A DNA stretch of 64,000 nt. It comes from Mauremys mutica. Its lineage: Eukaryota; Chordata; Testudines; Geoemydidae. The DNA is taken from contig NC_059089.1 in the NCBI RefSeq assembly GCF_020497125.1, positions 27,425,282-27,489,281 of the forward strand, given 5' to 3'. Shown piece after piece: positions 1 to 64,000 of the stretch. The notes beneath the pieces are model-generated. The model saw only the letters and a program-made list of their open reading frames with translations. It had not been told where the DNA came from and searched no databases. The position numbers were made by a program, and so were the translations under genes. The first letter of the stretch is position 1, and each line of letters starts with the position of its first letter.

Positions 1-1214
1 GCAGTTTACCTCCAACATTGTGCTCCTGGCTCCTGCAGCAATCGGCCGTAGGTGCCTGAGCTGGGAGACTTCCGCAGAACTTCGATCCTGAGATGTGGGC
101 ATGAACCTGGGCCAGGATGAAACGTCCCAGCGAAGTGCGTGTGAGAGGTGCTCCTGGTTTAGTCTGTATTACACCAGAGTTGATGTTCAGGACCAGCTCC
201 AGTGAACTGCCGGTACCTGATTATAAGCCTAGCACTTAAAATTCATTTGGCTCCCGCAGGTGTCAGTGAAGTTACTCTTAGTTCCATTTCCTCTGAAACA
301 ATCACTGTGATTTCTATTATTAGGTGACTCAAGGCGTGGCTGGCTTCCACTTCATGGGACAAAAATAAGCATTGCGAGAGGTCTGACAGCCAATGTTCCT
401 GAGCCAGCGCCAGACTAAAGTCCTGGAATGCAGCAGCCCCGCTTCCTAGCAAGCCACTTGCTCTTGGTTTTAGCTCTTGCGGTCAATCCCTTCATTCTGT
501 GCCGCACGCAACTGTCTGTCTGGAGACCTCAGAGCATCTTCTACTAAACAAACTCTTCTTGGCATCCGTCCTGAGACTCCCCTCTTTGAGGAGTCAGGCC
601 ACGCCGCGCGGGCGCTTGACCTGTTTCCTTGTTGTTAAGTCTTTGAACTGTGGTGACAGCACTTTCGTAATTCCCCTGCCTGGCTCTCTTCCCTCTTTGT
701 TAGGAGCCTACATGCTGGAACCTGTTTACCTCAGACCAGACCAGACCAGTGAGCCATCTATTAGAGGATCCGCTCCCTGACAGTGGCCAGTTCTAGATGC
801 TTCTCTGGAAAACACAAGCTCCCCAGGGTGGAGGCTTCGGTAATAACATGGCCATGGGGAAGGGCTGGTCCGATGCCCCAAGCATAGGGGCTACTGATGA
901 TCCATGGTTAATTCCATCCTTGATGCTGAGGCTGTGCAGAGCTGTATAAACATCTCAGGATTTTTGTCTGAATCCAGCTTTGTTGGTCTTTACAGCTGCC
1001 TCACAAGCAGATTTTTAAGTGCACCCTGTATCGCAGGGCCAGGGCGTTTCCTTCAGCATCCCTGGAGGAGCAAAGGAAAGAAGCCGTGTGAGGTGCCCCT
1101 GTTGCTAATTAAAGTGTGGTGCAGAGAAACTCTCTCAGGTCTGGCTGGCTTGACATTAAGCCCTAAATTTGCTGTAAAAGCAAATGGATATGCACACCCA
1201 CATCCATAAGGCTT

Positions 1215-1620
1215 TTAGTTCAGCAACAAGTGAATCCATCAAAGCCCAGCACCTAATTTAATAGCAATAATGAAAGGTGTGCGTCACTATTAATTTAAGC
1301 ACTCCAACATTAGCCTTGCACTCAGAAACCAGCAAGGCAAAGCTATTTACAAATGAATGTACCAGGGCAATCAATTGAAAGTCCGGGTTTGACCCATGGT
1401 GGCTGCTTTTTTCACTTATACATAGATATATTTCTGTGGATGCATTTATTCCCCTCTCTTTAGAGAGGCCTCCCTAATTAAGTTGAAGTGGCAGTGAAAG
1501 CGCGGCAGTAAGTGTGGAAAGAAGCTGCTAAAAACATATTTAATTCATTATAAATAATCTTTGCTACCATAAGGTTGGATAAAGGTTTACAGTATCAGAA
1601 CAGGCCGCCAAGGAAGGCCA
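1215..1620. promoter_or_regulatory. candidate conserved non-coding element
   Basis: An AT-rich, non-repetitive island inside GC-rich DNA, with many homeodomain-like cores (TAATTTAA, TTAATTTA, CTAATTAA) and no coding potential. This texture is typical of vertebrate developmental enhancers. It is an inference from composition only; no alignment was possible. Confidence 0.3.
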
Positions 1621-3269
1621 AGGAGATTGCTCGTAAGCAATGAAAGCATTTACATCAAACAATTGAACCTCTGGATAGTGGGGTTAAAAGGAACAAGGCT
1701 GGTGTATGAAACCGTCTGCTCCTGCTGCAGTGTCGCTTGGGAGCCACAGCGCCTGCCTCTCCTGCACCGCCTGTAGCTATGGCCCTGCAGAAGGAAGGGC
1801 CCGGGGGAGGCCGGGGGCGCGGCCCTCGTGGTGTCAGAGGGATTTAGGGGCCTCACCCTTGGGTGGCACTCTGCAGAGGGTGTGTGTGTGTGTGTGTCAC
1901 ACTGAAGTGAATTTCCAAACATCTGGAACAGCCCTTGCTCCATCCTGCTGGGCCTCGTCAGGTGGCTAAGCAATACCGCAGGGGGAGGAACCAAGTCTGC
2001 AGACTCCAAGGGGCAGCTCAGCGGAGGGAGTTTAACTCGGGGTAACAGACTGGAATTGAAGGAGGGGGAAATCCAGGCTCAGCTCGCTGGGAAAAGGACG
2101 CCGTTCTGAACTAGAGGGACTGCTAGAAAAACCGGCTGTGGTGGGCATCTCTGACCCATGCCAGCCAGCGCACCCCGCTGGGGGCTTGGCATTGCACGGC
2201 CTAGCCACAGGGCACACAGATTGGCACAGGACTTTCGCTCAGAAGTGTACGTTGAGTGTCACGTGTCCCTGCAGCATCCCTTGGCTGTGTCCTTGTGTGT
2301 GTGTGTGTGGTGGGTGGTGGGGGGGCTTGCACAGCGTGGGTGCTACTGACGGGTAAATGAGCTAACACTGACTGACCCAGCCCTCTGGGTTTGCATGAGC
2401 CCCGAGTCCAGGGAGAGCAGAGGACACTCCCAGCTCTTAGTTCAAGTGCTGCTCGTCTGTTACTAGGCAAACGCCAAGCCCTGAGAAGCCCCAGACGAGC
2501 CAAGACAGGCTTTGTCTGAAGCTGTGCTCTGCCCTGAGGGGCGCTCGGTGGCCATGTTGTACCTCCATAGCCCCCCGGCGGCTGCACTGTGCCGAAGGGG
2601 AGACAGGCAGGTGTTGGGCTTTACAACCCAGCACGTCAGTTGGTGTCTGAGGCGCTGAGTGCACATGATGCTCCCTGCTAGAGCCAGGACGTCCGTGGCC
2701 GCCTGTGGGGCTGCTGCGGGGTCCCGGGGCTGGCTGAGAGAAGCTAACGTACAAGGTGTGGGCGTTGGAGACACTTGGTGAACCATGCACCTGGCCCATG
2801 TGTGCGCCCGGGGTGTGGAGCTCCTGTGTCAGCGTGTGCGACGCGTGGCCCAAGGATGATAATGTATGTGAAAAGGAAGGTGTGTGTCACTCGCATTAAA
2901 GGAGTTTAATGTGCTTGGAGTCATGTTATTGTACCCTGGTAGAATATATTATCTGTCATGCTGCCTTTGCGGGCTGTCGCCTCACAGAAAGGCTGCAGAG
3001 TTCCAGGAAACCATTACCCGACGCTAATGAGAGTGTCAACATTGGCCTGCGCTGTGCGGGGAGGCTGCTGGGGAGCCTGGGAGGAGGAGCGCTAGCGTCT
3101 TTGGCGTCACATTGCGGTGTCTCTCTTTCCCTCAAGCCCCCGCAAAGGCTGGGAGCCAGCAGGGAAGGGACATTTTCCCCGTCTCCCCAGGGCCCCCTTC
3201 AGTCCGGGGAGCTCACAGCACGTTGCAGACCGGAATTCCGGGGCCCGAATGACTTTTGTGAGCAAGGGC

Positions 3270-3400
3270 CACGTTATTATGGGCCCTTCACAGAGGGGGA
3301 ACGTGAGGCGGGGGGGTGAATGACTTGCCTAAGTGCGTCAGTAGCAGGGATGGGATGGGGATGGGATGGGGATCCTGGCGTCCTGTCTCCCTGCGTTGAT
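3270..3400 (+). repeat. MIR-like SINE fragment
   Basis: Contains the MIR-type series of a gapped 'GGGGAAC.TGAGGC', then 'TGAATGACTTGCC' and 'GTCAGTAGCAG', in the usual order for the core SINE. It is degenerate and interrupted at the 3' side by a short GGGAT tandem run. Confidence 0.55.
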
Positions 3401-4204
3401 ACGAATGCGCCCCCTCCCTGTTACACCTCTGCCCAGGGAGCCTGGCACGCAGGCAGCACCAAACAGCTCATGTGTCCTGCCCAGTGAGTGTGGTTCTGCT
3501 GCCGCAGGACCCGGCCCCCACGGCACAGCCTGGCACAGCCTGGCTGCTCCCTGGAGTAGGCGGTCGCGGAGTTGGCACAGATAATGGGACCTTGGTCCCA
3601 TGGCCTCCTATGAGCTTTTCCTGTAGCACACTGAGCTTGTGGCTAGTTTGCCTTTTGGCTGGTTCTTCCCCTTCCCCAAATGCCCAGGCAGCTTGCCAGG
3701 GCGAATGGCTCTGCAAGGGTGCCTCCATCTCAGTGTTACGGAGGCGTCAGGCGCTTCCTGGCCCGGATGTAAAGCAGGACAGAGTTCACGACTGCCAAGT
3801 TCGCCAGTGGCAGGCGACAAGCGCTTCGGGAGTGCTGCGAGCTGGGAAAGTGCAGGGCGCTGGCAGCGTGGCGGTGGCATGATGTGGTCCATGGGCCCAG
3901 GAGACCCTTCTGCCCAGCCCAAGCTGTGTGCTTGGGGGCTCGTGCTGGCTTCTTGCCAAGTCGTTCTGGGGTCTGGGAATGCCGAACATTAGACCAACTG
4001 CTCTAACAGCCAGGCTCCCGCTGGGTTTTGGGGGCTGGTTCCTGGATTCGTTCTGCTGCAACCGGCCGGGAAGCTGAGCTATTTGGACCCATGTGCCATG
4101 ATCCCAGTGGTCCATCGCTTGGGTTTGTGTCATCCTGGGACCCAGGTCCCTCTTGCCCTGAGCCCTGTGCCCTTGTGCCAGTACAAAGCGCGTGCCCAGT
4201 GCAC

Positions 4205-4850
4205 CAATACTAACGTTTGGCCCCTGGTAAAAGCGAAGCCCCAGGTGCAAGGTCAGCTGCCATGTTTCATGGTCAAAGACAAAGCTGCAAAACCACTTGT
4301 GACCCCAATAATGAGCCTGACGAAGCAGTCGCCGGCTTCTGTTATTGGGATTCTAGACGCATCAGTTCCTCCAACTCTCACACAGCGATTCTGCACCGGG
4401 TCAGCACTGCAGCATCATGGGGCGTTTACAACCCATATGGACTCAACATCATCTCGCCTCGACAACCAAGCTCAGGATCTAGTTGAGCTGGATCCTCTGT
4501 GTACTGGGACACTGCTGCTCAGTGGGCAAAGCTGGAGGCTTTCCACACAAAATGCCAACATCGTCTATTGGGCATAAAGCAGAACGATGTCATTGGTAAT
4601 GCAGATGTTGCCAGTCACTCCTGTCTACAGACTACTGGGCCCTTGTCCACCTCTGGCATCTTGCGCTTTTTGGACATGGCATGAGAATGCCACAAGACGA
4701 TCCAGCCAATGCCATTTGCCAGGTGGCTTGTAACAGCCGGGACAAAATTCCACCAACGGAGGGGTGGAGGCAGCCCAGAGGCAGACCCCCATCACCTGGA
4801 TGCATCACGTCTGTTCCACCATTGGACTATCGGCCCCTCAAGCCCTGCGG
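4205..4850 (+). mobile_element. degenerate non-LTR retrotransposon, C-terminal RT region
   Basis: Two adjacent frames read like the C-terminal tail of a non-LTR reverse transcriptase ORF. At about 4530-4680 the frame gives LEAFHTKCQHRLLGIKQND, the 'FH.KC...ILGI...D' pattern of that region. From about 4670, shifted by one frame, come a G-H-G-M-R-M-P run and a GW(R)QPRGRP motif, matching the 'GH..RM' and 'GRP' motifs that normally follow. Upstream, 4217-4486 carries more of the same element in a broken frame. Frameshifts and stops make it a dead copy. The clade was not resolved; RTE- or Rex-like is possible. Confidence 0.65.
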
Positions 4851-6320
4851 CCGCACAGGACCAGCCCAAACGGCGAACGATCGCTAGAGCTGACCATTCG
4901 GCTAAGCACTGACGGCGGCGCGGGTCAGTGGCCGGTGTGCGGCAGGCGACAGTGCTCTCGTTCTGACTCCGCTGAGGTGGGAGCGCTGCTTTCGGACATG
5001 ACAAACTGCAGATGGTGGGGAGGCTGAGTGCCGGTGCTGAGCAATGCTTCCCCTCCGAATCTGAGTGGGACAGTGCTGGTGGCGCCCGGTGACAGCTGCC
5101 AGGGCATAGGAAGCTCTTCGGGAGCATTTGGTTCCTACGAGCTGGCAGTTGAGGACTGGGCGAACCTGAGTCAAACTGAGGAGCTGCCAAATAGCAGGCG
5201 GTGCTTTGGGGCGGCAGCGCTGGCGCTGGTTCTCCAGCACAGTCAGTGGGGGTCCGGCAAGGGACCAGGGAGCACTCCCCAGGCCAGGGCCCTGAGGGTG
5301 TTTCTGTCCAATCTGTGGGGCCTTTGTCTGGGGGTGAACATTGAGAGTGGGCGATTTTCTCTCAGTCCCTCTCCTGCTATGGGGGTGAGATGAAGCTGAG
5401 GGGCCCAGAGTGCCCCACACCTCCCCCCTCCCCCCCCACACCTCCCCCCTCCCCCCTCCCACACCTCCCCCCTCCTCCCGACTTCATTGTCATTTCTGGG
5501 GCCATGGAGCATGTTGCTGGACTCTCTTTTCAAGCTGGGTCCTGTGCACCAGGCCGGTGCCCTCCAGGCTGCGCTGATCCCAGGTGGGAACCAAGGGACG
5601 GACAGCGTCATGGGGTCTCCTTGTTGCTGTGCAGATAGTTTGGGACCTTGGGCCATACTAGGGAGGCAAAGTGTAGCTAGCGCCTCTCCCCCTGCGTTCT
5701 GGGGGTCCCTCCCCTTCTTTCAGGGGTGTCGCCTGGGCGATCGGAGGAGTCGTCCCAGCTCTCTCCAGCTCAGGATTTGCTCTCCCGGCTGAGCTGCCAT
5801 CCAGCCCTTGGCACTTGGTTGCTCTTTGCAGCGTGCTGCGTGAGCAGCTGGCCTGGAGCGCTCCCCGGAAAGAATTCCAGGCCTGCTTTGGACCAGGGAC
5901 AAGAATGGTCTTCAACAAGCGAGCTGCTGGGAGGCCTGGTTCCAGGAGCCACTCCACTAGGGCCAGCCTAATGGCCAGCCACGGGGCCGGCCAGCCAGTG
6001 GGGCTGTGGATTTCTGATTCGCTGAGCTCACAGGGATGACGCTGGAGTGGCAGTGCACTGGGCCAGCCCGCACAGCGATGGGTGCTGCGTTTCTGGTAAC
6101 GGGGTGCTGTGGGAGGGGCCGTGTTGCCAAGTGCCACTGGGAACATGCCCCAGCTCCCTGGAAGGTAGTTCAAGAACCCCAGAATAGAGCCAGGGTGGTA
6201 CAATGTGCTCCTGGTGCAGGCAGACGGGGGAGTGGAGCAGTATGCTGCCGTTTTGTTGGGACAGTGCCTCTGTGTGTGTAGCACGTGGGCTTTAATATGC
6301 CTTTGGTAAGAAAATCATGA
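4851..6320. other. GC-rich intergenic DNA, no gene seen
   Basis: Nothing beyond the polypyrimidine tract at 5405-5478. Open frames are GC-driven, overlap on both strands and show no domain. Confidence 0.5.
5405..5478 (+). repeat. polypyrimidine minisatellite (CCCCCTCCCACACCT-like)
   Basis: About four imperfect copies of a C-rich unit ending in ACACCT form a 74-bp almost pure pyrimidine strand. The tract can in principle form triplex or i-motif structures. It explains the Gly-rich and Pro-rich open frames crossing it. Confidence 0.8.
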
Positions 6321-6324
6321 GGGT

Positions 6325-6475
6325 TTGGATTTCATCATCCCCCCATCACATGGGGAAACTGAGGCATGGAGGGTCAGTGAGTGGTCCAAGGCCACACAAG
6401 AAATCAGGATTAGAAAGAGGATATTTCTGGCTCCCAGGCTTGTGCTCAGCCCACTAGGCACCTGGTCTCTCAAGC
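6325..6475 (+). repeat. MIR SINE fragment
   Basis: Shows the MIR core in order: 'GGGGAAACTGAGGCATGGAG', 'GTGGTCCAAGGCCACAC', 'ATCAGGATTAGAAAGAGG' and the 'CTGGCTCCCAGGCTTGTGCT' end. Well preserved for an ancient SINE. Confidence 0.85.
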
Positions 6476-6589
6476 CTTGTAGGATTGCAAGCCCTTTAAT
6501 GATTGTGGTCTCATTGTGCCGCCAACATTAGAGGCACTGAGATACTTTAATGAGGGCCATATAAATAACTGGCTAGATAGTTACATGAT

Positions 6590-7492
6590 TGGGTGTATGG
6601 GGGCTGAATGGATGGACAGAGAGTGTTTATTGGGGGTGTGGCTGGGGAGTGTGAGTACAGGGGTAGGGCTGGGAGGATATAGGGGTGTATATAGGGATGG
6701 GTGGATAGATAGATGGGTAGATGGCTGGGTATGGGTGTGTGAGTGGATGGATGGATGGATGGATGGATAGAGGGGTGTGTATAGGAATGGGTGAGTGGAT
6801 GGATAGAGGGGTGTGTATAGGGATGGGTGAAGGATGGGTATGTACGGGGTGGGTAGATAGATGGGTAGAGGGGTGGGTATGGGGTGTGTGTGTGAGTGGC
6901 TGGATGGGTGAGTGGATGGATGGATGGATAGAGGGGTGTGTATAGGGATGGGTGAGTGGATGGATGGATAGAGGGGTGTGTATAGGGATGGGTGGAGGAT
7001 GGGTATGTATGGGGTAGGTAGATAGATGGGTAGAGGGGTGTGTGTGTGTGTGTGTGTGTGTGAGTGGCTGGATGGGTGAGTAGATGGATGGATGGATAGA
7101 GGGGTGTGTATAGGGATGGGTGGATGACGGGGTGGCTAGATAGATGGGTAGATGGGTGGGTATGGGTGTGTGAGTGGATGGATGGATGGATAGAGGGGTG
7201 TGTATAGGGATGGGTGGAGGATGGGTATGTACGGGGTGGGTAGATAGATGGGTAGAGGGGTAGGTATGTGTGCGTGCGTGTGTGTGTGTGTGTGAGTGGC
7301 TGGATGGGTGAGTAGATGGATGGATGGATGGATAGAGGGGTGTGTATAGGGATGGATGGATGGATGGGGTGGGTAGATAGATGGGTGGGTATGGGTGTGT
7401 GAGTGGATGGATGGATGGATAGAGGGGTGTGTATAGGGATGGGTGGAGGATGGGTATGTATGGGGTAGGTAGATAGATGGGTAGAGGGGTGG

Positions 7493-7523
<31 letters not shown>

Positions 7524-7755
7524 AGTGGCTGGATGGGTGAGTAGATGGATGGATGGATGGATAGAGGGGTGTGTATAGGGATGGATGGATGGATAGAGGG
7601 GTGTGTATAGGGATGGGTGGGTGGATGGATGGGGTGGGTAGAGGGGTGGGTATGGGTGTGTGAGTGGCTGGATGGGTGAGTAGATGGTTGGATGGGTGGC
7701 TGGTTAGAGGGGTTTGTATAGGGATGGGTGAGTGGCTGGATGGGGATGATGGATA
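6590..7755 (+). repeat. GGAT/GGTG minisatellite with ~230-bp higher-order units and TG runs
   Basis: The block is built from 4-bp GGAT steps and the recurring phrases GATAGAGGGGTGTGTATAGG and GGGTAGATAGATGGGTAGAG, separated by (TG)n runs. The marker 'GAGTGGCTGG' recurs at 6894, 7062, 7294, 7523 and 7662. Two spacings are 232 and 229 bp, so the array has a higher-order unit of about 230 bp with shortened end copies. Long open frames on both strands here are translations of the repeat, not genes. Confidence 0.95.
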
Positions 7756-10700
7756 ATCTGCAGCACAATCCAGTACATGGAAGCTGCTGGTTTCCTATAA
7801 ATACCCTCCGGATCACTGTGCTCCCCGGTTGCTGCGTGTGCATGAGATGCGCCATACACAGCAGCGCGGCCAGAGCGAGTGACATGCACAAACCTGGCTA
7901 TTGTGCTATGGCAGGTCTTGAGTTTGAGAGAATAAAATTGCAGAATCGGCTCCCTTGGCGTTCCCCATTTCCACCCTGCGGCGCAGGGCTCAGCCATGTG
8001 CCATACGGCTGGGCAAGTCCCCTTGCGTACCCAGAGAGGGTGGATGTTACAGGGGTTGCCAGCCCCGCTGGTGCCGTCTCACACGCCGTGGGCATTATTT
8101 CCTGCCCTTAGAGAGGCAAAGTGCAGTACGCCACATGCCCTTGTGTGGTGTCAACAAATGCTGGCTCTGCTGGGGCCAGGGTTCGCACTGATACAAAGCC
8201 CCGTGCAGTGACGCTGCTCTCCTGCATCATGTTCTATAAGGAGTGAATGGGCCTGTGTCAGGGATGTTCACAGCAAAGCACACTCCCCCCGATGCATACG
8301 GCTGTGTCTATCTCTGCGTGGCAGCCCTCCCCACCCTTCACAGCCCTAACCACGACCGCGTGTCCGTGCTGGAGAGGCAATGCACGTCATAAAGCAAGTT
8401 AGTCACCCAAGAGGCATGCTGGAGGCAGCTAAATATTGCTCTTCCTTCCCTGGTTCGGTGACATTAAAAAGGGCAAGCACATTCTTTTTGGGAGTGTAAT
8501 CTCTCACCTGCTACAAGAAGCCGTGTAAACTGATAAACTGCAGATTAAATGACTGCCACCCGCCACTTCAGTCCCTTGCTGTTAATTTCACACGTTGTGC
8601 AACCCACTGCTTTCAGGGCCTGTCAATTCCACCTAATCACAGGAGGCACTAAAACACTCTGCCCTGACAGTCCCAGATCAAGACACTCCTAACTCCTAAC
8701 GCAGGTGGATTGCATACATCACTTAGGCACAAATCAGCAAGATGCCAGCAAGGAGGAATTATGTCAGATGACAGCACAGACATGAGGTACATATTGCAGA
8801 ATGGAGGCAGCCTGAGCCTCCTTGACAAATTACAGCGAGGTGCTGCGGAGCTGGGTGAGGGGCAGCCGTTCCGGGGCTGTGCTATCCCAGTGCAGCCATG
8901 AACCACAGCCCAGGCACCCCAAGGCTCAGGGCTTGGCAATGCATTTGGGGGAGGGGGGTTCTCCCAATGGGGCAGCACAGAGGGAAACCCACAGCCATGT
9001 CCGTCAGCCATTCGCCAAAGCTGTTCACATTCACTCTGTCATGCTGCACACAGTGATTAAATAGCAGCAGCTGGGCAGTGATCTGACGCGTGTGTGAGTA
9101 TGCAGACCCCAGGTCCCGTCAAGCGCTCTACATGGCAAAGGCATTCACTGGGTTGTTTGGGTCCTCAGCCTCTGAGTCCAGGCTAAGGAAGGGCTGCGTG
9201 TGGTGTTGTGAGCGTGGAGGTGGGAGCTGGGCCGCAGAAAGCAGCCCACACCATGGCACAGCTGCCTGGGACGCTGGACAAGATGCCAGAGGGGGAAGCT
9301 CAGTGAGGGAGGCCGGTGGGCCATGAGCATGGGATATCCGGCATGTTAGAGTGGCATGACTATTAGCTTGAGTTCTGCCATAACTTTGCCAGAGCCCCTT
9401 CCATAGTGATGCTCTCCCAGCGCCTGGGCAGCCTTGGGGCACTGCCCACCCGGCATGCACATTTTCAGCATGCAGGGGTGCGGTGGTGCTGGGGTGTGTG
9501 CATGTTTGGCCGGCCGGAGGGAAGATGCACTAGCGGGCGACTTATCTGACCAGCCCTCAGCTAGTGAGACCGAGTGATAAACCATTGCTGAGCCCTGTTC
9601 AGGCCATAGCGGGAACCATCCTGTGTGAGCGAATCTGTTTTCCAGCGGATTCCCCGGGTACTGAGGGATGCTGAAGGGATGGGAGGAAATAGAGGCCTGG
9701 TCACAGACGTTCCTTGAGCAGAGAAAGAGGGAGAACTGGCAGGGCTGGGAGTGGCTAGCGACTCCGTCCTTCAATGCCAGCCCATGCCATGCATAAACCA
9801 CTCTGGCAGCGCGCGCCCTGCTCCTGGCAGCCGCAGAAGCCAGCAACCGAGCAAATCTATTCTCCAGCCTGCGGGAGCCCTGGGCGCCCTGTAATCAGCT
9901 CCTGGAATTCTGTTTACCAGGCGTGTTCCAGGTCCAGCCCGGGACAGGCTGTCATGAGCTGGCCCTGCCACTGAGCTGGGCCTGCGCTTCACTCCCACCT
10001 CTCCTGACCCTTTACCCACAATTTCCCTTGAACTATTTAGCTAAACCCCGACTCTATCGTTTAGGAAAACAAAAAAAATCTCCCCCTGTAGCTCCGTGGC
10101 CCATCTTTAGCCAAGGGCCCCTGAGCGCTGGTCACGCGTGTCCGTAGCCGGCCTCTGCAGCTGGAGCAGTGCCCAGAACCGGCCCGGGCCCCCCACAGGC
10201 AGCGCTGTGCGTCGGGGCCATCAGCCTCGCTGCTGCTCACATGCCACGTTTGACAAACGCGGGGGAGACCCGGGTGCTGCGGGGGAGGGGGAGGTTGGGT
10301 CCCAGGAGCAGGTCGCTACCCACAGGCTAACTTCTGGCACGGCAGCTGGCTCGAGCAGGTTTGATGGGGTTCCCCAGAATGACCCGGCCAGCAGACGTCA
10401 GAGGAGGTTTGGGCCAGCGCTGGGATGAACACCACCCCGCTGGGAGGCTGGCGACATGGCTGAGCCCCACAGCGAGGGGATGGGAGGAGGCTGGGACTGC
10501 AGCGGGGGTCTGTGCATCGCCCAGGGAGCAGCCTGCAGGGCAAGGCTTTGGCTGGGTTCTCAGCTAGTCCCTGGCGTTTGTCGCTAGCTGGCTGGCATGC
10601 CCTGCTCAAGGGGCGCTCGGGCTGCAGGGCCAGCCGCGCGGCTCTGGCCTAGGGCTGGACGAGCAGGGGTGGGCCCAGGCTGGCGTTACGCTGCCCTGGC

Positions 10701-11080
10701 CGGCTCTGTGCCCTCAGTGGCTCGCTTCCTTCCCAGCCGCACGGGGCAAGGCTCCCATGCTCCATCGGGGTTTTGCCTTCTGCCTGCAGGTCAGTGCAGA
10801 CCCTTCTGGTGCCATAAGCAGGAAAACCAGGCGCTGTCGGCCCCTTATAACTGGGAGGAAGGCGCCTGCTCAAATTCAGCACCACGGCCAGGGCCCCAAG
10901 GAGAGTGGGGGAGGAGCAGGGGTGAGCAGAGGGCTGGCCTGGGCTTGGCCATGGGGCCTTCTTCCCAGTGGCCTATGAGCCCTGTGAGCGCGAGGGAGCA
11001 GGGGGCTGCCCCTGGGGCTAACGCCCAGCGAGTCGGCCTGTGGCGGCTGATGGGACTCGTTTCTAAACACACCTGGCAAG
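7756..11080. other. intergenic DNA, no gene seen
   Basis: No exon is supportable. It contains one island that looks like unique conserved DNA (8370-8660). The rest is GC-rich sequence without recognised repeats. Confidence 0.5.
8370..8660. promoter_or_regulatory. candidate conserved non-coding element
   Basis: Unique, moderately AT-rich sequence with clustered TAAT-like, CACGTC-like and TGTCAA-like sites, bounded by GC-rich DNA on both sides. Supported by texture only. Confidence 0.25.
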
Positions 11081-11084
11081 CGGG

Positions 11085-11370
11085 GGGGGGGGGGCGCTAG
11101 CCATTTTGCCGCCCCAAGCAGGGCAGCACGCTGCGGGGGAGGGGCACTCTGCCGGTCGCCGGTCCCGCGGCTCCGATGGACCTCCCGCAGACGTGCCTGC
11201 AGATGCTCCACCGAAGCCGCGGGACCAGCGGACCCTCCGTAGGCACGCCTGCGGGAGGTCCACCGGAGCCGCCTGCCGCCCTCCCGGCGACTGGCAGAGC
11301 GCCCCCCGCGGCATGCCGCCCCAAGCACGCGCTTGGCATGCTGGGACCTGGAGCCGCCCCTGCTGGCAAG
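11085..11370 (+). repeat. GC-rich interspersed repeat with internal near-duplicate
   Basis: The phrases 'GCCGCCCCAAGCA' (11109 and about 11312), 'CTCCACCGAAGCCGC' / 'GTCCACCGGAGCCGC' and 'GACGTGCCTGC' / 'GGCACGCCTGC' each occur twice, so the block is an internally duplicated unit. It starts next to a G12 run (11082-11094). I associate this text with a dispersed reptile repeat but cannot name the family. Confidence 0.5.
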
Positions 11371-12124
11371 TGTATGGGGCAGCGCGGGAAACACCCACAC
11401 CAGTGACTCGGGCCTGGCCTAGCACTGCAGCCTCCCTGCCTTGCTCCAGCTTTGTACTAGCGTCAGTGACGGACTTTCTGTGCAGGCTCCAAGCTGCTCC
11501 TGCATCCCTGCACTGCTCTGAGCTGAGCCTGGGAATCCAGCAAATACCCTCAGGGCTCCAGGTTCCTTCAGGTGTTTCTAGGGAGCATGGGACCGTGCTT
11601 CGCTCAGCCACTGCTGGCTCCATTGAGCTGGAGATGTATTCCCTGGAGTGAGGCCTGACCCGCACATCACACCTGGGCCCTTCCTTAGCTATCCAGTTGC
11701 AAGTCCATACGGACTGTTTTCAGTTGCAGCCTCCCTAACCCCTACTCCAGCCCGCTGGATATTTCCAAACAAGTGGAAGATGAGCTCAGCTTTATGTGTG
11801 TGTCTGCCCCCGCCTCCTAGTCAGGCATTCACGCGTGATGATGTATAGGACTTGCCAAACTCACCTCCCCAGAGCTTGTTGCATCCAGCCTGCTCCAATC
11901 CTGTAAAATGGAAGGCTGTGAAAGGCAGGTTTTAGGCCGTGTGTGTCGCTTGGTGATGGGGCTATTTTTTCAGCACACCACCTTGTACAGGCTGAGCGAT
12001 GCTGATCCTGAGAGACCTGGCGAGATGGGGGAGGTGGAGAGCATGGTTGAACCTCCCTGACTCCCTTGGAGCCAGAAGCAATGAGATCGTGAAGCCCCTC
12101 TTGGCATTGGAAAGAAAATACTAA

Positions 12125-12350
12125 ATACATAACTAATAACCCCTAGCTCTGCGTGTTTATAAATCTTCACCGCCTAGCGCTGCGTTCACATTTCACTTGC
12201 CTTAGTCTGTGGTCCTTAAAAGTGTAAATTAATGACAACCTTGCAGTTGCTCATTAATAATTGCTTCATTACTGTATGCGATTGCGTTCTCTTGACAATA
12301 GTGGTGTTTGCTGGTGTATTGCTAATTATCTGGCATTTCACCCTCCTAAG
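12125..12350. promoter_or_regulatory. candidate conserved non-coding element
   Basis: A sharply bounded AT-rich island with several homeodomain-type cores (AAATTAATGA, CATTAATAATTG, GCTAATTATC) and no repeat similarity. Looks like a developmental enhancer; an inference from texture. Confidence 0.35.
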
Positions 12351-14027
12351 AAGGCCCCAGAATGTCTTTCCGTGAGAGCAGCCTCATCTGAGGTGTGTGC
12401 AGCACCCGGCACCCAGGCTCTTGCTACAGCGCCTAAGATCCAGGGTGTTGTTTATTACTAGGCCTAGGACGGAGGCTTGCACCTCACTAAAGGGGCAGTC
12501 CCAAAGCGATTAAAGTCTCATCTATGCCACAGGTACCACGGCACCAAGCGTCGTTAAACTCACGTTTCTGGGCCCTGCAGGCGTTGTCTGGCTCTGCTGA
12601 GCTCACCACGCCCTGCTTCAAACCCAGCCCCCTCCCCCCGTGCCAGGCTGCAGAACTCAGCCAGGCCCTGCCACCTCCCGACTCCCCGCTGCAGCCACTC
12701 AGATTGTCCCCTGACTCGTCGCTCTGTTCCCGTTGCTCTTCGAGTTGCTCCATGGCTGCAAAGCTTCTTGCTGTGCAGAACCAGCATGGTCAGGCATTAA
12801 ATAGCCCCACCCACACAGGCATCCTCTCAGCCAGCTTTCGTCTATGAGACCAGCCGCTGTCCTAGCAGGGCCAGCCTCTGGCACGCCCCACCTTTCCCCA
12901 GCACGCACACTCCAGCTCTGGGCCCTGGTGCAGAAGTGGCGACTTTCTGGGACGAGAGGGTTGGGGCCTGCTCTTGCTCCTTTGGGTGTGAAGCAGGATT
13001 AACCCTGCTGCTGGCAGGGGCATTACCAGGTGTGAAGCAGTGGAGGGCAGGCGAGACTCAGGACCAGACTCTTTCACTGCCATCGCCAGGCCTGCAGTGA
13101 CAGAGCCTTGTTTCCAGCTGGTGACTCCCCTGTGGAATGGGTTTGCTGGGCCTGGTTTTGGTGCCCCCTGCACTGCACCAGCCCAGCGGGCATGCACGGA
13201 GCTGTCTGGAGGCTGGGGATAGCCTAGCCCCCAGGGAATGAGCTCCGTGCGGGGTAGGGCTGGGGAAGGATGCCCCTGCCCTTGCTGCTGTTCTGGGGCT
13301 AGACAGGTGCCTTGGTTCTCCCGCACGCTGCCACCAGGTTCAGGCACAGTCTCCTGCACAGGCAGAGTGCCGTAGGGTGCCTGGCCCAGTGCACCCCAGC
13401 AGCTCCTGGGACAGCTGAGCCCCAGCCCCCTGTAGCACCTGCCACTGGGGATGGGGACGTGACTGTGCCGTGCTTGGTGCATGTATGTGCTCTCATGCAG
13501 CCGTGTGCCTCTCTGCCACCCAAATGTCTCGCTTTGCTGCTGCTCCACGGCCTGCGTTTTACTGCTAGCTCGTATCCCAAGGGAGGGGGGCAGCAAACCC
13601 CTGTGCATGAAGCGATTGCCAGGCAATGGCACCAGAGGTGGGTGAGTGATGGCATGAGAGTGAGGGAGGAGAGGACGTGAAACCCAATTAGTTTGCTACA
13701 GACTGAGCTGCCGCATACCCCACCGGCTGCCAGCTCTCCCTGCGCCACAGCGGCCCACGCTCGGGTTCCTCCCCCCCTTGTTTGTAAAACACGAGCCCCC
13801 TGCCGTGGGGTGAGAGCCAGCTAATGCCCCTTGTCTTCTTCCTGTGCCGGTGACCAGCCCCTGGGGCTCTGCTAGAACCCTGGGGGCCAGAGGAGCAGGC
13901 ACGGGCGGTGGGGCTCACAGCTGCGGAGACTGAACCTCCCCTACCCCGGCCATGGCCCCGGCGCCTGCCCCTTCACCCCCAAAGCTCGGGCTGGCCGGCA
14001 GCCCGGGGGCCAGGGTTTGGTCAGGAC

Positions 14028-14130
14028 TCCTCGGGGGGGGGGGAGGGTAGAGACTGGAGGAGGGAGGATGGGAGGGGTGGGGTAGGGCCTTGGGCAGAAG
14101 GGGCAGGGCTGGGGGGCAGGGGCTGGCCTC
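14028..14130 (+). other. G-run cluster, quadruplex-prone
   Basis: Many runs of three or more G, including one of about eleven, lie in about 100 bp with short loops. The pattern fits one or more intrastrand G-quadruplexes on the plus strand. No promoter or gene start was found beside it. Confidence 0.6.
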
Positions 14131-17100
14131 CCCAAGGGTAGGTCATGCACTGCCTATGGGAGTGGGTTTGTCAGAGGCCCATTCGGCTGCCAGTCTCTCC
14201 GCAGGCAAAAGCCCATAAGCTCTTATCAGGGCCCGAAAGACAAGGTCCAACCTGAACTGCTGCCACTTTTAAAAACGTCCCCCGGCCTTGCAGCCCTGAA
14301 GACCTAGGCAGCGTCTCTCTTTTGGGGGGGGGGCACGTGCTCCGCAGCAGGCCATGCTGGGAGACGGACATTGGAACAATTTGTATAGGGTGGGGGCTGA
14401 GAGCCCTTGAACCAAACTGTGAACCCTGTCTATGATGGAAACCACTTCCCGCCTCCCTCGTTCCAGCACGTATCCGTGTGGGTGATTGCTGCAGTGAGCC
14501 CTCAGCTCGGCCATGGCCCCGCGCTATAATAGTGCACATCCTAGTTATCAGAGCAACCCCTGCAGTTTGCACGTCGTGCATCCCTTTATCAAAGACAGGT
14601 GCAGCCCGTGTTTTCACCAACCCTCACCCTGCAGCAGAGACGATGCTCTTTTCCCACTTGACTGGGGCTTGACCATTTCGGGGGTCTTTGGGCTAGAGGT
14701 GTGGTGCTCTGTTCAGGACACCCACCCTATGGGCCACCCCGTTACCCCTCTGCCTCAGCAAGCGAGAGGGTCGGTGCTGCTAAGCCCTAGCTCCAGCCTG
14801 TCTGCTGGCCGGCAAACCCCTCCAGGCTCTGCCAGTCTAACGCTTCCCTTGGCTTGCAGGTACCAGTCAGCCCCAGAGAGGCCCCCGCCGCTCCCAGTCC
14901 CTCTCCCTGGACGCTCACAGGGCTGATTACGTTTGTTGCCTCCAAAGAGCCAGAGCACACGCCAGCCGGTTCGCTTTGCTGAAGCCCCACACTTCAGTAG
15001 CTAGCGCGGGGATGGCTTTGGGATAAAACCCAGCTCGGCCTCTCATAGAGCAGAGATGTCAACGCCGTGAAGCAAGGGGGAAAGAGCCAAGGCTGGTTAC
15101 ACACACAGCAGAACACCACACGCTGGCTCGTGCCTGACGCTTGGCAGATCACAGGCTCACTGAGAGGCAGGACCCAGCCCCCAACCCACAGGGCTGAAGT
15201 GGGGGGTGTTTACGTGGCATGGGGGCCGAATCCAGGCTTGGAGCTGGGGCGTGGGGAGGAACAGGTCTCTGTCCAGCTGTCTGTCTCTCGTCTCCTGCCC
15301 CGAGCCCATCTCCAGCAGCTCCTCAGTGGCCCTGCAGCCACTCAGGGGTGGCTGGAGAGGGGGTTGACTTGGGGCAGATTTTCTAGCGCTGTCCCCCACT
15401 GTGCATGTGGCCCTTGGGTAGGTGCTTCGCTGGGCACTGAGCCCTGCTGGTGGGTGCTGGGCACAGGAGAGCCGGGCTCCGTACCCCTCTGGGGCTGAGG
15501 AGAGGAGGGCGCGGGCCGGAGCGTGGCTGGGGGATGATCCCCTTCCCCCACCCCGTGCCACGGACGGGGGGTAGCTCTGCGGTGGCAGCAGCGCCACTGA
15601 CAATTAGCTGCTGCGAGGCGCCTTGTCCAGAGAGCTGCGGTGGCACAGGCTGAAAGCGGCTCTCTCGGAACTTGGCTAATTACTGGGGAGTTGGTAATTT
15701 TCTGCTTCCCCAGAGCCCCTGGGCTTCAGGAATCTCAGCTCAGCTGAAGCTCCGGCCTGCGGCTGCTCAGCACAGAGCTCTGGCGCTGGGGGCGGCAATG
15801 GGCCGAGCACGCCGCCTGCACGGCACACGGAGAACCCGAGTCCTCAACCCCCCCCCCCGATTTCCCAGTAGAGCCCCTTTTAAATACGGAGCCCGGGAAT
15901 GATCCTCGAGGATCCTTCGGGCAGGGCTGGGCCCCAGCCCCTCCTTTCTCCCTGCGTGCACCCCCAGGGCAGTCAGATAGTGAGCGAGAGCAGAGCCGGG
16001 CCTGGCCTCTCTGCAGCCCGGCGAGCTCTGCAAGGTGACTGGCCCAGGGAAGAGGGGAGCTAGCGCCCAGCATGGGGATCGGGGCAGGCTCTGCTGTGGG
16101 GATGAGCGCCGTCCATTGTCCCCAGCTCCACCACACGCTGGTGCAGGGTTCCCATGACGTGCACAGGCCAGGCAGGTGCTGAGGGTTTGGGCCCGGCCGG
16201 GCCTGCACTGTACTGGGGCAGGGGGTGCACGTTCCCCGCCCTGCTCCTAGGGGATGGAAAGGAACCGTTGGGCAGCGGCCCTGCCCCCACCTCCCTCCCA
16301 GTTGCTAGGAGCCCAGGCCCAAGCTGGCCATTAGGCCTGAAAACAGAACCGGCCTGTTCTGCTGTCTCCACCCGCTCTCTCCACAGGCTGCGCGCCAGCA
16401 GCAGGGCTAAGGGAACATTCACACAAAGCGCGGGCTCTGCAGGAGCTTTCACAATGTGCATAGCGCCTTCTCGTTACCAGCGTTCCTAATTAGCAGTGGG
16501 GCCCGGTGCACAGCAAGGCTGCTGGGAACCAGAGGAGCCAGGAGGCCCCAGGTGCCTATGGGTGGTGCTGAGAGCTGGGCCAAACCCAGGCAGGGACCTG
16601 GAGCTGCCCCACCCCATGGAGAGCCTGGCAAGGGATGGTCCATATGCCAAGGAACAGAGCTCACCAACTGGCCACGCTGGTGCTGCGGTTCTGCATGAGC
16701 CTTGGCTCTCTTCAGCCAGCCTGCCCAGCACGGTAATAACACACCACACTCAGCCCGCAGAGACCTGAGCAGCCGCTGGCCATGTCCGGAGCTCTGGGAT
16801 CGCACCCCAGCTGCAGTTCCCTGCAAGCGGCACTCGGTGCCCCGCTGTGCACACCTCCTGGAGTGGAGCGGAGGCTGAGATCACCCGCTGGAAGAGACCC
16901 TGCGAGAAGTGACTTGTTCTCCAGCCTGCAGCCGCTGTGAATTGCTGGCCGAGGGCTGGGGATGCTCAGCTGCATGTTGCAGGGATGGGAAGGTTTCCGC
17001 CAGCCATTGCCCAAAGAGCCTTCCAGTGGTGCGGCCCAGAGGGTACGGTGACTGCCTGTCCTGGTGCGGCCCTGCAGTATGTCAACTCATGCTGCACAAT

Positions 17101-17739
17101 GCCACTCAGATCATTGCTTCATGCACTGCAAACTGGCCCCATGTGGGCAGGGGGAGTGACATCTCCCCAGCAGACAGCTCGAGAGAGAGAAGCCATGTCA
17201 GCTCCATAAGTGCACAGCAGGCTCATCCCCCTCCATAACGACAACTGCTGATGAGTCGATTCTTTAAGGCGCTGGAGAGTAACCCAAGGCAGTGAGCAGA
17301 GCTGGGCGCTCCAGCAAGGCAGAGATGGCTGGTTCTGATGAAGCGGGTGCTGGAGAAGGAGTTCATCTTGTGAGACTGAAGCCAGCCTGTCCCGGCGGAC
17401 GTGTGTCCCCTCTGAGGACGCTCTCTTGCTCATTCCAAAGCAGCATGGAAACCAGCTCTTCCCCCCTTGGGCTCCAAGATGCTGCTCTCTCCCAGCAGTG
17501 GTGGGAGTCGCTATCAGACAGCCGAGGAAATATGGTGCTAGCCATGCTGCCGTCCATTACAGGGTCCCAACGCCTCTGGGGCCTTTGCAAGGCAGCCTCC
17601 AGGGCAGGCGCGTGCTGAGCTCCTCCAGCATAGCCAGTAACTGCTCACGAAAGTGACAATGGCAGCTTGGGTAGGAATTCGAGTGCTGCTCATCAGCTCC
17701 TCGGGGAAATTCATCAGGCAGCAGCCGCCGGGGATTCAG

Positions 17740-18215
17740 CGGCACCTTTTTGCTACTTGCGGCTGGGAAATGACCACTTGCGACATTTTATTCTGAATAG
17801 CTGTTTCAGAATCCATTACCTTCCTGCAGCGTGCCGCAGTCTGAGCGCATGGGAACCCCTTCGCTTCCACACCTAGGGGAGGTCACTCATTTGTAGTTAA
17901 AAATCTATTGTGACTTGTCAGAAAAATGAATAAATGAGCACATTATTTTTTCATTTTGGAGCTCAGCATCTGTTTGTGTAATCAGGAGATAGCTGGGAAA
18001 GTCAGCCAGGGCTGGCGAGCGTATTTTATTTAACTTTTCCTCTGTCAAAGGAGTTTAAACGTGTAATGAACAGGCCATGGTGATTTGAAATATAATCCCA
18101 TTACTCTGATGAGATTACCAAGGCTGGGAGAGTTCACAAATCATGGTTAGGGTTTTTATAGCGAACACCCTACTGAGATTTTGCATTTAAACAGAGGTGT
18201 GTGGCAAGAATGAAA
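17740..18215. promoter_or_regulatory. candidate conserved non-coding element at the GC/AT boundary
   Basis: Unique sequence with a dense mix of AT-rich factor-like sites (TGACTTGTCAG, TGTGTAATCAGG, AATGAATAAATGAG) and no open frame or repeat. It lies where the window changes from GC-rich to AT-rich. Confidence 0.35.
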
Positions 18216-18794
18216 TGTGACAGAGCTTAACCCTTCGCTTGGTCTGCAGCCTTAACCGTCCACTTTTGTCTCCAAGAGATGCTGGTTGGCAAGGGGGGGC
18301 AGGCGGAGCAGATGGGGAGGAGGCACGTTCAGGCTTGATGTCACCGTGCTGCATTTCCAAGGCCCAAGGGATGGGGGACAGGCCCTTCGGACGGGCTGCA
18401 CTGCAGCAGAGCAGGAGTTACTCCCACTGGAATTTGTGGCTGGAAGGGCAGTAGGAAGCAGCCTGACAGCTGGGTTCTCCCTGTGGAATCCTGAACTACC
18501 AGCCACATGCAAAGACACTGAAGTAACCAATTTTTATGCCTCTAGGTTATTAAACAATAGTATAATTAATCTCGGCTCTAATGCAAATGTCAAGGCAATC
18601 CAGCACCCACATTCTAATGTGGCTGGCTAGGGCAGTATAGAAAAGAGCAAATGAAGGGTACTTGTACCCAGAGTCCTTTGAGATGGCTCTGCGTAGTCAC
18701 ACTTTTGGGTACTGTGTTGCCTCGTAGTAGGAATCTCTAGCAATCAGCTAGAGTCCCGTTCCCCTCCCCCCGCTGCCGCCTTGCATCTCCGCCA

Positions 18795-18932
18795 CGGGGG
18801 AGAGCCCCAGAGCCCAGGCTCCAGCCTGAGCATCACACCTACACTGCAATGTTAGAGCACCACAGCCCAGGCCCTGTTGCTGACACGGGCCTGCTGCGGG
18901 GGTTTTATTGCAATGTAGACGCACCCTTAGAC
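18795..18932. mobile_element. MITE fragment, same family as 63368-63617
   Basis: Shares the phrases 'AGAGCCCAGGCTCCAG', 'TGAGC', 'CTACACTGCAAT' and 'CAGCCCAGGCC' with the element at 63.4 kb in the same order. It ends in 'GCAATGTAGACGCACCCTTA', a terminal-repeat-like end. The other end is not clear. Confidence 0.6.
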
Positions 18933-19733
18933 TGATCTGAATGTGCAACTGCTGAGGCTTTAATTTCCATCTTCTTTGAAAGTAAGCACAAAGTGCATCC
19001 ATCCGATTTGAGGCAGAGGGCTCATTAGCGATTGTGTTAAGTGAAGAATCCTTTGGCACAATAGCTGTACAGATCAGATTTCGCACATGTATTAGTCACT
19101 GCCACACTGTTCAGCCTATGGGACACTGCGGTCACCAGAGCCCAGATGGTGTTGCTCTGCTACGAACACCACGGATCACGTATTCATTAGTTTTTTTACT
19201 CTTTTGCAAATCTCTTAGATAAATGCTTTAGCCATTTTAAGAGCGCAGCCCAACCAGTTTCAGGTATTTTATCACACACTCAGTCATAAAGCAATTAGCT
19301 AGCTATGTTCAGACAATTCACTAAGAAAAAGCAAGTTCATTTAGCAATTGCATTGAGTTCCTCTTGCTAACCAGCTCTTCAATCCCAGAATGCCCTGGGA
19401 TATCTCCCCCGATTTTAGAAGCAGGATATTTGGACAAGAAGTTTTGAACTATAGTGGATTGGCTCACTGGTGCAATGACACACACATTACGTTTTCCAAG
19501 GAAAGCTCACCTGCAGCAGGACCGGACATCCAGAACTCAGGGATGGATACGGCTCAGTTTAGGAGCCCAGAGCTGTCCCCAGGAACGTACAGGCCACACG
19601 CTGATTAACAGCATTAACAACTCTGGGTGAGCAAGAATTCCGCTCGTCCCTAACGCCAGCCCCTATTTAGTCCAAAGAAGGTCAGCAGCAAGCACTGGCT
19701 GCTGGGAGAGCTCAGGATACTACCAGGGCGACA

Positions 19734-19845
19734 GGGTGAAATCCAGCCCTGTTCAGAGGGCCCCACAGTCCCATTGAGTTCCTCAGGCGTTAAGCAGCAC
19801 CTAGCGCTTGTGCTGGCTTTTTACCCAGGGCTGGAGATTTCACCC
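19734..19845. mobile_element. short palindromic MITE (GGGTGAAATC termini)
   Basis: Begins GGGTGAAATCCAGCCCTG and ends CAGGGCTGGAGATTTCACCC, nearly perfect inverted repeats of about 18 bp around an 80-bp core. Non-coding. Related termini ('GGGTGAAATCTTTGCCCCA') appear at about 37689. Confidence 0.7.
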
Positions 19846-20273
19846 CTAATTAATTCTGAACGACACGGATCACAGGCCAGCTCTAGGTATCCATTTGTCT
19901 AATGCTGCTGCTGCTTGCTTGATAAGCTGCATGCTATATTAATGCCTCATGGTCATGAAGGTAGCCAAGTACAACGCTGCAGGAGGCTGCTAGCATGGTC
20001 CAGGTGTGGCCCTCACTATCAAAGGATGAGCCATGCCCTGGTGCCCAGCAGATGACAGTGCTATATATGAAGGCTTAACTTTGAATGTGATGTCTCTGCA
20101 CCGGCTGCAACCTTCCTTCAAGGATGATGTGGCGGGAATGTCAACTGTGTCACACACCTGCCCCTACTCATCTTCAGGTGACTCATCCAGTTTCTGCTCA
20201 TCTACATTTCCCCTGCCCCTTTGCCAGCTGATGAAGCTGAAAGCACTTTTATGCTCATGATCATTTTTGCATA

Positions 20274-20393
20274 AGGTGACTAGACAGCAAGTGTGAAAAA
20301 TTGGGACGGGGAAGGGAGGTAATAGAAGCCTATATAAGAAAAAGAACCAAAAATCGGGACTGTCCCTATAAAATTGGGACATCTGGTCACCCT
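20274..20393. mobile_element. 120-bp MITE (AGGGTGACC termini)
   Basis: Left end AGGTGACTAGACAGC and right end complementary to AGGGTGACCAGATGTCCCA form terminal inverted repeats. The inner part carries repeated 'TTGGGAC' and 'TCGGGAC' phrases. Non-coding; superfamily not resolved. Confidence 0.65.
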
Positions 20394-23074
20394 ATTTTTG
20401 CAAGATGCTGTGGTATTTCAATCCATTTGCATCTGGAACCACCTATCTATCACCCTAGCAGCTGGCAGCACTGCATGTGAGAACACAGGGAGGACAGAGA
20501 CAGCACAATGCACAAAGCCAAAAGTTAAATGCTGGGAAGAATTTTTCATCACTGGGAAAACAAAAAGTTGGTTGCATGTCACTTGAGAAGCTGGCACGAC
20601 AGTGAGGGAACAGAACCATTTGAAGGATCGTTATGAAGTAAAACAGTTTACACAATTCCACCTATCCCACTGAGGAACAGAATCTGCAAGCTGCTATCCC
20701 AAGGCTTTTCTTTTGATGATAAATAATATAATTGATGCCAAAACTCCATCTGAAAATACACCCAAATGACCACGTAAAGTGCAGGGACAAATATGCAAGC
20801 CAACCCAGCTACTCCTTCCCAAAGCATAATCTGGGAAGGATGAGACAGGAAAATGGGTTCCCTGCTGGCTAAAACCAGTTGGATAATGCAGCCTTGGGGC
20901 TACAGGCTGGGCCAGTCGGGTGAAGCCGTCTTGCATTCTGGGACACGGCAATTCATGCAGTTGTAAAAAGTCACATATTGCCAGGCGGGCAACCAGACAT
21001 TCCTCTAAGGCAGACCGATAACCGACAAGCAGCAAAGGCACGATTACTGAAAGATGGGAACAGGACTCCGGCATCCACAAACATCTAGTGGCTTTTCTGT
21101 CCTCTTCCTCCCTAGAACAAGCAGGGAAGATCCTTCCTCATCACTAATAATCAATGTTTCCTTGACAAGAATTAGGTATTTGTGTTGCCCACAAAGGCAA
21201 AAGGAAAAGGACTTAAAAAAAACTATATCTGAACTGTCTTGGACATGACTAAGCTCCACTGCTGGCATGCTTCATCAGCGTGGCTGTAGCGATCAGATGA
21301 GCCCTATTCACCTGGACAAATGTATTGTTTCATTGTCAGTTGGAGGTACTGCTTACAGACAGTGATGCAACAAATGGTTACCTTGTAAGGGTCTTACTCA
21401 AAAGGGGCAATTCCAAAATATATCCTTCTATTTGTGAACATGCAACTTTATACGTTGCAGCTTGAGCACTGTCACATGTGCATGCAAGTGATTTTTTTTT
21501 GCATGCATAAATTTTACCTCCTGGGTGTGCAAGCTTAGCACACACAAGTAGGTTGAGCACTTTTGAGAACAGACAGTAATTTAAAAAAAAAATCATGTTG
21601 CACCCAATAAATACCAACGTACTTAAGCGAGAAGTCATCCTTGTCACAAATCAGCAGCTACAATATTCTGCCTAAACCTAGTAACAAGGCATAGAATGAA
21701 CAGCTTGCTTTTCTGACCCACTTGAATGCCCATCTGAATCAATTAAATCTGCAACTACCAGGGAAAGACCAGTCTGTGATGGATTTGTGTTCAGCTGTGC
21801 GCACATTGCAATCACAAGTCCTGATTTAACTCTTTCCGAAGCTGTAACAGCAGAAATGCTTGCTCGATGGGAGAGGGTGAGGTCTCCTGCAGTTAGGGAT
21901 TGCGTACAGCTTACAGCTCCAGGTCCTCAGTTATGTTGGCTCTGATGTTTCTAAAGTGAATTTATAACTGGGAGCAAGTCAGTTTGGAATCAAGACACAT
22001 GCTCCCTGCTCAATCCCCATTCCCATCCCATTGGAGTAGCTACCATGCACTTAAAACCAGAAGTAAGTGGCATTCTTCCTCTCTCCATTCCCAGCTTGTA
22101 GGAAAGGGTCAGCAGTTCAGTTTTTGAGTGCATGTGTGAGCGGAGTGGGTGCGAGTGTGTATGAGAAGTATTCATTACGGGTGAGTTAAGTGGAAGCAGT
22201 GAGTGGTGCAGTTAGCTCTGAAAATGTGACGTCCAGCATCATTCTTCTCTTCTAGTTCCATAGTCTAGGTCCAGCTCCTGTGCAAGGTCTGTCTCCTTCA
22301 AGTCTCCCCCTGGCCAACAGTCTCATCATTGTAGAGGAACACGGCTGTCTTGGGCGGTCGCCGGTCGCGACTGCACCGGGACAATGATTTCTCAAGTAGC
22401 TAGGGCAGAATGTCAGTGCCTCTCACCATGAAGACCCTCCCCATTCAATCCAGCACCTTAGAAAAAGCCTTTGTCAGGATGTGTGTCGGCTGCGGTGGCA
22501 GAAAGGAAGCTGGGATGGTCATACTGCTTACAGCTGTGATTTCGCACCCCTGCCCACACACCTTCTGCAAGGTTTCTCTCCAAGAACTATGCAATTACCT
22601 TACTAAACAGAATAGTATGCAGAGCCCTGACAAGCAGCTGCTAGGCCCATCTACTTGGCATGATCCGCCTGAGCTACATGCTGGCATTCATTTCTCTACT
22701 TTGGCATGGCTAAGGACTATGGCTTAATCCTGCTGGGATCTGATCCTATGGTTTCAGGGAGTTTGAGAAATCCAATCCTGAGGCTTAAACCACCAAGCCA
22801 TCCCCTCTGCTTGTCTGGGCCTGACGCTAGCTGGAGGTTAAGCAACGTTCAGACTGGACTTTAGGATACAAAAACATTTGCTAACTGCTACCCATGTTCA
22901 CTGGCTGTCCTAGAGAATGCTGTTTCCCAGCTTGTCCCAATTCAGATGCAAAAGAATGGTACAAACCCATGATTCCTGTGCCACGGCTCTATGGTGTCAA
23001 GGGTACAGTTGGTGCAGGGTCTCCACTACAAATAAACCCACAGACAATACTGCCATGATAGCTGTGGACCAATG

Positions 23075-23165
23075 TGGCCATTCTGGGGAAGTTCTATGGC
23101 CTAGGTTACACAGGTCAGACGGGATGATCACATGATTCCTTTTGGGCTTGGCATCCAGGAACTTA
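23075..23165 (+). mobile_element. CR1 LINE 3'-end fragment
   Basis: The text 'TTCTATGGCCTAGGTTACAC', 'AGGTCAGACGGGATGATCAC' and 'TTCCTTTTGGGCTTGGCATC' follows the known order of the CR1 3' end ('...GGTCAGACTAGATGATC...CCTTCTGGCCTT...'). It is a short, diverged, 5'-truncated copy. Confidence 0.65.
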
Positions 23166-24009
23166 ATTTTAGGGCCATGTTTTCTGAGGGACCTCAGCCT
23201 GTTTGTGCAAGTAACTTCCACGAGCAACCTTTTCACTCTAGCATGTTTACAGGGAAGTTACACCCACACAAACCCCACTGTAACACACAAGTGGGGCACA
23301 AATGGAGTTTGCCTGTGTAGACTGTCACGTTGTACACACAAGTGATTGTATACCCACACAGGGGGCTGAAAATATGGACATTTTAAACATTTTTAATGAA
23401 TTCAGCATCTTGAGGTATTAATAAAAGCAAATGGCTGCCCATACTGAATGCTTATTTATAGGAATTGTATCTAGGCAGACAGCAACAGAATTTGATTCAC
23501 TGGCCCTTGCACAACAGTGGTACAAAACCAATGTACCATGGGCGAGTGATACTATTTCTCTTACATGCCACTTTACAGCTCAGTTCTAAGAATTAAAACT
23601 GGCTGACAAAGAGCATGTTCACGTCACTTTGTGAACTATTTAATGTTCAAATTAATTGAATTAACCATTTCCATTGCATGGTTTGCAATTTCCTTCTCCA
23701 CTGCTTCTTGCTGCATTTGTGCATATAAATAGTTAAAAACATAAGTACCAGACCATAAAAGATTAGTGTCCCTTACATTCGTCTTCCATTATTACTACTC
23801 CACAAAGTCAAAGTAACATGGTAGGAAAAGGCCTTTTCTGCCAACTAGCAAGGAGGATCAGAATGCTTCTAGCAGGAGAAACACACTTCTACAGCTCTTC
23901 CAGGTGGGGTTTCATTCACAGTTCTTCTGATGGAACAAGCGAAGTTTAGAAATTTGAGACTTTTAATGCAACATACGAATGACAAAATATAGAATTATCT
24001 GCCTTAGTG

Positions 24010-25374
24010 TTTATTCCTAAACTATACATTAAGGCTCAGAGAGAGAAAATTTTTTAATACAAAAACAAAGAAAGAAGTTCTAACAGGTTAAATTGTCTGC
24101 AGGTCAATCTCACTGCAAGGCAATAGAACATGGAGAAAATATTTGGTCTAACCAGCAGAAATCAGTGTGTGTTGCAGATTTCTGGAGGAGGTTTTTCTTC
24201 ATTCTTCCGTGCAGAATCCTGCCAAGTGTTCTTAGCACAGCCATATGCATCCACTTGATACAAAATTGAGAGTAACAGGGTCCCAGAGCTCTTATCTTTA
24301 ACAACATACAGAAATCATAAAAGACATTTCTGGCGAACCAAAATGAACACAAAAGGGCAGCTACAATTCCCACTACCCTCAGAAATATGGCACCCAACTC
24401 TGTAGAGATGGGCAAAGCTGGAACAGTTACAAATCCCAGTACAAACTAAGTCTTCATTTCGATTTATAAAACGTTTACTAATGTTAATACAAAAGAAAAA
24501 GTAAAGTTATTTCTCAATCCTCAGGTGAAAACTCTGAGAGACAGATCAGAAACTCAGTCCAATGAGCAGGAATTTCTCTGCTGATTCAGCCACTCATAAT
24601 TACTGGAGACCCCATCACCAAGAAGAAAGGTTCTTGGCATTCCATTCCAGAAAAGCTGCCATGGTTTTCAAAATAAAAGTTTACTGGAGGTAAATAACTT
24701 CCAACAAGACGTCTTCAAAGTAGAAAAATGCAGCTGCTAAACGTGCTTGAAAAAAACCCAGACTTGGCTGTATAAACATTTCTTCAAGAATCCACTGTGT
24801 GCAGTGACTGCGCCACTGTCCCTGGACGCAAACACGACACACAACAGTCTGTAGCTTAACGCTACCCCTCCAAAGAACTGTGCATGAAATAACCCGGGAG
24901 AAAGATTACACCTTTATTAATAGTAAAAACGGATACATTTCATTTTTAGAAATTTGATCATGTCACAAGCAGTACCTGTGTGTGCGCGTGTGTGTATAGA
25001 ACAGATGTATAGAATTTATCTTTATCAGGCTGTGAAATAATTTGTAACCACATCTTTCCTTGTGATTGTACACAATATAGTTCTTAAACAGTGCCAGCCT
25101 ACATCCTCCTCGTTTCTAATCAAAGGAATCGTAAGTGTCACAGTCCTCCTTCCGGCTGATATGGCTCTTTGTTTTTGTCATAAGGGAGACTTCCCCTAAC
25201 CAAAGCGGGGTCATCTGTTCATCATGAGAAACTGCGTATTCCTGATTCTCTTCCTTGGCTGCTCCTGGCTGTTGGCAGCAAGAGCTCTGTAGTTCTGGCT
25301 CCCACCTGTTTCAGGCTGTTGGGAGTTTCCCCTTCTTCGAATTGTGTGGACAGTTTTTTGCTCTAGGCTAGACA
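24010..25374 (-). other. MAPKAP1: MAPKAP1 3' UTR with two candidate poly(A) signals
   Basis: Sequence after the stop codon at 25375-25377. Minus-strand AATAAA hexamers lie at 24918-24913 (about 460 nt after the stop) and 24015-24010 (about 1.36 kb after it), so short and long UTR forms are both plausible. A TG-rich run lies at 24977-25000. The end point is inferred. Confidence 0.55.
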
Positions 25375-25500
25375 TTACTGCTGTCCTGATTTCTTCTCCT
25401 TCTGGAAGCTAAAGCTTGTTCTCCTGCTCAGTTTTCTTTGTTTCTGAGCAAAATAATCTGCTCTGGCTGTACTTGCTCGGGATTCTAGAATATAGTTAAC
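25375..25500 (-). CDS. MAPKAP1: MAPKAP1 (SIN1) terminal coding exon
   Basis: SIN1 is an essential subunit of mTOR complex 2, which phosphorylates AKT, and this exon encodes its C-terminal end. The acceptor TTCCAG precedes the exon at 25501. The frame reads [20 protein letters not shown], continues through a basic [11 protein letters not shown] stretch and ends QQ-stop at 25375-25377, giving 41 residues. It matches the vertebrate SIN1 C terminus essentially throughout; one Ser sits where I recall Asn in human (after QRKL). The previous exon ends on a whole codon, so the junction is phase 0. Confidence 0.97.
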
Positions 25501-26089
25501 CTGGAAAACACACAACATTTCATTTCATTCTGGTAGAATGGCCTGAGAACACACAAATCTTCACATGACTGAACAGTGATTCACTTAAACCCAGCCCCAG
25601 AGTGATGCCAACAAAAAGAACAAGGTAGGAATGGCACAGAACATTCAAACCCCATAGACAAGAGAGTACTCTTCTAATTTTGGGCTTGCGGACCCTCCGG
25701 TCTTGTCACCTTACAGGAACGGCTGTGCAATGTTACTGCTTGTAGCCTTCCACCATCCCTGGACGGGATGACTACATGAGATACAATAAAAGTGCACAGG
25801 CTCACAGCACTTGATCCCTGTTGTTCTGCCACTTGTTAGCCAAATTGCCAGATGAATGCAGTAAGTCATGAAGACTCACAGTGCTGGTCTAATACATTAA
25901 TAGGCTTCAATAAAAGGTTTTATCAGCTTTAATACAAAACATTCTCTCTTTATGATGTTTGCATACTCAGCTAATCTCATACTTTCCATGTATTTTGGCA
26001 CATATTACTTGATGAAAGCATTTTTAAATGATATTTAACAAGCCCACTATTCACTAAATTTATTATCTCCAGTGCTTTCTGATAATCAC

Positions 26090-26380
26090 ATAGATAATTT
26101 TAATGGAAGGTTAATGCAAGAATCAAAAGATAAAAATGCCCTTTGGTCTGCCATTAGCTGGTTAATACGCTGTGGCTTAAAACTTGCACAATTTTATGCA
26201 CTGTGGAGTGTTTCACTTTCATTGCATATTACAGCTTAAGGCATAAAAATATAGCGAGTTTTCATGGTCAATAAAGCCTCAGTCTTTGTCACTTGATCAT
26301 GTAAAGAACCTAATTTGAGAAGTCTGATTTCTTGGCATCTGCTAATGCTTGCAGAATGAGAAAGAAATAAAGGCTTAACT
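26090..26380. promoter_or_regulatory. candidate conserved non-coding element in MAPKAP1 intron
   Basis: Unique AT-rich DNA with several paired TTAAT, TGGTTAATAC and TTGCATATTAC sites, free of repeats. Texture evidence only. Confidence 0.25.
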
Positions 26381-27514
26381 TGAAAATGTATTTATGAAAC
26401 AGAAAAATGCTCTATATAAACAAGTTACAACATAGGTACAGAAAGGTAATATATGATTGTGTTTAATAAGATCTGTGTCCTGAATATTCATTTTACCCAT
26501 ATCACATCTGTCCTTTTAGCCTTCCAAAAATATATTGAATACTCCTGGATATATCAAGACTTCTGGAGTGGAATCGTTTAATTTAAGACAAGTAGTGATA
26601 AAAATTCCAATGTAAGAGTTCACAATTTTAGTGCAAAAAATAGTTAAACCCATATTTTAGGGTATTAACTAAAATGCTTTATCACATGTCAGTTATTTAG
26701 CACTTCCATAACCTTTACGCAGAAAATACTATTAAAAATAGGGAATAGCATATAAAAATTATCACTTAAAATTGTAAATTGCTACAAAAATAATAGACTG
26801 CAGAAAATTAAGTTTAATCTTCCAACAGTATTATGATGGTTTGTTTCGGAAAGTAAATCAACCTGCTCATATAACAAGTCATTATAAAAGCAAATGGGTT
26901 ACGAAAAAATATACTTAAAACATAAAATATTTTGGGTAGAAAAATGTGTTTTCCCAAGTGCATGTCTCAATACAAAGAAAACATTTGTTAAATGACCAAG
27001 GAGAGAAGTTTGTCCTGCCAGAATTACAATTCTCTGCTTGATCCTGTGTTGAAGTCATAAACTTGGAATCAATCTGTGTCCATGAAAATTATTTGGATGT
27101 CAAATCCTGGTTTATAATTCTACTAGAGTCCTCATGAAATCTTTGAATAATATTAACACTGGCTATTAAGAAAAGCCTGAAGTGCAGTGGAAGTTTTGTT
27201 TAAATATTCCCCATCTCTACTTAGAGGAAGTTCCTTTTGTTAAGTCCACTGAGAAGCTGCAGGAAGCTATTTGAAAGCAACTATTAAATAAGTTCCCTGT
27301 TTCCAGTAATGCTAGGGTTCCCCCCTTTCCTCATCTGGTGTGCGTATACACCAGGCGGTTCAAAGAGCGCTATCGCCAAGCACTCCTTCAGCTTTGTATT
27401 AAATTAAGCCACCACTGCTGTGAAGCTGATTCCTATTGCTCAGTTATTTAATTGCAGGTATAATTTGAAGTTTTTCTCTGTTAGATAAACTGCTCGCTGT
27501 GTGGGCTCAGGTAC

Positions 27515-27605
27515 TCACCTGTAAAATGGAGATAATAATAAACTATTTAGCAACCTCACTATGGGGCAGGGAAGCTAAACTCCATGTTCATACAGTGCTT
27601 GTAGA
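27515..27605 (-). repeat. MIR SINE fragment
   Basis: Reads 'CACCTGTAAAATGGAGATAA' then 'ACAGTGCTT', the reverse-oriented MIR signature (TCATCTGTAAAATGGGGATAAT...CAGTGCTT). Confidence 0.7.
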
Positions 27606-27610
27606 TTCTT

Positions 27611-27737
27611 GTATCAGAGGGGTAGCCGTGTTAGTCTGTGTCCACAAAAACAAGGAGGAGTCTGGTGGCACCTTAAAGACTAACAGATTTATTTGGGCAT
27701 AAGCTTTCGTGGGTAAATAACCCACTTCTTTAGTCCT
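27611..27737 (+). repeat. abundant interspersed repeat ('GGTGGCACCTTAAAGACTAA')
   Basis: Carries the diagnostic phrases 'AGGGGTAGCCGTGTTAGTCT', 'GGTGGCACCTTAAAGACTAA' and 'GGCATAAGCTTTCGTGGG' of a very common reptile dispersed repeat. I think it derives from a retroelement 3' end, possibly Penelope-like; the class is uncertain. Confidence 0.7.
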
Positions 27738-28892
27738 AATCAACTCTGCTTATGTGCTTGAAGTGACAAATCTTGAAACCTTCCATGCATGGACTAGGCT
27801 CCCAGTCACCCATCCACGCAGAGGGCACTTTTCAAACGGTGGCCCTAACAACAATCACAGGGACTGAGCTGCCGTCCTGCTGTTTCTGGTTTGTGCTGTT
27901 CTGGGTGCAGAGCCACCAGAAATCTGGTGGAGGCAGTGCCCTGCAAATTCTCACCGCAAAGGGGGATCCTCCCATGACCTAAAGCCGTATTCTACCCCCA
28001 GCATTCAGAGAAGAAAAGGAGTCTGACCAGGGTATCTCCATGCCCGGGACCCTCAGCACCCATAACTGTCTCTTGGCCAGCCAGGCAGACTTTAAAGCTG
28101 AGACAACTTGCCCCTTACTAGCCCCAGTGTGGGGGAACATAAGGTCACTTAAAACCCCCTTTGGATCCTCCCACCAGACTTGCACTGAGCAGACCGTGGC
28201 CAGCCAGGAATATTTGCCCCAGAAGAAGGGAATAGTGCAAGGGCCTGGTAGTATTGTTTTGGGAACAAGGCCACATCCTGCATGGCTTGGATTTAAAACT
28301 GGCTTACGTGGGAAACTAAGTTCTAGGGGGGAATTACTGAAGACTGGTTATATTGCTACCAGCACAAACATATCTTCTAATGATTCTGAGGAGGATATGG
28401 GAAGCAAATAGTTAAAGTTTAGCAGTCACACTGTATGTCCTGGTTAGTAAAATCCATCGATGCCAGAGAAACTCCAGAAGGATTTAAAACACTGGGCACA
28501 TGGATCTGGGAATGGTTGGTTTCTTAAGGGTTAATTTGTATCTTAAATATTTAAATATACATCACAAATCTAAAGGTAAACTACCTAACAAAGTAAAAAT
28601 TTGGTAGGTTCCAATTCCACAGAGAATTGACATCTTCCAGACTATTAGCTACATCAGAGCTTATAGCAAAAAATACTGTACATACACTTAGCCTGCTGTC
28701 GGGTTGTCTGAAAAATGGATCCAATATACAAAGTCCAGAAAATTCAGTGGTAACCAAATAAAAGCCTCTCAGCATGGCTTATGCTTTGCATTATCCACAT
28801 GCACTGAGAACCTCCTGAATATTTTCAGTTTTCATGTCTAATGAACAATAAAACACCTAGAATTCTAGATTATATTAAATTTTAGTACCCAC

Positions 28893-28990
28893 CTTCAGGA
28901 CAATTTCATTGATGGTAGCAGCATCTGATTCAAAGTAGAGGTGTTTGTAGTCATGATTACTTAGATATGTAAGTTTAAATATTGCATGAC
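28893..28990 (-). CDS. MAPKAP1: MAPKAP1 (SIN1) exon, PH domain
   Basis: Encodes the later strands and C-terminal helix region of the SIN1 pleckstrin-homology domain, which binds phosphoinositides and restrains mTOR kinase. The acceptor TTTCCAG lies at 28991. The first two bases complete a Ser codon split with the upstream exon, then 32 codons follow: [20 protein letters not shown], then an [12 protein letters not shown] segment. The donor is AAG|GTGGGT at 28893/28892. It is near-identical to mammalian SIN1, with Ile for Val in 'AATxNEIV'. Confidence 0.97.
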
Positions 28991-31199
28991 CTGGAAAGAT
29001 TAAAAAAATATAGTGTTCACAATACTTCTCTAAAGTTTTAGCAAAGCTTGTGTGCTCGACAGAAGAAAATCACAGATGGTGATCTTAGCATACCATCCGC
29101 ACAGCAGAAGGAAGCAATGAAATGCTGACAGGCTTCTCATGTCATTTCAATTTAAGGCAAGTGCTGGCTTACAGGAGCAGCTGAACTCTTTTCAATAAAG
29201 TTCATTTCCCCACTGTAGGAAATGCAAAAATCTATCAAACGGCTAGTTAGGTCTCATTCAGCCCTAGACTATATTTCAGTTAAATTACCACATTAGAACT
29301 CCTTTATGAAACTACCCACTGTATAATCATCACATGTAGAAGATAAGTGTTATATTTAAGATAAAAGGCCAATTAACCCCAGAATTATCACTGTAAAAAT
29401 GAAAAAAAACCAGCTGCTTAAGGCTAAATAAAACAGTACTGTAATTTTAAAGAAAAAAATTCGGTAGCAATGATATTGCAAAACAGATCTTCCCAGTTAG
29501 AAACACGGCTCTTTATTCTAGGGTAGTTGAAACCAAAATTTAGTCATGCTGCATATTAATGTACCAGCCGACTGACAGGCCTTACCCTGCTGAGCCAAAG
29601 AAAATAGTTTTACTGATTCAACTGGCAACATTTTGGTGGCAGGTGGACAAATCTCTGTGGCTGGCCTAGTGGAATGGCACGGAAGCTGGTGACCTTTAAA
29701 TTAATGTGAACAGGGCAGATGTCCTAATGGCAGAACTCACAGGAGTGAGTTACCATACGAACATGAATGGTTTCAAAATTAAAACTCAATGCATCCTGTA
29801 CGTAAGCTTTTTCATCAGTTTTCATTTAATTTATTCATTTCAAAGGTCAGTTACTAATCCATAACGTACCAGCCACATTACTGTAAATTCACCTCTTTCC
29901 CGGAGGAAGCCTTATTTGCAATCTTATTTACGTTATCTAATTCTTCAGATCTTCAAAAATCAACTGATATATGCTAGGAAACCATGGCCAACAAATTTGA
30001 GACCTCAGTATTTTATCATGGCATGTTAATTAAGCACCATTATGATGCACTAATCATGAATATAAATTCTCTATTGAAAAATTGGCTAATAATTAAAAAA
30101 AACTTTAAATCATTTGACAAATGAAGCTTTGGTGGTATTAAAAATGCTGGAAGTCTCAGCTACAGGCTAATCAGTATGTTAATTCATTCATGGCTGGCTA
30201 CTGCTAAGGACTGAATTCAGCATCTTTTAACATTCTAAGAGTGCAACTACACACACACACTATTCATAGAGACATAATATAACTTTGTAAATTATCAACT
30301 TTCATGGCTTTTTATGGTATAAGGTGATGTTACACACTGGAATTTTAAAATATGGCAGAAACTACAGGCCAAGAATCCAAAGAATTCACTGCTGGTAATG
30401 GGCTAGGCTTCTTCACAGCACATACCGAAACGGGTCCTACCTGGAACTGTCAATTCACTAGCCCACCTGGAACGTCTCATTCTAGGTTTGCTTCTCTCCT
30501 GTCCCAATGGTACGTTCTCCCAGGTAGTGGGCTGTGACCATGTAGACAGACTATTCTGGGGTGTTCAAAGCACCTTTGAACAATTCTCAAACACAAAACA
30601 GAAATGACTGCTCAACCCCATTTTGTGGTGGGAGAGGAAGCACAGTCAGTGGGTAGGTGATGGACTGGCAAGCAGGGGACATGGGCTTTATTGTCACTGA
30701 CCTGCTGTGTGACCAGGAGCTTTTCAGGGCAGGGACCGTCTTGTACTCTAGCAGGGCTTGGTTGTGACCTCCAGGTACCAAATATTACTAAAAACAATAA
30801 GTAGTTGCAATGTATCAAAACCTGTATTAATTCTTCCCCTGCTCACTTGGCCCGTCACACAGTCTGAGGGCACAGACTGCTTAGAAGCTAAATCCTCCAC
30901 GGTCCCATGGTCACGGACGGGTCTGAACACAGGGCAAGTGGGGCGTTCTGCTGTGCAGAGAGCAGGGGACTGCAGCAGGAGGCCCTCCTGGGGGAAATTC
31001 AGGAGGTTGAGGATGGAGCAATGGTGTTGCCAGTGGATCAAGTGTATGGAACTCCTTGCAGAGCAGCCTGCATTGGGAACAATGGGCCGGGAGTGGCGGT
31101 GAGCTTTACCCTGTATCCAGCTCAAATTACCTAAACTCCTTCCACCCATTTAAGGGCTTTTCCTCTCAAAACACATGTGAATATGCACAATGGGGCTCA
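28991..31199 (-). other. MAPKAP1: MAPKAP1 intron, part between exon and Harbinger
   Basis: AT-rich intron DNA. Carries a MIR-like piece with an ancient repeat tail at 30640-30800. No other feature is supported. Confidence 0.5.
30640..30800 (-). repeat. MIR-like SINE fragment with ancient repeat tail
   Basis: Contains 'CACTGACCTGCTGTGTGACC', the MIR core, followed by 'GGGCAGGGACCGTC' and 'ACCTCCAGGTACCAAATATT', a tail commonly found beside it in amniotes. Orientation is inferred from the core. Confidence 0.55.
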
Positions 31200-31345
31200 G
31201 GGCTTGGCTACACTTACAAGTTGCAGCGCTGGGAGTTACAGCGCTGGTCATGCAGCTGTGGAAGGGCCAGCGCTGGAGTGTGGCCACACTGACAGCTACC
31301 AGCGCTGCAGTGTGGCCACACTTGCAGCACTTTCCAGCGCTGTAT
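31200..31345 (+). repeat. Harbinger left terminal and subterminal repeats
   Basis: The terminal repeat (31200-31232) is followed by AGCGCT palindromes at 31225, 31240, 31269, 31301 and 31336, usually as CAGCGCTG or CAGCGCTGG. These are candidate binding sites for the element's Myb-like protein or transposase. Confidence 0.85.
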
Positions 31346-31580
31346 TGAGAGGTGCATTGTGGGCAGCTATCCCACAGAGCACCTCGTCCCGTTTTGGCGC
31401 CGTTTTGGCGCTGAGTATTGTGGGAAGGGGAAGGAAGTGTGCGGGTCATTCCGCTTCCTGTTTGCCAGCGCCCCGTGGTGCATCGCTTCACATCCCAGCA
31501 TTCACTCTTTCCAGCAGCGTTTGGCGCCATTGTGAGTGTCTTTCTGTTACTCTCTGTGTGAATCGCGATTTCTGTGGCAA

Positions 31581-32828
31581 ATGGAGCCCGATCTGCTGAG
31601 GACTCTGCTGATGAGTGTCACCAGCACAACACGTTTGGCAGTCCAGCTATTCCTTCAGCTCCAAAGTGACAGTGAGGATTCCGACGATGATATCAATATG
31701 GATTTGCCTGCCGCGTGTGACACTAAAGTGCTTGCGGCATTTACGGAAATGCTCAGCACCGTTGAACGCCGCTTTTGGGCTCGGGAAACAAGCACTGAGT
31801 GGTGGGATCACATCGTCATGGAAGTCTGGGATGACGAGCAGTGGCTGCAGAACTTTCGTATGAGAAAAGCCACTTTCATGGGACTGTGTGCTGAGCTCGC
31901 CCCCACTCTGCGGCGCAAGGACACAAGATTGAGAGCTGCCCTGACGGTGGAAAAGCGAGTGGCTATTGCAATCTGGAAGCTGGCAACTCCAGACAGCTAC
32001 CGGTCGGTCGGGAACCAGTTTGGTGTGGGAAAGTCGACCGTGGGAATCGTTTTGATGCAAGTTTGCAAGGCAATTAATCGCATCCTGCTAAGAAAGACCG
32101 TGACTCTGGGGAGCGTGCAGGACATTGTGGATGGCTTTGCACACATGGGTTTCCCTAACTGTGGAGGGGCGATAGATGGGACGCATATTCCTATTCTGGC
32201 CCCCCCCCACCTGGCATCAGAGTACGTTAATCGGAAGGGGTATTTCTCTATGGTTCTCCAGGCGCTTGTGGATCACCGCGGGCGTTTCATTGACATTTAC
32301 ACAGGCTGGCCTGGAAAGGTGCATGATGCACGCATCTTTCGGAACAGTGGCCTGTTCAGGAAGATGCAGGCAGGGACTTTTTTCCCAGACAGGAAGATCA
32401 CAGTAGGGGATGTCGAAATGCCCACTGTGATCCTTGGAGACCCCGCGTACCCGTTACTGCCTTGGCTCATGAAACCCTATACAGGGAAGCTTGACAGGAG
32501 CAAGGACCGGTTCAACTACAGGCTGAGCCGGTGCAGAATGACTGTGGAGTGTGCTTTTGGGCGTTTAAAAGCCCGCTGGCGTTGCTTGTATGGGAAGCTA
32601 GACTTGGGGGAAAGCAGCATCCCCGCGGTTATATGCGCTTGCTGTACCCTCCATAATATTTGTGAAGGGAAGGGTGAAACATTCAGTGAGGCATGGACCA
32701 CCGAGGTTCAAGTCCTGGAGGCTGAATATGCACAGCCAGAGAGCAGGGCTAATAGAGAGGCCCAGCACAGGGCTACAAGGATTAGGGATGCCTTGAGGGA
32801 AGAATTTGAGGCTGAAAGCCAACAATAA
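31581..32828 (+). CDS. Harbinger transposase (HARBI1-like DDE nuclease), intact
   Basis: A 415-residue protein that would cut and rejoin the element's ends. The start chosen is ATG 31581; the frame is open upstream to a GTG at 31536 but has no earlier ATG. An acidic N-terminal stretch (about 25-40) is followed by a WDHIVMEVWDDEQWLQNFRM segment and a helix-turn-helix-like YRSVGNQFGVGKSTV (about 138-152). The DDE domain has all three catalytic acids: D199 in GAIDGTHI, D287 in LGDPAYPL and E323 in VECAFGRLKARW. The 36-residue spacing of the last two fits the family. No stop or frameshift is present. AATAAA follows at 32953-32958. Domesticated HARBI1 is excluded by the terminal repeats and target duplication around it. 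Confidence 0.95.
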   Translation: MEPDLLRTLLMSVTSTTRLAVQLFLQLQSDSEDSDDDINMDLPAACDTKVLAAFTEMLSTVERRFWARETSTEWWDHIVMEVWDDEQWLQNFRMRKATFMGLCAELAPTLRRKDTRLRAALTVEKRVAIAIWKLATPDSYRSVGNQFGVGKSTVGIVLMQVCKAINRILLRKTVTLGSVQDIVDGFAHMGFPNCGGAIDGTHIPILAPPHLASEYVNRKGYFSMVLQALVDHRGRFIDIYTGWPGKVHDARIFRNSGLFRKMQAGTFFPDRKITVGDVEMPTVILGDPAYPLLPWLMKPYTGKLDRSKDRFNYRLSRCRMTVECAFGRLKARWRCLYGKLDLGESSIPAVICACCTLHNICEGKGETFSEAWTTEVQVLEAEYAQPESRANREAQHRATRIRDALREEFEAESQQ

Positions 32829-32952
32829 TGTTTGCTGCCTTGCATGGGAGTGAATTGCACTGCTTACACTGTTATTCTATTATCCATAATAATAATATGA
32901 TTTGTAGTGCCTCTTTCTTTACTGGGCTAAGGTATCTTTCACTATCTGCTAT

Positions 32953-32989
32953 AATAAAGACTGTTTTCAAAGCCAAGAATTGTTTTATT
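32953..32989. other. two convergent poly(A) signals
   Basis: A plus-strand AATAAA at 32953-32958 ends the transposase gene. A minus-strand AATAAA (plus TTTATT, 32984-32989) ends the Myb-like gene. They are 25 bp apart, so the two transcripts should end tail-to-tail with a small overlap. Confidence 0.75.
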
Positions 32990-33079
32990 GAAAAGAAAAA
33001 AACTTCCTTGACAGACAGACAGACACACAACATTTCATGAACACAAGAGGGCAGGGGTGTGGGTTGGTGAACTGTACAG

Positions 33080-33603
33080 TCACAAGTTTGCATATGCCCT
33101 GTCTGGATTGCTGTTTAATGAATCCTGCACTTCAGGGTTCATATACTGCATGGTGATGGGGGTTGAATGCAGAGGGTAAGGGTGGTGGTAGGTATCAGGG
33201 CTGGTTGGGGAACATACAGGTGTTGGAGGCAGCTGGTGGTGGTAAGAACCTGGATGCTGGGGAAAGGTGGTTTGAGCTGACATTGGGGCACAAGGCACAA
33301 AGGACGGGGCGGGTGGGGGAGTAGCACGGTAGTGCTCTGCTTGCATGGCAACGAGTGACTCTATAGACTCCGCTTGGCGCTCCAGGATGCTTAGCAGCCG
33401 CTCCGTGGTTTTCCTCTTGGCCACTGCATTTCTCTTGCGTGTCCTGCTTTCTTTCTCTCGCCAATCCTTCAAGTCCTTACTCTCTCGAGCAGACTGATTA
33501 AGAACAGTTTTCAGCATGTCTTCTTTGCTCTTTCGGGGATTTTTTCTCAAATTTTGAAGCCTCTGTGATGTTGAACATCTGGGCAGTCCAGTAGTCAAGG
33601 TCA
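33080..33603 (-). CDS. Harbinger Myb-like gene, exon 2
   Basis: Second exon of the element's DNA-binding partner gene. The acceptor is TTTCTGTTTCTACAG, ending at 33604. The exon joins the upstream donor through a split GTG codon, then reads TLTTGLPRC..., a strongly basic region (KNPRKSKED, KDWREKESRTRKRNAVAKRK) that may serve in nuclear import or transposase contact. Next come a helical LLSILERQAESIESLVAMQ segment, a Pro/His/Tyr-rich tail and a stop at 33080-33082. The exon is intact, giving 174 residues plus the split codon. Its function is inferred from the two-gene Harbinger model. Confidence 0.8.
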
Positions 33604-33742
33604 CTGTAGAAACAGAAATGACAACATTTAACACGGGCAGCATTGTATCCACTATCTCCAGACATGAATTGTTACACTGAGGGAGTGAGTTCTTATTTAA
33701 GCATTCTTTTACCCACACGCATAACACTACAGAAGCCACGAC

Positions 33743-34213
33743 ATGGTGAGTGAGCAGTGCTTATATGGGGAGAAGTGGGGCTTGGGTGTAAGAGGGGAGC
33801 TGGTTGCTTCGGGTAATCTGGAGTGCTAGAGGGGTTGAGTGAAATGCAGATGCAGGGGTGATCTTATCTCCCTATCTCTTCACTAAAGAGTCTCCCAACA
33901 TTTTTCACAGGACTTAATCCTGGAAGATGTTTCCCTACTGCGAGTCACTAGGGAACAGCGGGGGGCTCTTTTAGAGCAATGTGGATTCCGCCCGGGACCC
34001 TATGCGGCTTGCCTGTGTTCAGAAATGGTCCCCCCACCACTGGCAGAAGAGTGGCGCGGACGCGTCACCGTCACTGGGACAAGGGACACAGTGGCTCTGC
34101 CTATAAACCTGCGCAGGCATATTGCCCACGCTCTGGATGAAGCTTTTGCTGAGATAACTGAGGCAGATTACCGCGACGTGATAGACCACATCAACGGGCT
34201 ATTCCACATCTAG
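33743..34213 (+). CDS. candidate third Harbinger gene, 101 residues, two exons (33743-33745, 33911-34213)
   Basis: I do not recognise this protein. The proposed first coding exon is just the ATG at 33743-33745, in good start context (GACATGG) with an in-frame stop upstream at 33722. It is followed at once by the strong donor GTGAGTGAG. After a 165-bp intron, the acceptor TTTTTCACAG ends at 33910, and exon 2 opens in the same phase with GACTTAATC. It runs 100 codons (DLILEDVSLLRVTREQ..., ...DYRDVIDHINGLFHI) to a stop at 34211-34213. AATAAA follows at 34272-34277. The whole unit lies inside the intron of the opposite-strand Myb-like gene. The product is small, with a Pro/Gly-containing middle and a predicted helical C terminus; no known motif. 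The splice model is inferred; the open exon is seen directly. Confidence 0.6.
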
Positions 34214-34271
34214 AGGCTGGCATGCATGCATCCATAACCCCCCCTCCTCTCCAGAAACATTTCACCCAGAA

Positions 34272-34277
34272 AATAAA
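34272..34277 (+). other. AATAAA poly(A) signal for the nested third ORF
   Basis: Plus-strand AATAAA 59 bp after the stop of the 101-residue ORF. Cleavage 10-30 bp later would fall over the splice donor of the minus-strand Myb gene (34288/34287). Confidence 0.5.
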
Positions 34278-34287
34278 AGCCGCTTAC

Positions 34288-34842
34288 CGGTAACACGCTC
34301 CTCTGCTTGTCCTTCTGCAACTGCTGGCTGCTGCGATTGGGTGCTTTCCTCCTGGCTTGAGAAGAGCTCCTGGCTGCATGCCTCCAGGGAATCTGCGGTT
34401 TCTTCCCCCATGCCAGGAGCTTCACTCGCGGTTTCCTCCCCCCCCACGCCTCCGCCTCCGCCGCCTCCTCCGCCTCCTCCTCCTGTCCCCCAGCCTGCTC
34501 AGAAGTGTCCATCGTTATCCTGGGATTGGCAGTGGGGTCACCCCCAAGTATCTCATCCATCTCCCTGTAAAAACGGCAGGTCGTGGGAGCAGCTCCGGAT
34601 CGTCGATTCCCCTCTCGGGCTTTGTAATAGGCACTCCGCAGCTCTTTAATTTTCACCCTGCATTGTACTGCGTCCCGATCATGGCCCCGATCCAGCATGG
34701 CCCTTGATATCTGCTCAAAGATATCGTAATTCCTACGGCCGGAGCGCAGCTGTGCCTGAACAGATGCCTCACCCCAAACACTGATGAGGTCCTGCAATTC
34801 ACCAGTGCTCCATGCTGGGGCTCGTTTGCCGCGTGGAGGCAT
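34288..34842 (-). CDS. Harbinger Myb/SANT-like DNA-binding gene, exon 1, one frameshift
   Basis: Encodes the element's trihelix/Myb-SANT-like protein, which in other Harbingers escorts the transposase to the nucleus and to the DNA ends. ATG 34842 has A at -3. Residues about 10-95 form the domain: W11, then DLISVWGE, YDIFEQISRAMLDRG, CRVKIKELRSAYYKAR and CRFYREMDEILG. An acidic Glu/Ala-rich stretch follows. At a run of eight G (plus-strand C8, 34438-34445) the open frame shifts: the continuation that reaches the donor (GAEERVTG type, ACCG|GTAAGC at 34288/34287) is in the next frame. With nine G the two exons would form one 359-residue reading frame. As read, the first frame instead ends at 34210 after 210 residues. 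A real mutation or a homopolymer sequencing error are equally possible. Confidence 0.8.
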
Positions 34843-35029
34843 GGTCACCTGTAACTGATTAAAACTGATTGCACTCCACACCTGGCTGCAGCAAACAGGA
34901 AGGAGATTTTTAAATTTCCCGGGGCATTTACAGGGCGGGTCACCTGAGCCAAGAGCAGTAGAGTGCAAACTGATGTGCAGAGTGGCTGAACAGGAATTCT
35001 GGGATACCTCCTTATTCCCTGGAGGACAG

Positions 35030-35235
35030 GTAAAGCGCTGGTGAGTGTCCACACCTGCTGGGCAGCGCTGGATCACCAGCGCTGCACTCCTTATACCCCT
35101 GCCGGGATGGGTTTTCAGCCAGCGCTGCAACCAGGGAGTTGCAGCGCTGGTTGTGCCCTGCAAGTGTGGACGGGGTGTTGTTGCAGCGCTGGAAAGCCTC
35201 CACCAGCGCTGCAACTTGTAAGTGTAGCCAAGCCC
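35030..35235 (-). repeat. Harbinger right subterminal and terminal repeats
   Basis: Seven AGCGCT palindromes at 35034, 35064, 35078, 35121, 35143, 35185 and 35205 lead into the perfect terminal repeat 35203-35235. Together with the five on the left they make an unusually dense set of identical sites confined to the element's tips. Confidence 0.85.
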
Positions 35236-37489
35236 TCAGATGCAAGCTGCAAACACAACATCTCTTCTCTCTCGCACATGCACCCATCTCTTCAGTGAGA
35301 AGGAACAGCATTAAATTGCTACTTCAACTCTGTATTGCAGAGGCGTAAACTACATATTATATAAAGAATTAAAAGAATCACTAGCAACGTGCTTTTCTCA
35401 ATCCCTGCAGTCCTACAGTATATTAACAAGAGTAGATGATAAGCAATAATGCTGTACGGCAGAATATTAATAAAAAGAATAGTGAGACAATAAGCTTGCT
35501 TGAAATATGGAAAACAGGCCATGTCACATTGAAACCTTCCCTAGCCCCCTCACCTCTTGTTTAAACACATGATTTATTCCTTTTTTTTCAGCTGCAGTAT
35601 TTATACAGCTGACAGAAGCAGAACACAGAACTTTATTTCAAGCACTTATTTTTGGATTTTAAAGAGTCAGCCTTTTCAATGACAATTACAGAGCAATACA
35701 TGTCAATAACACTTTTATTGTGCTGTGTAACAGGAGGCAGAGTTCAATCCATCACCCCAGAGAGGTCTGGCTGCCCCCAAATCCTCCTGGAGGAGCACAA
35801 GGAGGAGAGATCTAGTTTTTATGCCCAACATCACCTTGTTCTACACTAGAAGCACTCAGTGATATTTTAAAGAGAGGCATGTTAGCTAAGATGGAAACAA
35901 GTAATTGGTTACCCTGAGAACAAAGAATTTATGTTGTGGTGTGAAGGTCTCTTGAAAAACACCATAAAAAGAACTGAGCTTCTCCATGAAACAGAGAAAA
36001 TTAATAAGAAAGCCCAGCACAAAAGGTGATGGGCTACACAGAACACAAACCAGAACTATATGGTGGAGCTACTAACCTAACCATACGACAGCTTGTTCCA
36101 CGAGGCCTGCTCCACTACAGCAGCCGGCTGGAGCATTTGCAGGTGCAGCACATTGCGTTCATGCTCCATCAGTTAGGGCTGCAGCCTGATTTCCTGCTTC
36201 AGAAAGCAAGTGCCAACTGAGACATCGCTGATTTCAGAAAGAGTGAAACAAAATGGTCTCATGCCCCTAAAAGGAACCCCAGCAATTTGGGGCTATATGT
36301 GGTTAATAAAATGGCAAGTCTAGTTATCTTCAAAGTTTAGTATAAACACCTAATGGCTAGTTTGTGGAAAGTATTTGTATAATCAGCAATACAGGTGATG
36401 CCAGGGTTTATATCCTCTGACAGGTGATTTACAAAACATTCCTTTAGAAGGTTGCATTACAGTATTATGCTCATGTGCTTCCACATCCACATTATACTGT
36501 TCACGATGTGAAATATTAGTTCATTGAAACAATCAACTGGCACTTTGTTTTGTTACTATTCTGGCCAGATGGAATTTATGAATTGTGAGGGATGGATTGA
36601 TTTCCATTTCCAAGAGTACTTAAATATGTGATATACAGTTCTAAACCCTCTTAATGTCACCCTTGGTCATTCAGAGATCAATACAAATTTCAATATTTTT
36701 ATATTTCTATATAAAGAACATCTGAAGACAAATGAGCTCTACTGTACCTTGTAGAATTCAGATAGCACGGCCTCCTACGAACAGCTTGGTTATAGTCAAT
36801 TCTTTTAAATAAGCCTTGCCTGCCCTTTAATGTATATGGTTGAAATGAATATGTTCTGCTCCAGCCCAACATCTCTGGCATTTCCCTTCCCTTCCCTTCT
36901 TCTGAGATCCCAGAGAAACGAATGAAACGTTAAACACTAAAGAGCCCTAAGCATTCATGTCTGGACAGCCAATCCCTCAAAACTGGGAGATGTTCAGAGC
37001 TTGTTTGACCCAACAGGAGTCAGCACTATTACCACCACATTTTCATTGTATCCCCTCAGGTTTGATGAGGAAAATATACTAGACTCATACAAATGGCTAT
37101 TTACATATGTTCTCTTTAAAGAACATTCTATTATTATCCTGTTCACATTCTAGAGCTGAGACATGCTGTCAAATTTCATTTCCTGGAATGACTGTGCAGT
37201 GCCATGAAATTTTGAAGAATTTCAGTTTACACAATGGTTGGGAAATTTTTCCTAGAATTTCTGGAAAATACAAGTTGTGCTTGGAAAAATGTATAAAAGC
37301 TTTGTAAAATACATCTTGCTTCCATTCACATAAGAGAAAGAAGCTTTTCATTTTGACAGAAAAAGACATTAAGCCCTTTTATGAGGAACAATTTTTCACC
37401 AGTTTTACTTTGAGTAGAAATGTTTTTCCCCCAGAGTTCAGATGTTACCAACAACTGCCAATTTTACTCTTTTTAAAATTATGCACTAT

Positions 37490-37585
37490 CTGAGCCTAAC
37501 ACAATGGTGCCTTCATCCCTGACAGGGCCTTTAGGAGCTACTACATGCCAATACTGTAGTATAATAATAATAAGAATAATCTGGA
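37490..37585 (+). repeat. ancient interspersed repeat tail
   Basis: 'GAGCCTAACACAATGGTGCC', 'GGGCCTTTAGGAGCTACTAC' and a terminal (AATAAT)n match the widespread amniote tail 'GCCTAGCACAATGGGG...GGGCC..TAGG.GCTACTGTAATACAAATAATAA'. The parent family was not resolved. Confidence 0.55.
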
Positions 37586-38219
37586 CAGCTCTTCAGTTTA
37601 TTTAACTGGATGTAGTCACCCATCCTGGAAAGGTGCATCTGTTAGAATGAGAGTCAGATTTCAGAAGCAATGACAACAACAGAAATTACGGGTGAAATCT
37701 TTGCCCCACTGGAGTCAATGGCAAAACTTCCCCTGTTCACTGCAGTTGCCAGTAGGTCACCCGACACAGCTGCTGTAAAGTACACCTCATGACAAGGAGG
37801 TGAGGACAACAGAGTTTAATATGATGCCCACTAATACAAAGTTTAAACAGGCAGCTGTACTTTTTTCTGGTTTATTCATTTCTTTTGGGGACTTGCATAT
37901 TCTGAGACACTTTCTCCATAACTCAGGCCCTTTACATTCCATTACCGTCTGTTTAAGGAAACATTATTACAGTGGGAGCCTCCTCTCCAGGATCCGTGAA
38001 AGCAGAGCTGCAATTAAGCATGTGCTGCATGTGACCATTTTAAAGTCACATTGTGTTAGCTATTTACACATGGGGAATTTTTTCAGTTTTTATCCTTTCA
38101 GAAATTATATCAAAGGCAGAAATCTAATAAAGGCTTTTGCATGAACTATGAAAACCGAGGTGGAACCCAGGATTGCCCAAAACCTCTTCACCAGCAACCT
38201 TGTTTTGGAAAGAGATGAT

Positions 38220-38660
38220 AAATAAATCAAAATGCACTAAGCAGTGCTTCCACATGGCAATCGCCTCCTTCATTGCGTCTGCACCTCATCAATCACGCTA
38301 TTGTCTGCTTGAAAGGCGAGCCTTGTAAATGTCATATCCACTCAAGCCCAAGGAGAAGCGAATCAAAATGCAGCAAGGAGTTTTAATTGGATAGTGTAAT
38401 TAAACTAAAAAACCCCAGCAGACTAGCTTTGACAGAATAGATGAAGACCCCTTTTAATAGGGCTACGAAACATATTTGTTAAAAGGATGAGGCAATGCAC
38501 GTCCTGATTGGGCTCCAGAGTACTTTTATGAGAAGGCTATTCAATAACGGATGTATTTAATGAGTTAAAGCTAAGCTCTATTTTGTACTCAGGCAGGACT
38601 TTATCTTACCGTACGCTAATACATCACAGGGCTGAATCTATTAATAAAGAGTTACCCTTA
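38220..38660. promoter_or_regulatory. candidate conserved non-coding element in MAPKAP1 intron
   Basis: A 440-bp unique block with clustered homeodomain/PBX-like motifs (ATCAATCA, TGATTG, TTTAATTGG, GTGTAATTAAAC), no open frame and no repeat. It is the most enhancer-like stretch in the window by eye. MAPKAP1 lies near developmental regulators such as PBX3 in amniotes, so it could act on a neighbour. This is inference. Confidence 0.4.
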
Positions 38661-41600
38661 AATTAACAATCCACAGCTACAATATTATAACTTCGTAACT
38701 ATAACCTGATATATATCACACATCATGAACTGCTCACCGCAAACGCAGTCTCCATTATTTGCTATAGTAAATAGTTGTCCAGGCCAGTCATTAATTCATA
38801 GGCATGGACAAAATCCTATTTGCCTTGCAACCAGCCACTTTCTCTGGTGGATCAAGCTTTACACAATTAGTGCCAACCCTACATGGGGTGACCTTCTGGC
38901 ATTGCCAGTGGTACAATAAAAGCAGCATCAACCTCTGACCTACAGTATGCCGCATACGGATAGCTCTGATTTTTAGCCACGTCCCCATCTAGCCTCCAAT
39001 GATTTGAGCCCACAGTGTCCTGCAGACACAATTACAACTACAAAATCACGTGTACTTATTCACACCTGCACTTGCACCCATTTAGATCTCTACCTAGCTA
39101 TTTTATGGGTGCAAACAATTGTCCATGTTGAATTACAATTGCTGTTATTTCTTACAGTTATAGTCTTCTCAAGACTTCCTCTCAGCTGAGCCTACCTCTG
39201 GCTCATCTGATCAAAAAGCTATTGCCTTGGATCATGTATTGTGGGTGCCGTGTTATCCCTGGAAAGGACCACAACTCTGGTAACCAGCAAATAAGCAATA
39301 TTGTATTCACAGCAACGTCATTCACAAAACAGCTCCAGGAATTACTCTCGCTCCACTGAAGGGATCCAGGGCCCAGTGTGCTAGATATTAGATAAACTTG
39401 CTGACAAGGTGCTGGGTGCAGATCTGAGCACAGGATGTTCATGGCAAGAATGCACTGGCTAAAAGAAATCGTTCAAACATTCCATTCCATTTAAACAAAA
39501 GTGAGACGCTGTTTAGAACTCTGTGTTCTAAAAGAACTGACTGGGTGCTCTTACACTTGTTTAAACAAAATATTCTATATGTTTTGTATTAAGGTTTTTA
39601 GTTCGTCTTCTAATCAGTTCTTTCATAATGCAACAATAAAATCATTAATTTAATATTATGCAATGTATATAATCTGGAGGAACATGATACTGAATTAAAA
39701 CATCCAATACATTTAGCTTTAAATGAAAACTCTATAAAAGCATTTCAGCCATCAATTTGGCTATCACTTACAGCCAGTACGAATTCTGCTGGAAAAGCTA
39801 TTTTCGTGCAGATGTGGAATTCAATGGGAAAGACTGACTCGTGTAGCAACATCAATCAAAATGTCGGCTCTCTTGGCAGCTATCCACAGTAAGGCAGGGT
39901 CAAAGGTCACAGGATAAAGAAAAAGCCAAGCTCTGGTTCAGCTCTAATATCTTCTCGCTAGAAGTCTTGCAAAGGTACCTACCCCCTTCTGTATCAGGCT
40001 GCTTTCATTAATCTTCTTGCCATCTTCTTTAACTAGTCATGCAGAACCGCTCGATAGCAAGACATAGAATGGGGAGGCCGTATGTCTATTACCGGGTTAA
40101 CATTCTGTTAAGCCCCAGTGCAACAATGGAATAGGAATCTAAAGAAAACCTTAAACTGCAGGGTTCAATGCAGGCAATTAAATTACAACTTGAAATTACC
40201 AATATATTTGTGACCTACAGAACAGAATGCTTTTGTTTAACCCACCTTAGCATTAAGGCTATTCGAGCTAACAAGAGCGATTCTTCTAGTTTAATAAAAA
40301 ATAGGATGATAAAGAATCATTATTCAGTAGTTTGAATTTAATTAGCAAATGAAACAGATTTCTGCAGATCTTGGCAAGTACTTAGGAATGGAAAAAAGAT
40401 TCATTCAATTTGGAGACCACAGTTTTACCAGACTAATTTATCCTCAATTCTACCAAAAGGCCTTTCTTGAAACTAATAATCCCCTCAAAACTTCGGTGCT
40501 TGATCAATGTTTTCTTTCTGCAGATGTTGTGGTAACCTGGTAACCCTAAACCTTAAGAGAAACAGCAACAGCATACATCGATCACAACCCACACTTTGTC
40601 TGTAGTGCACTTTTTAAAAATAGGCAAGGGTCTGTGGCACTGAAGTTTTACCTGTGTTCAAATAATGTAAGACAATAACATAATCAAATTTCCTTTAAAT
40701 TACACTATTGCAAGGGGATATAATTATATTAAACCTATTATGTTGCTTCCTTAAGACTTTATATTATGTACACTTAACTGAGATACAGAGCTCTCTTCAG
40801 CTATAAAAATGACAGCTACTTTATTAAGGTTTAAATCTTATTTCTTAATGATGGGATGCTTCCTTTCAAGAGTAAAAACCTGCAGAATCTTTTGTGATAA
40901 TCAGACTGAACTTGATTTAAACAAGCACTTTATACAGTGTTTGCAGATTCTAATGGTACTGGGTTTAACTAGTAAGGCCATTACCTCTCTGTTTGAATTC
41001 AAGAGGCCTGACTTAATTCAGAAATAAGACACTAACGCTAGCCTAATGCAAGGGCACACAACAATTCTCAGACATACCCAGCACTAACAGCCAACTAGAT
41101 ATTGAAACTATTTCAAAACAAATATATATTTGCACATTGACTTTAATTAGATGCAGCCCTAAGTTTTGTGAACTTGTGATAAGAAGTTTCAACTATTTAC
41201 CCCAACTCCCAAAATTCATCTGTAAATATTCAAAAACTTGATCTCCAAAGTTCCACGTCCTTTACCACTCACAGGGGTATGGCTGTAAATCTTCACTGCA
41301 TGAACTTACTTGACAGTGAGACATTTGAGTTTAAAGGAAAGGAAGCTATACTGCCCTCCCACCCCCTTTATACCCCATTGCTATTTTCAAAGAATTCTCT
41401 CTGGAAACTGTAGGGTCTCCATACTCTGCAAGACGCAGTAACCGTACCCATGTTAGTTACCTGCATACTTCTGGGAAATGTTTGCATACATCTTCAGACA
41501 CACTGATCATAATGACCAAACTGCTTTGACAGTAGCACTCACATTAACATGAAAAATTGGCCATAGTTGGAAGTTTCTGAAAAACATCTCTTTCTGTTCA

Positions 41601-42048
41601 GAGATATGACAAGTAAGTCTAGCAGTGCAGTGAACAACTTCATTATAATCCAACTGCTAATGTCTCCAGAGAGCAGTCAGTTTAATAAAACATCCAGTAT
41701 GTTTTCACACAATCTAACTGCAAGGCACTGTACAACCACTGTTATATGTTGCAGTGCGCTTCTGAAAGACTAGATGGAGCACGCTTGTGTTACAAGAGAT
41801 AAAAACATGGAAACAAAATATATTGCAGAACTCAAAAACCTTATCTTTTCTCAGCCTCTCGTTCGTTGTAATAATTCATTCAAGGAAGCCCCAAGAATAA
41901 TTTTTGATGTAAACTCTGCTACAAACATATATCACTATGCTGATAAAAATCACAGGCAAAACTTAGGAAATACAGTGAGTTTCATTCCTTTACTCTGCTA
42001 AAATAACTTTTGGTCTTTTAAAATTCAATAGATACTGATCTGCCACTA

Positions 42049-42131
42049 AGAGTGCCCCAGAATGCATCATCCTGGGATGTCACACCACAAGTCTCTTGTA
42101 TTGCCCTAAAATAATGCATTCTGGGGCATCT
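42049..42131. repeat. 83-bp imperfect palindrome
   Basis: Left arm AGAGTGCCCCAGAATGCAT (42049-42067) and right arm ATGCATTCTGGGGCATCT (42114-42131) are inverted copies with one mismatch, separated by 46 bp. Could be a tiny MITE; no target duplication was identified. Confidence 0.75.
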
Positions 42132-43938
42132 TTACTGGACTTGGTAGAGGTGCAGATTTCAGGAAGAAGAAAAAGAATTATTTTCACCCTTTAAAAGTAG
42201 ATAAAATTGTTGGGATTGTGATGTGAAAGAGAGAGAATCAAAATCTCCAATATTGCAAAGGTGTCTTTGCTATCTCCCATCCGCAGCCTTTCCTACTTCA
42301 ACGTCTGCTACTCCAAGCCATCCTCTTGCTGGTTCCTTACTTCTCTGGAAGGAGTTGCAGTTTGTTGTAGTTGGGCACAAGTGTCCCTTCCAGCAGCAGC
42401 ATGTGCTACCTCTGCAGTGCTGACAGTCCCCAAAGACTCCCCCCATCATTCCAACTGCAGATCTTTTGGATGCAAACGAGTTTAGGGACATATGACGCCT
42501 CCTAGGCTAATGTGGTATCAAGGCCATGACAAAAACCTAGACTTTCAGGACTGGATTTTTAGATACAGCCTGTTTTTGGCCGTGTGCACAATTTTGAAAC
42601 CACATTTTTTTTGCCATTGAAATTGTGGGTGCAAACCCACAAATATATTATGAAGCTGGGTTGACACCTGGCTGAAAGTCCAGCCTTCGAGGATTTTGTC
42701 AAGAATCTCACATTTTGTCACACCGTTGCTGACTGGCCAATCTTGCTGCTAAAGCTCTGCTCTGGAGTACTCTGAAGATAAGGCTAGGCAATTTCAGACT
42801 GCTCGGCCACTAAGGAAGCTGTACCTCCGGATCACACTCACACGGAGTACAGTGACAACTTGCTGGAGGGATGCGGGAGAACGATTGCCTTGACCAGAGA
42901 TACAGAAACAGGGGAGGCAAATGAAGTGGTGATTCGAAGGATAATATTAGCATAATCTTTAATAAAATCTGTGCACCCACAATCTCATCCCTCCAAAGTA
43001 ATGTGACCAACTCATTACCCTAGTAAATGCACATTATGTTTTCTCTATCTCACTGCTACACTAAGGGTCTTTTACTACCCTCAAACAAAGCATGTATGTA
43101 CTAACATCTATAATATATTTAACTTCTTTGTCGTTTTGCATCGTTATAATTTGGGGTCACTATCAACAACTATCTATTTTTTGCCTGTGCACAAAGAGCT
43201 TGTTGTCCTGTTAGTTCTTTTAATCATCGATGGTACAAATACTACAATGCAGCATTCAACCAAAACATTCAGGCCTTAAGCTCAATCCAGACCTCACTTT
43301 GCTGTCTGGTGAAACACTGGTGTCCTATGCATGCTTTCCGGTTACCAACGAAATCACTTACTGCCCTGGTTCTTAAATATGGCCACTGTTTTGCTGAAAC
43401 TGAATTCTCTCAGTCAGGTCATGCTCTCAACTGTACTGACCCCAGGACTGCAGCTATTTTGGGATGTGCTGATGTGCTGTGTACATTTGAGATTAAAATC
43501 TACCTCTAAGAACATGTGTTCTTTAAATTCATTCAAGCTGCTACCCAAAGGCTGCTACAATAAAAGTTCAAAAGCAAGTGCAATAATGTTGGGAAATGTA
43601 TCACAGCCAAGGGGTTAAACCTTGGATCACAGGAAATAGCAATTTCCTGATGGAACACTACTGGTGGCTACTGATGTCAGGACAAGAAATACTTAAACGG
43701 GGTCAGACCTTCAGTCTACAGTAAGTAGCACTGAAAGGCCCTCGTTAAAATGATATCTGTACATAACACCCTCTACTATAATACAACCAAGTCCAATATA
43801 AAGGAATTTCATATAATGAATAAAACACACCTATGGAAAGGAAAGGACAGGGTGGCAGTATATTCTCGTGGCACCTGGCACATACAGCGGGAGAGAGGGA
43901 GAGAGCAGAGAACATAAATAAAAAGCACTACTACTCAC

Positions 43939-44076
43939 TTGGGCTTTTTTCTTCCGCAAGGTCACAGGCGCAGAGGAGTTCAGAATCGATCGAAATGGGT
44001 TTCTGCTTAATCCAAAACTTAGTGCTGGCCTTCTGATTAGTAACAGGGTCTATCTCTACCTTGTCTCCAGAGATAC
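43939..44076 (-). CDS. MAPKAP1: MAPKAP1 (SIN1) exon, PH domain
   Basis: Encodes the start of the SIN1 PH domain. The acceptor ATTCTCAG ends at 44077. Two bases complete a Gly codon, then 45 codons follow: [45 protein letters not shown]. The donor is CCCAA|GTGAGT at 43939/43938, leaving one base of a Ser codon for the next exon. It agrees with mammalian SIN1 except for Glu where I recall Asp in 'IDSxLLCA'. Confidence 0.98.
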
Positions 44077-47000
44077 CTGAGAATCAGAGGGAATAAAAAG
44101 CCACAACAGTGGACTGTGTAAGTGATTTCACATCAACCATTTGACACACTTTATAAATCGTACGTAGGATCAAAGTATATTGTCCTTTTGGGCTTTTCGA
44201 AAGAGCAGGAGTGTTTGAAGCCAAAAGCAAAGTAATTATCAACCTGTATACATAACCTGTATGGCGCCCTCCTCGCTTGCTAAAAAAGCACTATAGCAAA
44301 AAAAGAAGCGTCAGGAAACACATTTCACAAACGTAAGCACAGCTGTTCTGAGAGCAGCTGCTAAATGGATTATAAGGTTTATAGAAAGACGCACCTCCTG
44401 TGTTGCTTTTTTTAATCACCACTATTATATATATTTACTATCTCAGAAGACAACAGCCATTGGTAGTATTTGTTTGCTATCCGAACAGATTCTTCCAAAG
44501 GAGGATGTCCAGTCCTGGAGATTGTGTGCATTTTTACACTTCTAGCAATTTAGAGCCAACCCTAATTAGGCAGCTTTGAAAGCAAGTAATGGGCTCCGTT
44601 GCTCCTGGCACAGAATTTGCCTGTTTATGGGCATGGGCTTCCCCAGATGGCTGCATACTACACTACTATGTGTCTAGGTGAACCGGATACACACACAGTA
44701 CATTAACACTTCAGGGGAAGAACATGGAACAGAGAATCCTACAACAGACAAATCCTGAGAGTGATTGTAGAAAATGTTAACTATATCATCACTTCAAATT
44801 TTATTTCTGAACTTGTGAAAGAAGGAGCAAGGAGAGTTAACACTGTGCTGGAATCTACCCTGCAATACACACTGTAATTTATGGCAGTCTTTATCACAGT
44901 ATTACAAAGTAACAGCCTTGCTGTGCTGCACTGAAGAGTACAGGAGCTCATTGTTTAGTTTACAATTACAAGTCTCTGTTGACATGACTGAACAAGCCTC
45001 TCAGTATCCCTTTCATAGGGAGACCTGTGTGGAGCCTTAAAAGTAATTACATTTTTAGGTCATGAGTTATAGGTCAAGGTCACAATGAAATAGGGAAAAT
45101 GGAGCAAGCGAATAAAAAGTATTTAAAATAATAACATGTTGCTGCTGCTTCTCTGGGAAACTACAGAGATAAACGTTTCCCTTCTAAGGCCTTTGGTTCA
45201 GATACTTTGGAAAATGCTATGCCAGGTTTGGCTGGAGTGTAAGGAAAACTTATTTAAACAGGAGATAATAAAAGAAAAATATGATGGTAGGTTAAATCTA
45301 TCTAAAATCTCTACCTCTCCCCTCTCAAAAATGAAACCCCAATTGATACCTAAAAATCCGTTTCATTTGTACTTTATTCAATTATAAAACCAAAATGCAC
45401 AGACAGCAAAAGGCAGATGCACAGAGCATACATGTTGCTACGGTCCTTTGCACAAAATGTAAAGTAATCTTTGTTTTAACCCTGTTCATTACAATATGGT
45501 TTACAGAATGCCACAAACAATTCTTACTTTTTGATTTAGCACATGCATCAATTTGTCCTTAAACATCCCTCACATCAGAGATACCATATTTCAATTAGGC
45601 AGAGTGTCAAGAATTTAATTGATGCTAGAAGTGTTAGATCTAGATAATTTGAGCAGACTGAAGCTATATCAGGAGATCCACTTTATTAGAAGATTCCACT
45701 CCAGAAAAATTGTATAACCCAGTTTTATTTTTTATTTCAGTGTTATCAATAATTGGCCAAAATCTAGACATTTTCTGCCTCTCAAAGAAAATTATATTTG
45801 AAGTTGTTGATGAGAGTTTTTATTTTTATGCTTGAAAAAGTCAAGACAAGTTCTACAAAATAAATGTACAAATCCTTTTCTTCCTCCCTGCCTAAAGCAA
45901 ACAAAATATCATCGCTACTGGAAACAGCTTTTAAAAATTTCATTCTATGGTCCTGCAACTCCAGAATTCACAGAGTCAATATTGTTAATGTACCTTGTTA
46001 ATTTGATAGGATTTGTCAGGTAACTCCACTGGAAAATTATATAAAACTGTTCCAGATGAACAGATGATAGTGACATGAATTAAAGTGATAGAACAATAGT
46101 GGAATATAAACCAGAAATGACACCCAAAGTGGCTGTTGATTTATTGCCATACTGAGTTTGGTTCTGGGCTTCCATGTATATTAGTGCTACAAATCTGGGT
46201 CCATTTAGCAGAGAGATGCTCATACATACATCACCAGCTCCTGCTCCAAGCCAAGGTCACTCCCCATTGCATCAATCTTTTCAACAGAGGCTACTTCACA
46301 ACCCATGGATTTTGTAACCATCTCAGATGTAACAGACTTTCCTCCTCTTTCATCTTTCCTTTATCATGTAAAATACACTTTAACTTCTATTATTTTTATC
46401 TGCAAATTGTTGCTGTATACTTCATCTATTATTTCTGTATCTCGGCATCATTTGCTTTAGCCTGCACACATCCACAGGAGCACATTCTTTGTCAATGCTG
46501 TCTTTTTGTGTGTTACTGTGCTCCAATATGCATGTATTTGAACCCAAAATCCATGGAGTATTAGCTAGTTCATAAAGCTTATGCAGTTTCTGCTTTACCG
46601 TCTGAATTAGTCACATTCACAATCAAGTTAAATGTATTATTCCTTTCATGCAGCTATTTTATCAAAACAAATGGTACAGCTACAACAACCCAGCACTACC
46701 CTTGTGTTCTTGCTGTTTTCTTTGCTAGGGTCTGGAATGGGCCATTTTAATAACATACTTTGCCAGCAATAATTTTTCAAATCAATATGCCTCCTTTAGT
46801 TTTGATAACATAGTGCACAAATAAATACATCTTTTCCTTACTGCATGCTGGAAACTGAGTAGAAATGTTGACAATACAGTACATGTGCATTATAATGTGA
46901 CACAAGTTAATCATAAAACCCCAGACCCTGTGACTGCTGTGACTAAAGCTTTCAGCTCTAATAAAAGGTCAGCCACAGAGTGGTCATTTCTTCCCTCTAT

Positions 47001-47177
47001 ATTTATATAACTCCTTTTAGCATAAGAATTACATGCAGGTGTATACACTCCTGGGCATTCCTCTCAGCTCTCTGGATAAAACCAGAACCAGATTCTCTCA
47101 CCGGTCTTACAAGGTGCAGTGTTTCTCAGAAAATCAAAGGAAAGAATACACAGATACTCACAAAACGTAGCTTATAG

Positions 47178-47518
47178 CAGGGGGTCTCAACCTTTTTCTT
47201 TCTGAGCCTCCCCCCCCCCCATGGCCCACCTGTGCCACAAGAAGTGTTTTTCTGTATGTAAAAGTCAGGGCTGGCATTACAGGTAGCAAGCAGGGCAAAG
47301 GCCCGTGGCCCCAAGCCACAGGGGGCCCCCCGCAAAGCTACATTGCTCAGGCTTTGGCTTCTGCCCCGGGTGGCCGGGTTCAGGGCCCTGGGCTTCAGCC
47401 CCATGAAGTGGGGCTTTGACTTTCTGCCCTGGGCTGCTGCGAGTCTAATGCTGGCCCTGACTGGCGGCCCCCCTGAAACCTGCTCGTGGCTCCCCAGACC
47501 CTTGGTGGAGAACCACTG
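47178..47518. mobile_element. non-autonomous hAT transposon (341 bp)
   Basis: Starts CAGGGGGTCTCAACC and ends TGGAGAACCACTG, the classic hAT non-autonomous termini. It is flanked on both sides by the 8-bp duplication GCTTATAG (47170-47177 and 47519-47526), the length expected for hAT. The interior is GC-rich and non-coding. Confidence 0.95.
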
Positions 47519-47766
47519 GCTTATAGTATCACCATTGGCCACCCTGCTTTACATAATCAAAACTGCTCCTTTAAAATGTTTATTTCCTTACTGGTGGCTT
47601 TGTACAGGCAGTTATAGTAAAAAAAAAAAAAGGACTTATTGACAAGTACATTATTACAAATATAAAGCTATGCAATTTTACACATGGGCATTACTCCATA
47701 GCCAAATTTCATAAACTTTTTCAGCAGAGCAGATATTACACTACATGCAAACACATAGAACCTATT

Positions 47767-48355
47767 TGTGACAGGGTGTATAGACCCCACATTGCTAAGG
47801 AAGGTGCCAGACAGGCCTTGTGTGCGTGGCTAGCCCTGCCCCTCTGACCCTGTTAACCAGGTATGGTAGGGAGGGGGCCTTTAAAAGGGAGGAAACTGCA
47901 GTCAGCTGGAGGAAGAGATCACCCTGAGCAGGAAAGTGCTCAAGTGACTCCTGAAGCCACAGGAGGGACTCCCACCCAGGATCTCTCTGCCCCACTCCTA
48001 CATGGAGTGCAGCAATCCCCCAGGGTAGGCCTGACAGAGCAAACCTGATTCAACAGCCCAGCTAGAAAGACTCCTTGAAAACTGCTACACAGACAGCCCT
48101 GGAGTAAGATGGAACTGTTGGTCTTTTTCCCTTTGATATGGCTCTGGGGAAAAAAAACTATTTTTGAGTGTGCTGGGACATTTACCTTTCCTTTTGATTC
48201 CCACATCAGAAGAGACTTAAGAAAACCCCAAAGGGTGATATCCTCCTCGTAAGAAATAAGTAACTGGGGCCAGTGTCTAAATCACCCAGTGAACATAACT
48301 GGGCGAGGCCAGGGTCTCCCACCATCTGGGAGAAAAACCTACGGGGACACTTACA
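47767..48355 (+). mobile_element. solo LTR of an LTR retroelement (589 bp)
   Basis: Begins TGTGACAGGG and ends ACTTACA (TG...CA). It is flanked by the 5-bp duplication CTATT (47762-47766 and 48356-48360). A TATA-like CTTTAAAAGGG lies at about 47879, which sets the orientation. No coding sequence is attached, so this is an LTR-LTR recombination product. Whether it comes from an endogenous retrovirus or a Gypsy-type element cannot be told from the LTR alone. Confidence 0.85.
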
Positions 48356-50361
48356 CTATTATCTAAAACCAACCAACTAGCCAACAAAAGGGACATTCGC
48401 TATCTTTAGCAAATTTAACAGAACCAATGTAAAATTGTGCTAAGATTTTTTTCCATTACTGTTGGGGTCCTGTTGCACATAAAAATATCCTTCCCCTTAG
48501 AAAGGTTCTCCCAGTTTGAGGGAGAACCTGGTGGTATCGGTACTTCTACTCAATCTTGAAGGATGTTTTTAAGTGTGGTCACTGTACAGCCCAATGTTTC
48601 CTGACCAGCATGTATATTCCTGCAGTACACAGAGTGAAACTGTCACTAAACTACTGCTAATATATAATATGACTGATAAATAAAAACGCTGACCATCCAC
48701 ATGCTATTTGGCACTGAAAGCCCTAAAATCCATAAATACAAACTAATATATGTACTGGCTCTGACATTTCACATTCAATGGAGTCTATTCTGCCACCACA
48801 CAGCAAGAGGATTAACATATTTAACTCCCATTAGTTCTAAACAGCACTGACCCTTAATGTTTACGTTTGAAAGCACTGATGCATGAACAACAGAAAAGGT
48901 TCCAGTAGGAGAAATTCCACATACATATAGTTCTTATGACCTTACTTGGGAGTTTTTGATATTTTCCATTTGTTCATACCTTGAACACCTCACTGGGTTT
49001 TTGTTTTTTGTTTTGTACATAATTAGAATATAAAAACATACTGCAATTTGTGCAGCCATCAAAAATAGACACATGCACAGGGTGCTATAGAAGGTGAGTA
49101 AGGGAAGTTTATGGTCCATACACTGGTGGATGGGGTCAGCCCCTTCACTACGAAACAACTTTGGCCATTTGTTTCCTGCAACAGCTATTCTCCCTTAACC
49201 ATTTATCTTTAGTGATCTGTCATGACCTTTTCAAGCTCTCATTTCTGACAGCTTCCAGACACAGTGAGTCAAACTTCACCGAAAGCAAACTATCACACCC
49301 AGATAGTTTACTCAAGAGCAGAAAACATGCCTAACACTGTTCTACTTCAACACCAGCATATAAATCCTTCCCTAACAAGACAGTTCAAAATAAACTGAAA
49401 AAGCTTCCAATGTACATATTTGCAGGGGAATATCATTTTTTTTTACACGTTCAGAATTGGAGTAATAAAGAGACTAACGGTAATAAATAATGGAGAAATT
49501 TTCAAATTTATAACTATTCTACTAAATAATACAGAAAAATATTTTGTAAGCATTTAATATTTTAGTACTGAATCATTTTTAATATAAAGTATTTGTGAGT
49601 GTATTATAGTTCACTTATACATGTACCATTAAATCAAATTTCCACAATTTAAACCAGAGACTATAAAAGCCCTATTATTGTTAAAAATTAGTAAATAGCT
49701 TTTTTATTAAAATCCTGTCATCTTTTAGCCTTCAGGTTTTGCAGAACATTGAGAAAGCTAGAAAGGCTACTGTTAAACCCCTTACAGAACACTAGCTATA
49801 TTTTGTTCCACTTCACCATTCCATTAACACCATTAGAATCTACTGGTTTTATAAAAAACTTCCCTAATTTAGCATGGACTGATTTTAACATTAATCTGCA
49901 TGTTTAGTCAGCAAAAACCTTTGCTTTGGAAAGCACAGACAAAAGAGTAACTAAATAATGGCCTTCTTAGACAGGGAATATGTGCTAGCTGATGGAAAAC
50001 ACAAATACTTAAATATTGTCAACTGATGTGCTAAGAAATGAGATATAGTTCATATTTATTTTGAGAGAAGAGATGCCTTTTACTGTACTTCTCTGAAGCA
50101 CAGATTGACAAGTGGGGAAGAAAGATCAAAAACCTATAATTTAATTCCATTTTACACAGTTTATGAGGGTTTTGTTACGTTAACTTGGACTTTTTGACAG
50201 TAAACAATTAGTAGCAATATTAAACACTATATTGTCCGGTCAATTAGACAATGTGGTGATTGGGCATTTCTAATGCATCTATGTGGGCAGACAACTATTT
50301 GAGGTGGCTGAAGTTTTGAACTGCTCTACTTTCCTTGGCCTTACAGTATAAATTGATTTAC

Positions 50362-50502
50362 CTAACTGAACATCAGTTGTGAACCGAAGCCTATGGATCA
50401 TGCTGACTTTGAAGGACTTGTAATGGTGGCTACTAAGCATATCTTGAACTGTAGCTATATCGATCTGAGGATCTTCCTCTGAGATCTCTTCTCCTCTTGA
50501 AC
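50362..50502 (-). CDS. MAPKAP1: MAPKAP1 (SIN1) exon linking RBD and PH domain
   Basis: The acceptor TTTGGCAG ends at 50503. Two bases complete a Ser codon split with the upstream exon, then 46 codons follow, starting [20 protein letters not shown] and continuing through [20 protein letters not shown] to TTDVQL. The donor is TTAG|GTAAAT at 50362/50361, leaving one base of a Gly codon. The first ten residues differ from the mammalian sequence I recall (acidic linker), while the rest is essentially identical, as expected for a linker before a folded domain. Confidence 0.97.
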
Positions 50503-51008
50503 CTGCCAAAAAAAATAAAAGGCTTAAAATGTGGCACATATAATTAAACTAGAATACAAATATTATTGTCTCTTTTGCAATTACAAATGTATTGTTTGGT
50601 CAGCGGTAGGCAGTCATGCCAGCTGATTTTTTTTTAAAAAGGAAATACACATCAGTGCCCACGCATCAGAGGTTAGAAGTAAATTCTTAGTGTCAGATCT
50701 AAAGCAAAATTCTTCACTCATTACAAGCTTAAGATATTAAAAAAAATCAGGGTGCCACATAAAATCTGTGGAAAATCCTGATGATGGATTCTAGTGAGAT
50801 GTGGTCATATCCTAGAACAGACTTTGCTAACTCGCAGATATCCCACAGCGACTGGTTGGAGTCACTTTGTGAATGCCCTGTGTGCAGTAACTACAGAGAC
50901 TCTGCCCAAGTCAGCTTAGGTTCCAAGAACAGGTTTGCCAAAAGAGAGTGTCAATGATTAAGCTAGTAGGAGCTCTGCTAAATGGCGATGGCTGAAGTAG
51001 CTCTTATC

Positions 51009-51385
51009 TAGAGGCGGGCAAGAAACGATTTTCCCACCCTATGAACACATTCAAGATGTCAGAAATGTTTTCCCCACCCGAACTGGGACAAAATGACAAC
51101 ATTGCAAAATCTTTGAAAATCTTTTAAAAAAATTCAGTTTGGGTCAACTAAAATGTATTGTTTAGATAATTTCGAAACATTTTATTTTGATTTTGACCAC
51201 TTAATTTCTTTCAAAAATATCAAAACGGGACATTCTGACAAGTTTAATTTTTTCCCCCCAAATTTGTGAGAGTTGAGGAATTTATCAAATCTGACCCTTT
51301 CTCCATAAGAATTTTTTATTTAAGCAAATCAGCATTTTTCAACAAAAATATGTTTCATTGAAAAATTACCAGCCAGGTCTGCCGT
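51009..51385. mobile_element. possible AT-rich MITE
   Basis: Begins TAGAGGCGGGCAAGAAACGA and ends in text complementary to 'GGCAGACCTGGCTGGTAATT'. The interior is made of inverted 'AAAATTTT/TTTCAAAAATAT' phrases typical of a diverged reptile MITE. The termini are only roughly inverted. Confidence 0.4.
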
Positions 51386-51455
51386 TATTGTATTTTACCA
51401 GTGACTTATAGACACAACAAGCATTTGGATGTATCTATCAATATCTCCCTTTTAC

Positions 51456-51648
51456 TACATCTCTACCCTTCTATAATGCGACCCAATATAACATGAATTC
51501 TGATATAACGCAGTAAAGCAGCGCTTGGGGGGGGGGCGCTGCGTGCTCTGGCGTCTCAAAGCAAGTTCAATATAACACGGTTTCACCTACAACGCGGTAA
51601 GATTGTTTAGCTCCCCAGGGCAGCGTTCTGTCGGGGGAGAGGTGTGTA
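51456..51648. mobile_element. MITE with 'TATAACGCGG' phrases, probably Tc1/mariner-class
   Basis: Left end TACATCTCTACCC and right end complementary to TACACCTCTCCCCC are inverted repeats. The interior has repeated 'ATAACGCAG', 'ATAACACGG' and 'CAACGCGGTAAG'. I associate this text with a mariner/Tigger-like reptile element. It has a G9 run in the centre. Confidence 0.65.
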
Positions 51649-54075
51649 TTTTTCCCATAGTGGGATTTAACTGTAGCATTAACATCTTTATATTCCCCCC
51701 CTCACCTACTAAAACTTTATTATTCTTAACGTGAGTGGGGTCTTGTTTCCTGTACTCAGCTCTAAGATAAAAAGCACACGCTCCCGATTAGTATTCTTAG
51801 TGCTACTGTAGGTACTAGCTTTAGAAAAGGTAACATCTCATTAAGCCAAAATGCCAATTACTTGAAGAAAAAAAAAACCCTTAAGATTTTTACATTTTAT
51901 GATGTTGGATTAATATCAATTTAAAAATTACTATAATGTGACAATTTTTTTACAGAGTAATTTCATTTTAGCTGTAAATGATAATTCAGATGCTTTTAGA
52001 TAAAGTGGTGCATAAATATGGTTGAAAATTGATTTAACTTCTTGCAGAAGATACTGAAGAATGACACATTTTGTTTAATACACCAGCTAATGTAGTCCTA
52101 AAAGCTGAAACAACTGCCAGTTCACAGTCCTACGTTTGCTGTGGGAGATTAATGAAAACTTATATTTTGCTGAAATTTTAATAATGGGCAGATGAGACAA
52201 TAGAATTTTAGTAGAGGTCTTAACAATATAGTATAACCAGCAAAAGGCCTGTCAATTTCTATATATTAATATTGTACAAGACTTACGTGGTTGGATCTGG
52301 CTCAACACACTAATGCTTCCTGCATTGACCTTCTACACTCTGGTGGTGTAAATTTATATCCCATTTGGGGATTTCAACTTATAGTGAAACTACAGAGAGT
52401 TTCCATATCTGGAGTCTGGTAACAAGTGGAGTACTTGCTTTTTAGAAAGGACAACAGCTACCAAGGAGAGGAAAACCCTGGCACCTGAGTCAAATACACA
52501 CTACTGATGCAGAAGCAGGCTTCCTTTTAATGGAGATAATTGGGAGTTTCAGAACTGCATCCTATTTGTCTCAGCAGGTGTTGCTATCATAGCCATGGAG
52601 AGGAGCAGTGTAAACTTAGAGGGAAACAATAAAAACTCAACGTTCAATTTTTCCCCACTTGCAAAAAATTTCCCCTTTCAGTTTATGAATTCTCACACAG
52701 ATTTTCTTGTCGACAGTACATATGCTCACCTCTGTGTTCAGAGAACTTAAGTGCCTACAGCTAAATGCTTAAAAGTATACAGTGGAAAAACCATGTTCCA
52801 AAGATATCAGCCTAACAACCACCTTTCCAACTATTTTCCCCACGAGAGAAAGGATTAGACTTGTGTGCGCCTCGGCAACACACAAAACAGCTACCTGGCA
52901 TTACAATCTAGAGGGTTTTTTAAAATCTGCAAACTGGACCATTCCATTTGGATGTTTTTTTTAACTCCAATAAAATGGTGTATACGAGCATGTGAATTTG
53001 TGCGTACCCATCTGAACATTGTAACCACTCCACACTACAGAATGACAAGATAAATTGTAATGGCTCCTTCAGAGACATTACAATGTATTTTGTCAAAGAC
53101 CCTTGTGTTAATGTCTCTATTCTATGGATTATCATAATGTATCATGTCAAACACTCATGGTGCAGTATTTCAAAGATACACTGAGATATGTCAAACTTTT
53201 GGTGCACTTAAAAGCATTTTGAAACACTGTGGCATAGAGGTGCCTGGAAGGAAAGCAAGGACTATAATGGAATGGGTTCCCTTAGGATCAAAAGAAAACT
53301 GACTAGGAATAGGAGTTAAAGGACAGAGTTCAACACATAAAATTACTGAAATGCCAATGTAGGGCTGCCATGAATTCCTTCAATTACCCAACTATGCTTT
53401 AACACCGTGCTGGTTCAACCATCCAACTGTGTGCAGCGTTATGATACAATCCACAGAATATTGCTATAATATAGCCTGCAGCCATATCACCTTGTATCAG
53501 ATTTCTAGCTAAGCATGGCCTGCCTGGGTGAGTACTGGAATAAGAACTCTCCAAGGAATACTTAGAGGGCATAGGAAATTGTGCTGGTGATTCAGTACTG
53601 GCATTCTTCATTCGGAATGAATAAAGCACAGATCCTGACCACCTGTGGAAGATGCAGAGGTGTTAACTCAGTGTCCTGGTTATATTCCATGTTAGGTCTG
53701 GACTGCACCTGGGGAGGTAACTAACATTTTGCCTACTTCAGTTTTCATACAGGTACAGCATTACCTCAAAGGGCTGTACCTAAGATGTTGGGTAATTTTA
53801 CAATTCACAGTTAGCTATTTGTTATGTTCTACCCAAGAGGTGGCTGCATTCTGGTGGTGGGTGAAGACAGTCCTATGTTCCCCTGAGTTTAATACTTCAA
53901 GTAATTGGTTCATGAGGATGATGTTATACTAAAGGTGAAATGTGTGGACTAATAGCCAAACTAATCTGGTACCTAGTCAGAAATTTTGTAGTAACAAAAA
54001 TAAAATACTGATCTTCTCTAGAGTCTTTAATCAAAGGTTTCTTAAAGTACTTTATAAATATTAACTAATTAAGGT

Positions 54076-54343
54076 TAAAAAAACCGGGCATGTTTAGACT
54101 TGAGAAAGATGACTGTGGGGGGACCTGATGATAGTCTCCAAAAACATGTTAAGAGGTGTTTTAAAGTAGACTATCAATTGTTCTTTATGTCCACTGAAAG
54201 TAGGACAAGTAGTAATTGGCATGATCTGCAGGTTAGAAAAATCCTTGTCGGGGATGGTCTAGGAAGTAAACCTGATCAGTGCATGGGAATGGACTAGATG
54301 ACCTCTCGAGGTCCTTTCCAGCCCGACATTTCTATGATTCTAT
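54076..54343 (+). mobile_element. CR1 LINE, 5'-truncated 3' end
   Basis: Shows 'CTTGAGAAAGATGACTG', 'GGGACCTGATGATAGTCTCC', 'GGACTAGATGACCTCTCGAG', 'GTCCTTTCCAGCCCGACATT' and the terminal 'TTCTATGATTCTAT' repeats of the CR1 3' end. About 270 bp long; no ORF. Confidence 0.95.
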
Positions 54344-54399
54344 AATTAAGACTCACAAAACAGCCTTGTAGAGTATTAATCTTCTGTTCCCAGTTTCAA

Positions 54400-54500
54400 T
54401 GGGTGGCTTTCCACAAGTAACAGCCTCTCAATCTGTTTACTCATTTGTAAAATGGATATAAGTGTCTATCTCAGAGGGGTATTATGAGGCTGAACTTACT
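54400..54500 (-). repeat. MIR SINE fragment
   Basis: 'ACTCATTTGTAAAATGGATA' followed by 'CTATCTCAGAGGGGTATTAT' and 'GAGGCTGAA' is the reverse-oriented MIR pattern. Confidence 0.75.
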
Positions 54501-55184
54501 CATATATCAGATCCTCAGATGAAAAGTCCATATAGAAGGGCATGTTAGTAGTGTTATTAAATCAGATTCAGGGATAACATTTTCATTAGAACTTAAAATC
54601 TGAATACTTTGACAAAGTTTAAATGATTAAACTGGGGGATTTTATACTGGAAATATTTCAGAGCCTCTGTAAAACAGAACAATCTCTCCTAATCTTGTTT
54701 TATTTGGCTATGTGAAGAGGACAGTTTAAGGTTTGTCAAATGTCTCTAGTTGCTGATCATGGGAGAGAAGCCAGGAATTCCACCATCAGAACAGATCATC
54801 TATCTAAAGATGGCAAGACATTAGGACCCCTGAGGGTGCACTGGATAATAGCAATAATATTAGTAACAGCAGAGATAAATGTCCTGCCCAGAAAAATCCT
54901 GACTACAGAACTTGGCATATTATTGGCTCCTATACCTGCAGCTTTATCAGAATGTTGAGGAGACCAAGAGAATTCAACAACAGAGGAAAGAATCATCTCT
55001 GAGCACGGACTGGAGACACCATCATAAGAGATACTTGCCACACATAAGCAGCTGTGAGTAAACCTGTCAAATATTTACAGGCCTGTCGGGTGTTTGAAAT
55101 GGAGATCACAATGTAGTTTTCGAATGTAAAAGCATCTACTTGGCAAAGCAATCAGCTCAAGTGGACACTACAGACCTAGACTAA

Positions 55185-55969
55185 GGGTATGTCTACACTA
55201 TGGGATTATTCCGATTTTACATAAACTGGTTTTGTAAAACAGATTGTATAAAGTCGAGTGCACGCGGCCACACTAAGCACATTAATTCGGCGGTGTGCGT
55301 CCATATACCGAGGCTACTGTCGATTTCCGGAGCGTTGCACTGTGGCTAGCTATCCCGTAGCTATCCCATAGTTCCTGCAGTCTGCCCCCGCCCATTGGAA
55401 TTCTGGGTTGAGATCCCAATGCAAAAACAGTGTCGTGGGTGATTCTGGGTAAATGTCGTCACTCAATCCTTCCTCCGTGAAAGCAACGGCAGACAATCAT
55501 TTTGCGCCCTTTTTCCCTGGATTGGGAGCTCAGCCAAGAATGCAAATGCTTTTTGGAGACTGCGGGGACTGTGGGATAGCTGGAGTCCTCAGTACCCCCT
55601 CCCTCCCTCCATGAGCGTCCATTTGATTCTTTGGCTTTCCGTTACGCTTGTCACACAGCACTGTTTGCAGGGCTTTTCCTGTCTATCTGGCCAGTGCATC
55701 CGAGTTCAGATGGCTTTCCAGAGCGGTCACAAGGGTGCACTGTGGGATACCACCCGGAAGCCAATACCGTCGATTTGTGGCCACACTAACCCTAATCCGA
55801 CATGGCAATACCGATTTCAGCGCTGCTCCTCTCATTGGGGAGGAGTACAGAAATCGGTTTAAAGAGCCCTTTATATCGATATAAAGGGCCTCGTTGTGTG
55901 GACGGGTGCAGAGTTAAATCGGTTTAACGCTGCTAAATTTGGTTTAAACGTGTAGTGCAGACCAGGCCC
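55185..55969. mobile_element. non-autonomous Harbinger-like element (785 bp)
   Basis: Left end GGGTATGTCTACACTA and right end complementary to GGGCCTGGTCTGCACTA are inverted repeats with a 1-bp gap. The interior has 'AGCTATCCC' phrases also present near the left end of the complete Harbinger (about 31365) and repeated 'AAATCGGTTTAA'. A perfect 24-bp palindrome centred on ATATCGATAT lies at 55866-55889. No coding capacity and no clear target duplication. Confidence 0.65.
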
Positions 55970-56005
55970 AAGAGTCTGTTCAGTGGTTCTGAAGTCAGAG
56001 ACCAA

Positions 56006-56220
56006 GGCTATGTCTGCACTGAGCACCTTACAGTGGCAAAGCTGTGCTGCCGTGAGGCACGCCGTATGGCCGCTCTTTGTCGGCACGAGAGCGCTCTCCT
56101 GTCAACAAAATAACATGAGGCGGGAGCTTTGATGGCAGGATCCTGCCAGTGCTTTTCGTCAGTAAAGTTTTTGTCAGTTGGGGTGTTTTTTCTTCAGAAA
56201 GTGCAGTATGGACATAGCCC
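56006..56220. mobile_element. short MITE beside the preceding element
   Basis: Left end GGCTATGTCTGCACT and right end complementary to GGGCTATGTCCATACTGCAC form inverted repeats around a 185-bp non-coding core. Only about 35 bp separate it from the element at 55185-55969, and the two share terminal wording. Confidence 0.7.
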
Positions 56221-58609
56221 AAGTGTCTCACTGGGGGAAAAGATACTATTCCAAAAAGTGGCTACTGAAGATCAAAGGTGTTAAGTTCACAACTATCTTG
56301 GCATTTTTTGCTCTTTCATTATCTATTTAAATAGAGACAAAACACCAGCATGTTGTTCTGTAAAGTTAGGTTCTTACAAATGATACAGGGATTTCCTGCG
56401 TGAAAGAGGCAGAAATCAAAAGTGAGAAAAGCTAAGACCATGTATTGCAGAAACATAACATCAAGAAAGATGAGAACTGTATGAAGTAAAACAAATATAT
56501 TTTCACTATGTGCTTGACAACAGGAGATGGGAGGAAACAGGCTCCAGGGAGGTCAGATGCCCATCTCCTGATCATGGTTTCTAGAAAGAAATAAGAGGCA
56601 TGTCATTCTGATCTGACAGAGTTATTTATGAGCCAGACAAAAAGGGGTCTGTTGCTTCTTAGGAGCCAGGCCAAATGTCACAATAACGCGCACAAATTAT
56701 ATACATGAGAGCAGAAAAAATTCCACCATTGCCTTAGGGGTTGTATATCTGAGAGCCCTGGAGGTGGCTTTTCCCTCAGGAAGAACCATGAGGTCTGAGA
56801 CAGACCTCAGATAATCTCTTATGAGCTGTGTTCATTCCTCTCATTATTTGTAGGGCACTAGTGCTTAGGAGCACCGCTATACCTGTGCCAGGTGTCTGGC
56901 CTGGAAGAAGAGGGAGCACAGCTCAGCTGGGGAGGACCATGAAGAAGAGCAGACTGGTGTGATGGTGAGAGAGAAGCCTGGCTGGTCCCAGGAGCTGACT
57001 GGAGGCTGAGGTCTCCATGCCTCGGTGGAAACTAGGCATGATACAGACTATCTGATTTATTACCAGGAACCCATTGGTGGGCATTAAGACAAGCTGATGC
57101 AGCTAGGGTCCACTAGAAAGGAAGGGGAATGAAAACAGAGCCCAGCACAGCCAAAGGTTCTTTTGGTTTGTGTTTATATTGGACTTTCACCTGAGGACTC
57201 CATCACCCCAGCAGGGGGTTGAACTCTCTCGGTGACTAGGCCGGAAAGCTAAGCCACCTCCATAACCAAAGAGTGCTGAAGACTCTACTGGGGAAACTGA
57301 GGCAGAGCTACTCAGTGCTGTGCCACAACACCAGGGAGAATGCAGGGACAACACCTACACCACAGATCAGTACAGAAGTAAGGTTTTTGTTCATGTGCAA
57401 AGCTGAGATTACTTTGGGAAGATCACCCTCACTAGCATTATAACTCCACTTAGTTCAGGCAATGAATAACAGAATGAGGTATATCATCAGAAGAACTGAT
57501 TTTCAAATGGTAAAAAAGATAAAACAGTAAAAGAAACATCAGAATGGAGGCACAAGTCTAGACATTTCTAGTGATGTGCCTACAAGGCCTCCAGGAACAA
57601 AGCATGGAGTCTGACTCAAAACACAAGGCATTAGCTGGCATGTGAAAATGACAGACTGCTAATCTCAAAGATACTACAGAAGTATCAGCTGTAGTATGGC
57701 TACTTAAAATATTAAATAGATGACATATTCAAGAGCAAGCAAATATGTATTTCCTCAATAAAACAAAAATACAAGGTTAACTCCATTGCAAAAATGTCCC
57801 CTTATTACTTTAATGTACTAGTATATTGCTTAATGAAAGTTCTTAATTGTAATTCAATTAATTACATACACAGAGTCCCCAATTACATTTTCCAATAAGA
57901 CATTGGCTTTGGTACAGGTCTAAAGGCACTTAACCAATTTTAATATATTAAGACCAATTTCCCTTGAATACTAATTTCTACCTAATGGTAAAATGAGAAA
58001 GAGGAACTTTCCAGAAGCAGGATGGAGAGAATAAACTAAATTAGCAATGAGGAATTTGCTGTTTTCCATAAAAGCCTTTCACATAGCAAAATACAGGCAT
58101 TCAGTTTAAATATAAATCTGAAAGTAAGTTAAAAAGTTCCAAATTTGGGAGATTTGTTTATTAGTTTGAGCGTCTCTAGTAAATGTTAGACGTTTAGGAG
58201 ATTTCTGCACATGTATTTCTATTAATGGAAAGTTTTCTGTTTCCACTTAATCCCATGAAATATAAAGTATACATTTGCCCAAAGGAAACTGGCATCTATT
58301 TTACTAGCATCTGTTTGGCTCCATGTGAAAAAAATAAATGAGCACATTTAATAAATAGCTCTTCTAATCGAGATTCTTCTCTATCCGAATACATAACTAA
58401 GTTAAGGAGAAATCGTTTTAAATCGGACCTAAACATACAATATGGCTAATTCTATTTGATGTAAAGTTTTGATTTACACCTATCAATTTCTGTTTTGCAT
58501 TGTCCCAGACCTATAACCTATGCATCAGAGTTGGAGCTGATGAAAATCAATGATTCAATTATTATTTTATTAACGAACACAAGTAATCACAGACTCTATT
58601 TGACATCTC

Positions 58610-59110
58610 ATCCAAAAGATAGCACCTGCAGCACCCCCAGGCCAAACGCTGCCATCCAAGTAGTGGTTCTAGGTCACCGTTTGAGGCAGGGCCCTGTCTG
58701 TGGTTCCAGCGCAGGCGCCATGACGGCGTGGGCTGCTCAGTTCTCCTGTGGCGTTCGCTGACGCCTTGGGGCTCCTCACAGGAATGGGCATCGGGGGAGG
58801 GCACTTGAGCATCAGCCTCCACCAAAACCTTTCAGGGAAAAGCGACAGGGACCCGCCCGGCAGCTGCTAGAACTGGAATTCAGCTGAGTTTCCTCTCATT
58901 GGGACAGTGTCTCAGCCGCCCTAATGGGAGAGTTACCACTGCGCCATGCTGGGGAACTGGTGCAGTGCTGACCAGAGGGAAGGACAGGGCCACCTACTGA
59001 ACACCAACACCCAGATGTTTCTTAGAGGCTTCCCATCCACGTACTGACCTGGTATGACCCTGCTTAGCTTGGGGGAACTCAGAGGATCTCACCGCAGTTC
59101 TCATGGCTGC
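58610..59110 (-). repeat. compound ancient repeat ending in 5S rRNA-like sequence
   Basis: The stretch 59028-59080 reads CTTCCCATCCACGTACTGAC then CCTGCTTAGCTTGGG, which is the complement of the 3' half of 5S rRNA ('AAGCTAAGCAGGGTC...GTACTTGGATGGGAG'). Upstream text ('CATCTCATCCAAAAGATAGC', 'TTACCACTGCGCCATGCTGG') looks like SINE body. A 5S-derived SINE or 5S pseudogene are both possible; it is not a functional 5S gene. Confidence 0.5.
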
Positions 59111-59466
59111 GGGCCACACTAGGCATTCTTGCCCGGTACTGTACAGATTGGTCTGGAAGTGCAACGTGTGCATTCAGCTTTGAATCAGACAGTTCAGGGT
59201 CAAGAGTTTGGTTATATTTTAAATGAAAGAGGCAAGATCGCCAAAAATATGATCAATGCCGGCTTTGGTTCAGGAAAAGAGCTGGTACATGTAAGAACAA
59301 TTTAATATTACACTGTTTGCTTTATGAAATGTAAATTTCATACAAAAGGAAAAGTTCAGAGATATACTCAAAGAAATATTAAACAATTCATATATAAACC
59401 CCAGGATAGGATTATGGGACAGTCTGATTTACTTAACAAGATTAAAACTACTGTGTTTGCACATTC

Positions 59467-59763
59467 AGGGCTGGTCTTCTCTATGGGGAGACAGACGCTG
59501 CTGCCATCGATGCAGCAGGGATCAATTTACCGGGTCTAGTGAAGACCCACTAAATCGATGGCAGAGTGCTCTCCGGTTGACCCTGGTACTCCAGCTCTCC
59601 GAGAAGAGTAAGAGAAGTCAACTGGAGAGCGTTTCCATTTGAGGCAGTGCAGTGAAGACACTGGGGTAAGTCGACCTAAGTTACGTCGACTCCAGCTATG
59701 TTGTTCACGTAGCTGGAGTAGCGCAACTTACGTTGACTTACCTCCATAGTGAAGATAAGCCCT
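59467..59763. mobile_element. MITE with strong internal hairpin
   Basis: Ends GGGCTGGTCTTCTCTATGGG and the complement of GGGCTTATCTTCACTATGGA are inverted repeats. Within it, 59668-59742 folds into a hairpin: TAAGTCGACCTAAGTTACG on one side pairs with CGCAACTTACGTTGACTTA on the other, with AGCTGGAG arms near the loop. Non-coding. Confidence 0.75.
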
Positions 59764-59879
59764 TAAAGAAGCTCTTCCAACTTTTGTAGGGTTTCTCCCT
59801 GAAGTATTCTAGAACAAAAGGGCACAGAAATAAAGGTGAAGCATGAAGAAGGTCTCAGGAGCGAAGTCCATCCACTCTG

Positions 59880-60015
59880 AACACGGGAGCCAGGAACATG
59901 AAGTCTAATCTCAGCTCTGACACTGAGTTGCTATTAGTCAAGTCATTTCAGCTCAAAGTCTTAATTCTGCCATTCGTTAAATGGGGGACAGCACCACATA
60001 CCTGGCACGAGGTAG
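59880..60015 (-). repeat. MIR SINE fragment
   Basis: Ordered remnants 'GGGAGCCAGGAACATGAAGT', 'CTCAGCTCTGACACTGAGTT', 'GTCAAGTCATTTCAGCTCAA' and 'CCATTCGTTAAATGGGGGAC' follow the reverse MIR consensus closely. Confidence 0.85.
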
Positions 60016-60851
60016 GTGTTACCCCACTAATGCTCCATCACTTTTCTATGTCAGATCCTTCGTGGGGAAATTCAGGAAGAAATGCTATAGCCTTATAAGC
60101 ATAAATGAAAAGATTTAATCTTTGTAAGGAAACCAGAAACCTCTTAGCATGGGTTTAACAGATCATACATGCCACCAGTTTTCTGACTAATGGAGAGAAA
60201 AAAAAGTGTTGCATAGAAGAAGTGAGAAGAAAACTAAACTGAGAGCTTGGCCATTGGGAAAGTTGGAAAGACAGAGGGATGAACCAAAAGGGGGAAAACT
60301 TTACATTTGTCTCCAACAAATTTTGTAAAACTTATAAAAACAAAACAAACCCCAAAAGTAATGTTTTTGCATATCTGGAGAGAAAACAATTTGTCCCCAC
60401 ACTTAGATAAACACCACCTCTAAACCTCTGCTCTAGTTACAGCTACGTGATTAATTTCTTTTAGAGGTTAAAAGTTGCTGCTTCTTGGGCAGCAATATTG
60501 ACATGGTAAAATGTATAGCAGACCAATAACTTTATCCACTAAATAGTGCTTGCAACAGAAAAAGCTTTATATTTCAAGTGTTTTTCACAGTTGGTCATAA
60601 CTTTACAGAACAGAGTTTTAACAGAAAAAGATTAATCAAGAAGCGATAAACAGGATGCAGACTATTTACCAAAAGGTATGAAATCAATCATTTCACTTTG
60701 GAATATTCTTTTGGCACAGTTGAAAAGTGCCTTAGGAAACAGAGCCTCTTCAAAACTTGCTCACCCAGCCGGTACAGCCTGTGCTCCAGAATACATAACT
60801 TATGTGAGCTTAAGCAATTTACAAGAGCAAGAGTGAAAAGGGCAAACATAC

Positions 60852-60959
60852 TGTTCTCTCGGACAAGGCAGAATTCCAAAGTGCTCTGGCTCTCCAAGGT
60901 ACAGTCTAAGTCTACTGGGACATTGGGTTCACTCTGCTTCTCCAGACGATACTGAGGAC
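60852..60959 (-). CDS. MAPKAP1: MAPKAP1 (SIN1) exon, end of Ras-binding domain
   Basis: The most 5' MAPKAP1 exon in the window. The acceptor GTTTCAG ends at 60960. Two bases complete a Gly codon, then 35 codons follow: [20 protein letters not shown], then [15 protein letters not shown]. The donor is GAACA|GTATGT at 60852/60851, leaving the first base of a Ser codon that the 50502 exon completes. It corresponds to the C-terminal part of the SIN1 Ras-binding domain. Leu replaces the Trp I recall in mammalian '[11 protein letters not shown]'. Confidence 0.97.
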
Positions 60960-62699
60960 CTGAAACATAAAATAACTTGTAAAATTCTCTGGATTCTAAT
61001 TAAAAGACAGCTCATCAGGGTCAGTTAACAATACTTAAACTCAAGAGGTAAAGTCGATGGTTGTTTACGTCTCAAGTTCCTGTCCACCAGGAAAAAAAAT
61101 AGTAATAAAGTAGTGGAGGATGGGAAGCTTAGAAAGTGCATGGAAACAGACTATCCCAGTCACTGCTCACAGTCTGACATTTCCTGCCTGCTTCACTGCC
61201 AACAATTACTTCTGACCTACACCCAACTAGCTCTATGTACCCACCTGTATCCCCACCCAGGTTCTGGCAGTAAGGTTGTTTATTTGGACTTCAAACTGTC
61301 CTTAGAAAAAGTAAAATGCAGCTTTCTTTGACTCAGTCTTCCCAGCTATTCTGTATCGAGTGGAAGCCGGCCTGTTGTGAAAGGTAGTTGGCCTGCACTT
61401 TGCCTCAGAGATGGAGCTATTCTCACATGCTGTCCGGAAGCTGAAGAACATTCTGAAGAGAAGGCAGATGCACTGCAGTATAGCTAAACAATTCCCATTT
61501 AAAGACACACAGTGCTACTTTGCTTATCTGAGTGCTTCCCACTCCCAGCCCAGCATAAAAAACTATGCATTCCTTACTGCAGGCTCAAATGGATGTGCGC
61601 GCACACACACACACGGATTTAAAATGGCAGGAAAGGTTGTGATTGTATTGATGAGCCACTAAAGCAAAGGTGACCATGACCGGGACACTAGAGGGTCTCA
61701 GAGTATATGCTGTACCTTGAGACAGTTGGGGAGCAGGCAAAGGTGGGGGTCGGTTTGCAAGAGAATTTATATTATGGATTTCATTTGATTGTGAAACTCA
61801 GCTCTATAATCCTGGGATATTTCTTCTTCCTGCTCATTTTGTGTCTTGTGACAGCCTAGACTTCTAATGCTCACAAGACTGGCACTGCCATTTTAGACAT
61901 TAGCAGTGGTGACCAGTGCTATTTTCCACATTAACTTAAGATAATGTGACAGCCTTTGTACACAGGAATGAGCCTTTCCAGTTATCATTGTTTCTACAGT
62001 TTCAGGTAGCAGGTCCCAATGCTAGATGGAGTCTGATATCAGTTAATACCTCAATGGCTGTAAGAAGCAGCAAGGGTCACCGGTATATATATGAATCCAT
62101 CGTTCAACCAGAGATCTGAATACTGTTAGCATTACTGTTGAATATAAACAAATGCAGTAGATATGGGGATTGAATCAGATACAAATGTGGACTGCTGCTG
62201 TTTCAAACCAATTATTTTCATATACATTTCACTTAACTAGATTTTTTCCCTAAGATTCAAGTGTCAATCTCCCTATACCCGTTAATTCAAAGCACTGAAA
62301 AGAATGGTGTTTATCTGAAAGTTAGTGTTTTCCAAGCTATAAAAAGTATTTTAATAAATGATCGTGATGACAAATAGATGATTTCTTCTTGTGTCTTTCA
62401 TTCCTACACACAGTTGTACACCTTACAGTGAAATAAAACTACATACAGGGAACACTTCTCCCATTAGTGAAATGAAACCATTTCTGGCGTGTTACAGAAG
62501 GGCTGTTTCAACAGCGCACAGAAACACTATGCAACGAATTAGAAGAGTATGAAACATGTAACTTCTGTAAGTGAAACTGCAGAGGAAATGTAGGTAGCAG
62601 AATGTCATTTCCTAAGTAGACTGATTGGAACATCACAGCTAATACCCCCACTCTTGCAAAAAGTACCATTGGGGTGTTAATGAACACAAGTGGCCAGGA

Positions 62700-62776
62700 C
62701 AGTGGTGGGCAACCCGTGGCTCATCAAGGTAATCTGCTGGCCGGCTGCAAAACAGTTCGTTTACATTGACCGTCCC
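62700..62776 (+). mobile_element. truncated hAT MITE, left end
   Basis: Starts CAGTGGTGGGCAACCCGTGG and continues 'GGTAATCTGCTGG' and 'TTTACATTGACCGTCC', the first 77 bp of a common amniote hAT non-autonomous element. The matching right terminus is absent nearby. Confidence 0.65.
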
Positions 62777-63367
62777 ACTGGGCTAGGACCTCTGTTTTCT
62801 CTCTCAAAAGATGAACCAATGATTATGTAGTTTGGTGCACAGTTGCTGTGAGTCAAGAAAAATAATTTTATCCAAGAAACCCTTTCAATTAGTAAGGTAT
62901 GTACTCAAACCCTGATTCCTTAACACACAACACGAAGGATAGCACCAGACATAGTGGATGAGTGCCCCTTGATGTATATCAGGTCGCTACAATACAAATG
63001 ACGGCTACAACACTAGTACTTTCAGTTAGTGTTACTGCTGTTGTAACAAAGCTGAATGGTGAATGTCCAGTGGAAAACCTCTCAAATGATTCCACTGGAA
63101 AAAAAGCATTTTAAGAAGGCTTTTAATACTTTAAAAAGCTAATTAGCCCATTTGTGCTTATTTTTAAAGTCTTTCCATCTGGCCCCCAAAATCTGGCCAA
63201 AAATGCCACTGATAATTTAAAGAACATCTTTAATTTCTAAGGCAAAGAGACCTATTAGATTAAATCATTATTTTCATTAACTCTTTTTGGCCATGCAAAA
63301 ATTTCAAAGTAGCTGCTTTTACACTGCAAAGCTACCTAAACAAGGAAAAGCTACCTCTGTACCTGTG

Positions 63368-63617
63368 ACACTTAAGGTCTGCATAGTGGCCCGTGCCAGC
63401 TGATTTAGGCTCACAGGGTTCTGGCTAAGTGGCTGTTTAATTGTGGTGTAGACATTCTGGCTTGGGCTATTGCCTAAGCTCTGGGACCCTCCTACCTTGC
63501 AGGATCCTAGAGCCCAGGCTCCAGAATGAGCCTGAACATCTACACTGCAATTAAACAGCCCCTTAGCCCGAGCCCTGCAAGCCTGAGTGTCTAACTGCAG
63601 TATAAAAATACCCTTCA
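63368..63617. mobile_element. MITE related to 18795-18932
   Basis: About 250 bp between TTAAGGTCTGCATAGTGG and ACTGCAGTATAAAAATACCC, imperfect inverted termini. The interior 'AGAGCCCAGGCTCCAGAATG' and 'CTACACTGCAATTAAACAGC' are shared with the fragment at 18.8 kb. Non-coding. Confidence 0.65.
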
Positions 63618-64000
63618 AGCACAATATCTCTCAATGCACACGTCCCATCAAGGCGAGAGAAGCACAAGTGTCCACAATAAAAAATTGTTTTCTCAAGTCA
63701 CTAAAAATAGCAGCTGGTCTACCAGGCTGACTACGTAACTACGTCTTTTTAGTGATATGAAGGGTCTCTAAACAGGATTTTAATACAGCAAAACTGTTAA
63801 AATTGAATCATGAAATATATTCCTTCTCTATTAGTGGCTACGTATTTCATATACTATCATAATTCAAAGTCAGTAAAGCATTCGGAAATATTTAAAACAT
63901 AAAAAAATTAAGCCTTTTAGCCTCAGATGGCACACCTCAGAGAGGGAATTTGTTAGCCAATTCATTTAAATTTACTACAGCATAGTTTCAATTACGGCTC

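Follow-up and report, generated by a model that had tools for sequence, protein, structure and literature searches.

The exon at positions 33911-34213 of the window (the whole 64,000-nt stretch of turtle DNA that was analysed) is probably the body of a genuine, overlooked third gene of a PIF/Harbinger family of the NuwaII type. The gene would lie in antisense orientation within the Myb-like intron and would encode a small, acidic product of some 101 residues without a known domain, with a promoter, splicing and a role in trans as proposed below. An earlier sequence-only reading had held that this lineage gained a third small protein or that one had been overlooked in it, and that view is supported both by the conservation of the frame in turtle homologues and by its linkage to transposase and Myb-like sequence.

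The element and its transposase and Myb-like genes

The window contains one complete PIF/Harbinger element of 4,036 bp (31200-35235; Table 1), and no second copy was found within its 64,000 nt. The NuwaII group of the PHIS superfamily is described as having C/TNA/G targets, mostly GG termini and terminal inverted repeats (TIRs) of 13-46 bp, with 12 host species, one of them a turtle, and with two ORFs in most of its autonomous elements (Zhang and Zhang 2015, PMC4482050). As far as the available text of that survey goes, the present element resembles the group in its turtle host, in its C/TCA/G target with a 3-bp TNA duplication (read from a single copy without an empty site), in its 33-nt TIR arms, which begin with GG (they start GGGCTTGG), in its DDE transposase and in a second protein with a Myb/SANT domain, the frame of which is broken further on in this copy. 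Instead of exactly two proteins there is a third conserved frame, which marks the element as a NuwaII variant and does not disqualify it, since only most autonomous members have two ORFs. By target, TIRs and the DDE and Myb domains the element may be called NuwaII-like.

The sub-terminal regions (window 31219-31347 and 35032-35216) are rich in direct and inverted copies of CAGCGCTG(G/C), to which the Myb-like protein may bind. An AATAAA lies downstream of the transposase at 32953, and another, for the Myb-like gene, is found on the minus strand at 32989-32984. The Myb-like intron is plausible because the reading frame stays open where the two Myb exons are joined (EERVT/VTLTTG, frame 0 of the tail). 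Read from its ATG, the Myb-like frame meets a TGA directly past the intron; the Chelonia protein P0022 aligns to Myb exon 1 in one frame as far as 34501 and in another from 34402, an interval that includes a run of eight G (34438-34445). The Myb-like gene of this copy thus appears to be frameshifted relative to P0022, which may reflect either a homopolymer sequence error or a true defect. The transposase and third frames are both open in this copy. Elsewhere in the window, the minus strand between 6547 and 7897 carries long overlapping open frames of simple THPSIHP/THTHTP-type repeats, by appearance a low-complexity array rather than genes.

Table 1. Features of the PIF/Harbinger element and of its predicted third gene (positions in the window)
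Feature	Position	Strand	Basis
Left target-site duplication TCA	31197..31199		Read in sequence; C at 31196 precedes
Left TIR, starts GGGCTTGGC	31200..31232	+	Inverted repeat 31196-31232 / 35203-35239, 97% complementary
Transposase gene, single open frame, 415 aa	31581..32828	+	Pfam DDE_Tnp_4 E=1.9e-37, Plant_tran 1.5e-10
Myb-like gene exon 2	33080..33603	-	Open frame 33080-33739 minus; join checked
Myb-like intron (GT..AG), host of the third gene	33604..34287	-	Donor CCG/GTAAGC, in the top 0.5% of GTs
TATA-like site TATTTAAG, 49 nt before the ATG	33694..33701	+	Putative promoter role
Third gene, candidate one-codon first exon (ATG, donor GTGAGT)	33743..33745	+	Predicted from sequence; start of P0004
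Third gene, predicted intron, 165 nt	33746..33910	+	CACTAAAG at 33881-33888, acceptor TTTTTCACAG
Third gene, coding exon, 100 codons + TAG	33911..34213	+	21 turtle homologues and two more distant ones
Third gene, polyadenylation signal AATAAA	34272..34277	+	Starts 59 nt past the last base of the stop
Myb-like gene exon 1	34288..34842	-	Myb_DNA-bind_4 E=2.9e-20; apparent frameshift between 34501 and 34402
Right TIR	35203..35235	-	Inverted repeat search
Right target-site duplication TCA	35236..35238		Read in sequence; G at 35239 next

Structure and signals of the probable third gene

The coordinates given by the sequence-only reading for the ATG, donor, 165-bp intron, acceptor, 100 codons, TAG and AATAAA are exact, and its statement that every signal falls inside the minus-strand intron 34287-33604 was verified, the Myb exons joining in an open frame; all signals of the third gene are thereby antisense to the Myb-like gene. 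The ATG at 33743-33745 directly adjoins GTGAGTGAG, the donor at 33746 being in the top 0.16% of 6,737 GTs. At the other end of the putative intron the acceptor TTTTTCACAG looks good, with CACTAAAG sitting 23-30 nt upstream of the coding exon, which is in phase with the ATG at 33743 and has open codons over 33911-34210, followed by the TAG at 34211-34213. Within 33601-33760, TATTTAAG is the sole match to the TATA-type pattern used.

The Chelonia protein P0004, known from the protein alone, has exactly 101 residues and begins M/ELVLED, i.e. it has the same start as the predicted spliced product. Judged by the sequence signals and by this one model of the same length, the ATG at 33743 with its donor GTGAGT is the best candidate for the first exon; alternatives may be a non-coding exon that starts further upstream and closes with this ATG, or a fusion to the N-terminus of the transposase.

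In the arrangement proposed here, transcription would start from a promoter inside the Myb-like intron, with the TATA-like site at 33694, translation would start at the ATG at 33743, the 165 nt would be spliced out and the transcript would end at the AATAAA at 34272. With the third gene on the transposase strand and antisense to the Myb-like gene, the primary transcripts of the two would overlap and their mature mRNAs would not, and this overlap could couple the expression of the third gene to that of the Myb-like gene.

Homologues of the predicted third protein

A phmmer search with the 101-residue protein gave four proteins, one of them that of the window, and two profile searches raised the total to 24, i.e. 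the window itself and 23 non-self matches. Among the latter, 21 are named as turtle proteins (18 from Chelonia mydas and one each from Caretta caretta, Lepidochelys olivacea and Pangshura tecta), and the remaining two, P0016 and P0024, are more distant, being 42% and 36% identical to the window exon, respectively. Between them, these two share 60% identity over 85 residues; they are encoded on contigs of 1,554 and 2,059 bases and may form a second subfamily of the third protein. The whole exon is spanned by nine turtle rows (P0010 with an internal gap), which are 57-70% identical to the window and have the C-terminus LF.I in common, P0001 and P0010 with a tail beyond it; the other 12 of the 21 show only part of the domain. 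Copies that lack the exon or carry random stops in it, which the sequence-only reading had named as the outcome contrary to a third gene, were not seen among the available sequences, all of which are gene models or predicted proteins and hence subject to an ascertainment bias towards open frames. Collections of viral, bacterial and archaeal contigs yielded no relatives by protein or by TIR, which says little for a turtle element.

Inspection of the protein rows puts the start of the shared sequence at the acceptor, or no more than one codon from it, in 12 of the 21 turtle models, with N-termini ahead of it that differ among them, and the other nine enter the domain further in. For nine of these 12 the tblastn alignment extends 1-21 codons upstream, with residues that hardly agree with the window: the 21-codon piece of P0006 runs across a window stop, and in P0013 and P0017 the agreement is limited to the Q that CAG would give, which could be the CAG of the acceptor read through instead of spliced.

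The third-gene exon forms the end of two Chelonia models that bear host-gene names, KIRREL3 (P0020) and SCFD1 (P0023); the host-gene copies behind them may be annotated as exonised or may really be so. The Sec1 and immunoglobulin Pfam hits among 17 homologue rows fit the host parts of the chimeric P0023 and P0020.

The predicted protein itself (101 residues, 11.4 kDa) has a pI of 5.06, a net charge of -6 and no lysine. It has no Pfam match at E up to 10, nor has the first member of the 17-row set at E up to 1, and NCBIfam and PDB profile searches with the window exon gave no match. Searched by sequence, the PDB returned only antibody chains (E 0.43-1.9), none of them credible, and PHROGs only matches of E 0.16-0.28 for three proteins given. 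The AlphaFold models, with a pLDDT of 52.2 (17 rows) and 50.5 (11 rows), consist mainly of low-confidence helices and are uninformative.

Arrangement in other copies

The arrangement in other copies was followed by tblastn of the 23 homologues against the window. P0010 from Chelonia continues past the domain in a tail of 105 residues, its stop seemingly lost, and residues 20-102 of this tail match window 34246-34473 (E=4.6e-9 with the composition correction off; 0.003 for the next best place). The match crosses the AATAAA and then, in antisense, the donor and exon 1 of the Myb-like gene; KIKA(A/T)Y, which reads over the AATAAA and the antisense Myb donor, is common to the window and P0010 (KIKAAYR versus KIKATYW). 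In that Chelonia copy the third frame therefore lies immediately antisense to the Myb donor, as it does in the window, so that the nested arrangement is common to both. P0002, P0007, P0014 and P0019 in turn carry the N-terminus of this element's transposase at 50-72% identity. These matches show the third frame linked, in other copies too, to transposase and Myb-like sequence of this element. P0022, in which a Myb part is followed by the third protein, was rejected as a real fusion, as the two parts of the model fall on opposite strands of this element, Myb on the minus and the tail on the plus; it is more likely a join across parts of two copies or an artefact of the model.

The four models with a transposase N-terminus bear on a different reading, in which the exon serves the transposase gene as an alternative 3'-terminal exon and the product is the N-terminus of the transposase fused to the domain, perhaps as an inhibitor of transposition. 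Truncated transposases can act in that way, the third exon lies on the same strand as the transposase, and four of the 21 turtle models show just this order. Their joins, however, do not agree: the transposase part ends after DID/DIN in P0002, P0014 and P0019 and after LTT in P0007, and P0014 and P0019 enter inside the domain rather than at the acceptor, P0019 with an extra unmatched stretch in between. Moreover, the window is without a GT at the position that matches the join of P0002 (GATATCAATATGGAT), the other 17 turtle models are without a transposase match at E<=0.01, and the window has an in-phase ATG and donor of its own 165 nt upstream of the exon. With this evidence on both sides, such a fusion is improbable.

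Chance and selection

It should be noted that the signals of the third gene, taken alone, are only suggestive and could arise by chance. ATGGTRAGT occurs once in the window versus 1.14 times expected from shuffles, and acceptor-like sites with 100 or more open codons behind them, whichever of the three frames is read, are common in it (59 of 746 on the plus strand and 111 of 807 on the minus strand). The third exon is judged to be more than chance because of its homology, i.e. the 23 non-self protein matches.

With the other copies known as proteins, dN/dS was substituted by simulations that applied neutral mutation to the window exon until the protein identity of the real comparison was reached. 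Compared with the turtle majority row (70% identity), 13, 23 and 19 of 1000 runs under three mutation models were as conservative as the observed changes, and 3, 10 and 3 of 1000 when the lack of a stop was also required; for the comparison with P0016 the corresponding counts were 15, 9 and 26, and 0, 1 and 1. The survival of the frame was simulated at assumed rates of 0.05 or 0.10 indels per substitution: at the divergence between the window and the majority row, 3.2% or 0.5% of 2000 neutral runs kept the frame without a stop or frameshift, and at that of P0016 (42-43% protein identity) none of 2000 did so at either indel rate.

Other measures lie closer to neutrality. The mean BLOSUM62 score of changes within copies is -0.67, which is about what the neutral simulations give and is expected from decay after insertion. 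The share of positive-scoring substitutions between the window and the majority row is ordinary (290-300 of 1000 runs reach it), and the majority row scores -0.61 against P0016 and -0.87 against P0024, values that are near the neutral mean simulated for other comparisons at similar divergence (about -0.8) and do not look conservative. Tests on single copies are weak, the observed value being reached in 228 (P0001), 71 (P0004) and 424 (P0007) of 1000 runs. On the whole, neutral runs seldom combine an open frame with substitutions as conservative as those observed.

These results also bear on the reading that the open frame is fortuitous, its apparent conservation coming from the shared ancestry of the copies and from predictors that report open frames. 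That reading is consistent with the counts of chance signals given above, with the fact that every homologue is a prediction and with the several single-copy tests that do not differ from neutral. It is set against a frame kept in none of the neutral runs at the identity of P0016, against window-majority substitutions that are conservative whereas those within copies are near-neutral, and against the C-terminus shared by the nine whole-exon turtle rows, and is very unlikely. That the exon is instead a captured or exonised host sequence, i.e. a host exon taken up by the element or an element exon serving host genes, is hardly credible: the two Chelonia models named for host genes do end in the domain, yet no unchimeric named host protein is found among the 23 non-self hits, the domain is without a Pfam, NCBIfam or credible PDB hit, and the several unrelated N-termini that precede it look like copies inserted in different genes.

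Possible function of the third protein

For a third gene of the element itself, the chances are about even that the product is an accessory or regulatory factor of the element, with an effect of either sign. Most probably it would act in trans in the life cycle of the element, as a protein-binding partner that fine-tunes either the transposase/Myb complex or the expression of that complex. In the zebrafish element the Myb-like protein is reported to bind the TIRs and to be required for nuclear import of the transposase (PMC2836001), and the third protein is accordingly proposed to be a third partner in this complex or to regulate how much of it is supplied.

Comparison with known systems

In the text available, PIF/Harbinger elements of animals and plants figure as two-protein systems of transposase and Myb-like protein, and the zebrafish and rice versions have been tested as such (PMC2836001). 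Separate transposase and Myb-like genes are likewise shared with the canonical vertebrate Harbinger elements, as in a teleost survey (PMC9179366) and in Harbinger-Snek (PMC8437027); these differ from the turtle element in that, in the text available for both, they have two ORFs only, and in their target, given as TWA (PMC4482050). The accessible description of NuwaII differs in containing neither a third protein nor a nested antisense gene (PMC4482050). No three-gene vertebrate Harbinger was found in the literature by titles and abstract openings among the matches listed; a third ORF could still be on record in Repbase.

Outside vertebrates, the TET+ Harbinger elements (PHISTA) of rust fungi are described as carrying TET/JBP, and HarbingerS as carrying a SET methyltransferase (PMC12730594). 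They resemble the turtle element in having proteins besides the transposase, so that extra genes are precedented (PMC12730594), and they differ in that their extra proteins are chromatin enzymes (TET/JBP, SET) of fungi and oomycetes, the further third proteins of TET+ being said, in the part of the source available, to be without a Myb/SANT domain (PMC12730594). The turtle protein, in contrast, is small and without a recognised domain, with no Pfam match to a TET/JBP or SET enzyme, and its gene is nested antisense in an intron. A likeness also exists to the Vandal (MuDR) elements, in which an additional transposon protein is described as regulating the epigenetic silencing of its own element (PMC12730594); these belong to another superfamily and are likened here by role, as a model for what the third protein might do.

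What would be new is a third conserved frame in an otherwise two-gene type of element, extra genes being already known from other Harbinger branches; as a gene it has good support, and its function is proposed from the roles of its neighbours. A bolder and rather unlikely extension would make one lineage of vertebrate NuwaII a three-protein transposon, with the third protein as a new family and with transcription of the third gene and of the Myb-like gene interfering with each other as a built-in switch between a DNA-binding partner and a regulator of transposition, be it a repressor or an anti-silencing factor. If the third gene is real, it would explain a set of turtle 'hypothetical proteins' and chimeric gene models as one transposon protein and would also be a compact instance of antisense gene nesting within a transposon, besides offering a testable candidate regulator. 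A conserved third turtle protein, if true, would be a part of the vertebrate Harbinger machinery, or of its control, that has been missed so far.
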